This document shows positions 1 through 64,000 of a stretch of DNA of 64,000 nt, one piece after another. The stretch spans positions 1,116,001-1,180,000 of the forward strand of contig JAKFAO010000001.1 of assembly GCA_021527695.1 (NCBI GenBank), written 5' to 3'. The first letter of the stretch is position 1, and each line of letters begins with the position of its first letter. The translations under genes were made by a program, and so were the position numbers. The DNA is from Naematelia aurantialba (taxonomy: Eukaryota; Basidiomycota; Tremellomycetes; Tremellales; Naemateliaceae). Under the pieces are notes generated by a model. That model was not told the origin of the DNA, did no database searches, and was given only the letters and a program-made list of their open reading frames with translations.

Positions 1-286
1 CCTCGCCCTGCCCAGGTTCGTCTGCCTTGGTGGAGCTGCTCTGCTGGATCTGCTGGGCGGCACGCTGAGGCCGCCGAAGCAGGGCGTTCCGGATCCCTTC
101 TCGCGAGAGAAAGAGGATGCTAGAGCAGACGAGGTCGAACTGGATCGCAGCGGTGCCGAATACGGCCGGCGAGGCGAGGCGCACCAGCGACTGGTTCAGT
201 GCGAATGTGAGGATGCGCGTCAGGAGCTGCAGGAGGATGAGCGTCCGGCCAGTGACGAGGGCGGAGGTGAGAGCGTCGGCGGACAT
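1..286 (-). CDS. RFT1: RFT1-family ER oligosaccharide-lipid translocation protein, N-terminal part
   Basis: The reverse strand from ATG 286-284 stays open to the window edge, giving 95 residues with no stop; the C-terminal bulk lies outside the window. The start reads MSADALTSALVTGRTL, followed by a first hydrophobic helix (LILLQLLTRILTFALNQ), then SPAVFGTAAIQFDLVCSSILFLSREGIRNALLR. This is the typical N-terminus of RFT1, a multi-span ER membrane protein of the MOP/flippase superfamily that acts in dolichol-linked N-glycan assembly; its exact flippase role is debated. The last visible residues (QQIQQSSSTKADEPGQGE) look like the cytosolic loop after helix 2. The gene is divergent to the bestrophin-like gene at 618, with a 331-bp shared upstream region. 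Identification rests on the conserved LSREGxRNALLR-type segment. Confidence 0.8.
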   Translation of the reverse strand, partial: MSADALTSALVTGRTLILLQLLTRILTFALNQSLVRLASPAVFGTAAIQFDLVCSSILFLSREGIRNALLRRPQRAAQQIQQSSSTKADEPGQGE

Positions 287-617
287 GACGCTTCACGCCT
301 GTTCACCTTTACGCTTCACGCCTTTACGCAGCAGCGGTGGATGCAAGGCTGGCCCACGCTGCAGTCTACCGCATCTCAACGAGGACCTCGAGCTCTTGTT
401 CGTCGATAGTCTACGAGCTGTAAGCTGCAGCTGGTGACACGTCTGAACTTTGTGACACGTCGGCCAGAGAGTTGTCATGTCGCCACCCACACTTTCTGTC
501 GTCGCCGCCTATTGTTATTGTTGTTGTTCTATAGTCACCACACACTGCATAGACTGTCGCTGGACAGGTGCCCTGCCATCCCTCAGCGTCGCTGTTATCC
601 GACCCCGAGTCGTAACG
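287..617. other. divergent intergenic region between RFT1 and the bestrophin-like gene
   Basis: 331 bp separate the two start codons and probably hold both promoters. There is a TTATTG/TTGTTG-rich stretch at about 511-528. I see no convincing gene or RNA here. Confidence 0.4.
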
Positions 618-2902
618 ATGCCACAGCGCGGCCGACGCGCACCTAGACGCGCTCCTGCCCAGCCTGGTCCCTTGTCCACTCGGCTTGCGCTGGTCACATA
701 TGCCTTGTGAGTGTCTCATTCCCGAGCGAGCTTCCATCGCCTGGATCTGCATTCTCTGTACAGAATTCTGCGACAAGCCCTTTGCGTTCATGTTTGGCGC
801 TCGATGCTTGGCGCTTTGATGCCTTGAACTTCTGTGAACTCGTCGAGGTCGCAGACTGACGAGCTCGGTCTAGGTCACGCCTTCCACCTCGCCAGCTCCC
901 TGCCTTGGCCAGCTACGCCTATGTCATCTCCACAGCCGCCGAGAGAGGCTGGATCGACCGTGCGGCGTGGGGAAAAGCTGGCGGCAGCGTCGTAGCCGTG
1001 CTCAGCATGGGTGAGTCCTCGAGACTGAGTCACTATCGTGTCTATCCTGAAGACTTTGTGTCTTGACGTCCAGACCGGATTCATCATGTCTATAACGAAT
1101 ACTATCTTACTAGTGTTTGGAAGGAATAGCATGTTGCCGATCCGTAACGAGGCGCTGATAGCAGCCTAGTGACCGGATTACTCCTCAGTTACCGCTTCTC
1201 GTCGGCGATATCAAAGTGGGACGAAGGGAAGATGGTGTGGGTCGAAGTGCGCACTGGAATCCGGGACGGAATCCGTATGGTATGTCGCCTCTTCAGGCCT
1301 CCCCTGCTCGCAATCCTGACAGATATCTAACGCGCTGCAGCTATCCATCCCACCTGCACAAAGGTCGTCGCCGTCTCCATCCAGTCCGTCTTCGACGGTC
1401 GATCTGGGAGACGAGGATACAGGGACGTCAAGCGACTCGACGCCCGCGAACGGCAAGGGCAAGGGGAAGAGCGTGGGCAAGGGCAAGGGCAAGGGCAAGG
1501 GGAAGAGCGTGGGCGTGGGCGATGGGGAGCGTGACTCGGTCAGCGAGCGTATAGACGAGCTCTCTGGGTTGTTGGTGGGCTTTGCCATCGCTCTCCAGTG
1601 AGCCTGGGAACGCCGAATCGTGGGCACGGAAATGCTGACAGTACCGAGACATCATTTGCATGGGACGCGTGCGCTTCCGCAGGCTCCGCTGTCGGATCTT
1701 CTCCCGCCGCCGTTCCTGTCGTCGCTCAAGCGCACAGAAGCGCGCGTCCGTTTCGCCGACACGCACGCCGGGCCGTCGTCAGACTCGTCCGATCCCAGTG
1801 GCTCCAGCAGCGTCGACTCGTCGCAGCTGGCGCAGTCGCCCTCATCCTCGTCCAACGCGCGGCCAGGTGTCCGCCGGCGGAGTACAGGCCCGGCGACGAC
1901 GGACGAGCGGGACCAGCCGAGCTCGGCGGACGAGTGGGAGCTGTCGACTCTGCGCGACAGAGCCGAGGAGGCGGTGGCCATGCTGGCCGATGCGGTGTCC
2001 GGGACGGCCGATGCCGGCGCCGACGCGGAACTGCGACAACAGCTCTCCCAGCTCAATGTGCCTGCGCTGCTCGAGCCCCCGTCGGCGCCGTCGCGACCGC
2101 GCTCCAAGTCGAATCTGCACACGCCGTTCCCTAGCAACCTCCCCCTCGCGCTGCTGAAGCTCATGGAGGCGTACGTGGTGGGCCTGGCAGAGGTGCCGCC
2201 CGATCGCGGAGGCTGGACCGACGCGAAGCGAGAGCGCGGGCTGGGGATCATCAAGAGCCTGTCTCAGCGCCTGGGGCACGCCGAGCGCCTTCGAGCAAGT
2301 ACGTCACGGGACTGTCCCGGCGCAGAAAGCCAGGCTGATGCAGCCAGATCCACCGCCGCTGCCCTTGACGCTGCATCTCTCACACCTGCTCATCATCTAT
2401 CTCGGCGCACTCCCGCTCTCGCTTCTCTGTGTGGTGTCGGGCTGGACACTGATCCTCATCACGAGCATAGCTGGCTGGTGTCTGCTAGGTCTCGAGGCGC
2501 TGGTCAGCGAGGTCGGCGGCGTGTTTGGCGGTTCAGGTGGGTTCTACAGCTACAGCTACGCCTACACCTACACCTACACCTACTCTACTCCTATTCTTAC
2601 TCCTACTCTACTCCTATTCTTACTCCTACTCTACTCCTACACCTACACCTAGACTTCGCTATAGTCTCCTCCGCCAACTCACGTCGACAGCGCTGACCGC
2701 TGACGCGTTTGCAGAAAACCACCAGCCATTACCGAGACTCACAAACGACATCCTGCAAGAGTGCCTGGAGACATCGCCCGCGTTTGCGAGGTACTACCGC
2801 CGCCGCATGGTCAGCCGCCTCGGCGAGGGGGACGACGAGGTCCTGGAGCTCGATCGCAAGTGCGCGAGAAGGGGCGACGAGTGGCTGCCTAGTTTCTCAT
2901 AG
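618..2902 (+). CDS. bestrophin / UPF0187-family anion channel-like membrane protein
   Basis: Model: join(618..706, 874..1010, 1170..1279, 1341..1597, 1649..2298, 2348..2530, 2715..2902), 537 residues, all phases closing. The fold is that of the fungal/bacterial UPF0187 branch of bestrophins, which are membrane anion channels. Helix 1 is near residues 38-55. The signature TGLLLSYRFSSAISKWDEGKMVW (about 76-98) matches the family's LxxRxxxSYxRWxEGR motif. The two C-terminal helices (PLTLHLSHLLIIYLGALPLSLLC, then LILITSIAGWCLLGLEAL) lie in exon 6, followed by the VFG...PLPRLTNDI tail. Exon 4 carries an inserted Lys/Gly repeat (GKGKGKSVGKGKGKGKGKSV) and exon 5 a long Ser-rich segment, so the central cytosolic part is larger than usual. 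Exon 6 could instead end at 2536. The last intron (2531-2714) holds a TAC/TCC microsatellite. The first and second introns are long for this window (about 160 nt). Confidence 0.75.
1435..1530 (+). repeat. coding GGCAAG/GTGGGC microsatellite in the bestrophin-like gene
   Basis: Imperfect 6-bp units of the GGCAAG and GGGAAG type, punctuated by AGCGTG, encode Gly-Lys dipeptides in the third-fourth exon region of the channel gene. The repeat stays in frame and gives a strongly basic loop. Confidence 0.7.
2540..2652 (+). repeat. pyrimidine-rich TAC/TCC microsatellite inside an intron
   Basis: Runs of TACACC, TACTCC and TCTACTCCTATTCT units fill most of the intron before the last exon of the bestrophin-like gene. 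They give long spurious Thr/Tyr/Leu reading frames that should not be taken as coding. Confidence 0.75.
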
Positions 2903-3175
2903 CGGTCTAGTTCTCATACTAGTAGCAGGCTGCTTCGAGTCGCTGGCTTCTACTGACTACGCTGGTCTAGAGTGACTGCGCTTGTTGTAGAGCGAGGATC
3001 TTGGTAGCGGGTATAATGCATTAACACCTCCGTACTTCCTGGGCGAAGCCGGGAATCTCACTGATCATCCACTACATGTACGGTACAGACAATCTCCGGA
3101 TAATCGAGACGGCTCCGACTCGCCAACGGAGGAGACGGAGCGTCCGGACGCATCTCCAACGGCTTGCACCAACTA

Positions 3176-6142
3176 TCACACCTCCAGCCGGCGGTGTTCG
3201 GTCCGCTCCGCGCCTCTCCTGAGCTTGCTAGATCCCAGGTCGTCCGTGTCCTACACGATCGTCAACCCTCGTCCGTAATTGTCAGTGACGTGCGAGGGAA
3301 GTCGCATGGGATAAGTGGCTGGCGAGTGGCAGTGGCAAGTGGCAAGGGGTAAGTGGAGTGGCAAGTGGCAAGTGGTAGTGGGATGAGAGACCAGAACTCA
3401 CGGCTTTGCGTTTTCTGTCCACGGGCAAGTTTCCCCCCTCCATCTGTACCCAGCCCCCGCCAGCCATCTTGACCCACCCACCATCCTTCTCCTTGGTTGG
3501 TCCAGCCAACCCTGGCCCCTGTACCCAGCCCCCGCCAGCCCGCTTCACCCACCCCGCACCATCCTCGGTCGACTCAGCCAACGTCCCTTGTCCCCTTCCG
3601 AGTACGTGAATCCCTCCTCCTGCTCGGGACACCTCCATCTGCCACCGCGAAATACGAGCAAGTGAAGCGCGCGACAGACGTGGTATCGGCGCCGCGCCGG
3701 AAATCGCCATGCGAATCTCGACGATCCTTCTTGCGAGATGACGGTTATCCGGGACGAGACCAGCTGCCGTGCTATAGTGCTCCAAGGCCACGTGCAGGTT
3801 GTTTCTAGTTGGTATGAGTCAATAAGACCACAGAGCGAGAGACGGGGAGAGACGGAGAGACAACGAGAGAGAGAAAGAGAGAGACAAAGAGAGAGACAAA
3901 GAGAGAAAAGCAAGAAAGAACGAAAGGAAAGCACGAAGGAAGTAAAGAGGAACGCCGACGTACTCTGCGTGATACCACCTTGCGATATCAATGAGGACTC
4001 TGGCGGATATAGTATTCTGCTCATCCGCCTCGTCACGGTTCATCTCCGCAAGCCGGGGTGTGGGATCCGGCGAGGGGCCTTCCGCTGGCGTCGGCTGTTC
4101 TTGCGGCATGCTAGGTAACGCTTCCTTGGAGGTGACACCGGTATCAACGCTGCCAAGCTGCGCGGCCGTCTTCTCCCATCTGGCGTCGAACAGCTTGTTC
4201 ACCTACGCGATGAGCTTATGCCCACAAGTGCAACCTGGACTAACCATATCAGCCCGCTGGTTCTCGTCAACAGCCGCAGCTGCTCCTTGATCGTGTGTGG
4301 GATTCGGTCCGGCTTCGCCCTTGGGGGAGGAGACTGCTTTTTCATCCATCTGCAGCAATTGGCGCGGTACAGGCTTGCCCAATGACTGGCGTGGTGCCTT
4401 GCCCAACGACTTGCGTCCTGTCTTACCAAAGGATTCACGCGGAGGTTCTGAGGCCGGCAGCAGATTCGTCCGATCTCCTAGCACAGAAGAGTATCCTCTC
4501 GCCTCAGCCAACCCGCTCGGAGGGTCCCGAAACACTCCCAGTGAGGTTCGGCCAGAAGAGTACGCGCCCAACGAGTTTCGACCGGAGGGTGCTTGGCTTA
4601 GGTTTGATGATCGACGCGAGTTTCCCGAGCCCAGCTTGATGCTCCGAGCCCGTTCTGCAAAGCTGTCGGTTTCGTCGTGTCAGTACTACGACTCAGTGGC
4701 AAACTGAGCAACTTTAAATCACCGAAGTGTATTGAGGTTGTCCTTAAGAAACTGTCTTCCCGGTGCAAGACAGCACAGCAAGAGGCCGGCAGATCCACCA
4801 CTGAGCACATCTAGCACGATATAGTGTCAGAGAATGTGCTGTAGCAAATCTGTCGTGGCATACCTTGTAACATGCGGGTGAGCTTTGAGTCGCGGTACGG
4901 CACCCGCGAAGCATGCGTGTTGATGGCATGCACGACGTTGCCAAGTGTGGTCAGAGAGGTATTGATAGCTGAGCTCTGCTATCATTAGCGTCGCTCTCGG
5001 CAGCTTTGCCTATAGTCCTGTCTCGAGGCATAGTCACGTACTTCTCGGATCCGCTCGGGGTCCTTGCCTGCATCCTTGTTGCTCTCTGAACCCGCGAGGT
5101 CGATAAGCTGTCCTATATCAGCCACTCCTTGCCACGAGACTTGACAGCCCATTTTCACTCACAGTCATCTTGCCGCACGTGGCTGGTTCATGGGAGATGC
5201 CCCTCGAGTGGACGTAGAACGTCAGAATTGCATGTGAGCGCGACGAGCTGCTATTGAGTCGCGTCGAAGCGGTTTTGCGTATCTTGCTCGCCATCCTAAT
5301 AGATAAGCTGCCGGATCTGAACAGCTGCACTCGTATCGGCCTTACGAGTAGATTGTGAGAAATTCCTCTAGAGAGGCCAGTGAAACCATAACGCGATCCG
5401 CGACGACCACATCGCCATTCTGGTCGGTCCTCAGATCGAGCCTCTTCATCTGTATGTCTCGTCAGCGAGACTCTGAGGATTGGTGGGTAACAAACCCCAT
5501 GGGAGCGGTCGGCGAGGAGATCGTATACCTCGTCCTTGAGGATTTCGACATAAGAGCAAGAGACGTGCATCGCCATGTGCGGGCTGTTCGCTTTGCACTG
5601 GAAGATGGCCTCTGCCGTGCTCGAGATCAGACCAGGCTCGTCTACGGTCCCTTGCATCGTCTGTGTTGTTTAGTATCTGCGCAAATGCGGCAGAGCGGAC
5701 GATAGGGTACTTACATGGGTCTTGCCGGAGCCAGTCACACCGTATGCGAATATCGTAGCATTCTGGACTTTAGCTCTCCAGTTGCCCGGCACTGCCTCAC
5801 CTTGCCGTCGAAGACAGCTTCGAGCCTACATTGGCGCCTTATCAGTGCTGTGTCTCCTGCCGTAGCAGGGGTTCCATACTCACAACGGCCGGACTGCACT
5901 CATGATGTCCCCTTGTGAGGCCGCCTGGTCAAAACACCCATCGACCCTGTCTCGTAAACCCGATACTCCCCGCACACTGCGCAGATCACCTACGAGAAAC
6001 AATCCATGCCTTGTATCCTTCTGGGATTGGCTACCTGCACCTCGCAGCCCACCATGACTACCTCGTCTGGGTCTGTGCGGCCGTCAGCCGGCTGGGCAGG
6101 ACGCAGCCGGGCATAGACTTGGATATGTCGTTGGGGCGTCAT
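3176..6142 (-). CDS. kinesin motor protein, KIF22/kinesin-10-like
   Basis: Model: complement(join(3176..3250, 3402..3804, 3979..4202, 4245..4662, 4723..4810, 4864..4975, 5042..5107, 5163..5295, 5346..5449, 5496..5660, 5715..5762, 5801..5825, 5884..5950, 6001..6142)), 689 residues, phases close. The motor domain is N-terminal: IQVYARLRP near residue 7, P-loop GVTGSGKTH at 86-94, switch I NSSSSRSH at 198-205, switch [10 protein letters not shown] at 229-236, then [15 protein letters not shown] and [14 protein letters not shown]. The divergent beta-strand after the start ([10 protein letters not shown]) resembles KIF22/Kid, a chromosome-arm kinesin. After the motor comes a Ser/Arg/Lys-rich tail with SLGKxxRxSLGK repeats, then [26 protein letters not shown], a helix seen in fungal relatives. 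Near the C-terminus a GWVxxAGGGWVQ segment occurs twice in tandem. The stretch 3402-3632 might be partly intronic, so the tail is less certain than the motor. Confidence 0.85.
3837..3908 (-). repeat. purine-rich (AG/GAGA) tract in a kinesin intron
   Basis: GAGA and GACA units on the plus strand (CT-rich in the gene's sense) lie inside the 174-nt intron 3805-3978. Read in frame they give misleading Leu-Ser repeats. Confidence 0.7.
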
Positions 6143-6473
6143 GGTCTTGGTGGTACACCACTGTCGTAAGTCGTACCGTCCCTGGTTCAGCGAGATTGTC
6201 AGTACCACGGTTGAACCCAACTGCCTGTGAGTAAGTGTTGAACAGCGTCAAACATGATCCCTGCATGTTGTGTGAGTGTATATAGTTGTAGAGCATCGTT
6301 CAACAAGGGATCAGACATCACCAAAGTGGCTTAACTGGGAGGGTCGAACAATAAAACCTGAAAATCAGGCGCGTGTTGCTTCGCCACCCTGTTGAGGGAG
6401 TTACAACAACAACAAATTCGTCCACTGCTCTGTCTTTGCCCGTCTTGCAGCATTCGTACATCGTGAGAACAGC
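6143..6473. other. divergent intergenic region (kinesin / coiled-coil gene)
   Basis: 331 bp between the two start codons. It holds an A-box-like word near 6332 and a hairpin CCTGA...TCAGG at 6358-6370, but no complete tRNA fold. It probably holds both promoters. Confidence 0.4.
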
Positions 6474-8198
6474 ATGACGGCTCTAGCAGCGTCGACGACG
6501 ATACATTCGTCCGCTTCCACACTACATCAATCATTAGATCAGTGCGTCTCTCCGGCCCGCCCCGTGTCCACAAGAGTACCAAGGGACCTTGTTGTCAAGA
6601 CGAGCCAGAGGTGCAGACAAGCTAACGCTACATAGGCTCATGTCTGCTGCTCAGCAGCCGCTCAATCTTCTTCAACACCGGGAGCAGTTCCAAGAGCGCG
6701 CGCTGCGAGATGTCACCACCAACAGCAATGATAGCGCCATGATGCTCGACCCGAACAATCCCGTGCTGGTCCGCGAGGAGATGGCGGCGCAGAAGGTCGG
6801 GTCGGAACACAGCACGAGGGCCAATGGCTAATCTCCTGTGCAGGAGTACTTTCGTCGCCTCAAGTTTAATTATCTAGAACAAGAGGCGAAACGCAAGTTC
6901 CTCGTATCGATCACAGGAGACGAACCGCAGGGTGTACAGCCAGGCGAGAACGAGGAGCGCGGTCAGTCTTTCTTTCATTCTTTCACTCCTTCACTCTTTC
7001 GCTCGTTCACTCTCTCGTCTGAAACTCTATGCCCATCATGCATCCTCACCTACCAGAGCCTGAAATGATAGAGCGGTGTTAGCTGACGTTTCGTAGAGAA
7101 GATCAACCGGGAGAAGAAAGCGCAACTGAAAGCAGCCAAGTCTGAGCTCGACGAAATGCGATCCGAGGCCATAGCCCTCGCCTCGGCCAACGCTACTAGT
7201 CAGCTACGGTTTCCTAGTCGTGGAATGAGCTGACAAAATCAGGACACGCAGTGCTGGCGGTAGAGCTGGCAGAGGCACAGGCGATTCAAAAGCAGGTCCG
7301 CGATATGGAACTGGAGCTCGCGAGGATCAAAGCAACCCACCCGCCAGAAGACGTCCGTCCTCCCATTCCTCTTTGTTTCTCACAGTCCTCCTTCCTCTTA
7401 GGATCTGAAAAGTCGCTGACGATCCTGGTAGCGCATGACCACGGCGCGGGCATACGATATCCTCGACGCACAGACCGAGGAGATGCAAAAGCTCACCGAG
7501 GCAATCAGCACAACGGCGAGCAACGCCGACACCGCGCGGGAAGAGGTTGCGCGGGGACTGAAGGAGGTGCGTCTGGCTCGCGTCGTGGGCGCTTCAGCTG
7601 GATCGTACGCTGACAAATGTGGCCAGGTCAAGAGGCTGGAGCGAGAACGTGAGAGAGAGGAAGCGCGTGCGCGCGAGGTGCGAGAAGGAAGAGAGGCAGG
7701 AGATACCCGAGTGGACGAACTTTGTCAATGGTGCGTGTTGAGATATCCTGCTTCCCGCCTGCTCTCTCTTGACATTTGGGTTCTGTGAGGCGGGAGCTAA
7801 GTGGCACAGGCTGAGCAGCTCGATGGCGCTGTACCGAGGTCTAATGGGGATCAAAGCGGTCAAAGCTCTGTCCGACAACATGCTGCATATCACGTACGAG
7901 GTCCCGTCGAAGAAGGATGTGACGCTGCAGTTGGAGTTTGAACCCTCGACGAAACGGTTCGCAGATGCGCGGGTGAGTCTGCATCCAATCCAGACCGGGG
8001 TGGTAGTGGCAGTGGCAGCGGCAGTGGCAGGTGGCAGTGGCAACGGCAGGGGAAGCTCAAAGGGACGGGCCAGCTGATGAACCCCAGTTGATCGGGTCGG
8101 ACCTGGACATCATCGAAGCAGCAGGTATCGCCCAGGCGAGCGGGGACGTGCCGGGCCTGATTGCCGACGTGCTGGTGCGATTGCGGCCTATGGCGTAG
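6474..8198 (+). CDS. coiled-coil protein, probable kinetochore Sos7/Kre28-like
   Basis: Model: join(6474..6541, 6636..6795, 6844..6961, 7097..7198, 7243..7352, 7432..7566, 7627..7730, 7810..7972, 8088..8198), 356 residues, phases close. The N-terminal half has LNLLQHREQFQERALRD, then EYFRRLKFNYLEQEAKRKFLVSITGDEP. This arrangement resembles the N-terminal coiled-coil of Sos7, the partner of Spc105/KNL1 in the outer kinetochore, and that assignment is inference from pattern memory. Residues about 115-235 are a long heptad-rich helix full of Lys/Glu/Arg. A compact C-terminal domain follows (YRGLMGIKAVKALSDNMLHITYEVPSKKDVTLQLEFEP...LIGSDLDIIEAA), which looks like the RWD-type fold common to kinetochore proteins. 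The RWD-like ending supports a kinetochore role over a generic structural protein. The intron 7973-8087 contains GGCAGT repeats. Confidence 0.55.
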
Positions 8199-8896
8199 CG
8201 TGGTTGAGGCGAGGTGGGCTTGAGTGATGGCGGCCTTGTTGGCGACGATTCGCGTCGCGGCTTGGGCTCGATCCATACTCTTGTTGCCGTGGATGTGCGT
8301 GGAGGTTCTGGGGCAGTTTGTGGTCATTGTGTCACCAAGTGGAAGTGGACAAGCTGGGAAGCTGGTGGCCAGGGTGGTGGATTGCGGACACACGGTGGAG
8401 AGCATCGATGTACGGGGGTAGACGATCTTGAGAAGTATGTACATGTACGGCTAGGAATTTAGTGGGGGCAGACTCGCGCCGAGCGTGATGGCGGTGACAA
8501 CGTCGAGATGAGCCACTGCGTTGTGCGTTGTGGATTCGGACGATCTCTTGTGTAACAGTCCGTTGTGGAATAATGAATGACATCTCGTCCGTCCCCCCGG
8601 CTGGCGGGGAAGACGGTGAAGGTAGGTATAACACGATTATATAAAACGATACAGTACACCCAAAGTGAGAGGAGCCGACGGAGCTGTTGAGCTCGTCTGG
8701 GCCTCGATTGTCCGCGAATGCAGTATTGGTACAGATGATGTCCATTTTCCTCTCCGTCCGCCTGTCTTGTCCACTGACACTGTCTGCTGTCTGCTACCGT
8801 CCCATGCTTCCACGAGCTCTGTCGTGGGCATGCTTCGACAAGCACTTGGGCGCATGCTTCCACGCGCTCTTCCGTGCACGACGTCGGTCCGTCGCA
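8199..8896. other. convergent intergenic region
   Basis: 698 bp between the ends of the coiled-coil gene and the expansin-like gene. No reading frame shows family features, and I see no strong terminator hairpin. It presumably holds both 3' UTRs. Confidence 0.4.
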
Positions 8897-9784
8897 CTAC
8901 GAACCCCCGGCGCCGACGACGACAATGTGGCCGATGTACGCGACGGCCTGGTTGAGGAGCACGAGGTTGCCGAGGGCTGCGTCGTCCGCGCTGTCCGTGG
9001 CGCTTGGGTCGGCGGCGGAGTCGGTGGCGGTGGCGTTGGCGTTGGCGCTCCCGACCGTGGTGGCGACGATGATGTCTGGGAAGGCGGTGGACGCCGTGGC
9101 GGTCGATGCTGTGCTCGAAGCGGCGGTGCTCGCGACGGCGAGGGACGTGGTCGCGGCCGACGTGGTGGTGCTGGACGTGGACGGGGGAGTCCACGTCGAC
9201 GTGGGTGTGGTCGACGTGGGCGCGACGTAGGTCGACGTCGGTGGAGTGTAGGTCGACGTCGTCGGGGTGTAGGTCGACGTGGGCGGGGTATAGGTCGACG
9301 TGGGCGTGGGGGTCGGCGTGGGCGTGGGCGTGGGCGTGGTCGAGGTGGTGGTAGGCTGCTGGGTGGTGGTGCCGGCGTCCTCGTCGTTGTACCACCACGT
9401 CATCTGGAACTCGCCCAGGTCCTCGCTCGCAAAGTGGTCAAAGAGGCCGCGGGAGAGGTCGAGGTCGCCGTACGAGCACGTGGGGCACTCGTCCTGGATC
9501 GCCGCGACCGCCGTCTTGCCGTTGTAGCTGATGGTGATGCTGCGCCCGCAGTTGGGCCCCGGGTACCCGCTGCCGTACTGCGCCGTGTTCTGCGCGACGA
9601 TGTAGTCGGACGCGACGTTGGTGTTCCCGCACGCGCCGAGGCCGACGTCGTAGAACGTCGCCCGGCCGGAAAAGCTGCGTTTCTGCAGCGCCGTGCGGAC
9701 CCGCGAGCGGCGCTCGGGCGTCTTGTCGCCGCGGCCCAGGGCAGCCGGCAGCGCCAGCAGGGGGAGCAGCGCAGAGAGCAGCAT
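8897..9784 (-). CDS. secreted expansin-like (RlpA-type double-psi beta-barrel) protein with Thr/Pro stalk
   Basis: This is a single exon of 295 residues. Residues 1-17 (MLLSALLPLLALPAALG) form a signal peptide, followed by a basic KTPERRSR segment that may be a Kex2-type processing site. Residues about 37-130 are a double-psi beta-barrel: SGRATFYDVGLGACG, SDYIVAQNTAQYG, NCGRSITISYNGKTAVAAIQDECPTCSYGDLDLSRGLFDHFAS, with four Cys and the QDECPxC motif of fungal expansin-like/loosenin proteins. Such proteins bind and loosen wall polysaccharides without hydrolysis. Residues 140-260 are Thr/Ser/Pro repeats (STYTPPT and TPTPTP units), likely an O-mannosylated stalk. The end (LVLLNQAVAYIGHIVVVGAGGS) is hydrophobic, which is compatible with a GPI signal, although the usual short small-residue site is not clear. 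The function on host, substrate or own wall cannot be read from sequence. Confidence 0.85.
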   Translation of the reverse strand: MLLSALLPLLALPAALGRGDKTPERRSRVRTALQKRSFSGRATFYDVGLGACGNTNVASDYIVAQNTAQYGSGYPGPNCGRSITISYNGKTAVAAIQDECPTCSYGDLDLSRGLFDHFASEDLGEFQMTWWYNDEDAGTTTQQPTTTSTTPTPTPTPTPTPTSTYTPPTSTYTPTTSTYTPPTSTYVAPTSTTPTSTWTPPSTSSTTTSAATTSLAVASTAASSTASTATASTAFPDIIVATTVGSANANATATDSAADPSATDSADDAALGNLVLLNQAVAYIGHIVVVGAGGS

Positions 9785-10751
9785 GTCTATGGAGCTGGGT
9801 CTGGGTGGTGTTCAGACGGGGGGGTGTGTAGTGCTGGTAGCAGTGTGTAATTTGCGCTTTGCTGTAGCAGTGTGCGGTTTGCGCTTCGCTGTAGCAATGG
9901 TGCTTGGCGGTGGTGGTGGTGTTATCGACCGTAGCGAATGTGTCAGTCGTCGGTCGTCGGTCGCGAGTCAAGACGTTACGCAAGGGCACTGGCAGGTCAG
10001 TGATCTACCAAAGGACGTCAGCGACCGTCGACACAAGAAGGACCGGCGACTCACCGTCAAGGGAGGGTACTTGCTCTTGGCGTGGTGTGGCGGGTGCGGG
10101 TGAGCGTGAGCCTGTGGGTCTGAATGAGCGTGGGTTATCGACGAGCTTGCAGCGTCGGTATCGCTGTGGTGGGAGAGGCGCCGGTGTGGTGAAGAGGCGC
10201 CAGTGTGGGGCAGGTGTGCTGCTAGTCGACCAAGGGGTCCAGTCGTACAGCGGACGAGGCTTGTTGTTGCCTTGTTTCGTTTTGCAGCTGTTGTCGTCGT
10301 CGCGGTAAAGAACGTCGATGCCGTGCAGGCGTTGAACAGACAGACAGACAGTGCAGTGTGACACTGGCTATATCGTGTGCTGTCGTCTCTCGTCTCTCGT
10401 CTCTCGTCGTCTCGTGCTCGTCTCCTGGGGTCGTCGTCAAATTCTCATCGATTAAAAAAAAAAAGAGGTAGTCCCCTCGATTAAGCAGCTCCGACGAGGC
10501 ACTGGACTGGCCGCCTGGCGTTTCAGGTGGCTTGCCGGTTTCTAGGGAAGAACAAATTCGGGGGGTCCGTTCCAGCGGTCCAGCTCACGTGGGGTTTCTC
10601 CTTCGGGCGAGCGGTCTGGGCCATCCTGCGTGTCCGGGATGGAAAGGGGTGGGGGTCAGGGCGGTGTTCCGGCTAGAAGCTCGGAAGCAACGGCGTGGGA
10701 GGAGAACCGGGTTGGGGGGTCGGGTAGAACAAGGGCGTTCGGATTCGGAAC

Positions 10752-10848
10752 AGGGGAGGGGGGAGAGGGGGGGGGGGGGAGGGGGGAGGGGAGGGGAGGG
10801 GGAGGGGGGGGGGGGAGAGGGGGGGGGGGAGGGGGGGGGGGGGGGGGA
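10752..10848 (+). repeat. near-pure G tract (GGGGA-type), strong G-quadruplex candidate
   Basis: About 97 bases are almost only G on the plus strand, interrupted by single A residues every 4-12 bases. Many G3-G4 runs with 1-nt spacers make intramolecular quadruplexes plausible. Exact lengths of such homopolymers are often uncertain in assemblies. Confidence 0.85.
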
Positions 10849-11267
10849 GTTATTCAGGGTTGATCGGTGTTTCAGGAACGAGGGGCTGCGAATTTCCGAC
10901 GATCGCTGCTGCATCCGAGGGCAGAGTGCAGCGAGTTTGTCGGACATGTCCTTCAGCTGAGCAGGTGTGCATATCAAGACGAGCTGGAGGGAGCTGGAGC
11001 TGGAGCAGGTGCTGAAGCAGCTGAAGCCAGAGCTGAGCGCGTCTCATGCTGGCGCTGCGCCAAGACTAGCCGCCTACAACCTCTGCCCTCGCACTCGCAG
11101 TCGTGCGACCAGCCACGTCGAGTCCAGACCGGCCCGACCAAGGCGCACCTCCAACGTATCGCCCAATCCCCCCGGACAGGACTCCAGACCGCAGACGCGA
11201 TCGCCACGTCATACCTGCCCGTCCAGTGTGATTACTCCGATTACTCATATCACGCGGATTACTCAGT

Positions 11268-11432
11268 TTACAGGTTACAGGTCACAGGTTACTCGGAAGA
11301 GTTACGCAGGTCACAGGTTACAGGTCAAAGGTTACAGGACACAGGTTACAGGTCAAAGGTTACAGGTCACAGGTTACAGGTCAAAGGTTACACAGGACAA
11401 AGGTCACAGGCTACGGTACAGGTCGCACTTGC
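11268..11432 (+). repeat. 7/14-bp minisatellite with units GGTTACA, GGTCACA and GGTCAAA
   Basis: At least fifteen heptamer units run in tandem with little interruption, often alternating as a 14-mer. Units differ by one or two bases, as expected for slippage plus point mutation. It is not a telomere repeat of known type. It makes several spurious Tyr/Gln-rich frames. Confidence 0.85.
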
Positions 11433-12221
11433 CGGTCCGGGCGAGAGACGGACCGTCCGATGGGCGGGGTACGTACTGCGCCGTATCTTATCTCCTTGGC
11501 GTCGCCGGCGTGGACATTTGTGGAGTCATGGTCTGCAGTGGCGGGGATGGTGATGACGCCATGAACTCATGAGATTGTCATATCATCAGATCGTCAGACG
11601 AGAGCGGTGAGACGAGACGACGACGGCGGGATAGACGGGAGATGATGGAACGAGACTGGCCAGACGAATGCACAGGTGACCGGACAAGCCGAGGACGCGC
11701 CGATCAGGCGAGACAATAAGTGAGATACCTCGTCAGGCGGCACTTTGCCCAACTGTTGCATCATCAAGCTTCACACACACCCCAGCGCCGCAGAGTTCAC
11801 TTTCAACGTGGAGCGTATAGTTAAGAAGTGCGAGGTGCGAGTACGAGTACGAATACGAGTACCAGCCGCGAGAACCTGCCGACTGCTGCGTGACTCCCCG
11901 GCGTCATGATGACCCCAAAGTCCGTTCAACGCTTCCCAGGCAGTCGGCACTCACGTTCCTACGTATATCAAATTCTGGAAATATCAACTCCAAGCTTACA
12001 CGAACCGCCTGGCAGTGCAAGCGTCGCAATGATATGTAATGCATACATCCCCAAAATGCCACCGACGCCACCGCTATCTCCAGGCATCGCGCTGAGCAGA
12101 ACTCACCCGCTGTCACTCGTCATGTCCTCCGACTGGCCCCGTGCCCCGCCTGTCCTTGCTGCAGCTTGGCCGTCACCACGGATGGCTCCAGCTTCGCGCT
12201 CGCTCCATTGACCTCGCAGTT

Positions 12222-12335
12222 GGCTGTCACCATAACAGCCCAACGCCTGTCACCATCATAGCCCGACACCTGTCACCATGATACTCCACACGCTTGTCGC
12301 CATAATAGCCCAACGCCTGTCACCATCATAGCCAG
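12222..12335 (+). repeat. about five copies of a 23-bp repeat (CTGTCACCATcATAGCCC type)
   Basis: The units begin near 12222, 12246, 12269, 12292 and 12315. All contain TGTC(A/G)CCAT followed by an AT-rich triplet and AGCCC or a close variant. They lie just downstream of the GT90 gene's stop codon, in its 3' flank. Confidence 0.75.
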
Positions 12336-12409
12336 CCCCGTGGCATCCTGATTGCACATGCTTGGCATCCAGTTGCTTGCATGCCTCCACCTGTTGCTCG
12401 CCACCTCAA

Positions 12410-15402
12410 TCACCCCTGGTAACTCGCGGCCTGCCTGTCATCCGACATGATCCGCCAATACTAATCCCGTCAGCGACCAGAGTACACCAGCGCTCACCTC
12501 TAAAAACAAAAGGAACATGTAGCTCTGCATGTCTTCCATTCTGCATTTATCAGCATCGTGGGACGCGGGAACGCGGCATAGCAGAGCGCAAATGCCCGAC
12601 TCACCGCCACCGCTCCTGGGTAAACTTCCACCCGTTCAGCGCAATCTCCTTTGCGAGATCATCGCGTCCCGCCACCGAGCCGTCCGGCGACCCGTTGAAG
12701 AAGGCCAAGATATCGCTGCGCCGTCAGCACGGCTCGAACGCTTCCCAGAGCGAACGGAATAGCCAAAGGGAAGAGCTGAATAGACGGTAAAGGGTAGGCA
12801 TAGAGGATAGATGGTAGAGGCTAGATATTAAGGACAGGGCAGATAACTAGGTTACAGATACGCACTACATGTCCGAGTAGTCGAGCTTGACCGGAACGTA
12901 GTGGTACCACGGGATCAGTATTTCCTTTGCCCGTCAGCTTGCGTCTGGCGCTCCAAACGCCATCCTGGCTCCTACTCACCTGGAACCACTCTGGCTATCG
13001 GTCATCAGCTACGCACACTCGGAACGGCATGATCTGAGAAGAGTGGGGGAGACATCGTGGAACAGACATGGGCAGACATCGTTGGGACAGACGTGGGCAG
13101 ACATCATTCTGTCAGGCGGATGAACTACTCACAAAAAGCGTGCTCTTCAGAACCACGTTGTTGCCAGCCAACAGGCGCCGGAACCGCGAACTCCATCCGT
13201 TCCCATCCACGTCGATCACGTATTTGTACCTTTGCAGAGTCAGCCCAGTACTTTGCTCTCACCGTCCGCGAGGCAGGAAAGATCCAAGAGAAAGACGACA
13301 AATCGACACACTTGGCCGCGTCCTCCTTCCTCACCCTGCCCATCCACTTGATCTCGCGATTCATGTCGTCGCAAGTCCCGTCCTCCTTGCTGCACTGTGT
13401 CCAGGATTAGCTGCCATGTCTAGTAAGTATGCAGGAGGGCATACCTGATGTGGTCCCCCGGTCAAGCCCGCATCGAACCACGCGTGATTCATCTCTCTGA
13501 TACTCAGCATCTCCGTCTCAAGTCCACCACCAGCGGCACTCTTGTCCAGTAGGATAGGCAGCTTGTCATCCGTATCGTTGTGCACCATGAAATGCAGTCG
13601 TTCGCGCTGCGCCTGCCGCCACGGTATCTTCGTCGAGTGCCAGACACCAGTGGCGGATCCACGCTGCCAGTACTTCAGCTCGACCGCACACCACAACCAT
13701 CACCCAGCACCCAGCACCGCTGGCAGGCAGCGTGTACGTACCCAGAATGCCTTACCAATAGGCTTCTCTTCCCAGGGCACAAAGTCAACACCCTCTGCTC
13801 CGGATTAGTTTCATCTCAGCGCCCGGGTATGAACCAAGCTGACCCCAGACACTGTCTAATGGAGCACCGATAAGATCAGAGTTTCGCGCAGTCTGCTGGT
13901 ATCAGCTCACATCATCAGACGAGGCTGTAAGTGACGCTGACCTTGCAAGTAACAATTATAGGCTCAATCTCCTTTGACGCTCGACTTTGGTCATTGATCA
14001 GCATGTTGTGCTGTTTCGCAATCATCGTCAGTATGATGATACAGGAAGCTGGAACACCCAGCTCACCAAACCCATCATGTCCGCGTTGTGGCAGACATCA
14101 ATTGAGCGATCAAAGTCGGCTATGAACGATTTCGGCGGGCCGTGGGATGTGCCATCTCCAGAGTCGAGATTAAGATCGTGGACGAGGTCGTTCAAGACCA
14201 TATCGGTGTTTTGACGACGTAGTGGACTCTCTTCTGGACATGTCCATTGCCTAAATCGCGCGTGAGCTTTCTCCCAACAGCCATGGTAGAACTGGCAGCT
14301 CACCAGCCATAGGTCCATCTCATCGCGTTTTCCGCTGCAACTAGCTGCGGCGGTGACCAGACTACGAGCAATCAGCGTTACCGATTGTAAAAATGGTGAG
14401 CTGGGTCGCTCAGAACACACGCTTCATCTGCCTTCCTAATGACTCGCTGCGTTCTCGGAAGCTGTCGTGCATGAGACATCTGGGCCCGTCATCGATCGAG
14501 AAGACAACCTCGAGCGGTGGGTTCTGGGTGAACATCGCTGGAGGCATCAAGGGTAGTATGGGGAGCAAGAGTGACAATGTGTTACTGCACGGTATCTGTA
14601 AGCTTGCCGATCTCTGACCAGCGCAGTGGGTGTCACTCACTTGGAGCGATACTTCCACGCCCCTCCTCCGCGAACCTTGATCATCCCCTTGCCGCGGGTA
14701 TGCCAATCTGATGGCTCCCAGTCTTGCTCGGCGGTACATGCTGTTCCCGGATCACCCTGGCCGTTGGGCACAAAAGTGAACGTGAACATGCCGGGCTTGT
14801 CGGTATATTTTGCCATGCGTTCGCGGAGCAGCTCCGCCGGGTGTGACAGGAAGGGAAGGATCGGGTCATGTGAGAAGGGATAGAGAGTTGCTAATGGTGG
14901 TGTTTTGGGTGCTGGTGTTTGCTGAGTGAACTCGTACCTACCGGCCTCGTTCAGCTCAAGCGGTCCAATGGAGTGTAGTGAAACGCCGAGTTTAGCGGAA
15001 GACGCACCATTTTTCAAAACCCCTGGGTGGCTTCATGCCATACCCCATCTCATAGTCCTGTACCACATCCTCCAAGGCCGTCACCTTTTCTATACGTGCT
15101 TCCATCTCGGCTGCGAGCGTCTTGCCTCGCTCGATGAGCAGCTCGATAGGGTGCTTCTCCTGGCCCGGCGCAACGGCGGTGTACCCCCGCTCGTCCACCT
15201 GAAGCTCATCGTCGTTCGAGGGATGGAGTATCGAGTCTTTGTAGTTCTGTATCCCGTGCTTTTTGGGTCGAGAGGTGGCTTGCCGCCGATGAGATTTGCG
15301 CGGCGGTGCAGCACGAGGGGGGGAGGATGAGAAGAGGTAGTGCAGAGCCACGAAGGAGAGGACGGCGAGGAGGATGAGCACGGGGCGGGAAATGCGCAGC
15401 AT
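12410..15402 (-). CDS. glycosyltransferase family 90 (CAP10-like), type II membrane protein
   Basis: Model: complement(join(12410..12460, 12498..12540, 12605..12715, 12869..12924, 12980..12994, 13133..13229, 13312..13394, 13445..13663, 13742..13794, 13844..13895, 13942..14010, 14067..14361, 14417..14584, 14641..14937, 15008..15402)), 667 residues in 15 exons, phases close. A short cytosolic start and one transmembrane helix ([19 protein letters not shown], residues 7-25) suggest a Golgi type II topology. CAP10 hallmarks follow in order: [156 protein letters not shown]90 enzymes include capsule and glycan xylosyltransferases of basidiomycete yeasts, but the donor and acceptor here are unknown. 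Exon 12980-12994 is only 15 nt. The MULE sits about 190 bp upstream of the start. Confidence 0.9.
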
Positions 15403-15588
15403 CTCTGCCGACTTGCTCTACAAGTAGCTATGCCTTGTTCAAGAGAGGAGGACGCGTCCAGCAGTGAGATTAGAATGACATTGGAATGGTTGTGTCGAGT
15501 GTCACCGATATGGGAAAAGTGATCCACGCATATAGCTAGCGAGCCTCACTCAGGGTTAGGATGCCACGTGTGAGAAGGTGCCTGGTTT
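15403..15588. other. 5' flank of the GT90 gene, split from distal sequence by the MULE
   Basis: Only 186 bp of original upstream sequence remain next to the GT90 start codon before the 11-bp target duplication of the transposon. The presumed continuation resumes at 25673. Confidence 0.6.
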
Positions 15589-15599
15589 CGAACAACATG

Positions 15600-15706
15600 C
15601 AAGAATTATTTTAACCCTCCTTTAAAATAAATCATCACCGACCAGGACCCACCTTGTGTATTTTTGCCAGTACTTTTGCATTTTTTTGACCGACCACTTG
15701 GCATAT
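15600..15706 (+). repeat. MULE left terminal inverted repeat, outer part
   Basis: It begins CAAGAATTATTTTAACCC and matches the reverse complement of 25554-25661 essentially base for base after the first dozen positions. It stops at the CATAT target site of the solo LTR and resumes at 16124. Confidence 0.9.
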
Positions 15707-16118
15707 TGTCACGATGCTCCGGTCTAACTTCGGCGACCTGGGACCGCTGCACAACGACTGGCTTGGAAGTGGACGAGTTCCGCGCGAACTCGTTGAGAGA
15801 ATGAGGAAAGCCTTGACTTGGGACTGGGACGTGGAGTTGGGGGACGTGGACTGAGACTTGGGCGATCTAGAAGAACTCAGATGAGTGGTTGTAGACCCGT
15901 CGAAGTTAGAGCGAGATCGTTGGGTCTTGGACTATGGGACTCAATCGAGGATCGCTGAGGAACCTCACTACAATCCGGTAAATTCTATATACTCTCGTCG
16001 AGACGAGTAGATACTCGCTCAACCTAGACGAGTTCCTCAAGCCCCACGTGACAGCCATGCCGCCATCCCGGTCGCGTGGATAGTCACGTGACGACTCGAC
16101 GACGTCTCCGTCATGACA
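15707..16118 (+). mobile_element. solo LTR of a retrotransposon (Ty3-like ends) nested in the MULE terminal repeat
   Basis: The 412-bp insert starts TGTCACGATG and ends GTCATGACA, so it has the TG...CA termini of an LTR with a short inverted repeat. It is flanked by a 5-bp duplication CATAT (15702-15706 and 16119-16123). Removing the insert and one CATAT copy restores an uninterrupted match to the right terminal repeat, which proves it is a later insertion. A TATA-like word (CTATATAC) lies near 15985, as expected for an LTR promoter. No internal retrotransposon genes are present, so this is the product of LTR-LTR recombination or an assembly-independent relic. The TGTCACG start is common in fungal Ty3/gypsy LTRs; that family assignment is inference. 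Confidence 0.85.
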
Positions 16119-16149
16119 CATATTCCCTCACTTTCATGAGATCTCGATT
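16119..16149 (+). repeat. MULE left terminal inverted repeat, inner part
   Basis: From CATATTCCCTCACTTTC to CTCGATT this segment matches the reverse complement of 25530-25560 exactly and completes the left terminal repeat beyond the solo LTR. Confidence 0.9.
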
Positions 16150-16412
16150 TCATCCCTCGAATCCGATGTATAAAGCACGAATCTATCGTTCAAAGACGTA
16201 GCATATCAATTCGAGTTGGATACCATTGCTGCACGCGCCCGAATCTGTTTTTTCTCACGATTCAAACAGACACTGATCTTAGGTCCTTTCTCTCAACATC
16301 CATATTCTATTTTATACGCAGTTACTACTTGATGTCATGGTGCTGCAGGTATCTGACTCTGGGTCTTGTCCAGCTGCTCACCACATCACACTCCTTCTAA
16401 CTGTATCGCATC
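16150..16412. promoter_or_regulatory. probable promoter/5' UTR of the MULE transposase gene
   Basis: 263 bp lie between the inner end of the left terminal repeat and the start codon. A TATA-like word TATAAAG sits near 16169, and a long CT-rich leader runs from 16240 to 16400. Assignment as a promoter is from position and composition only. Confidence 0.4.
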
Positions 16413-19400
16413 ATGGCCATCAAAGACCATTCGAAGATAATTGGCTCTTTGCCAAGAGGGACCCTGCTCAAGGCTGTCACTCCTCGAAAGCGGCGAGGAC
16501 GACCACGCAAACACTTCCAAGTGCTTTCCCCACCTGTGGCTTCAACTTCTGTCATGCTTCATGACTTAGCAGAGCCAGAACAGGCTGAATTAAGGGCACT
16601 TGATGCTATCCCGAATCCAGTTTCTGAATCAGACTCTTCGGTGTCGACCTACAGCGTTCATGAAAGTGCCAATCGATTCTCCGAATCGTCGGTCATTGCC
16701 CCCTCAACAGCGTCATTTACCGTAGGACAACACGCCAAAACAGCTTCGGAAATCTCACTGCCTTTCACTCAAATTCGAAATCAGCCGACCTATTCCAGTT
16801 CCAGGTTTCGGGACCCTTCAGTATCTGAAATCGAACAAGCAATTGTCCCCGAGCCCGACTACGGCAGCTTGAGGCACTCTCCACGTCGCCTGACACCTCT
16901 ACCTCGAAGTGCTCACTCCCCAAGCTCAGTAAATACACGGTCAGGTAGCAATAATCATTCCGCTCCATCGCATCATCGAATTGCAGCCAGAAGAGAGCGA
17001 AATATCATCGAAACTTCGGTATGCAGCCGTAAGAAATTGCCAAAGAGTGCCATTTCTGTCATTGAGAGGCGCACTATCCACCCTGCACGTCTTCCCTCAG
17101 TTCGGATCACAAAAGGCTTTCTTCATGCAAGACCTCTCTCGCAGCATCCATCACTATCTTTCGAACAGACAGAGATACCACAGGATGAATTTCCGGCATT
17201 CATTGATAAAATGGTATGTTGTTAAAGATTGTGGCAGACCTTCTGATGCTCTACAGCCACAACAATGGACATTCGATCATCACACAGCCGCACCAGATGT
17301 TCGAATCGAATTTCTTGATCCACCTGGTCCCCGACCGGCGGATCTCCGAGCTCGACGCTGCAATTTCCATTTTGAAGGAAGTGAAGCAGCATCTAGATCA
17401 GAGCGGATCTTATGGAGGTCCGTGTATAGTTGTGCTGGGGCATGCGAGCAAATTCGAAGTCGAGCCATGCTTCATATTCCGGAAACCTTTGAGGAGGAAG
17501 TACAACTAGCGGCGGATCTACTTCGAAAAGACTGCTCATCGAATTCAGACGAGGGATCCATGGCAGCAAACGCAGGACCAATTCGAGACAGGTTTTCATG
17601 TACAGCCAAGCTGATTGTAAGCATATTCATTCTTGGCAGTGTGCTGCGGAACTGATTGGGTCTAGCTTCAGGTCAGCATTGCTCAAACCTTCACAAAGAC
17701 ATGCACGATCTTCGAAACGTCAGGCCATCAGCATTGTCCGGACATGGAGCTCCTCGATGTTTCCCCATTTGTGCGCAGGATTCTGTGCGACATGGCATCT
17801 GTTTTCTCTTCGACACCCGGGCAATTGAAGAGGCGTGAGTTCAGAATGGATTCGAGCTCCCATCACCACTTCGAAACTGATTTGATTCCTGCGTAGAATG
17901 GGAGGAGATAGCTAAGGAACATCCATATGCTCGTTTCATTCGATTGCAGTGTCCATGGAGACAGCCAAAAGACAAAGATTTCCGGTCGGCGATTTTAGCT
18001 GCCTCACGGAAGAAACGCCTGGATCGTGATCCTCTGGCAGCGATTGAGATCTTATCTAAACGTTCTCCCGAGGCATTCTTGCAGTACGTCTTTGCTTTTG
18101 TGTCTTCATATGAAATGATTCTGATACAGTGAACTCAAACAGTGTCCATTATCCGTGTCTGTCAGATTTGAACTCTGAATTCAAGCCTGGAGACCGATTT
18201 GAATGCATCATTGGACCAAAATCTGGTCTAAAAAATGCTCTGCTTCATGCAGTGGAACGGGGGATGTATATGGACTCCTCCTGGCGCAACAAGAATGCTT
18301 TTCGATGTCCCATGACCATTCTAAGCACTATCAATGAATTCCACCGCATGATTCCTAGTAGGTTTAATTCCTCTTGCCTGAGCACCAATAGAGCTCATGG
18401 TGCAGTCGCTGTAATGGTATCAAATACTGCTACTGAACAAATATATACTTTATTCCTGCAAACGATCCTGAAGAGCGTAAATCAGCTGGCTTCGAAGTTA
18501 GTTGACGAATATTCGAATCGAGACGACGGCACGGACAAGGAAACACAAGAATTACTATATCTTCGAGCACTGGCTGTAGCCGGAGACGACGGTGAAGGCT
18601 TTTGCCCTGCATTTATGATGATCGATCGCAGCGCCGCAGAGCGCAATGCAATACGGACCGTCTTTCCAGGTTTACCGATTCGAGTATGCCAATTTCATTT
18701 CATGCAGGCCTGCAAATCCAACGGGCAAACGGCTTTCCCTCGAGACAGACAAGGCGCAACTCAACTCAACATGTACATGAAAGCGCTTCGAAAGGCTCAA
18801 CGATGCCCAATAGAGGCCGAGTGGCCTAAATATTTCAAGGCTTTGGGGGCGGATGTGAATGCGATCGCGAGGGACGATGGAGCGGCTTGGCAAAAAATTG
18901 GCACTTACCTCTCGAAGTATTGGTTCGACGACAGCTGGCGCCCATATTGTGTCGATTATGGTATTCCACCACACTACAACAGGGATGGCCCCTGGTCGAC
19001 TAACAATTATGCGGAAGTGGCGTTCCGAGTATTTGACCGGACATTTTTGTCTTGTCGCGTCAACAAACGGTAAGTAGAGACGATATTCTGGTCATATTCT
19101 GCAGGCTGACGATTCGAAAGCATGGATCGCTTGATTCAAATTATTCTGATGGAATACTTTCCTTATTATGAGCTTTTCGAGCATAAAGAAGCGCGACCCG
19201 ATCCGAATTTGGTGAATGCCATCACCACAGGCCTAAAAATGTGGCAACAAGATCTCATCGATCCCACCACACATATTGGGCTTGCGTACCAGTTGGGCGC
19301 TCTCCAGATGGCCTTTCGAGTGGATCCAGTCATTAATCGGGCAATTGCAGGTGATTCAGCAGTCACACAATTTTGCGGCACGCTCGAATCGAATGGACGA

Positions 19401-22310
19401 GAAACTTGCACATGTGTGCAGTTCCAGCAAACTGGAAAACGCTGTCCTCACCTCTGGGCCATGGTTGTCTACCGAATTGCCGGCAACGTCAATTCATACG
19501 AAGAAGAAACTGCTTACATTTCTGGCAAGATACTTCGCGGACAATTTCGAGACTCGAATCGATTTGAAGAGGCCTCCCCACATGTCCACAACTATAATGA
19601 CGACACTGTCAACATTCGAGATGATATTGGAGATGTCACTGAGTTTTGGAAGAGCCCTGTTGTCGATTGGAAACTTGGGGATCAGCCGGATGGGGATGTG
19701 GCAGCGGTTTCAAGCAGATTCATGGGAATAGACAAGGCAAGCTCCGAAGATGAGCACTTTCGACATGCGACATCCCCCATCTCTAGACGCCATACTGGCA
19801 ACAGGAGTTCGCTACACCTAGAGACTGGAGAAGATCTCTGGGCCAAACATATAGAAATCGAAACCTCTCCAGCTGTGAAGATCCACTCGCCACCAACTGG
19901 TCGACCCCGAAAAATTGTCCCCCTGCAATTGGGTAGAAAAGGTCAGCGGAGCTCTCTTGCCATCAAAATCCAGGAGCAATCAGCACCGAAACGACCATTG
20001 GGTGCTCGAAATCACGATAACATCAGTCATATTCTAACAGTCTTTCACCTATTGAGCAGAGAATCACTTGTCTCGGCTGGTCTCAGCTCAATCGAATCCA
20101 TGTCTTGTGGGCGGAATTCGCGTGTATTACATACATGGCGAGCCTTTCATGCGAGATCAAGTGGAACGGGAGTCATTGACATTCCGAATTTAAGACTAGC
20201 CTTGGAAGGTACTTGTTAACTCCTAGCCTTTCGACCATGTGCTGACCACGATGTAGATGAGCTCCACTTAGATGGCTGTGACAGTCCAGGCATCTTCTTT
20301 GAGAGAATGATGGTTCTGGTCAGCAGGGGAGACCATGGTGACTTAGCTCGAAGCTTCTTCAACTTGCGAGCGATCACTGTCGATAGATGTCCCAACTGCA
20401 ACTCAATTCGCCAGGAAGCCAAAGAACGATATTCGATACAACTCCAGGGCTCAGAGTTTTTGAAGAAGAAGGCCTTTGGTCATACAGCATCTCTGAGAGA
20501 ACTTCTCTCAGATTTCCTCACATTCAGCCGGCAGCGAACATGCGCTACCTGTCATAAAACGGGAGAATTCAAGCATACTGTGGACTTCGAATCTAATCCT
20601 TCAATTCTATTCCTCCAAGTCACCTGGAACAGTAGTCAGCTCCACTCATTCGAAGAGTTCCTTCTGATCGATTCGAACATCGACATACCTGTAAGGACTG
20701 ATATTTTGCTCAGGCAAGTTGTTCAGTATCGGATTGGCGGGATTATATGCCAGCAAGTCAACCACAAGCATCCTCCGCATTACACCGTTTTCCTTCGCAA
20801 GGACGAGGCATGGTTTGAGATTGATGACGAGCAAGTTCATCGAATCCATCTGCTTTCGAATGCATTTGAGGCCGGCCGAATGCCAGTGGCCTTTTGGTAC
20901 GTGCGTTTGGACATTTCGGACGTGTCGCTGGGTAAAGAACCAGTTGTGCCAATTGGCAGAAAGAGAAGTAAGCCGACCTGTCTTAGAATGTCAAAGCTGA
21001 TAGCTGGAAAGATCTTCAAGACAGGCAATCAGCTCAACATGACATTGGGAAGAGACATAAAGCAGTCAATCATCGATTCGAATCGAAAGTTTCCTCACAA
21101 TTCGACTCTAAAATTGCAGAGCCACCATCCAAAGCAAGGAGTCGACCATCCGAACCTAAACATGTACTGGACGATTCAGTCGTCCCAGAGCTGCTTGAGC
21201 CAAATGTAATACTTCGATTCAAATCTATCAAATTTTCGCAGGCAAAGTCGATTGTCCCCATGGTCACCACTCGAGCACTCGAATCCCCAAGGGCATACAA
21301 TCAAGCATCACTTCACAAAATTCTGGCACACCTTGAAGCATCTCGCGAACACCTGCTCAGATACGATGACTACGAAGGCCAGTACAATCTTGTCGTCATC
21401 TTTGGTCAAAGAATGGGTCTCCCATTAAAAACACTTCAAGCGGGTTTCAGTGTGACTGATTGGTGGGCTGACGACTGGATGGAGGCCCTTGTGACAGTCG
21501 GCATGAGTCTGGTCAGGAGACGTGCTGCATTAGGACACCCCATTGGCGAAGCTTTCGAAGATTTGACAACTGCTCGGAGAGAAACCAGCCTGGGAAGATG
21601 GTGTGTGAAGGACCATCCGGAAAACCCGTCTTTGTATGTTTCTGCAGGAGGGTCAATCCCCTCCGAATGGTTGTTTGGCAAGTCTTCGGCTTGGCTACAG
21701 CGCACAACGCTTGCATTTGTAAACGAAAATGCTCATTGGTCTCTCATGGCTGTCTTCGGCCCAGAAAAGATTGTCGTGCGTTATGACAGCATGAGTGGCA
21801 AATGTGACTCGAAAAAATTGGAGCAGGTGAGAGATGCTCCAGAAAGGATTAATTGCTAATGAATGTTCCATCAGAGCATCCCTGCCATCTTCAGGACAAG
21901 ATTCGAGTATGAGATCAAGCAGAATGCAGTCGACAGAGCACTTTTGGAGGATTGGGTTTTTGCTCCGAATTCCCCAGTGAGTGGCGAATTGGCCTTGCTA
22001 ACCGGATCAGAAAATGATGGAACTCCTGGATTGGCCTCAACAGGAAGATGGACACAGTTGTGGACCCCTCACAGTGGCGTCGGCTCTCCTGCTCAGCCAA
22101 AATATCATGCCCACCAGAGATGCGCTTGGTATGTCAGGGAGAACTTTCAACACACGGCGCGCGGAGAGCTTGAGGCAGTCTTTGATTCAGCTCTTTATGT
22201 CCAGCTGGGTCTTGCAACCGGTCTCGAATTCGGTCTGGGGATCATCACAGATAAGTAGAGTCGTTAGACAGTACGCGGTAGATATAGAGAAGACTACTGC
22301 ATCTGCTTGA
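16413..22310 (+). CDS. MULE transposase fused to USP-like and Ulp1-like protease domains
   Basis: Model: join(16413..17213, 17257..17616, 17666..17834, 17897..18083, 18143..19069, 19121..20208, 20257..20967, 21066..21826, 21875..21976, 22011..22310), 1,801 residues, every phase closing. An AT-hook (PRKRRGRPRK) lies at 25-33. A finger follows with C382, C400, H408 and H410, like the N-terminal fingers of MULE/FAR1 proteins. The MULE DDE core comes next: D550 (GMYMDSSWRNKN), D667 (MMIDRSAAERN, then CQFHF) and E797 (STNNYAEVAF). The SWIM finger has C911, C913, C923 and H925. Around 1105-1385 is a USP-like region: ARNHDNISHILTVF where a Cys box should be (Ser at 1117), two CxxC pairs, and a His box HYTVFLRKDEAWFEIDD (H1352). 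Around 1520-1760 is an Ulp1/C48 peptidase with H1638, D1655, Q1713 and C1719 (EDGHSCGPLT). Cutting and joining DNA is the expected transposase role; the protease roles are inference. The intron at 20968-21065 is the least certain. If it were read differently, the gene could be two. Confidence 0.75.
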
Positions 22311-22513
22311 GCCTCATGCACCTGGATAAAAATTAGCTACAATGTGAGACGAGCTCGAATCCAATATCTTCTCCTCGAATCTATGCCAAACCACGTCTAA
22401 GTTACGTTTTTGAGGGCTGTCATTGACACCTCGACACTGAAAAGTGATTCGAAGAGACAATATGCACTTTCGAGGATGATATTTCAAGATACATTTACGC
22501 TACAACGGGCTTC
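22311..22513. other. short convergent gap between the two MULE genes
   Basis: 203 bp between the two stop codons, AT-rich with several TCGAA/TTCGA words. It presumably holds both 3' ends. Confidence 0.4.
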
Positions 22514-25093
22514 CTAATGTTTTCTGGTAGATCTCCTCAAAACAGTCTCCGAGGACGACGCAGCAGGTCCTGGGACAGTAGGTCCTGGGAGAGGAGTCAG
22601 TGGCTCATCTTGAGTCTCGGTAGGCTGTTTTCGCAGCTCCTCAAGTTCCCTCTGAAGGCGCTCTACCTCGATTCGAAGCTCGTCTGTCTCCTTAGCCCCC
22701 TGCACCTTCTCTGCTTGGACAGCCTCTAGCTGTTTCTCGGCCTGAGCTCGCTTCTCTTCGGATTCTGACAGCTGAGATGCCAGCTTTTCACCTCTCAAAG
22801 TAGCTTCTGCTCTTGCTGACTCGGCCTCATCGAGAGCGTTGTTTGTCATGACATGTGCTGACTTTACCGCCTTGATCTGGGCCTCCATCACTTTCATGCG
22901 CTCCACAAGGCGTTCGTTTTCAGTTTTCAGACCATGGAGCTCTTTCAGTGAATCTTCGAGCTGCTGTTGCTTGAGCAGCGAGTCGGCTTCCGCTTTCTGA
23001 GACTGTTTGAGCTGCTGGTCCTTCTCTGTCGCTGCCGAATCCGCTTCTGCATGACGTCGAATGGACTCGTCCCGGCTGCGAATTGCATTGTCTCGCTCTG
23101 CCCTCATCTCCTCGACCTCTCGAAGTATTCTGCTGTTCGTAGATTGGATGGCCTCCCTATCCTTCACAGCCGTTCGAAAACGCTCCTCGAGTGTCCTCAG
23201 CTCCCCTCTGACTTGGTATGCCTCGGTTCGTGCATCAGAGTCTATGGATTGGAGCTGATGCTTCATGGTTTCGAGCTCGTTGTTCTTGCCCTCGAGCTCA
23301 TCGAGCAGATTCATGAGGCGTCGGTCGAGATTCTTCATCATTTCCTCTGAGTTTTCTGCTGCTATTCGATGAGACTCAATTGCATCTTTCGCCTCAAGCA
23401 GCTCGTTCTCGAAAGCACCGACTGCTCTTGCCACAGCTTTGTTGTTTGCCGCATGCCAAGTACTGAGTTGTCCGAGCTTGGTACCCACCCGAATCAACTC
23501 ATTTGACATGTCTGCGTACTCCGGAGGAACCTGATTCAGACTATTCGAAATCCTGTCTTGAATCGAAGCAATGGATGCATCATTCAGAATTAAATCTGAA
23601 GAGCCCGAATCGACTGCCGGCAAGTTGATAGGAAGGAGCATGTGTGCTGGAACTTCGAAAAGAGGTTTCTCCCGCCGAATATAAGACAGGTCGTTGGGAT
23701 CATGAGGCGCCCGTTCGTCGAAAAGAATTTCTGATGCCGTATGATACAGTGGCAGCTGTAGCGTGATCTGGCGCCTCTGCCGAGAGAACGTGAGAACGGT
23801 CGAATCCATTGGTGCCGCTGCTGCTTCTGCTTGGTCTCCTGCCAGTACTGTAGCCACCGGTTCATCTCTCGACGATGCATGTACTTTGGTACGAGTTACA
23901 ATCGGTGCTGGTGCTGGTGCTGGTGCTGGTGCTGGTGCTGGTGCTGGTGCTGGTGCTGGCGCTGATATTCGTGTTCGCCCTATGGATGCCCAGGCCGTTG
24001 GCGATGCTTGAGAGGTAGCAGGAGTCACATGTGTCGGATTCGAGGTGTGCCGTGTCGATTCGAAGGCAGTTGATGTACCAGGTTGCTTCAAGATCCGAGC
24101 TGCCGCTGGCCTTGCTGGAGCTTTAGTCTCTTTGAATCGAATCGAAGAATGAATTCGGCTCCCGCTTCCGGCTTGAGGACTTGCAACTGGCACAATCTCA
24201 TCGTCATCTGCCAGCTGATCCTCCTCAGACAGCTCCCTCTCACCCTCCTGATCCTCGCTCGAACCCTCCGCCAAATCGATCACCGGATACATGGGCAGTT
24301 TCCTCTTCTGATGTGGGGTTGGAGATGAAGATACATCTCGAACCGAAGACTTTCTTTTCCCGAGACGGTCGAATTGCCTTGGGGGTGAAATGGACCCTCG
24401 CAATCTTTTGCTGGCGATAGAGGATGATGTCGCCCGAGATTTTGAGCCAATCCCATGTGTCTGCCGAGGAGTTGCAATCACATCCTTCTTGACTGCTCGA
24501 TTCAAGACCATATCCCAGACCTTATCCCTCTCGCTTTCAAGTGTAGGCAGAATATGCCATCGCCCAGTGTAAGGTAGTTGGACATTCTTTAAAGCGCAAC
24601 TCGTTTCCGGCTTCACATAGCAATGAAGGCAGACATTTGTTCGTCCATTGAGCTGCCACTTTGTAACAAAAGTCTTGCTGTGAATAGAATCGGAATTTGG
24701 ACAAATCAAAGAAGGATGTCTGCTTTCGTCAGCTCGATTCAAGATGGGCGTGTAGATCCCGACTTACTCATAAATAAACGCTGGATGACAGTTCGAAATA
24801 TGATCCTTTTTTCCAGATCCCTCACAATTCACGCCCCGGTGAGCAGTTTTCGGGATGGTGGTCAAACCCCCGTCTTCCAAGTCGATTCGATGGAGACCTA
24901 GCCTCGCTGCCGACGGTGGAAAGTACCGATCTGCAGAGCATTGCCAGTCTTGGATGGGACCACCGAATCTCTGTTCGAACCGACGTCTGGCTGCCGGGCT
25001 CTTCCAAACAGGGTCTTCACGGATCGAGCGCACCCATTCTTCGGCATTTGGCCCGATAGCCTTTGCGTCGTGAATCTCAGCAGCGGTAGCCAT
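22514..25093 (-). CDS. MULE accessory protein: Cys-rich N-terminus, Pro-Ala repeat, long coiled coil
   Basis: Model: complement(join(22514..24722, 24768..25093)), 844 residues, one 45-nt intron. No family is recognised. Residues 1-160 hold WVRSIREDPVWKSPAARRRFEQRFGG, then a Cys/His-rich stretch with GVNCEG, ISNCHP, LICPNS and NVCLHCYVKPETSCAL, which could bind zinc. Residues about 200-300 are Ser-rich with an acidic run (EGSSEDQEGERELSEEDQLADDDE). A (Pro-Ala) repeat follows, encoded by a GGTGCT hexanucleotide array at 23909-23958. Residues about 500-825 form an uninterrupted heptad-rich coiled coil, ending in Pro/Ser/Arg. The gene lies inside the element, convergent to the transposase. It shares the element's TCGAA-rich composition, so it is an integral part rather than a captured neighbour. 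It may be a second, structural or targeting protein, like MURB-type helpers, but this is speculation. Confidence 0.75.
23905..23962 (-). repeat. GGTGCT hexanucleotide array coding for Pro-Ala
   Basis: About nine perfect GGTGCT units on the plus strand (AGCACC in sense) encode alternating Ala-Pro in the accessory protein. The purity points to recent slippage. Confidence 0.85.
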
Positions 25094-25529
25094 CCTGAAT
25101 TGATATGTAAGTTGCTGATAATGCCTGAAAGTCTTGTGCCGAGCTCTCTGGATGTGGTGTACTCGAAAAGTTCGTCAAAATCAGTACACAGAGTGTTTGC
25201 GTGTGATGGGGAATCTTTGTTTGTCTGCCTGCCGGCGTTGAGTGATATTGTACGGTTTAGTGATGTTCTACAGGGTCAGAATCCTTTGATTGATGCTACA
25301 CTAGCAGAATCGCTTCCGAATGGTCTCGATTATGCGGCTTTATCTGTCATTCAGTGCATAGGAGACTTAGGCTAGATTCGAGACCTGGATTCGAGACAGA
25401 TCTAGGGGGTTGACCACTTTGATGGTAATCTAGCTCTGAACTTGAATCGAAGAACCTTCCATCTTGAAGGCCAAGAAGGTCATCAAGCACACACAGATTC
25501 AGCTGCGCTGCATGCTTAAGGCAGGCTCG
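25094..25529. other. MULE right subterminal non-coding region
   Basis: 436 bp between the accessory gene start and the right terminal repeat, likely its promoter. It holds several TTCGA/TCGAA words (for example near 25376-25388 and 25444) but no reading frame of interest. Confidence 0.5.
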
Positions 25530-25661
25530 AATCGAGATCTCATGAAAGTGAGGGAATATGCCAAGTGGTCGGTCAAAAAAATGCAAAAGTACTGGCAAAA
25601 ATACACAAGGTGGGTCCTGGTCGGTGATGATTTATTTTAAAGGAGGGTTAAAATATACTTG
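25530..25661 (-). repeat. MULE right terminal inverted repeat
   Basis: 132 bp whose reverse complement matches 15600-15706 plus 16124-16149, ending CTTG next to the target duplication CGAACAACATG at 25662-25672. Confidence 0.9.
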
Positions 25662-25672
25662 CGAACAACATG

Positions 25673-26206
25673 AGGCAGTAGATACGAGTCGATCATCTTC
25701 GAGATCACCGGCCTCCCACCCATGGTCATATCCGTGCTCGAACATCCAGGAAAACGCCATGTATCATACTGCAGACGACACGGACCATCTGCTGAAATGC
25801 AGCATGGTCTTGCTTCATGTGACGTTTGCCGGCTTGGCTTCTTGCTGGCGGGCTGCCGGAGACGAAATAGGACCTCGGCGAGGGAGTAGTCTGGACGACT
25901 CCCTTTAACAGTCTCACGTCTCAATCTTCTCACATTGCCTTGTCAACACTCACGGGAACAGAATGATCCGTGTCGACAGCGTCCTCTTCGCTTGCTGATG
26001 GTTTGACCGGTCCACCGAATGCACGGACCAGCTCCCAGCCAGCCCCCGCCCCCGTGGTTGTTTCAGGTGGCATCAGCTTCCGCGAGGCAATTGCCCTTTC
26101 TCAGCTTCTCACTCAGTCCTACTGAAGGCGCGTGTCCAACGTCACTCCCTCTTCGCCCGCGGTGAACTCTCATCCCTCATCCCTCTCATTCCCCGCCTCC
26201 TCGTTC
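25673..26206. other. intergenic region right of the MULE
   Basis: 534 bp that before insertion was the distal upstream region of the GT90 gene and the upstream region of the RRM gene. It is richer in GC than the element. No gene is recognised. Confidence 0.4.
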
Positions 26207-29200
26207 ATGGTCTCCCAAGACTGTGAGGCAGGCGAGGTCGCACGGCGATTGGAATCCAAGAGTCCTTTCGAGTCCATCAAGCTCGGACCGTGAGTACCTG
26301 ATCGCGTCAAGTGGTCTTACCTTTTCGCCTAGATTGAAAGTACAGGTACGTCTTTCGGTCCGACGCTCCTAGTCTGGAAACGCACCTGGCTCGCCATAGA
26401 AGCTGACGCGAGGCGAGCAAGGCATAACAGTCAGCTCCTGACCTGCCCAGCTTGTCAGGACAGTAACAACTCTCTGCGTGCGTTGGCTGAGCTGTGTTGG
26501 TAGAATCGCAAAGGGAAGAAAGGAAACGAGAGGGCGGCAAAGAAAGAAGAGAGAGAAACAAGAGACGAGAAGGAAAGAAGGAAGCAGGCCCCTGTCGAGC
26601 AGCCTTGCACTGTATGTCATCGTCTTTCTCTCCTTCTAACACTTGGCCGCTCAGGCTTTGCATCTCCTATCACGGTCCAAAAAACACTCTGTGGCATTTT
26701 GACGATACCAGACAAAGATCTCTCTCTAGCTAGCCGTAACAGGATGGCTCAAGAAGTTGCCGTTGGCCGAGAGATGTCGTCCTCCCTGCAGCTTTCTCCC
26801 GCTGCCCAGAACGACCTTCTTTCTTCCAGCACACCTCTCGCTTCGTCGTTGCAAGACAATCCGCCCACCCCGACGTTTGCGAGTATCCGCGAGCCGTCGG
26901 TCTCGACTGTCCGACAAATGCAGGGCGCCTCCTTCTCGACCCTCCCCCCAAATTCGGCTCAGACTACGGCAATCCCCGGACAGAACCACAATATGACTGG
27001 TCCGCCTATGGTGCGCAAGTTTTTGCAGTGTAGCAATGTAGAGCTGACCCTGACGTCAGAGCACAATGTCCTCGCATGCTGAATTTTCCTGCCCCGAGTT
27101 GCTACCAGAGGCCCAAGCATCTTGGCACATGCAGATGGCTACCTCGCTCACCTCCAGCTTCTCAAGCGCAACTTTCTCGACATCTTCAGATGCTACTCCC
27201 AGAGTCCATCCGCACCTCGTAAATGCTCAAACCCTATATAGGCTTGACTGATAGGACCCAGGGAGCGGCCCTATACATCAGCTCGGTACCATCCCTGGTC
27301 CGAGAAGAGAGTCTTGCGGAAATTCTGCGCGACTGCCTGCCAGTTAGAATCTCACTCAACCATCCCGTACATCCCAATGAGAGGATGAAGCCAAATCAAT
27401 ACTATGACTGGATGCCAAAGAGCGGTAGAGTTTGCGTATATTTCTCGTCGGCTACCCTGATGCACCTCAGGGTTCCTCCAATTTGACCAGCTACTGAACA
27501 GTGAGTATATACCCATGCAGCCACCACTGACACTATACAGTGGAAAGAGCATTAGCTACACTGCCTAGTCACCCCTTCATAGCGACAAATGGCATCGTCA
27601 TCTCACCCTATCCACCGCCACATCTTCTGCCTTTCCCTGTACCGCCCACTGCAGCACGTCTGATTCGCCCTTTCAAGCGTATATCGAGTCACGAGCTTTC
27701 TCCGCATGGCTCACCGACGGATAATTTCGTGGCACAATGCCCCAGTCCAGGCGAGCTCTTCGATGCGGTCCGGCCGTGGGGTTCAGTCAGATCCATTAGC
27801 GTGTGGCTACAGCCTTCTGCAGCGCTTTCGAGAGCCCAGAGCCCAGACTCGCTCGTATGGGCAGCTCGAGTAGAGTTCTGGTATGAAGACGAAGCTCAAA
27901 GATTCGACATTGGCTTTGGACAAACAGGAAGCACTATCAAGGGATGGCAATTGTAAGTCTATATCGTAGGTTTTTCGACGTTCCTAAAGACAACAGGAGT
28001 ATTGCTTCCGAGATGATGCCCTCTATGATGCCGATGCCCCTCGGTCCTATGGTGCCAGCGACACCAAGCCAGCCTTTGCCGCCGACTCCCCAGGCGTACT
28101 CACCGGTCCGCCCACTCGATATCCCCACCGTCACGCCGAGACTGCTACCGACTTTATTTGGTGTGAACACCATGCAGCCTACACTTCTCAAGTCAGCGGA
28201 TAATGGGTCTCTGGCTCTTTACCCTAATTCTCTCCTCCATACGCCGCCAACAGCTTCGGAAATTCAGACTCCTTGGTATGGTCACGTCGTGTTGGCAAAT
28301 CAGCAGCTCCCTCTGTCTCCTCCGCATGGAAGCGACATCAGCATGAGTGGGCCAGCAACCCCCGTCTCGCCGACGCAGGATGGTTACCGTTCCCGTAGGT
28401 CGTCTCGCAGTAGTACGACCAATGTGCGAGATCCGCGCAGAGAAGCAAACAAGAAGTGGCAAATTGCCTTGGATCCCACACCAGGCGGTGGCTTAGTGGC
28501 CACCGGGCTTGTTAGTGATGACGGGAAGTTTATCCCGCATGGTCAGTCATATCTCATGAAGTCAGATCGGGTAATTGATAGACGATTAGGTCCAGGTCAA
28601 CACATACGCCCTGCCCCCGTCGCCGGTCCCGGCTCGCGCAGCAGTTCAGGCCTGGTCGATTTTGCTAATGTATACATCAAAGTGAGACTTGGACGTTTTC
28701 TTGAATGCTACTGACCTTTCATAGAATCTAGATCCTGATATCAACTCTGCGTATCTAGCAGAGCTCTTCGATCACGTTAGTACTCCTCGCATAGTGTTAG
28801 CCTTGGCTCACTGCTGCGTAGACAGGTAAAATCATCAGCGCACGGGTGATGCGGGATGAACGGGGTGCAAGTCGCGGGTTCGGTTTTGTCAGCTTTCGTA
28901 CTCCTGAGGACGGTAGGTCTATCGCCTCGAGCCTCCATGATGACCTCTCAGCGTCCAATGCTATCAGGATCATGCACAATGCGAGAGTTGGTAACCGACT
29001 CATCACTGTATCACTGCATGAACCGAGAATGGTCCGACCGGACAAGATCGCAGAGAGGGTGGCGAATGGGGAGGCGACCGTCTATGGAGGGAAATCCATC
29101 TCAAGTAGACGATCGTCGAGCCCGACGAGGACGGTGAAGAGAGGCAAGACGCCAGTGCGACCGACCGGACCAATGGTGAGCGGTGGGGGAGAGCTGTTTC

Positions 29201-30293
29201 TGTTTGAGCTGATACCTCCAGCCACCGGGAACAACCGACGATGTCCGCCTCTTGAGTCCCAAGAGCCGAAGTGCCGCATTGCTGCGCCGTGTCAAGCCGC
29301 GTGTAGAGCAGCACGTCAGACAAAACGGCATAGCGAGACAGTATCTCGGTCCCGCTGTGGATGCGTTGGTCGGTCTAGACCTTGGTCTGATTCCTCTACT
29401 TCACGACATCAGTCAGCTGGAATCACGCATAGAAGAGATCATCACCGAGCTACGCGATGATCCTCAATCCCCGGTCAATCGCGACATACCGGCAGGCAGC
29501 AGTCCCCAAGATAATCATAAGCTGTCGGACCCGGAAGTCGCTCAGCTTCGAGCCGAGATCCAACGCATTGATCCACTCGATGTTGATCCGATCATTCAGA
29601 CTCTGCTCGAGGGGCTGACTGTCGACGATATTAGGCACTGCTTGAAGAGCAAGGCCATGCTTGCCGCACAGTATGGTATTGCTAAGAGAACCCTCAACAC
29701 AGCGCGTGGCGGAGCGACGCCTACGAGTGAAGAGAGACCAATGGAAAGGGCGAAAGTGGTGGAGTCAACCCTCTCGCTTACACCGTCTCATGTCCCCCAA
29801 GCTATCGATATCGACACTCTCACCCTCGCGGAATTCACCTCTCGTTCAATCAACGACATGGCTGCGCATCTCTCTGGGCCTAGTGCGGACGCAATCTTTG
29901 ACAAGCTTTCCATCCGGCGCCCAACAGCCTCCGAGCTCTCGCAGGCATACTCTTGGTCCAGCAAGGTGCTCGGCAAAGGAACCATAGAGCGCAAGGCGGA
30001 GATCGCTGCGTCCATCTCAAAGATGCTGGATGTGAGTGGGGTGACAGTCGGGACAAATGCTGATGCAGACAGGTCTCCACACTCAAAAGAAGCCAAAAGA
30101 CGAAAGTTGCACGGGACTTGGTCAATGCCGAGGCGAACGACGAGGCGATTTGCGAGCTGTAAGTGTAGAATCAGGCGACGAGTAGCCGAGCGTATACTTC
30201 AGCCTGATGCAGCTTAGTATGCGCTACCCGGAGCTCCTCAACGCCAAGGTCCGGTCAATGATGGAACTGTCAGACCGACGAAGCTCGATATGA
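26207..30293 (+). CDS. RRM-domain RNA-binding protein of unknown target
   Basis: Model: join(26207..26289, 26743..27018, 27109..27203, 27242..27424, 27471..27500, 27541..27952, 27997..28541, 28590..28681, 28725..28775, 28822..29175, 29222..30031, 30073..30158, 30218..30293), 1,030 residues, all phases close. The clear domain is an RRM (about 562-640): NVYIKNLDPDINSAYLAELFDHTGKIISARVMRDERGASRGFGFVSFRTPED. It has RNP2 VYIKNL and RNP1 RGFGFVSF, and ends VGNRLITVSLHEP. Upstream, ALYISSVPSLVREESLAEILRDCLP and FLQFDQLLNMERALATLPSHPFIATNGIVISPY look like two degenerate RRM halves. The C-terminal 300 residues are helical (LSPKSRSAALLRRVKPRVEQHV...IPLLHDISQLESRIEEII...). Small exons near 27000-27240 were chosen only because phases and peptide flow agree. 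The first exon (MVSQDCEAGEVARRLESKS) is separated by a 453-nt intron. An alternative start is ATG 26744. The overall plan is compatible with poly(A)-binding-like or mRNP proteins. Confidence 0.6.
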
Positions 30294-30801
30294 ACGGTGA
30301 CAGAAGTTGCCACTCGCCTTCGAGTTTCTCCAGTCGTGATCGACTCGTTTTTGCGCGCGACATCTTCCGTGGTATCTTCCGTTCGTGTGGCATATCAGCA
30401 AACCCCTACACTCCCATCATTGTATAGTACGAGGGCACACGCATCATTGAGGCAGGCATCAGAAGAATGTATCATAGGGAGGATGATGTCGATGAATCAG
30501 TCTGGTATCGTGCTGGCTTGGGTCTCAGGGGTCGCACCCAGCGAGCAGGCTCTGGGAGTGAAGGGAGTTAGCTGCCATGCAAATTGCATTGTGTCCAAGT
30601 GATGTTGACTATGCTGAATGACCTGGATGATGAAGACCCGACACCCACACCCACACCCACACCCACTCCCACTCCCAGATTCGCACACATCTACACCCAC
30701 GCTCCCGTTCAGGTCCTCTCTGAATCTCATCTACGTCTAGAAATACAACCAAGCATAAAGCCTGAACCCCGCCTAGAGCTCTACTTCTCCTCTATAGGTA
30801 T
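30294..30801. other. convergent intergenic region with a CCCACA repeat
   Basis: 508 bp between two stop codons. A CCCACAC/CCCACTC array lies at about 30639-30677. No gene is seen. Confidence 0.5.
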
Positions 30802-33254
30802 TCAAGAGGTAAACTCTTGCCACGCCGGCGGCCCGCCACCGCCCAACATCGGTCCTCCCGCCGTCGCCGCTGCTGATCCAGCCGCCGTGCCAGCGCCTCC
30901 ACGCGGCGCCATGCCATTTGCCCCCATCCCTGCCATTCCCTGCATCCCCTGCATGCCTTGCATCCCCATTCCTTGCATTCCTTGCATCCCCATCCCTTGC
31001 ATCCCTTGCATTCCTTGCATTCCTTGCATCCCTTGCATCCCTTGCATCCCTTGCAACCCCTGCATCCCACCGACTCCGTTCATCCCCAAGCCATTCAACT
31101 GGCCCATCCCCATCCCGCCCAAACCGCTCATCCCGCTCATGCCCGCGATCCCACCCATGGCGCCCATGTTTCCCATGTTCACCCCGACACCCATGGGCAT
31201 GTTCATGCCCATGCCGCCCATCTGCCCTTGCTGCTGCTGCGGCATAAATTGCTGTGGATTCATCATCCCTCCGCCTCCGCCCCCGACTCCGCCACCGAGA
31301 CCACTGACGTTCATACCCCCGCCGTTTGGGCCACCGACATTCACGGCGTTCCCATTCAGGCCCATCATCATATGCCCAGTTGCATTCCCACCAGACTGCC
31401 CGCCCTGCATGGATGACTGTTGCGCGAGCTGAGCGAGCTGTGCCGGACTGAGGTTCATGTTCCCGCTGGGCGACTGGGCGTTGTTGGACCCGGACGCCTG
31501 GAGCAGGGCCGGGCTGAGGCCGGTGAGAGAGGCGAGATGCGCCATGCGTGGGTTGAACCCCTGCTGGGACTGCGATTGCGATAGGTGTTGAGGCTGGGAT
31601 TGCGATTGCGAGTGAGGCTGCATCTGAATCTGTAGTTGAGATGGATGCTGCGGTGAGAACTGTTGTGGGGATGGAGAGAACTGTGATGCTTGTTGCTGGT
31701 GCTGTTGAGCATGCTGAGGATGTGGGGGCTGCTGGGAATGTGCTTGCGATTGGAGCTGGTATCCCGACTGTGTGGAGCCGGGATATCCTGGTGTCTGAAG
31801 GAACGAAGCCGACGAGTCTGACTGGCGACGCTGTCCAGCCCCAGGTCCAGATCCCGATGGTGCAGGACCAGGTATAGTAGGCAGATGTCCAGTCCCCGCC
31901 AATGACGACTGCATAGACAGTGATTCGCGCCGCGCGACGTCTGAGACACCCTGCCGAGCTGCTTCCCCCGAAGCCGAGTTGCCGCCGACGGGCAATGCCG
32001 TCGACTCTGACGGAATGGCAGGTTTCTCCTCCTTGAACCGAGCGAGAGCACGCTCCTCATCGCCTGGGCGCACGGCGTGGGTGTAGTATTCCCGAGAGCA
32101 CTTGTCGACGTGAAACAGCTGGGTTGAGTAGTCCCATTGTGGCCCACGAGACTTGCGCGCTTGGATGAGCAAGGAGTTCCTGCGATCGTCAGCAACAAGT
32201 GGTGGTGAGGGAAGAAGAACGACCGAGTGGAGTAGGATGGGAACAAGCTTGGAGGAGAGCTGAACTAAGGAATGTTGGAGAAAGCTGAAAGAAGAAGGAA
32301 GGGAAGGGAGGAAGAAAGGAGGAAGGAAAGAAGGAGGAAGGAAAGAAGGAGGAAGCTGGAAGAAAGACGGGGTGGAAGATGGAAGAAACAGGAAAGCAGG
32401 GATGGACGAAGGAAGCGGCAAGCAAGTCGACGATTTGCACCGCCGGGAGGGACTTACCAATAGGATGCTGACGCTGCCAGATCCGCCTTGTCGCTTCCCG
32501 ACATCTCCTTGTTTCGTGCACCACCGCTTGCGTGCCCGCTAACAGACAACGCGACGACCTCCTTGTCTGGCATCGCAGAAAGGGGCGTCGACGGCACATC
32601 TCCATCGGGCCCGGGGGACGGGGATGCTGTGTCGTGGGCCGCGAGCTCAGCAAGGATCTTTTGCCGTTTCTTCCAATGAAGGTTGGCGAGATTTGGGGGT
32701 GGTTTCCGGCCGGCCTCTCGCGGCGACACCGCGAAGCTGTCTGGCGAGTCGGTGGGTCCTAGCACCGAGGGAGGCAGAGGAGTCACAGTCGTATCACTGA
32801 ACTGCCCGGGGAGAGAGGGAGCATGAGCATGTTGTGTAGGCGGCGGCGTGGATGGCAGCGGAGGCGTGGGTGGGCGCGGCGGGGGTGGTCTGTATGTCGG
32901 GGTGCGGTGGAGAGGGACATGCAAGCCGCGCGAGACGCGGTAATAGTACTCGACCCTCTGCTGGGGAGTCATAAATGCCTCGACATCCAGCCACTGCCCG
33001 CGGGACGCTGCCACCTGCTGTGCAGAGAGAAGCACCTCGATATCGTGTGCGGGCTGCTCCATCTCCTGCGTCTCTGGTGGCGCCGACGTGCTCGTGGCCG
33101 TGACCGTGGCGGTAGTGGCGGCAGGAGGGACGGGTTTTGACGACGACGAGGCCGGGTACGGCGAGGAAGGCACGAGGAGCGTGAGGGGTCTGGGCGGCGC
33201 TGAGCGTGGCATCGTGGCTCGTGGCTTGTGGCTCGAGCTTCGTTTGCTCCCCAA
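30802..33254 (-). CDS. Gln/Met/Gly-rich low-complexity protein, putative transcription co-regulator
   Basis: Model: complement(join(30802..32179, 32458..33254)), 724 residues (710 if the second ATG at 33212 is used). No family is recognised with confidence. The most protein-like parts are QQVAASRGQWLDVEAFMTPQQRVEYYYRVSRGL (about 107-139) and, across the intron, ASYWNSLLIQARKSRGPQWDYSTQLFHVDKCSREYYTHAVRPGDEERALARFKEEKPAIPSE. These may be one conserved domain split by the 278-nt purine/pyrimidine-biased intron. After it come Ser/Pro/Gln runs (HSQQPPHPQHAQQHQQQ; QMQPHSQSQSQPQ), then a Met/Gly/Gln region ending in a tandem GMQ repeat (about 655-690). Such composition is common in fungal transcription co-activators and prion-like proteins. 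The function is not readable. Confidence 0.65.
30940..31068 (-). repeat. coding TTGCATCCC-type repeat giving (Gly-Met-Gln)n
   Basis: Nine-base units (CCTTGCATC and one-base variants on the plus strand) encode GlyMetGln about twelve times near the C-terminus of the low-complexity protein. The array stays in frame in units of three codons. Confidence 0.8.
32270..32400 (-). repeat. purine-rich GGAAG tract in an intron
   Basis: GGAAGGAAAGAAGGA units on the plus strand occupy most of the intron 32180-32457. They are CT-rich in the sense of the gene, like a very long polypyrimidine tract. Confidence 0.7.
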
Positions 33255-33382
33255 ACTCGGCTAGGCAAGGCCCGAAGCTCCCGAAGGGGGTTGGGCGGGT
33301 GGAGGGCGACGTCCAAAGGAGGCCCTGTAGCGAAGGGTGCAGCGTGGATTCAACGCAATCTCGCTGCCGATCACCGCGAACG

Positions 33383-34259
33383 ATGACACTAGAAGTACCG
33401 CTCCAGTCGCTGACTAAGCTGCCGAGCCGACGAACACGGGGCTTTCGAGTATCGCAAACGCATCAACAAAAGCTCGAAAGGATGCACAGGCAACATGCGG
33501 TGAGCGCCGGAACCGGCCCAGCCTGATACCAAAACCGGCGGGCTGCCTGATATTTCACATCCCCGGATAACACCGCTTGCCGGAAGACCAGTATTTCTAC
33601 TCTTCTTCTTTCTTCCTCCTTCCTGCTCCTCGGCACAGCACAAGCTTGGTGAATTAAAGAACGACGACCCGCCCCTTACATACAGTCCGCGCGCTGACCA
33701 GCGACCTCGTGAGTACGTGTCACTGAGCTTGACTACTTTGCTAATCCAGGCAGGCGCAGAGCAGGCGTGGCAGTATATCCAGTCGGCCACGTCTAGCATC
33801 GCGACGGCGCTGGGGATTTCTTATGTTAAGCGGTGTCTAGCAAAGTCTGCCGCGGACTCCACTACTACGGACCATGATCGTCCTAGAATCATCATCGGCC
33901 ATAGCCATGTAGGCATTAATAATAATCATGGTACGATCGTGCTGGGGGTGATGGGCGATTCCGCCCTACAGCAACTCATGTGAGTAGCAATATTGCCCAA
34001 GACGTCCTCTCATGCTGGCGTCAGGCCCATGTTCATGGCGACCTCGAGAGAGCACGACAACCGTGAAGCACATAGATCGGGGAATATTGTCACCACCGAG
34101 CCGGCAGCAACGCCGGCCATGACCTACCCGCCCATCGCCGACAGGTCGACCGCCGCACGCTCCGCCACTACCAGCACTGGCTCACCCAGCACGGTCATAC
34201 CTACCCCACATCACAGGGAAGCACGCCGAGAGAACACCGGCGAACGCGCTCGCGACTAG
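33383..34259 (+). CDS. small basic protein of unknown function (tentative model)
   Basis: Model: join(33383..33499, 33660..33708, 33760..33979, 34025..34259), 206 residues; every phase closes but there is no homology support. The N-terminus (MTLEVPLQSLTKLPSRRTRGFRVSQTHQQKLERMHRQH) is rich in Arg/Ser/Thr and could be a mitochondrial presequence. The middle part QAWQYIQSATSSIATALGISYVKRCLAK...RPRIIIGHSHVGINNNHGTIVLGVMGDSALQQLM looks like a folded segment. The end is Thr/Arg-rich. It is divergent to the low-complexity gene, with 128 bp between start codons, and convergent to the kinase. It could be wrong in the first two exons. Confidence 0.35.
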
Positions 34260-34690
34260 AGCAGCGATACTGGCTCAGCGTGGCTGCATCCCCGCATTGT
34301 TCTTCATTTTCTCATGTACCATGTGCATAGCGATCAGTCTCACACCCATGCGATGTATCCATTGTGTTGTACGATATGGCCGATCAAATATCGAATCTGC
34401 TACACACCTCAGTCGCGTCGCCCCTTCTCTGACAACAGCAGGACCCCTGAAACAGCTCATGCTCTGGCTTGCACATCCAAAAACTCTCCGAGTTCTTTCT
34501 TCCTTCCTCTTTCTCTGGTGTCTGATTCTTCATTCTTGATCTCACCTCAGCCACTGCAAGAGCTCGTACAAGTTACCCAATTCATATGCGTATTTCCTGG
34601 AGAGAACAACGTGATAGACCTAGACAGCCAAAACCAACCTTGCGACACCGTTTTCTACCGCTTCCTGCTTGGCAGAGCACAGACTGGGCA
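34260..34690. other. convergent intergenic region
   Basis: 431 bp between two stop codons. No gene is seen. Confidence 0.4.
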
Positions 34691-36969
34691 CTAGTATCTC
34701 CGCGAAGACAAGAACCCGTTGTCAAACCAACGATGTACGGCAAGCCCTTCTATTGTGGCCCGTCGATATGGATGCACGTCAAGACACCGGCTCAGGAGAT
34801 GCTCAGCATCGGAAGAGATGGGGACCTTGAACCTCATTCTCCCAGTCCGTGCGCACTCTGTATTCTCGAACGGTGAACCTCCCGTGAGAACAATGGAGAG
34901 GATGATGCCGAGTGCCCAAACGTCCGCAGGACCAGCGTGGTATGCCTCCCCGTTCAGCACCTCTGCCACGGGTCAGAACACATCTCTTTCGCGTGAGTTC
35001 GGCATTACGCACCGGCCGAGGCGTACGTCGTGGTGCCACGAAAGGTGTCGTGCAGGACGGGAGGAAGCAGGCGGTCCTCGATCACAGCTGAACCAAAGTC
35101 GATGATCTTGACCTGAGGCCCATAAGCGGAAACTCCACAGAGGCGGGCGAGACACGACGATTCACTCACCGTTAGGTGATCATCCATCACGATGTTTTCG
35201 TCCTTGAGGTCACGATGGTACAGCCCGCGAGAATGCATGTACTGGACAGCATCCACTATCTCACCGTCAGTCAGATTTCGCCACTCAGATGGAACTCTCA
35301 CCAAGCTGCTTGAATATGTGTCGTGCCTGGTCCTCGTCGAACTTGCGATGTTCTACAGCTTCGAAGAGGTCGTAACTTGCCCTTCGAGCCATACTGGGTC
35401 TTTGGAGAGTCCCCAATGGTAACAATGTGGAGCCAATAGGAGAGGCGAGATATGGGCTCGGTGCGTATGGGTGGAGCAGTGTGGGCACGGAAGTCGCCTG
35501 AGCTAGCTCAAGCATCGAACCATGATGCCATGGTCGCCCGTGAATTTCTTGAACCTGACTTGTCAGCAGTAGCCCTATCGTTTGGGGCTCACCAGGTAGA
35601 AGAAATGCTCATCGTCGAATAGCGCAATAAATTTAATGATACCCGGATGGTCACATCGCTTCAGCACATAGCTCTCTACCGGCTCCCCGTCAATCTCAGT
35701 GAAATCGCCCTCGTTTATCCGGTCTTTGAAAATGAACTTCACAGCCACTTCTACGCCTGCAGTATTTCCGATGCCTGTCTGGATCGCTGAGCAGACAAAC
35801 CCAAAGCCGCCAGATCCCAGCTCGTCCCGCAGCTGGTATTGCAACAGAAAGTCGGAGTTCAGAGTACGACCTCGCAGATAGCGAGCCGCGATTTCCGATG
35901 GGCGCTCCTCAATAACGGACAGTGCTGTCGGCTGCGCCGTGAGTAGATCACCTTCCTCTTGGTTTGAGGGTTCCGGAAAAAGGAATTCCAAGTCCGAGTC
36001 ATCGACCGTAAAAGAGGACGAAGTTCGCGCCAAGGCAGAAGTTGTTGCGGCATAGCTAGAATTGTAGAAATCTCCAGCATCGACTTGAGGAAGACTGAAC
36101 GACCGTGGCGGGGGCATAGGGTATTGTCGACTGGAGGACCCAGAAGGCCCAGAGGTCGGGGGAACGAAGAGCGGCTGGGAAATCGGGTTTGCTATACCGG
36201 GCGAGCTTGCGCGCCGGTCGCTCCACGACAGCTGTCTCTGGGGTAGTGTACGAGAGGCTGTTCGATCCAAGAGAGAGTACGGAGACCCGAAGAATGTGTC
36301 CCCTCCACTGCCTCTAAATTGCTCACGAGTGGGTGGCAAATTGTACAACACGGCGCGGCTGAAGGGATCATCGTCGTTGGCTGGCTTATCCTCGTCTTCC
36401 TCCAGGATACATTGCGGGACCGCAGACGGTCTTGAGAGTGGGCTCGTCTCCTGATACAATCGTTCACTGATGAGGTCTGTATAGAGCCTCGAAGGAGAAA
36501 TGGGAGACTGGGTATCAGCTGTTCCGCCGGTGCCGAAAGTGAATTGAGGTCGGGTGGCGGAATGCGAGGGCGACGGTGTGAAGAGGTTCCATTCTTGCAG
36601 TCTGTCCGCCAGTTCTGATGGTGGACTCCAACCTTGAATTCTATCCGCCAAGTGGGATGATGGACTTGGCTGAGGTTCTCGATCTCTAAGTGCTGCTTGC
36701 GGAGGGAAGGAAGGAAGAACGTTAATCCCGAATATCCCTTGATCGATAGAAGACAGTAGGGGCTGTGAAGAGGAAGCATTTTGATCGAGCAAGGATGAGC
36801 TCGGACCAGCTTGCGACAGTGAGGTCGCACCCTGGGCCACACCGGACGGATTTCCTGGCGACGGCTCGCGCGGCGGAGGGGGTAGCGGCCGTGGGGCCTG
36901 TTCAGGATAGAAGACCGAAACTCCAATGGGAGCTGTAGGTTTGTTGACTGCTTTTCGGCGTGGCGGCAT
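34691..36969 (-). CDS. Ser/Thr protein kinase, PAS-kinase (PASK/Psk)-like catalytic domain
   Basis: Model: complement(join(34691..34962, 35013..35112, 35170..35255, 35302..35554, 35593..36969)), 695 residues, phases close. The kinase domain is C-terminal: glycine loop LGSGGFGFVCSA, VAVK with K411, alpha-C Glu in GEPVESYVLK (E432), hinge FFYLVQEIHG, catalytic loop HRDLKDEN (D559), DFG at 577-579, activation segment GTTTYASAEVLNG, and DVWALGIIL. The sequence around the hinge (HPGIIKFIALFDDEHFFYLVQEIHG) and SYVLKRCDHPG resemble PAS kinases, which adjust sugar storage and translation to nutrient state. An insertion after the hinge (about 475-500) carries SMLELAQATSVPTLLHPYAPSPYL. The N-terminal 370 residues are Ser/Pro-rich with many phosphosite-like motifs, and I see no PAS domain there. 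The C-terminal lobe is short and ends at GFLSSRRY. Confidence 0.85.
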
Positions 36970-38381
36970 GATCAGTCGCCGAACTGCTGCACTTGAAGGT
37001 CAGGCGAGAATGGAATTCAGTCTAGGTGGTCCAATCGGCTCCGTCGACGGGTGCTTTGGCTCTGCCAGTTGGGGAGGACGTGTTTCTGATTGTTCCAGAT
37101 TATGCAATCGCTACCAAGAAAAGTTTGATCCAGCGCTGCTGTGCCACAGCGTCCAAGCGAATCGAGGAAGAATGAACAGGGCGATGACAGGGCAAGTTGT
37201 GTGGCAATGCCAGGAGGAGGTGAAGAGGAACGGACGGAGAAGAAGCCTACAGGGAGGGAAAGAACAGATATATTCCGACGATGAAGGAAAGACGAGGAAA
37301 GAAAGATGAAACGAGCTGAGTAAGTCTTTTGAATCGTGGTTTTTGATTTTGGTGTTTGAGGTCGGTGTCGTCTCGTCTCGTCCGGGACAAGCCGTAGTGG
37401 GACTCAGTCTCTTGCTGAGGAGCACACACGATGCTTCAGGCTGGATGATCGAGCTCCTGGCTTGGTCGATGGTAGTCAGCTTATACCTGGTGAGTTTGGG
37501 GTCTGTTTGCTGGGAGTCAAGGTAGGTGAGACCGGGAAGAGAAGTCATTGAAGCCAGGCCCATTGTGACTGATAATCGACCACGACCGCGCCCGCGCCCG
37601 TAGGGTGATGATGAACTTGGGCGAGACACAAGTAATAGAGCTGCTTAGGACAAGCCAAGAGTGGTCACTGTCAGTTCCCGCCCTGCATAACAATTATTCC
37701 AGCTCTGCAAGTGTGTTTGTGAAGTCAAGGCCGGATGTTAGTCGTTAGCGAGAGTGAGCTTCCCAACATGGTGCAGTTGATTCGTCATCATCGTGGACAC
37801 GGTAGGGGCATTTGTGTTCGGCCTAGGCTGGCTCAACAGACGTCTTGTCTAGTCAGTCGTCTAACCGGCAAAGCTTCCACTCACAGTCACGCTGGCATTC
37901 GCCGGCCCCACAAGAGCTCACGGTCTAAGCGACCGGACAGATCGCTAACATCTCTACCCGGGCGCTTGCTCGTGTGACCTCTCTGCGGCTCGGCCGGTCA
38001 ATCTGCTGGTGATGGCTGTTGGTGGCCCGAACGTACCATCGGCCGAGCATCTTCCACAGTGAGCACTGAGTCAGCATCCGCAGCTGGAATAAACGTCACT
38101 TCGGGCGCGAACGCTGCCCTCAGACTCCAGACCAGACCTCAACTCTCGCCCACTTCGACTACTGCTATGCTCGACGAGGGCATTTTACTCAGTCACGTCG
38201 GCTTGTTACCAGTCGGTTGCTCAGCTCAGAGGATCGTGAACGCGTCGTCCACTGCATGTGAGAGGTGTACGGAAACAAAAGGGCGACGGTGAAAACCAAT
38301 GTGTTGACCGGCGCGGTAATCCTCCACCGCTACTGTTCAACGACTGCAGTCATCAGCAAAGGATCCGATCCAGAACCTATA
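36970..38381. other. 1.4-kb divergent intergenic region (kinase / oxygenase)
   Basis: This is one of the longest gene-free spans. Open frames are short and without family features, and no tRNA fold is recognised. CT/GA-biased stretches near 37230-37310 may be the kinase 5' leader. It probably holds two promoters. Confidence 0.4.
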
Positions 38382-40002
38382 ATGTCCGCCGAACCAGTGA
38401 CAGTTTCATATATCTCATTACTGTCCGACCCCGCCTCTCTACTGCCGGAGATCGAGAAAGCCTTTGGCTCCTCTCCCGGCAGCCTCGGGATTATCGTCAT
38501 CTCGGGTATGCACCTATTCTCATTGGCCAACAGGCTACAATGGCATGTCCAGCTCATGAGCAACATAGACCTTCCTTCCAGTTTTATCACCCTCCGCGAG
38601 ACACTCTTCCGCCAGGCATATGCGCTCGCTAGTCTGCCCGAGTCGTCGCGTGAGGCCCTGGCCCGGCCTGACACTTCGTACATGTTCGGCTGGTCTCATG
38701 GCAAGGAGATCATGAATGGGGTATGCGCTGAGACTCCGCTGTAGAACATGTTAGGACGCTGATGGATGGGGAGTGTAGCGGCCGGATACCATGAAGGGCA
38801 GCTACTACGCCAATCCAATGATTGATTTGCCGGATGTCGCACCGGAGAAGCGGAAACAGCATCCAGAGTATGTTGTCTCGTGCGACGTTGGAAGGTATGT
38901 AGGCTGAGAGAACACAGATATTACTCTGGTAATGTTTGGCCATCAGAAGCGACCCTTACCGAGTTTGAACCTAGCTTCAAAGCGTGCGTGCACCTAGGTT
39001 GTTGTATCGCTCTGCTAACCTAGCCCTTCCCAGCCTCGGGAAAATCATCTTCGACGTTGGAGTCAGCCTTGCACGAGCTTGCGAGCCTTTCGCTGCACCG
39101 CAGATCGCTTTGAGCGGTGGCAAGTCGCTGGCGTCGCTCATCTCAGGATCGCAGTGCAACAAGGTAGATTTCCACCCTTTTCCCTCAACTTGCCGCGGAC
39201 GCCGGGACGAGTTGCCGTATCTTTTCGGTGCATCGCTAATCTAGTTAGGCGCGACTGCTGCATTACTTCCCTGAGACCGAGGGGCCGAGCAGTGCAGAAC
39301 GGATAGCCAACGACGCGCTATGTGGGACACATGTTGATCACTCGCTATTGACTGGGTTATGTACGTGCTGCTGACAAGAGCCGATTGTTCAACTGGCTGA
39401 CAAGCTAGGCTCGGCGATGTATCTTGCGTCGTCGACAGAATCGGGCGCTCCCACTCTCGTATCAGCACCATCATCTACTGCTGGCCTGTGGATTCATCCG
39501 CGCTTTAGTCCAAAATCCGGCTCGATCCCGCCAGACCCAGTAAAGGTTTTAATACCTCCAAACTGCCTCGGTAAGTCCGAACTGTCACTATCTGCCCGTG
39601 CACCGCGCAGGACATCGCACCGTCGCGCCATCTCATCCCTCCAAGCAATTCTTGTGGTTTCGCCGATGACTTCTGTCCAAGTGCGAGCTGACTGGGGCAG
39701 CGTTTCAAACAGGAGAGACCCTGGAGCTGTTGACAGAAGGCAAACTTGCGGCCACACCTCATTTCGTGAGCGGGAACGCTGGGTCATCCACAGGAGATGC
39801 CAAAATATCGCGAGAGACGTTTGCCTTCTTCCTGCAGTGCGTTTCATCTTCGCTTGTCCCCCGATGGACCTTTGCGCTGACCTTCCACAGGCCAGACGTG
39901 GATGATATCGTCTCTCCTACTGGCGAGACATTTGGCCAATTTACCAAACGGGTACTGGGACGACACTACAGCGACATGGCCGCGCAAGAGGCAGAGGACT
40001 GA
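38382..40002 (+). CDS. 2-oxoglutarate/Fe(II)-dependent dioxygenase family (clavaminate/isopenicillin-N-synthase fold)
   Basis: Model: join(38382..38720, 38779..38867, 38918..38983, 39034..39163, 39249..39360, 39409..39570, 39701..39836, 39891..40002), 381 residues, phases close. The N-terminus has the DIOX_N-like layout (VTVSYISLLSDPASLLPEIEKAFGSSPGSLGIIVISG). It is followed by SYMFGWSHGKEIMNGRPDTMKGSYYANPMIDLPD and YYSGNVWPS, typical of fungal members. The metal triad is visible: H236 and D238 in THVDHSLLTGL, and H320 in ATPHFVSG. LAFQTGETLELLTEGKLAATPH matches the strand carrying the distal His. Proteins of this fold hydroxylate or oxidise small molecules using 2-oxoglutarate; the substrate is unknown. 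An Arg for 2-oxoglutarate about ten residues after H320 is not obvious, since the exon continues STGDAKISRETF, where R331 may serve. Confidence 0.85.
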
Positions 40003-40738
40003 AGACGCAAGTTCAGGAGGGAAGCAGGAGAGGAGCAGACAGGACGAAAGCAGATAGGATGGAAACAGGTAGGGTGGAAGTCATCATCGAACGCTTGACC
40101 GGACTGGACAGACGTCAAGAGATGCCAAGAGACGTCAATAGATGTCCAGAGATGTCCAGAGATGTCCAGAGATGCCAAGAAATGTCAATAGATGTAACAA
40201 TGCAATGCAATGCATGCTAATTATGCTCGTTCTTGTTCATTGTTGCGCTTGATTGGGGATTTTCCCTCTCTTTCGACATCAGGGGATTTGCGACGAGAGT
40301 CGACATGGTGTTTATGACAAGACACGTTGTTTCAGATGGAGATGCGTGACCAAGGATCTTTCCGACGTGTGCAACGAGGCCGACGACTGATCGGCTACTT
40401 AATCCTCGCTGACATCGCCAAACCTACGGAGCGTCTCAGTACCAGTCTCCACGACACGACAGACGCAAAGGACGTTGGCGACTCACTCGAAGATTCCCAG
40501 ACGATCCGCCTTGGCGCCCTCTGTGGCCGCTTCGATCTTCCTCAATACCTGGGGATAGGCGGAGATGTATCGACAGGACTTATCGAGCGTCGCCAGACCT
40601 GCGCGCTCGAGTCAACATCCATACCCGTGAAACAGCAGATGCAACAGTCACCGTCCCAACGGCCACGGCAACGGCAACGGCAACAGCAGCGGCAGTCAGA
40701 GCCAGAGCGAGAGCCACCACCACAAGTCACAATCACAA
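40003..40738. other. convergent intergenic region with a 10-bp tandem repeat
   Basis: 736 bp between the oxygenase and Tudor-SN stop codons. It contains the 10-bp array at 40110-40196 and a CAACGG/CAGCGG stretch near 40660-40700. No gene is seen. Confidence 0.5.
40110..40196 (+). repeat. 10-bp tandem repeat (AGATGTCCAG and variants), about nine copies
   Basis: Units such as AGACGTCAAG, AGATGCCAAG, AGACGTCAAT and AGATGTCCAG follow each other with an exact 10-base period. Three consecutive AGATGTCCAG copies are identical. Confidence 0.9.
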
Positions 40739-43700
40739 TCACGTAGACGCACCTTCTCTGACCAGGTCGGCGTTGATGCATGCCAGAGGATCGTCCGCCG
40801 CGTTAGGGTCCGCAGGATCGATCAACCGCAGATGCAGGAGATTCCCCTCCCGCTGATCCACGTTCGCCACGAGCTTGCGGCCCTGTTATCGCGTCAGCGG
40901 GGCCGTCCGCTCGGCCTGACTACGCCGCCTGGGAGCTTCGGGACGGGGAGGGGAGCTTCGGGAAGGGAGCAGAGGGAAGAGAGCAGAGGGAGGGGAGCAG
41001 AGGAAGGGGAGGGGGAATGGGACACTCGCGGACTTACCTCGGTCATGAGGCCAAACTTGCGCCATGCTTCGGGCCCATACTCGCTCGACCTCGGGACGAG
41101 CTTGACAAAGCTCAGCCTGGCCTCCTTTGCCTGCCCAGCCAGTGATCGGAACTTGGAGTCGAGGGGGCGGATGCGCGAGAAGGGCAACGTCTCTTCGTTG
41201 CCGTAGTCGATGAAATACAGCAACGCCTCCTTCTTCAGTGCACTGGCCTTCTTGACTTTGGCACGATACCTGTTCCGCATCAGCTATCGGCACACCTCTC
41301 CCATCTCTTCAGTCATCGACATAACCTCTCCCACCGCATCAGTCATCAACACGACCCCTCCCGACCCATCAATGACATGGATACTGCATCAACACATTTC
41401 CCCTCCAATCACCCGGGTGCTGCATCGCGACATCGCAACGTACCACTGGTTGTCTTCGCTGAATTTGGCGGAAACGAGATCACCTGTCTTCGGGCTGAAT
41501 CCAGAAGGAGCATTGGCCGCAGCCTGTCGGTGATGGAGAGAAAAGTCAGACATGAGCTTCTCGAGATCCCCAACGCCTGTCCACATCAGCATCCACGCAC
41601 GTAGTCCACAAGACACCTACTTTTGCTGTCCAGGATCTGGACAGAGAAACCAAACGGATCAGAATCTTTCACTGATGAGACATAGACGTCAAGGTATTCC
41701 GGAGCAAGGGCCCCAGCAGTCTCGTCTTTCGCTTCGACGACAGCTTCTTCCCCACCGTAGTCCGCCCAGAGCTGGAGATGCGTCAGTCTTGCCCTCTTAC
41801 CATTACGCTGAGAACAGCGTACGTTTTTCTTCTCCTTCTTAGCTTCCTCCTCGGCTGCAGCAAGTTCTTTGCCGAACGGCAGGCCCTCCGCGGAATATGT
41901 GTGAACGGATGCAAGCCTGACGTAAGCAGAGCAACTCCGGATTGGTATGGGCTGGAAAACAGAGAAGGTGGATCGGGTGGAAGCTGCGCTCACCCTTCTC
42001 TGACGAGCTCGACCGCGACATTCACTCCATTCGCGTACATCGCACCAATAAAGCCGCCCTGCTTATCCGTACTGTCGAACGCTAAATTGCGATTAGCGCA
42101 CGAGCCGCCTCATGGGTACTGCATACCGATCTCAACATCTCGCTGCATATAGCGCGATGCGAAGCGTAACGACTCTGTTCCAAACGGCTCAGACTTCTCA
42201 TTCGCGCTTCTTGCCGTTCGTGGTGCCCGAATACCTGAAACGTCAAGGTCGCTCGACTTCGGGTAGTACGGTCAACTCACCAGCAAGGACAAAGGTGACT
42301 TTTGTGTTCTCCTTCGGCATGTACAGCTTGAATCGCGATCCCGCCGCTACAAACTCGACCTGACAGTCTCGTCAGACGGGTCTTCTTCTGGACTGCACGG
42401 TCTGCTGGGCTATACAGGCATAGGACGTACCACAGCTTGGTGCCGGCCTGCTCGCTTCCAGGAGGGCAGGTACTGCGTAGCTCGACTGCTGTTTTCCGAC
42501 GCATCCACAATGCGCGGAAGAGAGACGTCTTTTGTCGAGTGCAGGCCTCGTTGCTCCGTAACAGCGCTGCTCTTGTAAGCTTGTTTCGGTGAATATCAGA
42601 AATTTACCTTTGCTCCGCGACGATCAACTTGTCCAGCTCAGACGAGCGTTCCTCATCGTCTCGCTTGTGGCGGAGGACCGTGGCCAAACCCTTCTCGATG
42701 AGCTGTTCCGCGATGTTGCTTGGCGCATGAGCATATGTGCAAGCAAAGCCGGAGTGCTCACTTGTTTCCGTTGCCGTACGTCACAGTCACACACTCCCGC
42801 TCATCATACTCCCCGTCCTTCGGCTTTACATAATCGACATGCACGTGTACCGTTTTTCCAATAAGACGTTTCCGCAAGAATCTGGTCAATTTAGTACATG
42901 GATGGACACAGCTCGGATGACAGTCTCTCACTCTTTCGCCTCATTTGCACAATATGCCTGCTTGGCTTCTGTGCCTCGAGGTCCGCGGACCGATGCCAGC
43001 TGTAACCTCCTTTCCTTCCCATTCTCGTCCCCCTTGGCGACAACGCTGAGCTGATCTGAGCTCCATATGCGCACGACCGTTGCGTCAAAGTCGGATCCCT
43101 TGCTGGTCGCTGCGCCGGCAGCATGGCCATTCGTCGAAGAGCCTGTTGGACCGGACGGCGCCCCGTAGCCCTCCCACAGGCCGACGCGTCTGTCCTTTGC
43201 AAATTTTTCTTGGGCACGGAGTCTGTCGAGCCCTCCAAGCGGTGCCAAAATGCCAGCGTGCCACTGAACGCGTCAGTACTGCTTCTACAATAGATGACAG
43301 ACTAACATCGATAACTTTGGCAAGCCCAGCACCAAGCAGGAATTCTGCGATATTGCCATTGGGATGTACGCTGCAGAGTGAGCTTTGGAACGACATCAGT
43401 TCAAGCGGCTCACGCAGTGCCGATGATGACGCTGGCCCCAGTGCTGGCTGGCGTGGTAGGCAGTCCGAAACCATTGGTCTTGCCTGCTACCGCCGCGGCC
43501 GGAGTTGGACTATTTTGAAAAGGACTGACGCCGAGTGACGCTGGAGCTGAAAGAAGGCGGACTTTGATGGGTCGTTGCAAGATGCGGACTTCGGCGAAGT
43601 ATTTGGCCTGCAAGGCTTCAGGACCCCGCGATCCGGGAACTCACCGCTTCACCCCATGGCTCAGCACCGGACGAGTCGCCGTCCCTTCCACTAGAGGCAC

Positions 43701-44879
43701 GAGGGCTCTTGGCTCCAGCGAGCACCTAAAAAGTGAGCGGGGCGTCAAAGAGGAACAAATGGCTCTGACCAGGTTTATGAACTGATGCTCATGCTCGTTG
43801 AGCAATAGTCGGACTCGGTATTGAGTGCCATCGCGGACCTGCTCGACGATAGCTGATCATACGACATTAGCTTTGCCAACCCCCCGCCCAAGATCCGCTC
43901 ACCGTCGATATCTTCGCCCTTGTGCTCAGCGATGAAAGCATGGGGATCGCTGGGCATCTGGAACGACACTGTGCGTTGCTGAGAAGGGGATCAGCGACGT
44001 AGTCAGCCTTGAGACACACACATTTTCAGCCTGTTCGTCCCAGACACCTTTCCCCTCGTTCTTCGCTTGCGTTTCAGCAGTGCGTAGAGTCTCTCGACGC
44101 TTGGCCTCGTCTGCTCCCAGTCGGCTGAATAGTAGTCAGCTCTCCCCGAACTTGTAGCTGCTCAAAGGTACCGGATGGCGTCATCGCCCTCTCCTACCCC
44201 GTCTCGGACTTTAGCCCAGCCATTGGACAGGATGATCTGAGCTACGTCCTGAGGAGGTTGCCCAGGTCCAGCAGGAGCAATGAAGATGTTTGCAAACTCC
44301 CGGTCCTGCAGTCAGAGTGAGCGCTACGCAATCACACAGACACCGAGCCAGAGAGACTCACCTGTCCGTTCGGGGTGTTCTGAGTTGCACCTGGAAGAGA
44401 ATGGGTGACTGTGTAAGCAATCTCCTTGCCGACAAGGAGCGTCCTCAGGTGTTCGCGAGCAGAGTATGCGTGGGGCTGCGGGGTATCAGCTACTGGCGGC
44501 GCAGTATGTGGTGTCCCAGTCGGGGTCTCTCACCTCGTCCTCTCGAGTGATTGAACCGAGTCGTGGAGCTGAAATGCCCGCAATATGCAGTGTTCTGACC
44601 ATGTATAAGCGTCTCGTTGGATTCACCACAGCTTGAGGCGCTTCGCATACGGGCCCCTAGCATACTCACTTCTCCTTGGCCGGCTTGCCCTTTTCTGGCT
44701 GCTCCTTGGGGCGAATGACGACGGTGTCACCAGAGAGCACGGCTGCATGGTCATGGGCGTCAGCATGAGTTCTCACTCTGTATATTGGTGATAGTATTTA
44801 TACACACCCTTGACGAACTACTCAAAGTATCAGCTTGGGTCCCCCATCAAACGAGCAAGCTCACAGCTCGGGTTGACAT
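40739..44879 (-). CDS. SND1: Tudor staphylococcal nuclease (Tudor-SN / SND1)
   Basis: Model: complement of 24 exons: 40739..40882, 41038..41269, 41444..41576, 41621..41771, 41823..41916, 41994..42081, 42127..42234, 42281..42359, 42431..42569, 42608..42718, 42762..42881, 42932..43263, 43307..43370, 43414..43607, 43645..43725, 43770..43852, 43903..43978, 44022..44124, 44172..44305, 44362..44475, 44534..44594, 44670..44742, 44808..44817, 44865..44879. The total is 912 residues, the usual size. Four SN-like domains are in order (AFVKAVLSGDTVVIRP; VRDGTQYRVRLLL; ATVVRIWSSDQLSVV with [55 protein letters not shown]). A Tudor domain (KTGDLVSAKFSEDNQWYRAKVKKA...FIDYGNEETLPFSRIRPLD) and a last SN half follow. 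Tudor-SN acts in RNA silencing, stress granules and RNA decay. Exons 1 and 2 are only 15 and 10 nt. The domain order and length show an intact gene. Confidence 0.92.
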
Positions 44880-45472
44880 TCTGAGTAATGGTCGCTCTTG
44901 GGGGGATGGAGATTCTTCTGGAGAAGTTTTCAAGCACTTGTAATTCTGACGCAGTGATATCAGAGGCTTCCAAAGTGCGTCTAGTTGCTAGATTTCGTTG
45001 CAGTGCTCCCACAAAGTCGACGACGAGCAAGATACAACAAACCCGCTCGAAACATACCACCAACACCCAAATAGTTACAGGCACGTCGCCACGTGGAGTC
45101 CCAGGTCACGTGAGGGCTTTTAATACAATCCCGGTTCCCGACTGATGCTGACCTTGTAAGCAAACCTTCTGCGAGGTGTTGGATTGTTCTCGTTACAGCA
45201 TACCCCCCTCGGTGAGGCGCATAGTTGGTTCTTGCCAGACGACTCGCACAATCGCCGGATACCGACTGTTGGCGGAAATCAAGAAGACACCTCTCCCTTC
45301 CGTCGGCCGGCTCGTACGAGCGGTGTTCAATGTCGCCCACCTATCCTTTCATGTGAGTCTCTTGCGCCATGAAGACGTGCTCTCTTGCGGTCTACTAATA
45401 TGGTCCTTCCTCCCATTCGACGCTCCAGACCTTCCTATTGCACCACCACGTCGCGCAGATAACAAGCAAGAT
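44880..45472. other. divergent intergenic region (Tudor-SN / DUG3-like)
   Basis: 593 bp between two start codons. A frame at 45176-45472 (+) runs into the DUG3 start but has no family features. It is probably a bidirectional promoter. Confidence 0.4.
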
Positions 45473-47484
45473 ATGTGTCGATTCGTGAGTTGCCACCTTA
45501 AACGGGCAGCCCTTGAGCCGCGAATTCTGACCCGTATCAGCTGGTATACAAGGGCTCGGAGCCCATTCAGCTGTCGCACCTTGTAACTCGGCCTCGGCAT
45601 AGTATCATCAATCAGGCATTCGAGTCCAAGCTGCGTCTGCCCAGTAGCCGGCCCATGAACGTGAGTCTCACTCTTACCTGAGTACTCCTGTAGTCACTGA
45701 GAGACACCAGGCCGATGGATTCGGCATCGGATGGTACGACCCGCTGCCGCCGTCCACGGCTGCCGCAGTACTCCCACATCCGACTTCTTCGCATGCGCCC
45801 ATCTCCCGGAACTCTGACCAAGACGTGGTGCCGGACAAGCAGAACGGAGATACGGTGGAACACAAGAACGAGGATGTGAAGGATGAACAGCCTCCCCAGG
45901 AACTGTTGCGCAAACGAGAGGAGGAACGAGAGCTTGAGAACGAGAGGCCGTGTGTCTTCAAGTCCATCTCGCCGGTATGTCTCGCTTTCCTCGACTGGGG
46001 TCTCTGATGCGTTCGACTGACAACACCCAGGCCTGGAGCAATGCCAATCTTACCCGGCTCGCCGAGAAGATCCGCAGTCCTCTTGTCTTGTTAGCTTTTG
46101 TTTATTAGAAGCATGGTGTTGCTAACCCCACCAAGTGCGCATGTGCGAGCGTCAACCATGGCCGGTGCTCGTGAATTTCCACATTTTTGACTGTCCTTGA
46201 CGCGCAAGCTGATACATCCAGCGAGCGAGGACAACTGCCACCCGTGGATCTTCGACAGGTTGATCGTAAGCATTTGCGCGCTGGCAGGCTCGCGCTCACC
46301 CGAGTAGTGGATGCATAATGGCGAGATCAACAGCTTCCCCCGGATCAAGCGAGCGCTACAAATGTCTCTGTCCGAGGAGCTCTTCCTGTACCCATCGGGC
46401 TACACTGGTGAGCCGATGCTGAATCAGCTTGGATATGAGGTTGACCCGACGCAGACTCTGAGTGGGCATTCATGGTTTTTCTCTCCAAGGTTGGCACTAT
46501 TGACGGCGGACGCTCATGGCGCTGACAATATCAGCTGAAAGACCCGCACGCGCGGTCCTTCTCGCATGTGGAGCTGCGAAACGCCATGATGGAGACGATC
46601 CGGTTCATCAACGAGCTTTCCAAGAAAGCAGGCATCGTGAGTGTGCATCTGCAGTGCATCTCCCCCCAGGAAGCCCAGGGCTGCGTATGACGTGGCCTCG
46701 CAATGTCGATGCTGAGACTGTAGACCGGCCCGAGCCTGCTCAACTTTGTGGTGTCGGATGGGCAAACGGTCGTGGCTACGCGGTACATCTCCTCGCGCAC
46801 GTCCGAGGCGTCGTCCCTCTTCTTCTCGTCGGGCACCTCGTTCGACGAGTACCAGGAAGGCGGGCTGTACCGAATGACCAAGGCCGACAAGCGCGAGAAC
46901 ATCATCATGATTGCCTCTGAGCCGTTGACGTTTGAGCGCAGCGAGTGGATGGAGGTCAAGACGAACACGATGATTGTCATTACCCCAAAGGTGCGTCGAG
47001 GTCTGCGTTGCTGCGCTATACTGTATCGGGTGTGATCGGATAGACTCTTACACTCGTCATTATTGCACTGGCTGACCTGGCACAGATGAACGTGCTGCAA
47101 ATCCCAATCATCGACGAGTTCTGGGTACCGCCACAAGACCCTGCCTCGCAGCACCGCTCCACAGACTTTGCAGTAGAACTGGGATTCGGTCAGTCCAGTC
47201 TATCAATCCAATTCTTCCGATCCTTCCCATTCACCCGTCCTCCTTCATCCATCCGTCCTCGTTGTTCCCATCCTTCCCATTCACCCATCCACCCATCCAC
47301 CCGTCCACCCGTCCACCCGTCCACCCGTCCACCCGTCCACCCGTCCACCCGTCCACCCGTCCACCCGTCCACCCGTCCACCCGTCCTTCGTCCTCGCCTC
47401 CGAGGAGGCCAGCGTTAACCCACTTGCACAGGCCATGGCTTTGCCTCAGCCCAAGCGAGCACAGAAGTGTCTTCTGCTGCTTAG
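45473..47484 (+). CDS. DUG3: class II glutamine amidotransferase, DUG3-like
   Basis: Model: join(45473..45484, 45541..45660, 45711..45974, 46031..46089, 46136..46164, 46222..46265, 46308..46407, 46455..46489, 46535..46636, 46724..46990, 47086..47188, 47432..47484), 395 residues, phases close. It starts MCRFLVYKGSEPIQLSHLVTRPRHSIINQAF, so Cys2 would be the N-terminal nucleophile after Met removal. It continues MNADGFGIGWYD, LVFAHVRAST, NCHPWIFDRLIWMHNGEINSFPRIKR, SEELFLYPSGYTDSEWAFMVFLS and SSGTSFDEYQEGGLYRM. This set is that of the Gln amidotransferase subunit of the yeast Dug2-Dug3 glutathione-degrading complex. An acidic Lys/Glu insertion lies at about 75-120. The 12-nt first exon carries only MCRF. 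The last intron holds an ACCCGTCC minisatellite, and the short final exon (GHGFASAQASTEVSSAA) is supported by phase only. Confidence 0.88.
47270..47392 (+). repeat. 8-bp minisatellite (CCACCCGT) in an intron
   Basis: About a dozen near-perfect CCACCCGT units, with a few CCACCCAT at the left edge, lie within the last intron of the DUG3-like gene. The minus strand is G-rich with runs of three G. Confidence 0.85.
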
Positions 47485-48081
47485 CCGACACGCCCGTACC
47501 CGGACCCGCCGAACGACGAACGACGAATCGCTCATCGCTCTTTTCGCCCGTCAATCGATCCAGGGCAACTCCTTCTCCATGTGTATACTTGAATCGCCTC
47601 GTTGCCGTACTCGGATCTTCGACATATCAGACTCAGTCGCCATATCCTTCGCCGTATCCACGCCCTGCACGCGGTCATCCATCATCAACCGGTCACATCC
47701 TACTTGAACATTGTATCTCAAGCACGACGTTGTACTGTACATACTTGCACTTACATAAATGTACATACCATGCTCATACTATGCTCATACTATGCACACC
47801 ATGCTCATACTATACACACCATGCCCATATGCATCCTTTGGTGACGTGCGTTAGCGGCAATCTTGACCGCATTGTATTCATCCACGCTCACGGCCGTCAT
47901 CGCTAACCGGCACTGGCCACACCTGCTTCAAACTTAAAGACACCAGCATGGCTGGATGCATTCACACTCCTCCAAGCCACGTTCAGTCGCACAACCAGGG
48001 ATGCATCATGCCGGATATAAGCAATATAAGTCTCATCACATTAAAAAAAGTACCAAACAGGCAGCGTTTCAGATCCTCCCG
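47485..48081. other. convergent intergenic region
   Basis: 597 bp between two stop codons. It has a short CATACTATG-type repetitive patch near 47766-47825 (ATGCTCATACT and CACACC units). No gene is seen. Confidence 0.45.
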
Positions 48082-51000
48082 TCACGCCTCAGCTCTGACT
48101 TGACCCTCCGCGCCGTCCACCGCGTCCAGAACGGCATTATCCAACGTACCAGTACTACTGCCATGGCCCACCGTACCACCAAGCCCCACCGCGCTCGTCA
48201 TAATTGTCACTCCAGCTCCCACGGTTGCCCCGATCCGTTCCATATACCCCGTCTTCAGCACATGATCCTCCTCACCCATACTCGTTTCGCTAAAGTTGCT
48301 CTCGCTCTGCAACTCCTCTTCTTCTCCCGCCCCACCGAACGCAGCCTCGCCATGCCCAATCTCACTGAAAGTCGGAATATTCGCGGTCGGTATTGCCAGT
48401 TCCGTGGTCGGCGATTGGGTGGGTGTAAGAAGCTGGTCGTCTTCGTGCTCTGGCCGGCGGTCGGCCGTGTCGGATGATGATGCCGTAGCCATGGCGGGGG
48501 GTACAAGTGGCCCCTCACGACCTGCAAGTAGCCACGCCGCCACTCGCGTTTCTGGGTCGATGGCGTTTGATGCCGCGGAGAAGGGGACGCCATACTGCGT
48601 CAGGATAGCGGATAATAGCAATCGGCATTCAGTGGCGGTCGTAGCGTGGTCCAGCAAGTGCCTCAGGGGCACAAGTTCGGCAAGTGCAATCGAGGTTCGG
48701 CCTAGCTCACTCTCAGCAAGCGATGCCTTGGCTTCGTGCGACTGCTCCTCAATGAGAGACGACTCGGCAACTGGCTCCATTTGGCTGCTTGAACCGTCAA
48801 CGGGCTCTGTCGCTGGGTTCCCTGGTCCAACGTGGGCTGACTCATTCACGCTGCCCTTGCCTGAGGTTGATGAGCTGCTGGCCGACGGCGAGGCAGTACT
48901 CGGGGCCGTGACAGATATCACGGCTGGCAAAGGGTTCATCCTTTGTGCATCGGTCTGCAAGCCCCGCAAAACGTCTGGCGGCTGTTGATGGTCAGGATTG
49001 GCAGATTCTAGAGGCAGTCGGCCCTGGTTATTCAGTTCTACCTGTTCGTCACGCGACAAGTCGAGTGGCTGCTCGGTGTCCACATTGCCCATGGCGACGA
49101 CCGAGCCGCCATTGAGCGGTATCGGCAGGGTTGATCGGCTCGACTGGCGCTCAGGTGACGGGCGGCTACGTTGGCTGGAACGTTCTCCAGCAGTCACGAG
49201 CGTGTGGTTCCCAGACAGTCTGTCAGACATCTCGCTCGTCCTGTCGTCCTCGGGAAGGGCAGGCGTCGCAGACTTCGCAGATTGAGCTCGTATAGGGAAA
49301 ATAGGCTGATCCAAGGGAGGAGCAAGCTTTACGATATCCTCCGAAGTGCTTCGGGACTTCTTCGGGATTGCTGGCGAGTCATTTTCTGGCTGGTTTGACG
49401 ACAATGAAGGGTTCGAGCTGAAGGCTTGCATACTCTTCTGCCTCCGAGCTTGAGGTGGTCCACTAGCTCGCATCATTTGGTCGATCTGGCCGGCCGATGA
49501 GGAAGTAGTAATGGAAGCTGCACGGTCGTCGTCCTTCTTCTTGCTGCCACCGGTGACCTTCGACATGAAACCACGAAACTTGCTCGATTTGGCAGTGGGA
49601 GGGGGTTCGTCATCTTGGCGTGTGACGCTGGGAGGCGGCGCGGTAGTATTGAAGAAATCCGCCAGTTCCTGGGCTTGAGAGCGCTTACGGCCCGAGGTCT
49701 CCGCATGACCTTGGGCAGACGCATCACGATCACGGCTGCCCAGCGATTGAGGCGGATTTGCGTCGGGGTTGGCAGCTGGTGGCGGTGGGGTACCAAGCAC
49801 CACAGCAGGCGCGGTACGCTTAATATGCCCATTAGAACCTCGAAGAGGCGTGCCTTCGGCTGGGCCAGAAGCTAGTAGCTCCGCCAGAGTCTCCCTTTTC
49901 GGCCTCCGCTGACCAGGGAGAACGTCATCATCTTCGCCTGACTGCTCTTCTATAGTTGTACCTGCTCGAGGCGTGAGCTTCGGGGTGTTTCCGGCCTGAG
50001 TGCGACTGGATGACGGGGGGATGTGGTTGCGGCCGGTGCCATCCAAGTTGGCGTTCTGCGGTCGAGAACGGGGCAGAGGCTCGCTTGGTAGCGGCGGCGT
50101 TTTGGGTACCTCGCTCTGTACCCTTCGGTGGTGAGTCGGCTGTTTCGGAGATGCCGGTGCACTTCGTCGCCCAGTTGCCTTCACTGATCAGCAATGCTTC
50201 AATGTCGCGTCACAGTACTCACGTCGAAAGTCTTCAGCCTGCTTGGAGTGAGACTTATCTTCATAGTCTCGGAGCTGCGCATCAGAGCATCAAACTCATC
50301 CTCATCCTCTAGTGGCGATTTTGACCCCGACGTTCCGGCGTCTTGATCGGCCAGATCGTTGAATGCACTCAGTAACGATCGGGTATTCACACTCAAAACA
50401 CTGGGAGAGCGCTCGTGTACCGCGGGCCTACCCATGATGCCCTTCTTGAGCTGCGAGGCTTTGCGGCTAAGGTTGGGTGTCTGGTCGGACGACGTACGAG
50501 ACGAGTCAAAAGCGCTAGGGGGTGTGATTTGTTTTCTACCGTGGTCTGCATTGCTATCGCGCTGCGTGTTGAGCGATGTGCGGGATGCGTGGGGAGAGGG
50601 AGATGCCGGAGAAGCTCTACCTGGTCGATGATCCTTTGGTGAGGAGCGAGAAGGGGTTCCACGTTTGGATCGGGTCCCAGATTGAATGGCGTTCTCAAGC
50701 GATTGCCTCACTAATAAGTTAGATTGACACTAAGTCGGAGACCCACCTTGCATTCGCTTGAACATGCCCCAGATGCTTTCATCTTCGCACAGTGCAGTAT
50801 AGAGGTCTTGTACACCTGCAACCGATATGCTCGAATCTCGCACGACGACGCGGGAAAGCTGAGACAGGATGTGCTCGCACACGTGTCTGCAGAATAAGCT
50901 TTAGGCCTGTCCTTGGAGCTGCAAAGCTAGGACTCACTCGAGGACAGCAGTCATCCAAAGGCCGGCAGGAGCCAAGGTATCCTCTGAAGCATCACCACCC

Positions 51001-51602
51001 GCAAGCTTCCATGCTGCCACCACTCTCTCCTCCAATTCTGCTGGAAGGGCTGTTTGAGGCGCTAGCGTCTATCGGGGTTCAGCTGTTGTTTGAATTTTGC
51101 CGAGTACGCACCGAGAAAGATACGCATCTCAACCTCATGAGCTCCACTGCCTGCTGGGTGGGGAACGACGCCTGCGTCCGTTCTTTGTCGGCAGTCATGC
51201 CGGATCCCTTTCCATCTGGGGCGAAGCCAGAAGAAGTTCTCCCCGTCGGATGCAGCTCGTACCAGCTCCTCAGCTCTACCTCAGCCTCACCGACAGCTGA
51301 TCTCCCTAGCGCTCTCAACCCGGTCGACTCTCCAGCAGCTGCATCGCTGGAGAAGGCCGCTGGGATGCCCTTCAGTCGTAGGTGGTAAGGGTTGATGGAC
51401 TGCGTCGAGGTGATGAGGAGCTGGAGGACTTCGTCGAGAAACAAGTTGATGTGATGAAGAGCCGGAGGCGATACGGTTGTGGGACGTAGATCAGAGATCA
51501 GAGCGTTGGCGCTGCTTGAGGAAAGGTATGCGAGCTGGTGAGCTGAGAAAGATGTCAGTTTCAGAGTCGCAACAACGCCAGGATAAGAAGCTCACCGGCC
51601 AT
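48082..51602 (-). CDS. large Ser/Pro-rich protein with a conserved-looking helical N-terminus, unknown function
   Basis: Model: complement(join(48082..50178, 50223..50710, 50747..50886, 50938..51068, 51112..51542, 51596..51602)), 1,097 residues, phases close. The N-terminal 230 residues look folded and helical: AAHQLAYLSSSSANALISDLRPTTVSPPALHHINLFLDEVLQLLITSTQSIN; ELEERVVAAWKLAGGDASEDTLAPAGLWMTAVLEHVCEHILSQLSRVVVRDSSISVAGVQDLYTALCEDESIWGMFKRM. I do not recognise the family. The next 700 residues are disordered, rich in Ser, Pro and Arg, with many SP/TP sites and a basic patch KFRGFMSKVTGGSKKK. A short helical block at about 870-930 (ALAELVPLRHLLDHATTATECRLLLSAILTQYGVPF) and a hydrophobic Gly-rich tail (IGATVGAGVTIMTSAVGLGG) follow. 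It could be a cortical scaffold or signalling adaptor. The first exon is 7 nt. Confidence 0.65.
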
Positions 51603-52466
51603 CGTGAAAGCTAGATGTACGACGTCGACTGGATTGTGTCTATCCTCGAGATGACTTTGAACAGCTTATGGGAGGCCAGAAGCCTGCTTTGGGTCAGTAG
51701 GGCACGGAGGCGAAAGGATGTAAAAGGGAGGGCTCTGCTCTGCAAAGGTGTGCCGTAGATACCGTAGGCTGCTCACCTGTTCGAAAGGGGGTGGAGCACG
51801 CCTGGACCTTGTTGCTGAGTGGTTGCGACAGTGGTCCTGTGGGAGGCTCGCCTTGAGGAGAGGCGCAGTCTGGAGCGAACTGATAGCACTTGACAGCCAA
51901 CGAGCTTGCGGCTGATGGAACGTTCACAAGAGAGATTCTGCCGGACTGCAATAAGCATCATGTATACCGGCTGGAGGAGTGGCCAAAGCTGTGAATCAGC
52001 TCACTGGTGTTTCAGAGAACAAAGGAAGAGCGACCCGCTGCTGCCGATGAAAGCCGCAGCGGGAAGATGGCAGCTAGCTAGCGTCGAGGCGGATGCCCCA
52101 AGCGCACCCCAGACTGGATCGACAGCCCACTCTGCAGCCTTGCCAGCAGATTGTGCTGATGAGATGTCGAGATGATGAACGAGAGACACAGAAAGAAACA
52201 GTCCGCTCCACCATGTAGTCACAGGGATCTTTTCTTTCTTTCCTTGCTCCTTTGATGAAACATCGCATAAACCCCCCATCAGGCACCGGGGCCAAGGAGA
52301 CAAGGTTTCCACGTGGCGACTCCACGTGGCTTTCGTCGATGCCACCTGAAAAATGTTTGCGCAGGGAATGATTTTTCCCCGTCCTCCATCTGTCATTGTC
52401 TACCCCTCTCGTCGAGCTCTGCCTGGTCTATATAGCAGCCTTCGTGGACAGTATAGGTAGGGCAAC
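51603..52466. other. 864-bp divergent intergenic region
   Basis: It lies between the start codons of the Ser/Pro-rich gene and the TFB-like gene. Minus-strand frames at 51694-52396 contain peptide-like stretches (AEWAVDPVWGALGASAS) but could not be joined to a phase-consistent model. They may be 5' leader or a missed small gene. Confidence 0.4.
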
Positions 52467-54341
52467 ATGCCAAAGCTGCGGCTACCGCCCCTTCCGGCTG
52501 CATCGAAATGGAGGACATACTTCCCCAGAGCTCTCTTTCCCCTCCCGCTCGATCCGTTTGCGCCTGTCACATTTCCAAACCGCATCATGATCGCCAACCG
52601 GGACCGGACCGACGAGTTTGTACGCGCTCTCGGGCTCAAGTCGAACGATATTGTCCTGGAGCAGTTCTGTGGTCCAGGACAACTGACGCGATCGCTGGTC
52701 AACGGCGGGAACAAGACGGACGAGGACGCGAACATCAAGGCGTGGCAGGAGCACGGGCAGGTCGTGACCAAGCCGACAGAGGGGTACAAGGCGTCGGGCC
52801 TTGACTCTCAGGTCAAAAAGCGGAAGAGCTGGGTCTTTCCTGAATGGCTGCATGAGTTGTCGACAACGCAGATGAACACCGACGCCTCCGAGGCGGCAGC
52901 TGAGGACGAGACCGCCAAAGAAGAGCTACCTCGTCCAAGAGTGGTGATTGCGACGGAATCGAGTCCCGAGCTGCTGGTGCGCGGGCTCGGCCTGGAGCCG
53001 TCCAACGTGCCAGATCGTATAGAGACGCTCGATCGGTACGGAGTGCCGGGAGACAAGGAGGGGAACCGGTTCGTCAACGACTCCGCGGCGAGCAAAGCCA
53101 TGACCAACGAGGAGCGGACGGCCAAGCTGGCTGAACTGGGCACGATGGCTCTTCAACGATTGATCAACGACCCAGGCCACGTCTACCCCTCGGCCTACGA
53201 GTCGAATCTGCTGTTGAATCCCTCGAGCCCGCATGTCACGTCCCTACAGAGAACGCTGCTGCTCAACCCCGTGGTGGCCCAGTACATCGACCCGTACGAC
53301 GAGGCGCAGTACGGTCCTCGTCCTGTATTTGCCGAGCCAAACCCCCACAATCGACCGTGGTCCGCACCACCGCCAAACATCGTCTTTGTCGTGCAGGTGC
53401 CAGACGGTCCCCGAGGAGAGACGATGCTGCACAGGTGGATTTACAGTGCGATTGGCGCGTCCGAGGGCGTGCCCGGCTGGATCTGGACTTACGGCAGGGT
53501 CCGATGTGCCTTCCTTCTCGGCCGCCGGTTCTATGACGTGAGTCGATTTCTCAGCTCTCCCATCCTCGTCCCTTTGTAGTCTACCCTCCTGTCCAGTCCT
53601 GGGTCCAGGGATGGTTTGCAAGCAGCAATGCGTTTCGCTGACATGAATCGCCCTAGCGTCTTACGTCTGGGCCTGGCGAAGCGTGTCACAGCAAACTGTC
53701 CATCGCGACTCACGCGCTGTTCGATCTCAAGCGGCTGCCGCCATACCACCACGTATTCAACAACGACAAGGGTTCTCGTGGGACGGAACCCCGTCCACCC
53801 GGCTTCAACACCACGCAGCACCACCGAAGCGAGTACCTCGAAGATTACCGTGCGAGCGTCGACAAAGGCCCACGTACAATCATGTACCCTCGGGATATCT
53901 ATCCGCGCCCAGTAAACACTGTCGATTCGGAGCCTCTCGAGCGCCCGCACTTGCTCGGCCTCGAATTGATACCCAAGATCAACACCCCGATCACCCTCGA
54001 ACAGCGACAGGTATGGGACTATGTCCTGAGACGCATGTTTGTGCGCCAGTCACTCACACTGCGCGAATCGTTGCCCTCGCTAGCGTTTGGTGCGACTCTA
54101 CTGGTCGACAAAATCGAGGGTAGGCAGGAGACGGGAAACTTCAAGGGCGTGGATTGCGATACCAACAAGATCATCAGGGATCTCACGGTGGAGGAATGGC
54201 ATAGGATCGTCGATGTCGTTGACAAGTGGCCGTTCAAGCCCGAGGTGGGTCTATGCAGCGGTGTGGACCGTCTAGCCAGCTAACACTACACAGAGTATGC
54301 TGTTGGTCGACTATGGCGCTCAGGCGGAAACGAAGGACTAA
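52467..54341 (+). CDS. MTF1: rRNA adenine dimethylase-family protein, probable mitochondrial transcription factor B (Mtf1-like)
   Basis: Model: join(52467..53537, 53657..54244, 54294..54341), 568 residues, phases close. A basic, acid-free start (MPKLRLPPLPAASKWRTYFPRA) suits mitochondrial import. SAM-binding motif I is IVLEQFCGPGQLTRSL at 62-76, preceded by ANRDRTDEFVRALGLKSND. Later features of the KsgA/Dim1/TFB fold are FVVQVPD, CAFLLGRRFYD, GEACHSKLSIATHALFDLKRLP and, near the end, LEQRQVWDYVLRRMFVRQSLTLRESLPSLAFGATLLVDK. KLSIATHALFD aligns with the KLSxxxxxxF step of the family. A long insertion (about 80-235) between motif I and the middle of the domain makes it much bigger than yeast Mtf1. 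That insertion, and the lack of a clean NLPY-type motif IV, favour a transcription factor over an active methyltransferase, by inference. Confidence 0.7.
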
Positions 54342-54784
54342 GGGCGATCAGTAGGCAAGGAGAATGTGGAGTATATACCCAGCACCACGATACTGCGTAC
54401 GACATGCGACATCCACTCCCCACGGCTCTTCTCGGTACTTCCCACTGTATCCTTTCGCTGCTCAGTCACAGTGCGTCAATGTGACACGGGTGTCAGGGGT
54501 GCGGGAATAGTGTTGGATCTGCTGGTAATCATGCCTCACACATCTGTCCGCCAAGACAGTGAAACAGTGAAACAGACGTCTTTGATGTGCATGTATAGCG
54601 GCAGTAACTATGACAATGATATGATACAACCAAAACCTCTGACCCCCCGGATAGGAGATTCCAGCACCTCAAACTCCAGATGTACGACTGGCACTGGTAA
54701 CTGGCAATTGTAAAGCACCACCCAGCACTACACCACAACCTGCTCTGGCTCTGTAGGATCTACTCCGACATGCAGGTAGCTGGA
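54342..54784. other. convergent intergenic region
   Basis: 443 bp between two stop codons. No gene is seen. Confidence 0.4.
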
Positions 54785-56234
54785 TCACCCCTCATCCCCT
54801 TGACTGCTCCTCTCTGCGATCCACTGCCGAATGGCTGTGCTCCCCAACTTGAGAGCTTTGAGCCGCGCCTCGTCCAACTCCGAGCTAAGGTCGAGCGTCT
54901 GCACACTTGTGCTCTCTGCCCTTCCTCGTGGTCGAACAGTCTCCTCGTCTGCACCTTCGCCCGTCTCCTGCTCCTCCTCCTCCTCATCATCATCATCATC
55001 GTCCCTCTCATCGGTCTCCTCCACACCCTCCTCGTCCTCACCATGTGTCGCATCATGCTTGGTGGCGCTTGTTGTAGCTGCAGCCGTTGCTGTCGTCGCC
55101 GCCGCAACCATGCTCGAGGCAATCACATCCACGACAAACACCTTCAACTCATCCAGCCCCTTGTCCCTCCTCGTGCGATTCACCATCTCCCCGCCACTCC
55201 TCGTTTCCCCACTGACCACCAGACCCTGAATGTCCTCATCCCACGCCGTCGGGCCAAGGGGATCATGGATCTCCACCACGTCCAATTCCACATCCCCGGG
55301 ACCGCAGCGAATCAAATAGTCCTTCACGGCCTGCATCCGGGCGGGTAGAGTCTCTACCAGGGGAGCGTTGGATTTGGACGAGAGGAGAGAGTCGGACATT
55401 ATACCGACGATCAGGCGGCGGGTGGTAAGGAAGAGGGATAGATGGAGGAGAAGCTTGTGGGCGGCGTGGAGGTGGTCGAACGTGCCCCCTACAGCTACGG
55501 TCGGGAGGCCAGGGTTCACAGCGACGGGAGCCGAGGGGCTGGTCGGAGAGATAGGACTCGCGGAGAAACCAATCGGATCGGAAGTGCTAAGAGGAACAGT
55601 CGCGAGAGGCGGATCAAGAATTGCACGTTGGGGGAAAGGGATACAGCTGGTGATCTCAGGCAGAGTGGCGGATCCCAGGCGCCCAGTGAACAGGCTCTCA
55701 AAACCTGAGCCCATTAGCTCAATCTATGCTATGCGCCGAGACAAGCTCACCATCAAGCACGATCGTCTGCGCCTCTTCTCTTGGAGGGAGCTTGAACCCC
55801 CAATCGCCGTCTTCTCCGTTAAAATGCACTTCAACACGCATCAACACCCTGCCACAGCGCCATTGCGCGGCTGCCAGGGTCGCATAAACTTTGCCGAGGA
55901 ATGCTTGAAACGCCGACCAGTGGGTTACTGGGTCCGCCTTCAGTTCCTCGTATAGCTGTGGACTTGATGCAGACGCTTCTGCTGCTGCAGGCGCTGAATC
56001 AGATGGTGGGTGTGTGGTTGTTGACTCGATGGAGGACAGAGGCACATTCGGCGACGGAGCTGAGGCCTGTGGTGTCGAGAACAAGATGGTCAAGGACTCA
56101 TAGGAAGAGCAGACGAGGGCGGAGAAGATCACAGGCAGGAGGATAGTCGGCTCGGCAAGGGCGCTCGCTGTGAAGGGAAGCACCAAGACGGTATGCCGCC
56201 GGGGCGGGGGATAGCTTGCAGCCCTCGACGACAT
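54785..56234 (-). CDS. CAB4: phosphopantetheine adenylyltransferase (CoA biosynthesis)
   Basis: Model: complement(join(54785..55704, 55751..56234)), 467 residues, phases close. The catalytic domain starts near residue 215 with VAVGGTFDHLHAAHKLLLHLSLFLTTRRLIVGIM. The GTFDHLHAAHK motif is the T/HxxH nucleotidyltransferase signature. SSKSNAPLVETLPARMQAVKDYL and GLVVSGETRSGGEMVNRTRRDKGLDELKVFVVDVI match the eukaryotic PPAT (Cab4 / CoA-synthase N-domain) layout. It transfers AMP from ATP to 4'-phosphopantetheine. The first 200 residues (HTVLVLPFTASALAEPTILLPVIFSALVCSS...) resemble the extra N-terminal domain of fungal and animal forms. An acidic insert of Asp and Glu runs (about 375-400, encoded by an ATC/CTC repeat near 54975-55005) interrupts the C-terminal helix region, just before RAESTSVQTLDLSSELDEARLKALKLGSTAIRQWIAE. 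Confidence 0.9.
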
Positions 56235-56717
56235 GCTACTTCTCTCACATGTGGTTCGAATGCATAATCAATGCACACCTCAGAATCCATGCACCCCCGG
56301 AGCCTGGAACACCTACTTCGTCCACTGTGGGGCTCCATGCCCAATGGTGCCACTTGCCCTTCCTTGTAATTCCCGCCAAACTCCGAAACTCCACCTTTTG
56401 GCTGAGCAAGCAGCGGCGGTCTGGGACGGCGGTTGCACGAAACTGGGCTTGGCTTGTTCTCTTTTCTCTCTTTCATCCTTCAACCACCGGTAGAAAAGTG
56501 AGTCTTGCTGCTTCTGATCTCGTGGGGAACGGGTTGGGGCCTGATGGAGATGGCGATGAGCGCGGGTATGCGCAGGATAGAGCACGGTGGGACTATGCCA
56601 GCGTCGGTCATTGGTGTGGAGGAATGACAAAGCAGATCTGGGCGGCTGGATGTATATTGGAGACTTTGGAGACACAGTCATCTTCTTTCACTCGCTGACA
56701 ACTACCAGTCCGTCAAG
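56235..56717. promoter_or_regulatory. divergent PPAT / RPL10 promoter region with probable RPL10 5'-UTR intron
   Basis: 483 bp between start codons. A strongly pyrimidine-rich tract CTTTTCTCTCTTTCATCC at 56461-56478, typical around ribosomal-protein transcription starts, is followed by a donor GTGAGT at 56498 and an acceptor ACTACCAG ending at 56708. This suggests a 211-nt intron in the RPL10 leader. The intron is inference from splice signals. Confidence 0.5.
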
Positions 56718-57604
56718 ATGGGTCGTCGTCCCGCGCGCTGCTACCGTTACTGCAAGAACAAGCCGTGAGTTTTTATCTCATCAGTCGATGGGACTAGCAG
56801 GAAAGCGCTAGGCCTTTGCTGACGAGTGATTCAGCTTCCCCAAGTCGAGGTACAACCGTGGTGTGCCCGACGCCAAGATCCGTATCTACGACCTTGGGCG
56901 GAAGCGTGCTTCTGTGGATGACTTCCCTTTCTGCTGCCACCTCGTGTCAGACGAGTACGAGCAGCTGTCGTCGGAAGCTCTCGAGGCCGCCCGTATCTGT
57001 GCCAACAAGTACATCGTCAAGACTGCAGGCAAGGAGGCGTTCCACATGCGTGTCCGGCTCCACCCCTTCCACATTATCCGTATCAACAAGATGTTGTCTT
57101 GCGCCGGCGCCGATAGGCTCCAGCAGGGTATGCGTGGTGCTTGGGGCAAGCCTTACGGCTCTGTCGCGCGTGTCAACATGTGAGTCTTCCGCCTCCCTTC
57201 TTCCTCCTTCGCTTCTCCGTGAACTATTTGTCTTTGTCATGGGTTCACACCAGGTCCACACGCGTGGATTAGTGCTGACAAACCCAGCGGCCAGGTGATC
57301 ATGTCGATCCGATGCCGAGACTCGAACAAGGCCGTCATCATCGAGGCCCTTCGCCGAGCACGATACAAGTTCCCCGGCCGCCAGAAGATCATCGTCTCGA
57401 AGAAGTGGGGTTTCACTTCGCTCGACCGTGCCGACTACGAGGAGTTGAAGCGCAACAAGCAGGTCATCAACGATGGCGCTTACGTTCAGGTGAGCTTTCC
57501 CATCTCTTGACGTCTTTCCATGTGTCAGAGCTCACTTCTGTGCCCAGTTCCTCAAGCCAAAGGGCAAGCTCCTCGACAACCTCAGAACCGCTGCCCGTGC
57601 CTAG
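56718..57604 (+). CDS. RPL10: 60S ribosomal protein L10 (uL16)
   Basis: Model: join(56718..56764, 56835..57179, 57288..57489, 57548..57604), 216 residues, phases close. The protein begins [49 protein letters not shown] and carries [77 protein letters not shown]. It ends [18 protein letters not shown]. This is the full eukaryotic uL16 pattern, including the P-site loop region around [11 protein letters not shown]. It is assembled last into the 60S subunit and helps form the tRNA accommodation corridor. The pyrimidine-rich leader and likely 5'-UTR intron suggest coordinated ribosomal-protein control. Confidence 0.97.
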
Positions 57605-57933
57605 ACAGCTGGAGAAGCAGGTGATGGAGTGTTGTACCCTATGGTCATGGTTATGCATTGGCATGAGCCGGGAGTGTGCAGATGTTTCAGTTGCAGTGTC
57701 ACACTATCTTTAAAGTGTCTGTGGCCGTATGTAGGGTATCTCAGTTTCGACTTGGTCTGTTCGACAGTATTCCATCACCTCTGGCAGGCTGCATTATAGC
57801 CAAGTAGGACCGAAATCAGAACGGGAAACGATACCGGAGCGTTAACTGGACCTCCACATGTAAAGTCCACCGAGTAACCTGACCACTTTGTGCTTGCGAC
57901 CCAGCAGCCTATACCGTCTCAAGGCTCGGCACC
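57605..57933. other. tandem intergenic region RPL10 - DTD1
   Basis: 329 bp between a stop and the next start on the same strand. It must hold the RPL10 3' end and the DTD1 promoter. No other feature is seen. Confidence 0.4.
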
Positions 57934-59866
57934 ATGCGCGCAGTCATCCAGCGTGTCCTCTCTGCCTCTGTCTCAGGTCAGCGCGCATCTATCACTGGAC
58001 TTTCTGGAGCCGTGGAGGAAAACACTTGGAGCTGGAGCTGGAGCTGATAGCCGTATTTCTTCGTAGGGGTGAGAGCTGATGTCGTATTTCTTAGTGGATG
58101 GCGAGACCATTTCGTCTATAGGTAAAGGCCTGCTGGTATTGGTTGGAATCGACCGCTGTCAGTGTCTCCTCGTCTTTCTGCCATCCTTCCCCCACACCTA
58201 CGGCCCTCTCCCTTCCTTCTGCCGCCCTCTGCCGCCCTTCCGCTGCCCTCCTACAGGCGCCTGATCTCCGTCGTCATTTCTCTTTGTAGTCACTACATTC
58301 ACTGCTAACCCATCCAACTACGGACCACCTGACCACCTGACCATCTCGCTGATCCCTGCGCCATTGCCACAGACGACGAGCCGCGAGACCGCGCGCAGAT
58401 CCTCAAGAAAGTCCTGAGTGCAAAGCTGTTTGATGGCTCGGAGGAAGATGGGGGCTTGTGGAAGCGGTCTGTCAAGGACATCGATGGCGAGGTGCTTTGT
58501 GGTTTGTGTCTCCCTCTTGTCCTATCCCTCTCCCTTGACTCTTCACATCATTCCCCTCAACGTCTCTTCCGGCTATCCTGCTCTGTTGTCTTCTCTCATG
58601 GCTGTCAATATACACCAGCTGATCATCGTCCCCCCGGGTCTCCAACCTCATCTCTTCTGTCCTGCGGTCACCGTACCATCTTTCCAAGCTAATCGAGCAG
58701 TATCGCAATTTACGCTATTCGCAAACTTCAAAGGCGCCAAGCCGGGTACGTGTCGTGCGGCACTGCTGGGTCAATGTTCTTCGCCACTGTCTCGGCTCTC
58801 TGCTCAACCAAGTCTTCAATTGCCCACATTGTTACGACTATGCCCCAGTACAATGCGAAATGCCGACTGATTCTTCTTGACAATGACACTGACGACTGGA
58901 CTTGTGACTCTGCAGATTTCCACGAATCAATGGTACGTTTCTTACCCTACAATCTTCTCCATCTGCATCTCCCTTCTCTATCCCGGCTCTGTCCCCGCAC
59001 ACCGTTCGCTTCTCACAGCCATACCATCACCTAGGGTGTCACAGCCACACCATCACCTTGGGTCTCACGGCATCGTCTGACGCACCTCCCGTACAGTCTA
59101 CGATCCCGGGTAAAGCGTTCTACCACGCCTTTCTGGACGAGATGCGCGCCGCATACCTTCCTGAGCGGATCAAAGGTCTGTCTCTTCGACGCCTGCTTGC
59201 CCGTCTTGTCTCACAGTGACGTACGCTTGAGTGTTGAGCTAATACCAGCTTAGATGGCAGGTTCGGTGCCATGATGCAGGTCTCCCTGACGAACGACGTA
59301 CGTCGAGTCTCCCTTCTCCTACACTATATCTTCATTCTGTTCTTGCCCATTTAAAACTTCTGCTCTCTTCCCTGGTCTGCTCGCCGCATCACCTATCCAT
59401 CTGTCTTGCTTCTCGAGGCCGTCGCGCTGCACGCTGTCACATGTCGCTCGCACGCTGCAGTCATGCAACGTTCTGACGTCCCCAGGGGCCAGTGACGATC
59501 CTCCTCTCGTCTCGCGACAATGGCCCCGCATCCACATCCACTTCCGGGACCTCCACCCCTGCCGGGCCGGCCGTGCTATCGAAAGAAGAGCAGAGGGCGC
59601 GTGCAGCTGCCAAGCGCGAGGCGAAAGCTGTGCGAGCGTCAGTTTATGCCGCTGCGATATCACAGCAGCTGCCTACAGACGTGGTGGACGCCGGGATTGC
59701 TAGAACAGGTGATACGACGGAGAGGATAGCGGCGAGTGCTGCCAAGACGAGCGAGGTCGGACTGGATGCGGGCCTTGCGCCTACTGGAGAGCCTGCGGCA
59801 GGAATAGATGGATTACGAGGCGGTATCCAAGAGTTAAATTTGGACGGCACACCGAAAGCCAGTTGA
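57934..59866 (+). CDS. DTD1: D-aminoacyl-tRNA deacylase with C-terminal extension
   Basis: Model: join(57934..57976, 58095..58157, 58373..58501, 58701..58745, 58916..58932, 59097..59175, 59254..59297, 59486..59866), 266 residues, phases close. The DTD fold is clear: [93 protein letters not shown], and the GPV motif in VSLTNDGPVTILLSS. SQFTL and GPV are the two signature motifs that form the D-aminoacyl pocket. The enzyme removes D-amino acids from mischarged tRNA. The catalytic part ends near residue 150. The remaining 115 residues are Ala/Ser/Glu-rich (KEEQRARAAAKREAKAVRASVYAAAISQQ...) and not part of the family core. The donor of exon 2 and the 17-nt exon 5 were set by phase and peptide match. 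Confidence 0.9.
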
Positions 59867-59960
59867 TCTCCGTCTGCCGTGCCACATGACGTGGGCCTGA
59901 AGACGATCATAATGCAAGTGCGATACAAGTGCCATCCATGCATGGTATAAATCGTCTACT

Positions 59961-61406
59961 CTACACGATCGCTTCGAGCTGTTGGGCCAGGCGCAGAGCA
60001 GGGCCGACCATAGTTGCCATCGGCACGCCTTTTGGCACGCCGCGCCCGTGCAGCGCATCCAGAGCGGCGGGGTTGAGCGAGATATCGGCGTTGCTCGATT
60101 CCGCCGCGATGGCAATATCAGGCTTACTCGACGTGGGGAACGTGAACGTCTGTGAATGGGGCTGAAGGACCCAACCGCGCTGATTAACGTGAGCTTGGAC
60201 CTGGCGCTCGCTGAGGTGCACGTGGAGTGAGAGTCAAAACTCACTGATGCTGCAAACGCGACGAGGGCTGCATTCTCCCCCGGCTTGTAGAACAAGAGGG
60301 TTGCGGCGTTGGCCAGGGCTAATGAGGGGTACGAGGCCTCGATCGTCGCTGCTATTTGTGCGCTGAACACCGGGGTCAGCTCGGGGATATACACGGCGGT
60401 GTGGGGGTCGTCTAGCGAAGAGAGCTCACCGAACGGTCCCCATCAGTCGTTCCAGCAAGAACCCAAACTCCTCTCTGGGGACGCGGTCTCGCGCACGGTA
60501 CACTCGGTTATACGAGCCCTCCATCAACCATCTCTCTCTTGTCTCGTCAGCTGCTACACAACACGAGCACTGAACAAGCTGCACATGCTGCACAATACTG
60601 CGCCAGGATGCACAAAGACGACGAGTGGGTGGGCTGGCTCACAGATCAACGGGGAGGCGAACAAACGCATCGTTGAGCTGGTCAATATGTAGCGTCTCGA
60701 GGGTAGTGTGGAATTGCGTCAGTTCGCCTTCGCTAAGCAGGCTTAGAAGATGCAGGCCGAGCGTGATGGGTCGATTGGGTGAGGGGGGAAGGAGGGACGA
60801 GAGGTTGTCGTAGAATGGTTGCAGCGAGGCGTTGTATTGCCGGTACGCTTTCAGGTTGCCTAGCCGGAGAGAGTGGAAGGCACCGAGCTCCAGGATCGAG
60901 CCTTGGGGGTGTTAGCGTGTGGCGTCGAGAGCAGACGACATAACCCCAACGACATGTATAACACCGTGGGGTCCAGCAAGGAAGCCGGACCGATAAGTTT
61001 GTTGGAGTACCGAACAGCCATGGGAGCATAGGAGAGTGGAGGTGAAGGAAGGAAGACAGGAAGATTTGAAGCAAGGAAGGAAGGAAGAGAGGAAGAGAGG
61101 AAACGCGGTGGTGAAGGGATAGGACAAAGCAAAAGTGGGCCAGTACACCATAAAGCCAGCAGAGGGATTGTAGACACTCACGGGTCGCCACGAGGTCCTG
61201 GACGTTCCCGGACGGAGGAGCAAAGTACAGTCCCGACTGTGCCAACTCGAGCTACCTCGGTCAGCTCTCGACGCCCTCACGGCACGACGCGGTAGCAGAC
61301 CGACCTTGAGCCTTGCCAGTCGCTGTGAAACTTCAGCCCTCGATCCTCCGGGTTTATCAAATAGCTGTTGAAGCTCTGCCAGGGATTGTTGGAGGTCGGA
61401 TGACAT
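59961..61406 (-). CDS. RPN12: 26S proteasome regulatory subunit RPN12 (PSMD8)
   Basis: Model: complement(join(59961..60206, 60245..60362, 60430..60537, 60643..60901, 61182..61251, 61305..61406)), 300 residues, phases close. The protein opens MSSDLQQSLAELQQLFDKPGGSRAEVSQRLARLKLELAQSGLYFAP and continues RSILELGAFHSLRLGNLKAYRQYNASLQPFYDNLSSLLPPSPNRPITLGLHLLSLLSEGELTQFHTTLETL. It carries LERWLMEGSYNRVYRARDRVPREEFGFLLERLMGTVRAQIAATIEASYPSLALANAATLLFYKP. This is the helical-repeat plus PCI domain of RPN12, a lid subunit whose incorporation completes lid assembly. The typical LMEGSYNxVxxA motif is intact. Introns are mostly short except 60902-61181 (280 nt, purine-rich). The stop lies only 94 bp from the DTD1 stop on the other strand. 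The join before RQVQAHVNQRGW could be shifted by a few residues. Confidence 0.93.
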
Positions 61407-61963
61407 GGTGTGTAGGTGGAGAGCGTTGGGGAGCGCGATACGGGGACGTGATGGTGCGCCCTCCTCCGCCTGCACAGATATTGAGGACTGCAGCTCGAGA
61501 GACCGTGTCTGGGGCTTGGTTCACTTGTAGACTCTGCACGATGCTTGCTGTCACGGTATAGATGTGTAGAGAGAGAGAGATCACGGCGACGAGAACGACG
61601 CGTGGCTCGGCGCCACCCGACTCACTCCTTCAAATCACCGCCATTATCCCCGTTGCACCAATCCGTCTCTCCACTAAATTCCCTCTCTTTTGGCCATCGA
61701 ATAGATCGACTTGGTATTTTCCCCAAAAACAGCTCCCTCCAGGCTCAGCTCGAGCGACGCCAGTAGCCCTCTACGGCGAGATAGACTTGCGCTCTTCTGA
61801 CAAGCTCCCCAAAAACGGTAACGACTCGCACTCCCCTTGACGCCAGAAACGTATCTACGACTCGAGTACCACCTGAGGTGAGTAGCCCGTTTCCAGGCAA
61901 CACGAGCACAAGCATTCAAGTGCTACTGGCTGATACACCGCCCAGACTAACGCTTCCATCGCC
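61407..61963. other. divergent intergenic region (RPN12 / G3BP-like)
   Basis: 557 bp between start codons, with a CTCTCTCTA tract near 61567-61580. It probably holds both promoters. I see no recognisable proteasome-associated control element. Confidence 0.4.
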
Positions 61964-63731
61964 ATGTCCGAAGCATCGCAGCCGCAAGCCAACGGCCACT
62001 CCACCCCCTCTATCCCCAGCGAATCTGCATCCGCCTCCAAAATTCAGCCAAACGATGTCGGATGGCAATTTGTGCCCCAGTACTAGTGCGTCCAAGGCGC
62101 CTTCGCCTCTCCCATTCATAGGCTTTCCAATGGCATCCTCCCACCTCAATTCCCCATCGCCGCACATTGGTACTCCCTTCACACTATCAGATCACTGACC
62201 TGACTCAGCAACTTTGTGAACAAGCAACCCCATCGTCTGCACTGCTTCTACAACAAGCGCTCCACGTTTGTCCACGGCGAGGAAGGCGAGGATGTGACCC
62301 CTGCTCTTGGACAGCATGTGAGCTCGACAAGTCACCGCCACCCCCAAAGCTGACTCGTAACAGGCAATTCACGACCGCATCACTGCCATCGGATACGAAC
62401 AGTGCAAAGTCTACATACATTCGATCGACTCGCAGTCTTCGGCAACTGGCGGCATCATCATCCTCGTCATTGGTGAAATGTCCAACAACAATCAGCCGTG
62501 GCGCAAATTCACCCAGACCTTTTTCCTCGCCGAACAGCCCAACGGCTACTTTGTCCTCAACGACATCTTCAGGTACCTGAAGGAGGAGGTCGACGAGGAC
62601 GAGGAAGAGGAGGAGCCCGCGTCGCAGCACGTCCCGGTCGAGGTCCCTGCCAGTGCTCCCGAGATTCCTACCGAGGCAGAACCGGTCCCCGTCCCACAGC
62701 CGATCGAGGTGGAGACCAAAGTGAGGGAGGAGCCCTCGGCTGCTGAGCCCGAGCCCGAGCCCGAGCCTGTTTCAGCGCCTGCTCACCCCGACCCTACTGC
62801 CGTGCCAGATGAGGCCGTTGTCGCGTCGGTGCCAGACAAGGATGTGGCTCCCAGTGAGCCAGCCGCAGCTGTCGAGGAGCCCACGATATCCTCTGCCCCT
62901 CCCGTCGACGAGGCACCGACAAAGGAGGAGGCAACTGCCGCGCCGGCACCGGCCGCTGAACCCGTTGCGAACGGCACGCCCGCTGCCGCCCCTGCACCGG
63001 CCAAGCCGTCCGCTCCCAAGAGCTGGGCTTCGTTGGCTGCGTCGGGGGCCTCCAAGCCTGCCTGGGGCGGTGCCGTCGCCAGTCAGCCAGCTCCTCGTGC
63101 GGCTGCTCCGCCCGCCGCCCCGATCAAGAAGGAGGCTCCACCTGCTCCCGCTCCCGCTCCTGCCACCACCAATCAGCACCCGTACTACCAGAATGCGATG
63201 CGAGTGCAGACTCCTCATTGCTTTGTCAAGGTGAGCTGGGCGATAACTGGTTGTAGGAGGATGAAAGCTAAATACCGATAGCTGCCCAACTGGTCACCTG
63301 ATGGTCAGCTCGGCGGCGAGTCGATGGACGAGGCGACGGTGAAGCAGATTGCGTCGCGCTTTGGCGATGTGGTCAAAGTCGAGATTGTCAAGCAAAAAGC
63401 ATGTGCGTTTGTCGAGTTTGCCAAGGTCGAGTCGGCGCGCAAGGCGATTGTGGCGTCTCTCCTTCCGAGTCAGGGTGGCGAGGGCGGTGTCAAGGCGCTG
63501 GACGGCGAGGGCAAGCTCAACTTTGAGACGCGAAAGGAGAAGGACGAGAGGAGGAAGAACACGAATGCCCGAGGCGGTGGACCGGGAGGCGATCGTGGTG
63601 GTCGACCGGCCGGTCAGGGCCGGGGTGATGGTGTGAACGGCGGGGAGCGAGGAGGGTCGCGTGGTGGCAGGGGTGGACGGGGTGGTCGAGGCGGCGGACC
63701 TCCCAGCGGGGATCGCCAGCCGCCCAAGTAA
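61964..63731 (+). CDS. G3BP-like protein: NTF2 domain, acidic/Pro-Ala linker, RRM, RGG tail
   Basis: Model: join(61964..62085, 62209..62317, 62364..63230, 63282..63731), 515 residues, phases close. Residues about 33-170 are an NTF2-like domain (VGWQFVPQYYNFVNKQPHRLHCFYNKRSTFVHGEEGE...AIHDRITAIGYEQCKVYIHSIDSQSSATGGIIILVIGEMSNNNQPWRKFTQTFFLAEQPNGYFVLNDIFRYL). The ligand-binding and dimer segment matches G3BP/Bre5/Nxt3. An acidic stretch (DEDEEEEEP) and a long Pro/Ala/Glu linker follow. The RRM starts near 365 (CFVKLPNWSPDGQLGGESMDEATVKQIASRFGDVVKVEIVKQKACAFVEFAKVESARKAI), with a weak RNP1, and the end is RGG-rich (GGERGGSRGGRGGRGGRGGG). G3BP-type proteins nucleate stress granules, and fungal forms also serve as cofactors of a ubiquitin protease. 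It is intact and of usual length. Confidence 0.92.
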
Positions 63732-64000
63732 TCGGTAGGCGAATTGGCATCTTGCCCAGGCCTGTCTATCGGACCGGGTCTTGCGGACTTGGTTCGGTGG
63801 GACGTTTTGACCAGGGTGTCGTGCGTCTATCTTTACTCTAGATGATTTGCCATCTGCCTTGTTTATACATTGTATCCACCCATCCATTATCCATCATCCG
63901 TCATCCACCCATCCGTCCGTCCCATGCTATCGTATCCTAATCCGCCCTGCTCTTGCATCATATCACCTTCCTCCTTGTGGTTGCCACATCTCCTCATTCC
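63732..64000. other. 3' flank of the G3BP-like gene
   Basis: 269 bp to the window edge, with ATCC/CATC-rich words near 63875-63935. No gene start is recognisable. Confidence 0.4.

Follow-up and report, generated by a model that had tools for sequence, protein, structure and literature searches.

We found that positions 15599-25662 of the window, the 64,000-nt stretch of the Naematelia aurantialba genome analysed here, hold a complete Mutator-like element (MULE) whose gene 1 joins a transposase, a USP-fold domain and a Ulp1-like domain (C48) in one predicted chain. This three-part architecture, which the initial annotation had proposed, proved to be real; it is common to several families and genera and is under selection. 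Far from being peculiar to a single copy, the same domain order is also seen in families B and C of the genome, with 59% and about 33% amino acid identity, respectively, to the present family A, and in six of eight Tremellales-type relatives as single predicted proteins. Three families of the genome and several genera share the C-terminal arm. The eight relatives were found with a profile of A, B and C, while a protein search with the family A chain alone gave no matches, and the silence of the single sequence therefore means little. It should be noted that Pfam MULE fell below its cut-off in the relatives P0005 and P0006, and UCH in P0006.

Ends and copies of the element

The MULE reported earlier was thus confirmed, with its limits moved from 15600..25661 by one base at each end.

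15590..15598, unstranded: left target-site duplication (TSD) GAACAACAT, 9 bp
15599..25662, plus strand: Mutator-like element, family A, copy 1 of 5, with TSDs and TIRs
15599..16149, plus strand: left TIR, about 130 bp, split by a solo LTR
15707..16118, unstranded: solo LTR of 412 bp with TG...CA ends and a 5-bp TSD, CATAT, inside the left TIR
22514..25093, minus strand: gene 2, convergent, with two exons (25093-24768 and 24719-22514; the acceptor could shift by 3 nt) and about 843 aa
25530..25662, minus strand: right TIR, by inverted-repeat match
25663..25671, unstranded: right target-site duplication GAACAACAT, 9 bp

Family A has five near-identical copies in the 21-Mb genome, with 18 single-base differing positions among them and a separate TSD for each. 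The element as a whole was mobilised recently, and the transposon appears to have been active not long ago. The TSD is 9 bp in all five copies, within the 8-11 bp of MULEs, and the TIRs of about 130 bp are of the long type, which some MULEs lack. The inverted arms (15607-15707 plus 16119-16149 against 25530-25655) match at 100%. In the other four copies the left TIR is intact and the 412-bp solo LTR is missing at the matching site; a solo LTR is present in two of the five copies, in copy C14 inside the C48 exon. Family B has TIRs of 125 bp (96.8%), and family C has TSDs of 8-10 bp in two of two copies, with no TIRs found by the search used. The element is not a Pack-MULE, where host gene fragments replace the transposase gene, as its transposase core is open and joined to the further domains.

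Gene 1 and its domains

Gene 1 is a single open spliced model as first described, of 1,794 aa rather than 1,801 residues, and all ten introns have a family B counterpart at the matching place. The domain order is AT-hook, DDE, SWIM motif, USP fold and C48.

16413..22310, plus strand: gene 1, 11 exons, 1,794 aa, open frame with GT-AG introns; exons 1-6 at 16413-17213, 17257-17616, 17672-17834, 17897-18083, 18143-18357 and 18406-19069; exons 7-11 at 19121-20208, 20257-20967, 21033-21826, 21875-21976 and 22011-22310
16494..16514, plus strand: AT-hook-like RGRPRK motif, by eye
18264..19019, plus strand: DDE transposase core (Pfam MULE), intron 18358-18405 inside
19407..19451, plus strand: SWIM-type CxC...CxH motif, by eye
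19938..20966, plus strand: USP/C19-fold domain, intron 20209-20256 inside
20968..21032, plus strand: intron between the USP and C48 coding parts, with a tentative acceptor and a donor matched in position in family B
21300..22307, plus strand: Peptidase_C48 (Ulp1-like) domain with an approximate start; it contains introns 21827-21874 and 21977-22010

The DDE core is present, and its residues, placed by eye, are D548 (18273), D649 (18624) and E779 (19014) instead of the D550, D667 and E797 given earlier. Pfam MULE (PF10551) matched the six-frame translation at 28.3 bits against a cut-off of 27.6, in line with a MULE-family DDE enzyme, and the spliced chain at 26.5 bits, slightly below that cut-off. 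Pfam SWIM was weak, and below its cut-off in five of the eight relatives; a C2H2 finger that had been suggested found no Pfam support. The suggested C48 region was well founded, with Pfam Peptidase_C48 above the cut-off of 20.7 (25.0 on the chain, 28.5 on the domain alone) and a complete active site of His1631 (21734), Asp1648 (21785), Gln1706 (22041) and Cys1712 (22059). Pfam C48 by itself gave no match in family C or in any of the eight relatives, and a C48 profile run against PDB sequences gave one weak match (E 0.41), so that the assignment rests on the Pfam match in family A, the active-site residues and the A+B profile. Because all four of these residues are there, SUMO editing by the family A C48 domain is possible.

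Gene 1 is likely one transcript, since A and B share an intron donor at the joint of USP and C48 (GTAAGC and GTGAGC at the same place), family C has a good donor, GTAAGT, in its longer linker, and P0001-P0006 each have one gene model across the joint, though these are predictions. Alternatively there would be two genes, transposase-USP terminating with the stop codon 21207-21209 and C48 having a gene of its own that begins with the MVTT ATG at 21260, just before the C48 domain; perhaps intron retention yields both forms. In all three families the open frames do overlap where USP and C48 meet, and similarity climbs after the MVTT Met common to A and B, but among nine aligned proteins only these two have it. 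As conservation in the linker is poor, with 37% identity over 41 aligned codons, and this Met is shared, a separate C48 protein remains a rival, albeit a rather unlikely one given the donors and the single models.

A dispersed TTCGA/TCGAA motif

The motif TTCGA/TCGAA occurs 117 times in 9.65 kb of element and 87 times in the 53.9 kb outside. In gene 1 of both A and B it reaches about twice the number predicted by synonymous-codon shuffles (z about 7), and the counts in gene 1 of A, gene 1 of B and gene 2 exon 2 exceed all 1,000 shuffles. Eleven open frames outside the element have 20 against 24.2 expected (z -1), and most motif positions differ between A and B, with 18 of 65 identical. By analogy with the VANDAL/VANC anti-silencing MULEs, whose own DNA is likewise enriched in a short motif in the part of PMC5735166 available, gene 2, the arm of gene 1 or both might recognise dispersed TTCGA and remove silencing marks; the likeness drawn here is that of motif enrichment. 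We regard this as unlikely. The excess shrinks on a second-order background (117 against 62.6), elsewhere in the window other 5-mers score similarly (CCGCC 8.0 against 6.9), and the family C count of 32 lies inside its shuffles, the maximum being 36. Further, a density of 4.9 motifs per kb also occurs in the DNA surrounding 26 LTR copies, hence a repeat-specific mutation bias is possible. The motif is as frequent in coding DNA as elsewhere, whereas the VANC21 motifs are, in the same part of that source, mainly non-coding. A 12-base form of the motif adds nothing, as ten of its 13 exact genome matches occupy a single site across the five A copies.

The USP-fold domain

The USP-like region noted earlier does show UCH-fold similarity, both by Pfam UCH and by Foldseek, but its catalytic Cys is replaced by Ser1099 (20025-20027). 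The predicted structure, with a mean pLDDT of 63 and 16 residues from a read-through intron included, matched the PAN2 pseudo-ubiquitin-hydrolase (Foldseek 3.3e-12). PAN2, a host RNA-decay protein outside transposons, is likewise a USP fold that has lost the catalytic Cys. Of the C19 features, family A thus has the fold, the UCH match and the catalytic His and Asp (His1334 at 20778, Asp1349/1350 at 20823-20828), along with Asn1094, and lacks the Cys. Among the nine aligned proteins the Ser is found in A and B, both with codon AGT, and the other seven (C and P0001-P0006) have Cys; family C and the relatives seem to have the residues of an active deubiquitinase. The trees give firm groupings for A+B and P0006+P0008 only (the transposase tree without P0005 and P0007). 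Most deep forks are unsettled, and the order of Cys loss therefore rests on parsimony, which together with the shared AGT suggests a derived loss that predates the A/B split.

The dN/dS of the USP domain is 0.15, the same as for C48, both being rough figures because dS is close to saturation. Since Ser replaces the catalytic Cys, the earlier idea that the element edits ubiquitin is unsupported for family A. As the domain is still constrained and the Cys lost, it is probably a ubiquitin binder in A and B, not an editor. A deubiquitinase still working through Ser1099 or another Cys, such as that of SCGRNSR, common to A and B only, would agree with the retained Asn, His and Asp and the purifying selection; we find it very unlikely, as by the nine-protein alignment the domain also lacks the GHY Gly and the NTGxDC box, C-to-S is a standard inactivating mutation, and we know of no natural Ser-nucleophile USP. 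That USP and C48 are passenger captures of host genes in Pack-MULE style, with no role, is hardly credible even though MULEs often capture genes (available parts of PMC6446971 and PMC6431247), and was rejected because the arm is conserved, in identical order and fused to the transposase in three families and several genera, at the dN/dS given above.

Known systems and a possible mechanism

Combinations of MULE with Ulp1, MULE with OTU and transposase with C19 are already in print. For USP and Ulp1 in one MULE protein, which the initial annotation held to be undescribed, we found no literature report either, subscription papers and Repbase lying outside the search. The Ulp1-bearing Mutator elements of hydra, lancelet, Arabidopsis, maize, rice and melon likewise have a MULE transposase with C48, and unlike family A no USP-fold domain is mentioned for them in the part of PMC2836005 available. 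In the same part, the DDE enzyme of Ginger1 carries OTU or Ulp1 at its C-terminus (once together with PHD), the table giving never both and no USP, and it is Gypsy-integrase-like, unlike that of family A; a Trichomonas transposase_11 protein with peptidase C19 also pairs a transposase with a USP-family domain, of another transposase type and with Ulp1 unmentioned. The MuDR-6_HM group has a deubiquitinase-type domain in a MULE, listed as 'Ovarian Tumour Gene', that is OTU rather than USP, with Ulp1 not listed in the part of PMC6446971 available. Such ubiquitin-family protease-type domains recur in DNA transposons, where a role for them is offered as a possibility in the accessible text of PMC2836005.

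The best overall explanation, in which we have about even confidence, is that an autonomous MULE of the cut-and-paste type, from a tremellomycete-type fungus, has a transposase with a long C-terminal arm of two ubiquitin-family-protease folds. As one polypeptide, the whole arm would travel with the transposase to the element ends and integration sites, where C48 might free the transposase, or repair and chromatin proteins close by, of SUMO or a related modifier. The A/B USP-fold domain, its Cys being Ser, would no longer cut; it may position the complex by binding ubiquitin, or chromatin or repair proteins that carry it, in the manner of a C-to-S trap or a PAN2-type pseudo-hydrolase. The set hints that the transposase may read ubiquitin-family marks or strip them off. 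It offers a natural experiment, with an apparently intact USP in one lineage and a replaced yet conserved one in the other, both with a conserved C48 alongside and fused to the transposase, and the dispersed motif would be a second, independent handle on self-recognition.

Further, we speculate, as a long shot, that a ubiquitin reader (a natural Cys-to-Ser USP), a SUMO eraser and gene 2 might form a sequence-guided machine that counters silencing or steers repair. The element would have spread a recognition motif over its full length, coding parts included, and the complex would coat it, bind ubiquitinated chromatin and strip SUMO-dependent silencing, the USP having turned from an eraser in C and the relatives into a reader in A and B.

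For gene 2, no Pfam family was above its cut-off in the exon-2 frame, residues 1-420 as query found no relatives, and the gene was not found in 9.5 kb of family C, an element that extends 2 kb further. It has some cysteines near the N-terminus and a coiled-coil-like C-terminal half, both by eye, and is also present in family B with 43% identity.

Structure and copies of the element

The window corresponds to C1:1116001-1180000 of the 21.0-Mb genome, which comprises 15 contigs (C1 and so on). It holds one of five copies of a Mutator-like element (MULE), here called family A, found once each on C1, C2, C11, C14 and C15; families B and C are divergent relatives in the same genome.

Features of the elements; coordinates without a contig refer to the window
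15599-25662, complete Mutator-like element (family A), terminal inverted repeats (TIRs) of ~130 bp with first bases GCAAG, flanked by target-site duplications (TSDs)
15707-16118, 412-bp solo LTR of the window copy, nested within its left TIR
16413-22310, plus strand, gene 1
22514-25093, minus strand, gene 2, ~843 aa, coiled-coil-like by eye
C14:274111-283892, family B element, 9,782 bp, TIR 125 bp
C10:498433-508823, family C element, 10.4 kb

Each of the five family A copies has its own 9-bp TSD, and the window copy is flanked on each side by GAACAACAT. Inside the element the copies differ by single bases at 18 positions, counted outside the 1,107 bases (N) in each of the C14 and C15 copies. 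The gene 1 span holds 10 of the 18; nine were placed, eight of them in coding sequence (four silent and four missense changes, none nonsense) and one in an intron. Position 17232, the tenth, falls within intron 1 as judged by coordinate. Two of the five copies are interrupted by the LTR, namely the window copy and the C14 copy, where a second LTR copy sits in the C48 (Ulp1-like) exon. The C2 and C11 copies are uninterrupted, as is C15 outside its N bases. The LTR has at least 32 near-full-length matches elsewhere in the genome among the matches listed. A GGTGCT repeat in gene 2 (23904-23971, an Ala-Pro run) varies in length between family A copies, the difference falling at 23904-23921.

Family B has four members (C14, C9 and two on C12), with 65-79% nucleotide identity to A over aligned stretches and 59% protein identity. 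Family C has two (C10 and C12), with TSDs of 8-10 bp (one-base ambiguity), the domain order of A and ~33% identity to A in alignment; no TIR was found, and by eye repeats lie close to either end. Among the matches listed, families A-C account for 11 of at least 12 genomic MULE matches. The sole one of the 12 outside them, at C3:997642, is a MULE-type transposase with, by eye, a CCHC-like knuckle. A Peptidase_C48 match at C3:935622-935894, within an open frame of 472 aa that contains one TAG, also lies apart from the listed copies.

Gene models

The predicted gene 1 has 11 exons and 1,794 aa, including the 48-nt intron 18358-18405 in the model; without that intron it would encode 1,810 aa. All ten introns have family B counterparts in place, even the 34-nt last one, and several intron places are common to A and C. 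The intron between the USP and C48 regions has the donor GTAAGC at 20968 in A and GTGAGC at the matching place in B, and its acceptor position is uncertain. Gene 1 and gene 2 are convergent, an arrangement also known from MuDR. The gene 2 protein is 43% identical to its family B counterpart, and a search for other relatives with its residues 1-420 found none.

Relatives in other fungi

A profile search of 5.8 billion proteins, with 5,545 candidates scored, gave eight relatives (P0001-P0008), seven of them from Naematelia encephala, Tremellales sp. Uapishka_1, Tremella mesenterica (two), Kwoniella mangroviensis and K. newhampshirensis (two), most of them labelled hypothetical or uncharacterised in the databases. 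Six (P0001-P0006) carry MULE, USP and C48 within one predicted protein, with Pfam scores below the cut-off for MULE in P0005 and for both MULE and UCH in P0006. P0007 ends where the USP begins, and P0008 has MULE and SWIM only. The C48 assignment in these relatives rests on a profile built from A and B, which matched P0001-P0006 with E from 2.9e-32 to 9.9e-24 and none of seven shuffled controls; Pfam C48 gave no match at E<=0.1 in any of the eight. The corresponding USP profile matched five of the eight and family C. It did not match P0003, whose USP was matched by Pfam UCH (1.5e-20). Since single predicted proteins from several genera carry all three domains, the triple architecture is shared between genera. 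The relatives found also make a tremellomycete the probable host.

The initial annotation had joined transposase, USP-like and Ulp1-like domains in one gene and regarded the combination as not known to have been described. The architecture is real, its order being shared with B, C and P0001-P0006, but the USP reading had to be corrected as described below. We found no report of USP and Ulp1 in a single MULE protein in the open-access literature, the scope covered here as distinct from subscription papers and Repbase. Related Ulp1, OTU and C19 combinations are already in print: PMC2836005 describes MULEs that bear Ulp1 domains, Ginger1 elements with either OTU or Ulp1, and a C19 domain joined to a non-MULE transposase. 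A table in PMC6446971 lists OTU in one MULE group, and the words 'ulp1', 'ubiquitin' and 'protease' are absent from its main text.

Active sites of the USP and C48 domains

Across the nine aligned domains (A, B, C and P0001-P0006), the USP catalytic position is Cys in seven and Ser in A and B, while the catalytic His is present in all nine. The USP of family C has the full set of active-site residues. As both A and B use the codon AGT, and as they group with full support in trees, the simplest reading is that the Cys was lost once, before the two families diverged. Since that split 41% of the aligned USP residues have come to differ, and dN/dS between A and B is 0.15 for the USP and equal for C48, values that are rough as dS is near saturation. 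Because the domain appears to be dead as an enzyme and still constrained, its role in A and B would most likely be binding. The C48 active site is intact in sequence, with Gln and Cys in all nine domains and His and Asp in eight; the exception is P0003, whose gene model is without that stretch.

A dispersed TTCGA/TCGAA motif

The motif TTCGA/TCGAA is spread across the entire A element and family B, coding and non-coding alike. It occurs 117 times in the 9.65 kb element (solo LTR removed) and 87 times in the remaining 53.9 kb of the window, against first-order expectations of ~30 and ~109. Second-order expectations are 62.6 (A) and 66.6 (B) against 117 and 120 observed; it should be noted that this background is itself inflated by the motif, and that other 5-mers score similarly under it in the rest of the window.

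Within the gene 1 coding sequence the motif is found in each of the three frames and on either strand. Compared with 1,000 synonymous-codon shuffles, gene 1 has 69 occurrences in A (shuffled 32.6 +- 5.1), 61 in B (28.2 +- 4.9) and 32 in C (21.5 +- 3.8, the top shuffle of 36 exceeding the observed), and gene 2 exon 2 has 25 (11.9 +- 2.9). No enrichment was seen in 11 long open frames outside the element in the window (at least 250 codons, putative coding only; 20 against 24.2 +- 4.3). Motif density seems to be kept more than position, as 18 of 65 A sites (28%) are identical in B, against 119 of 613 (19%) for 5-mers of the same composition. The DNA around 26 LTR copies carries 4.9 motifs per kb, which speaks against an explanation confined to the element.
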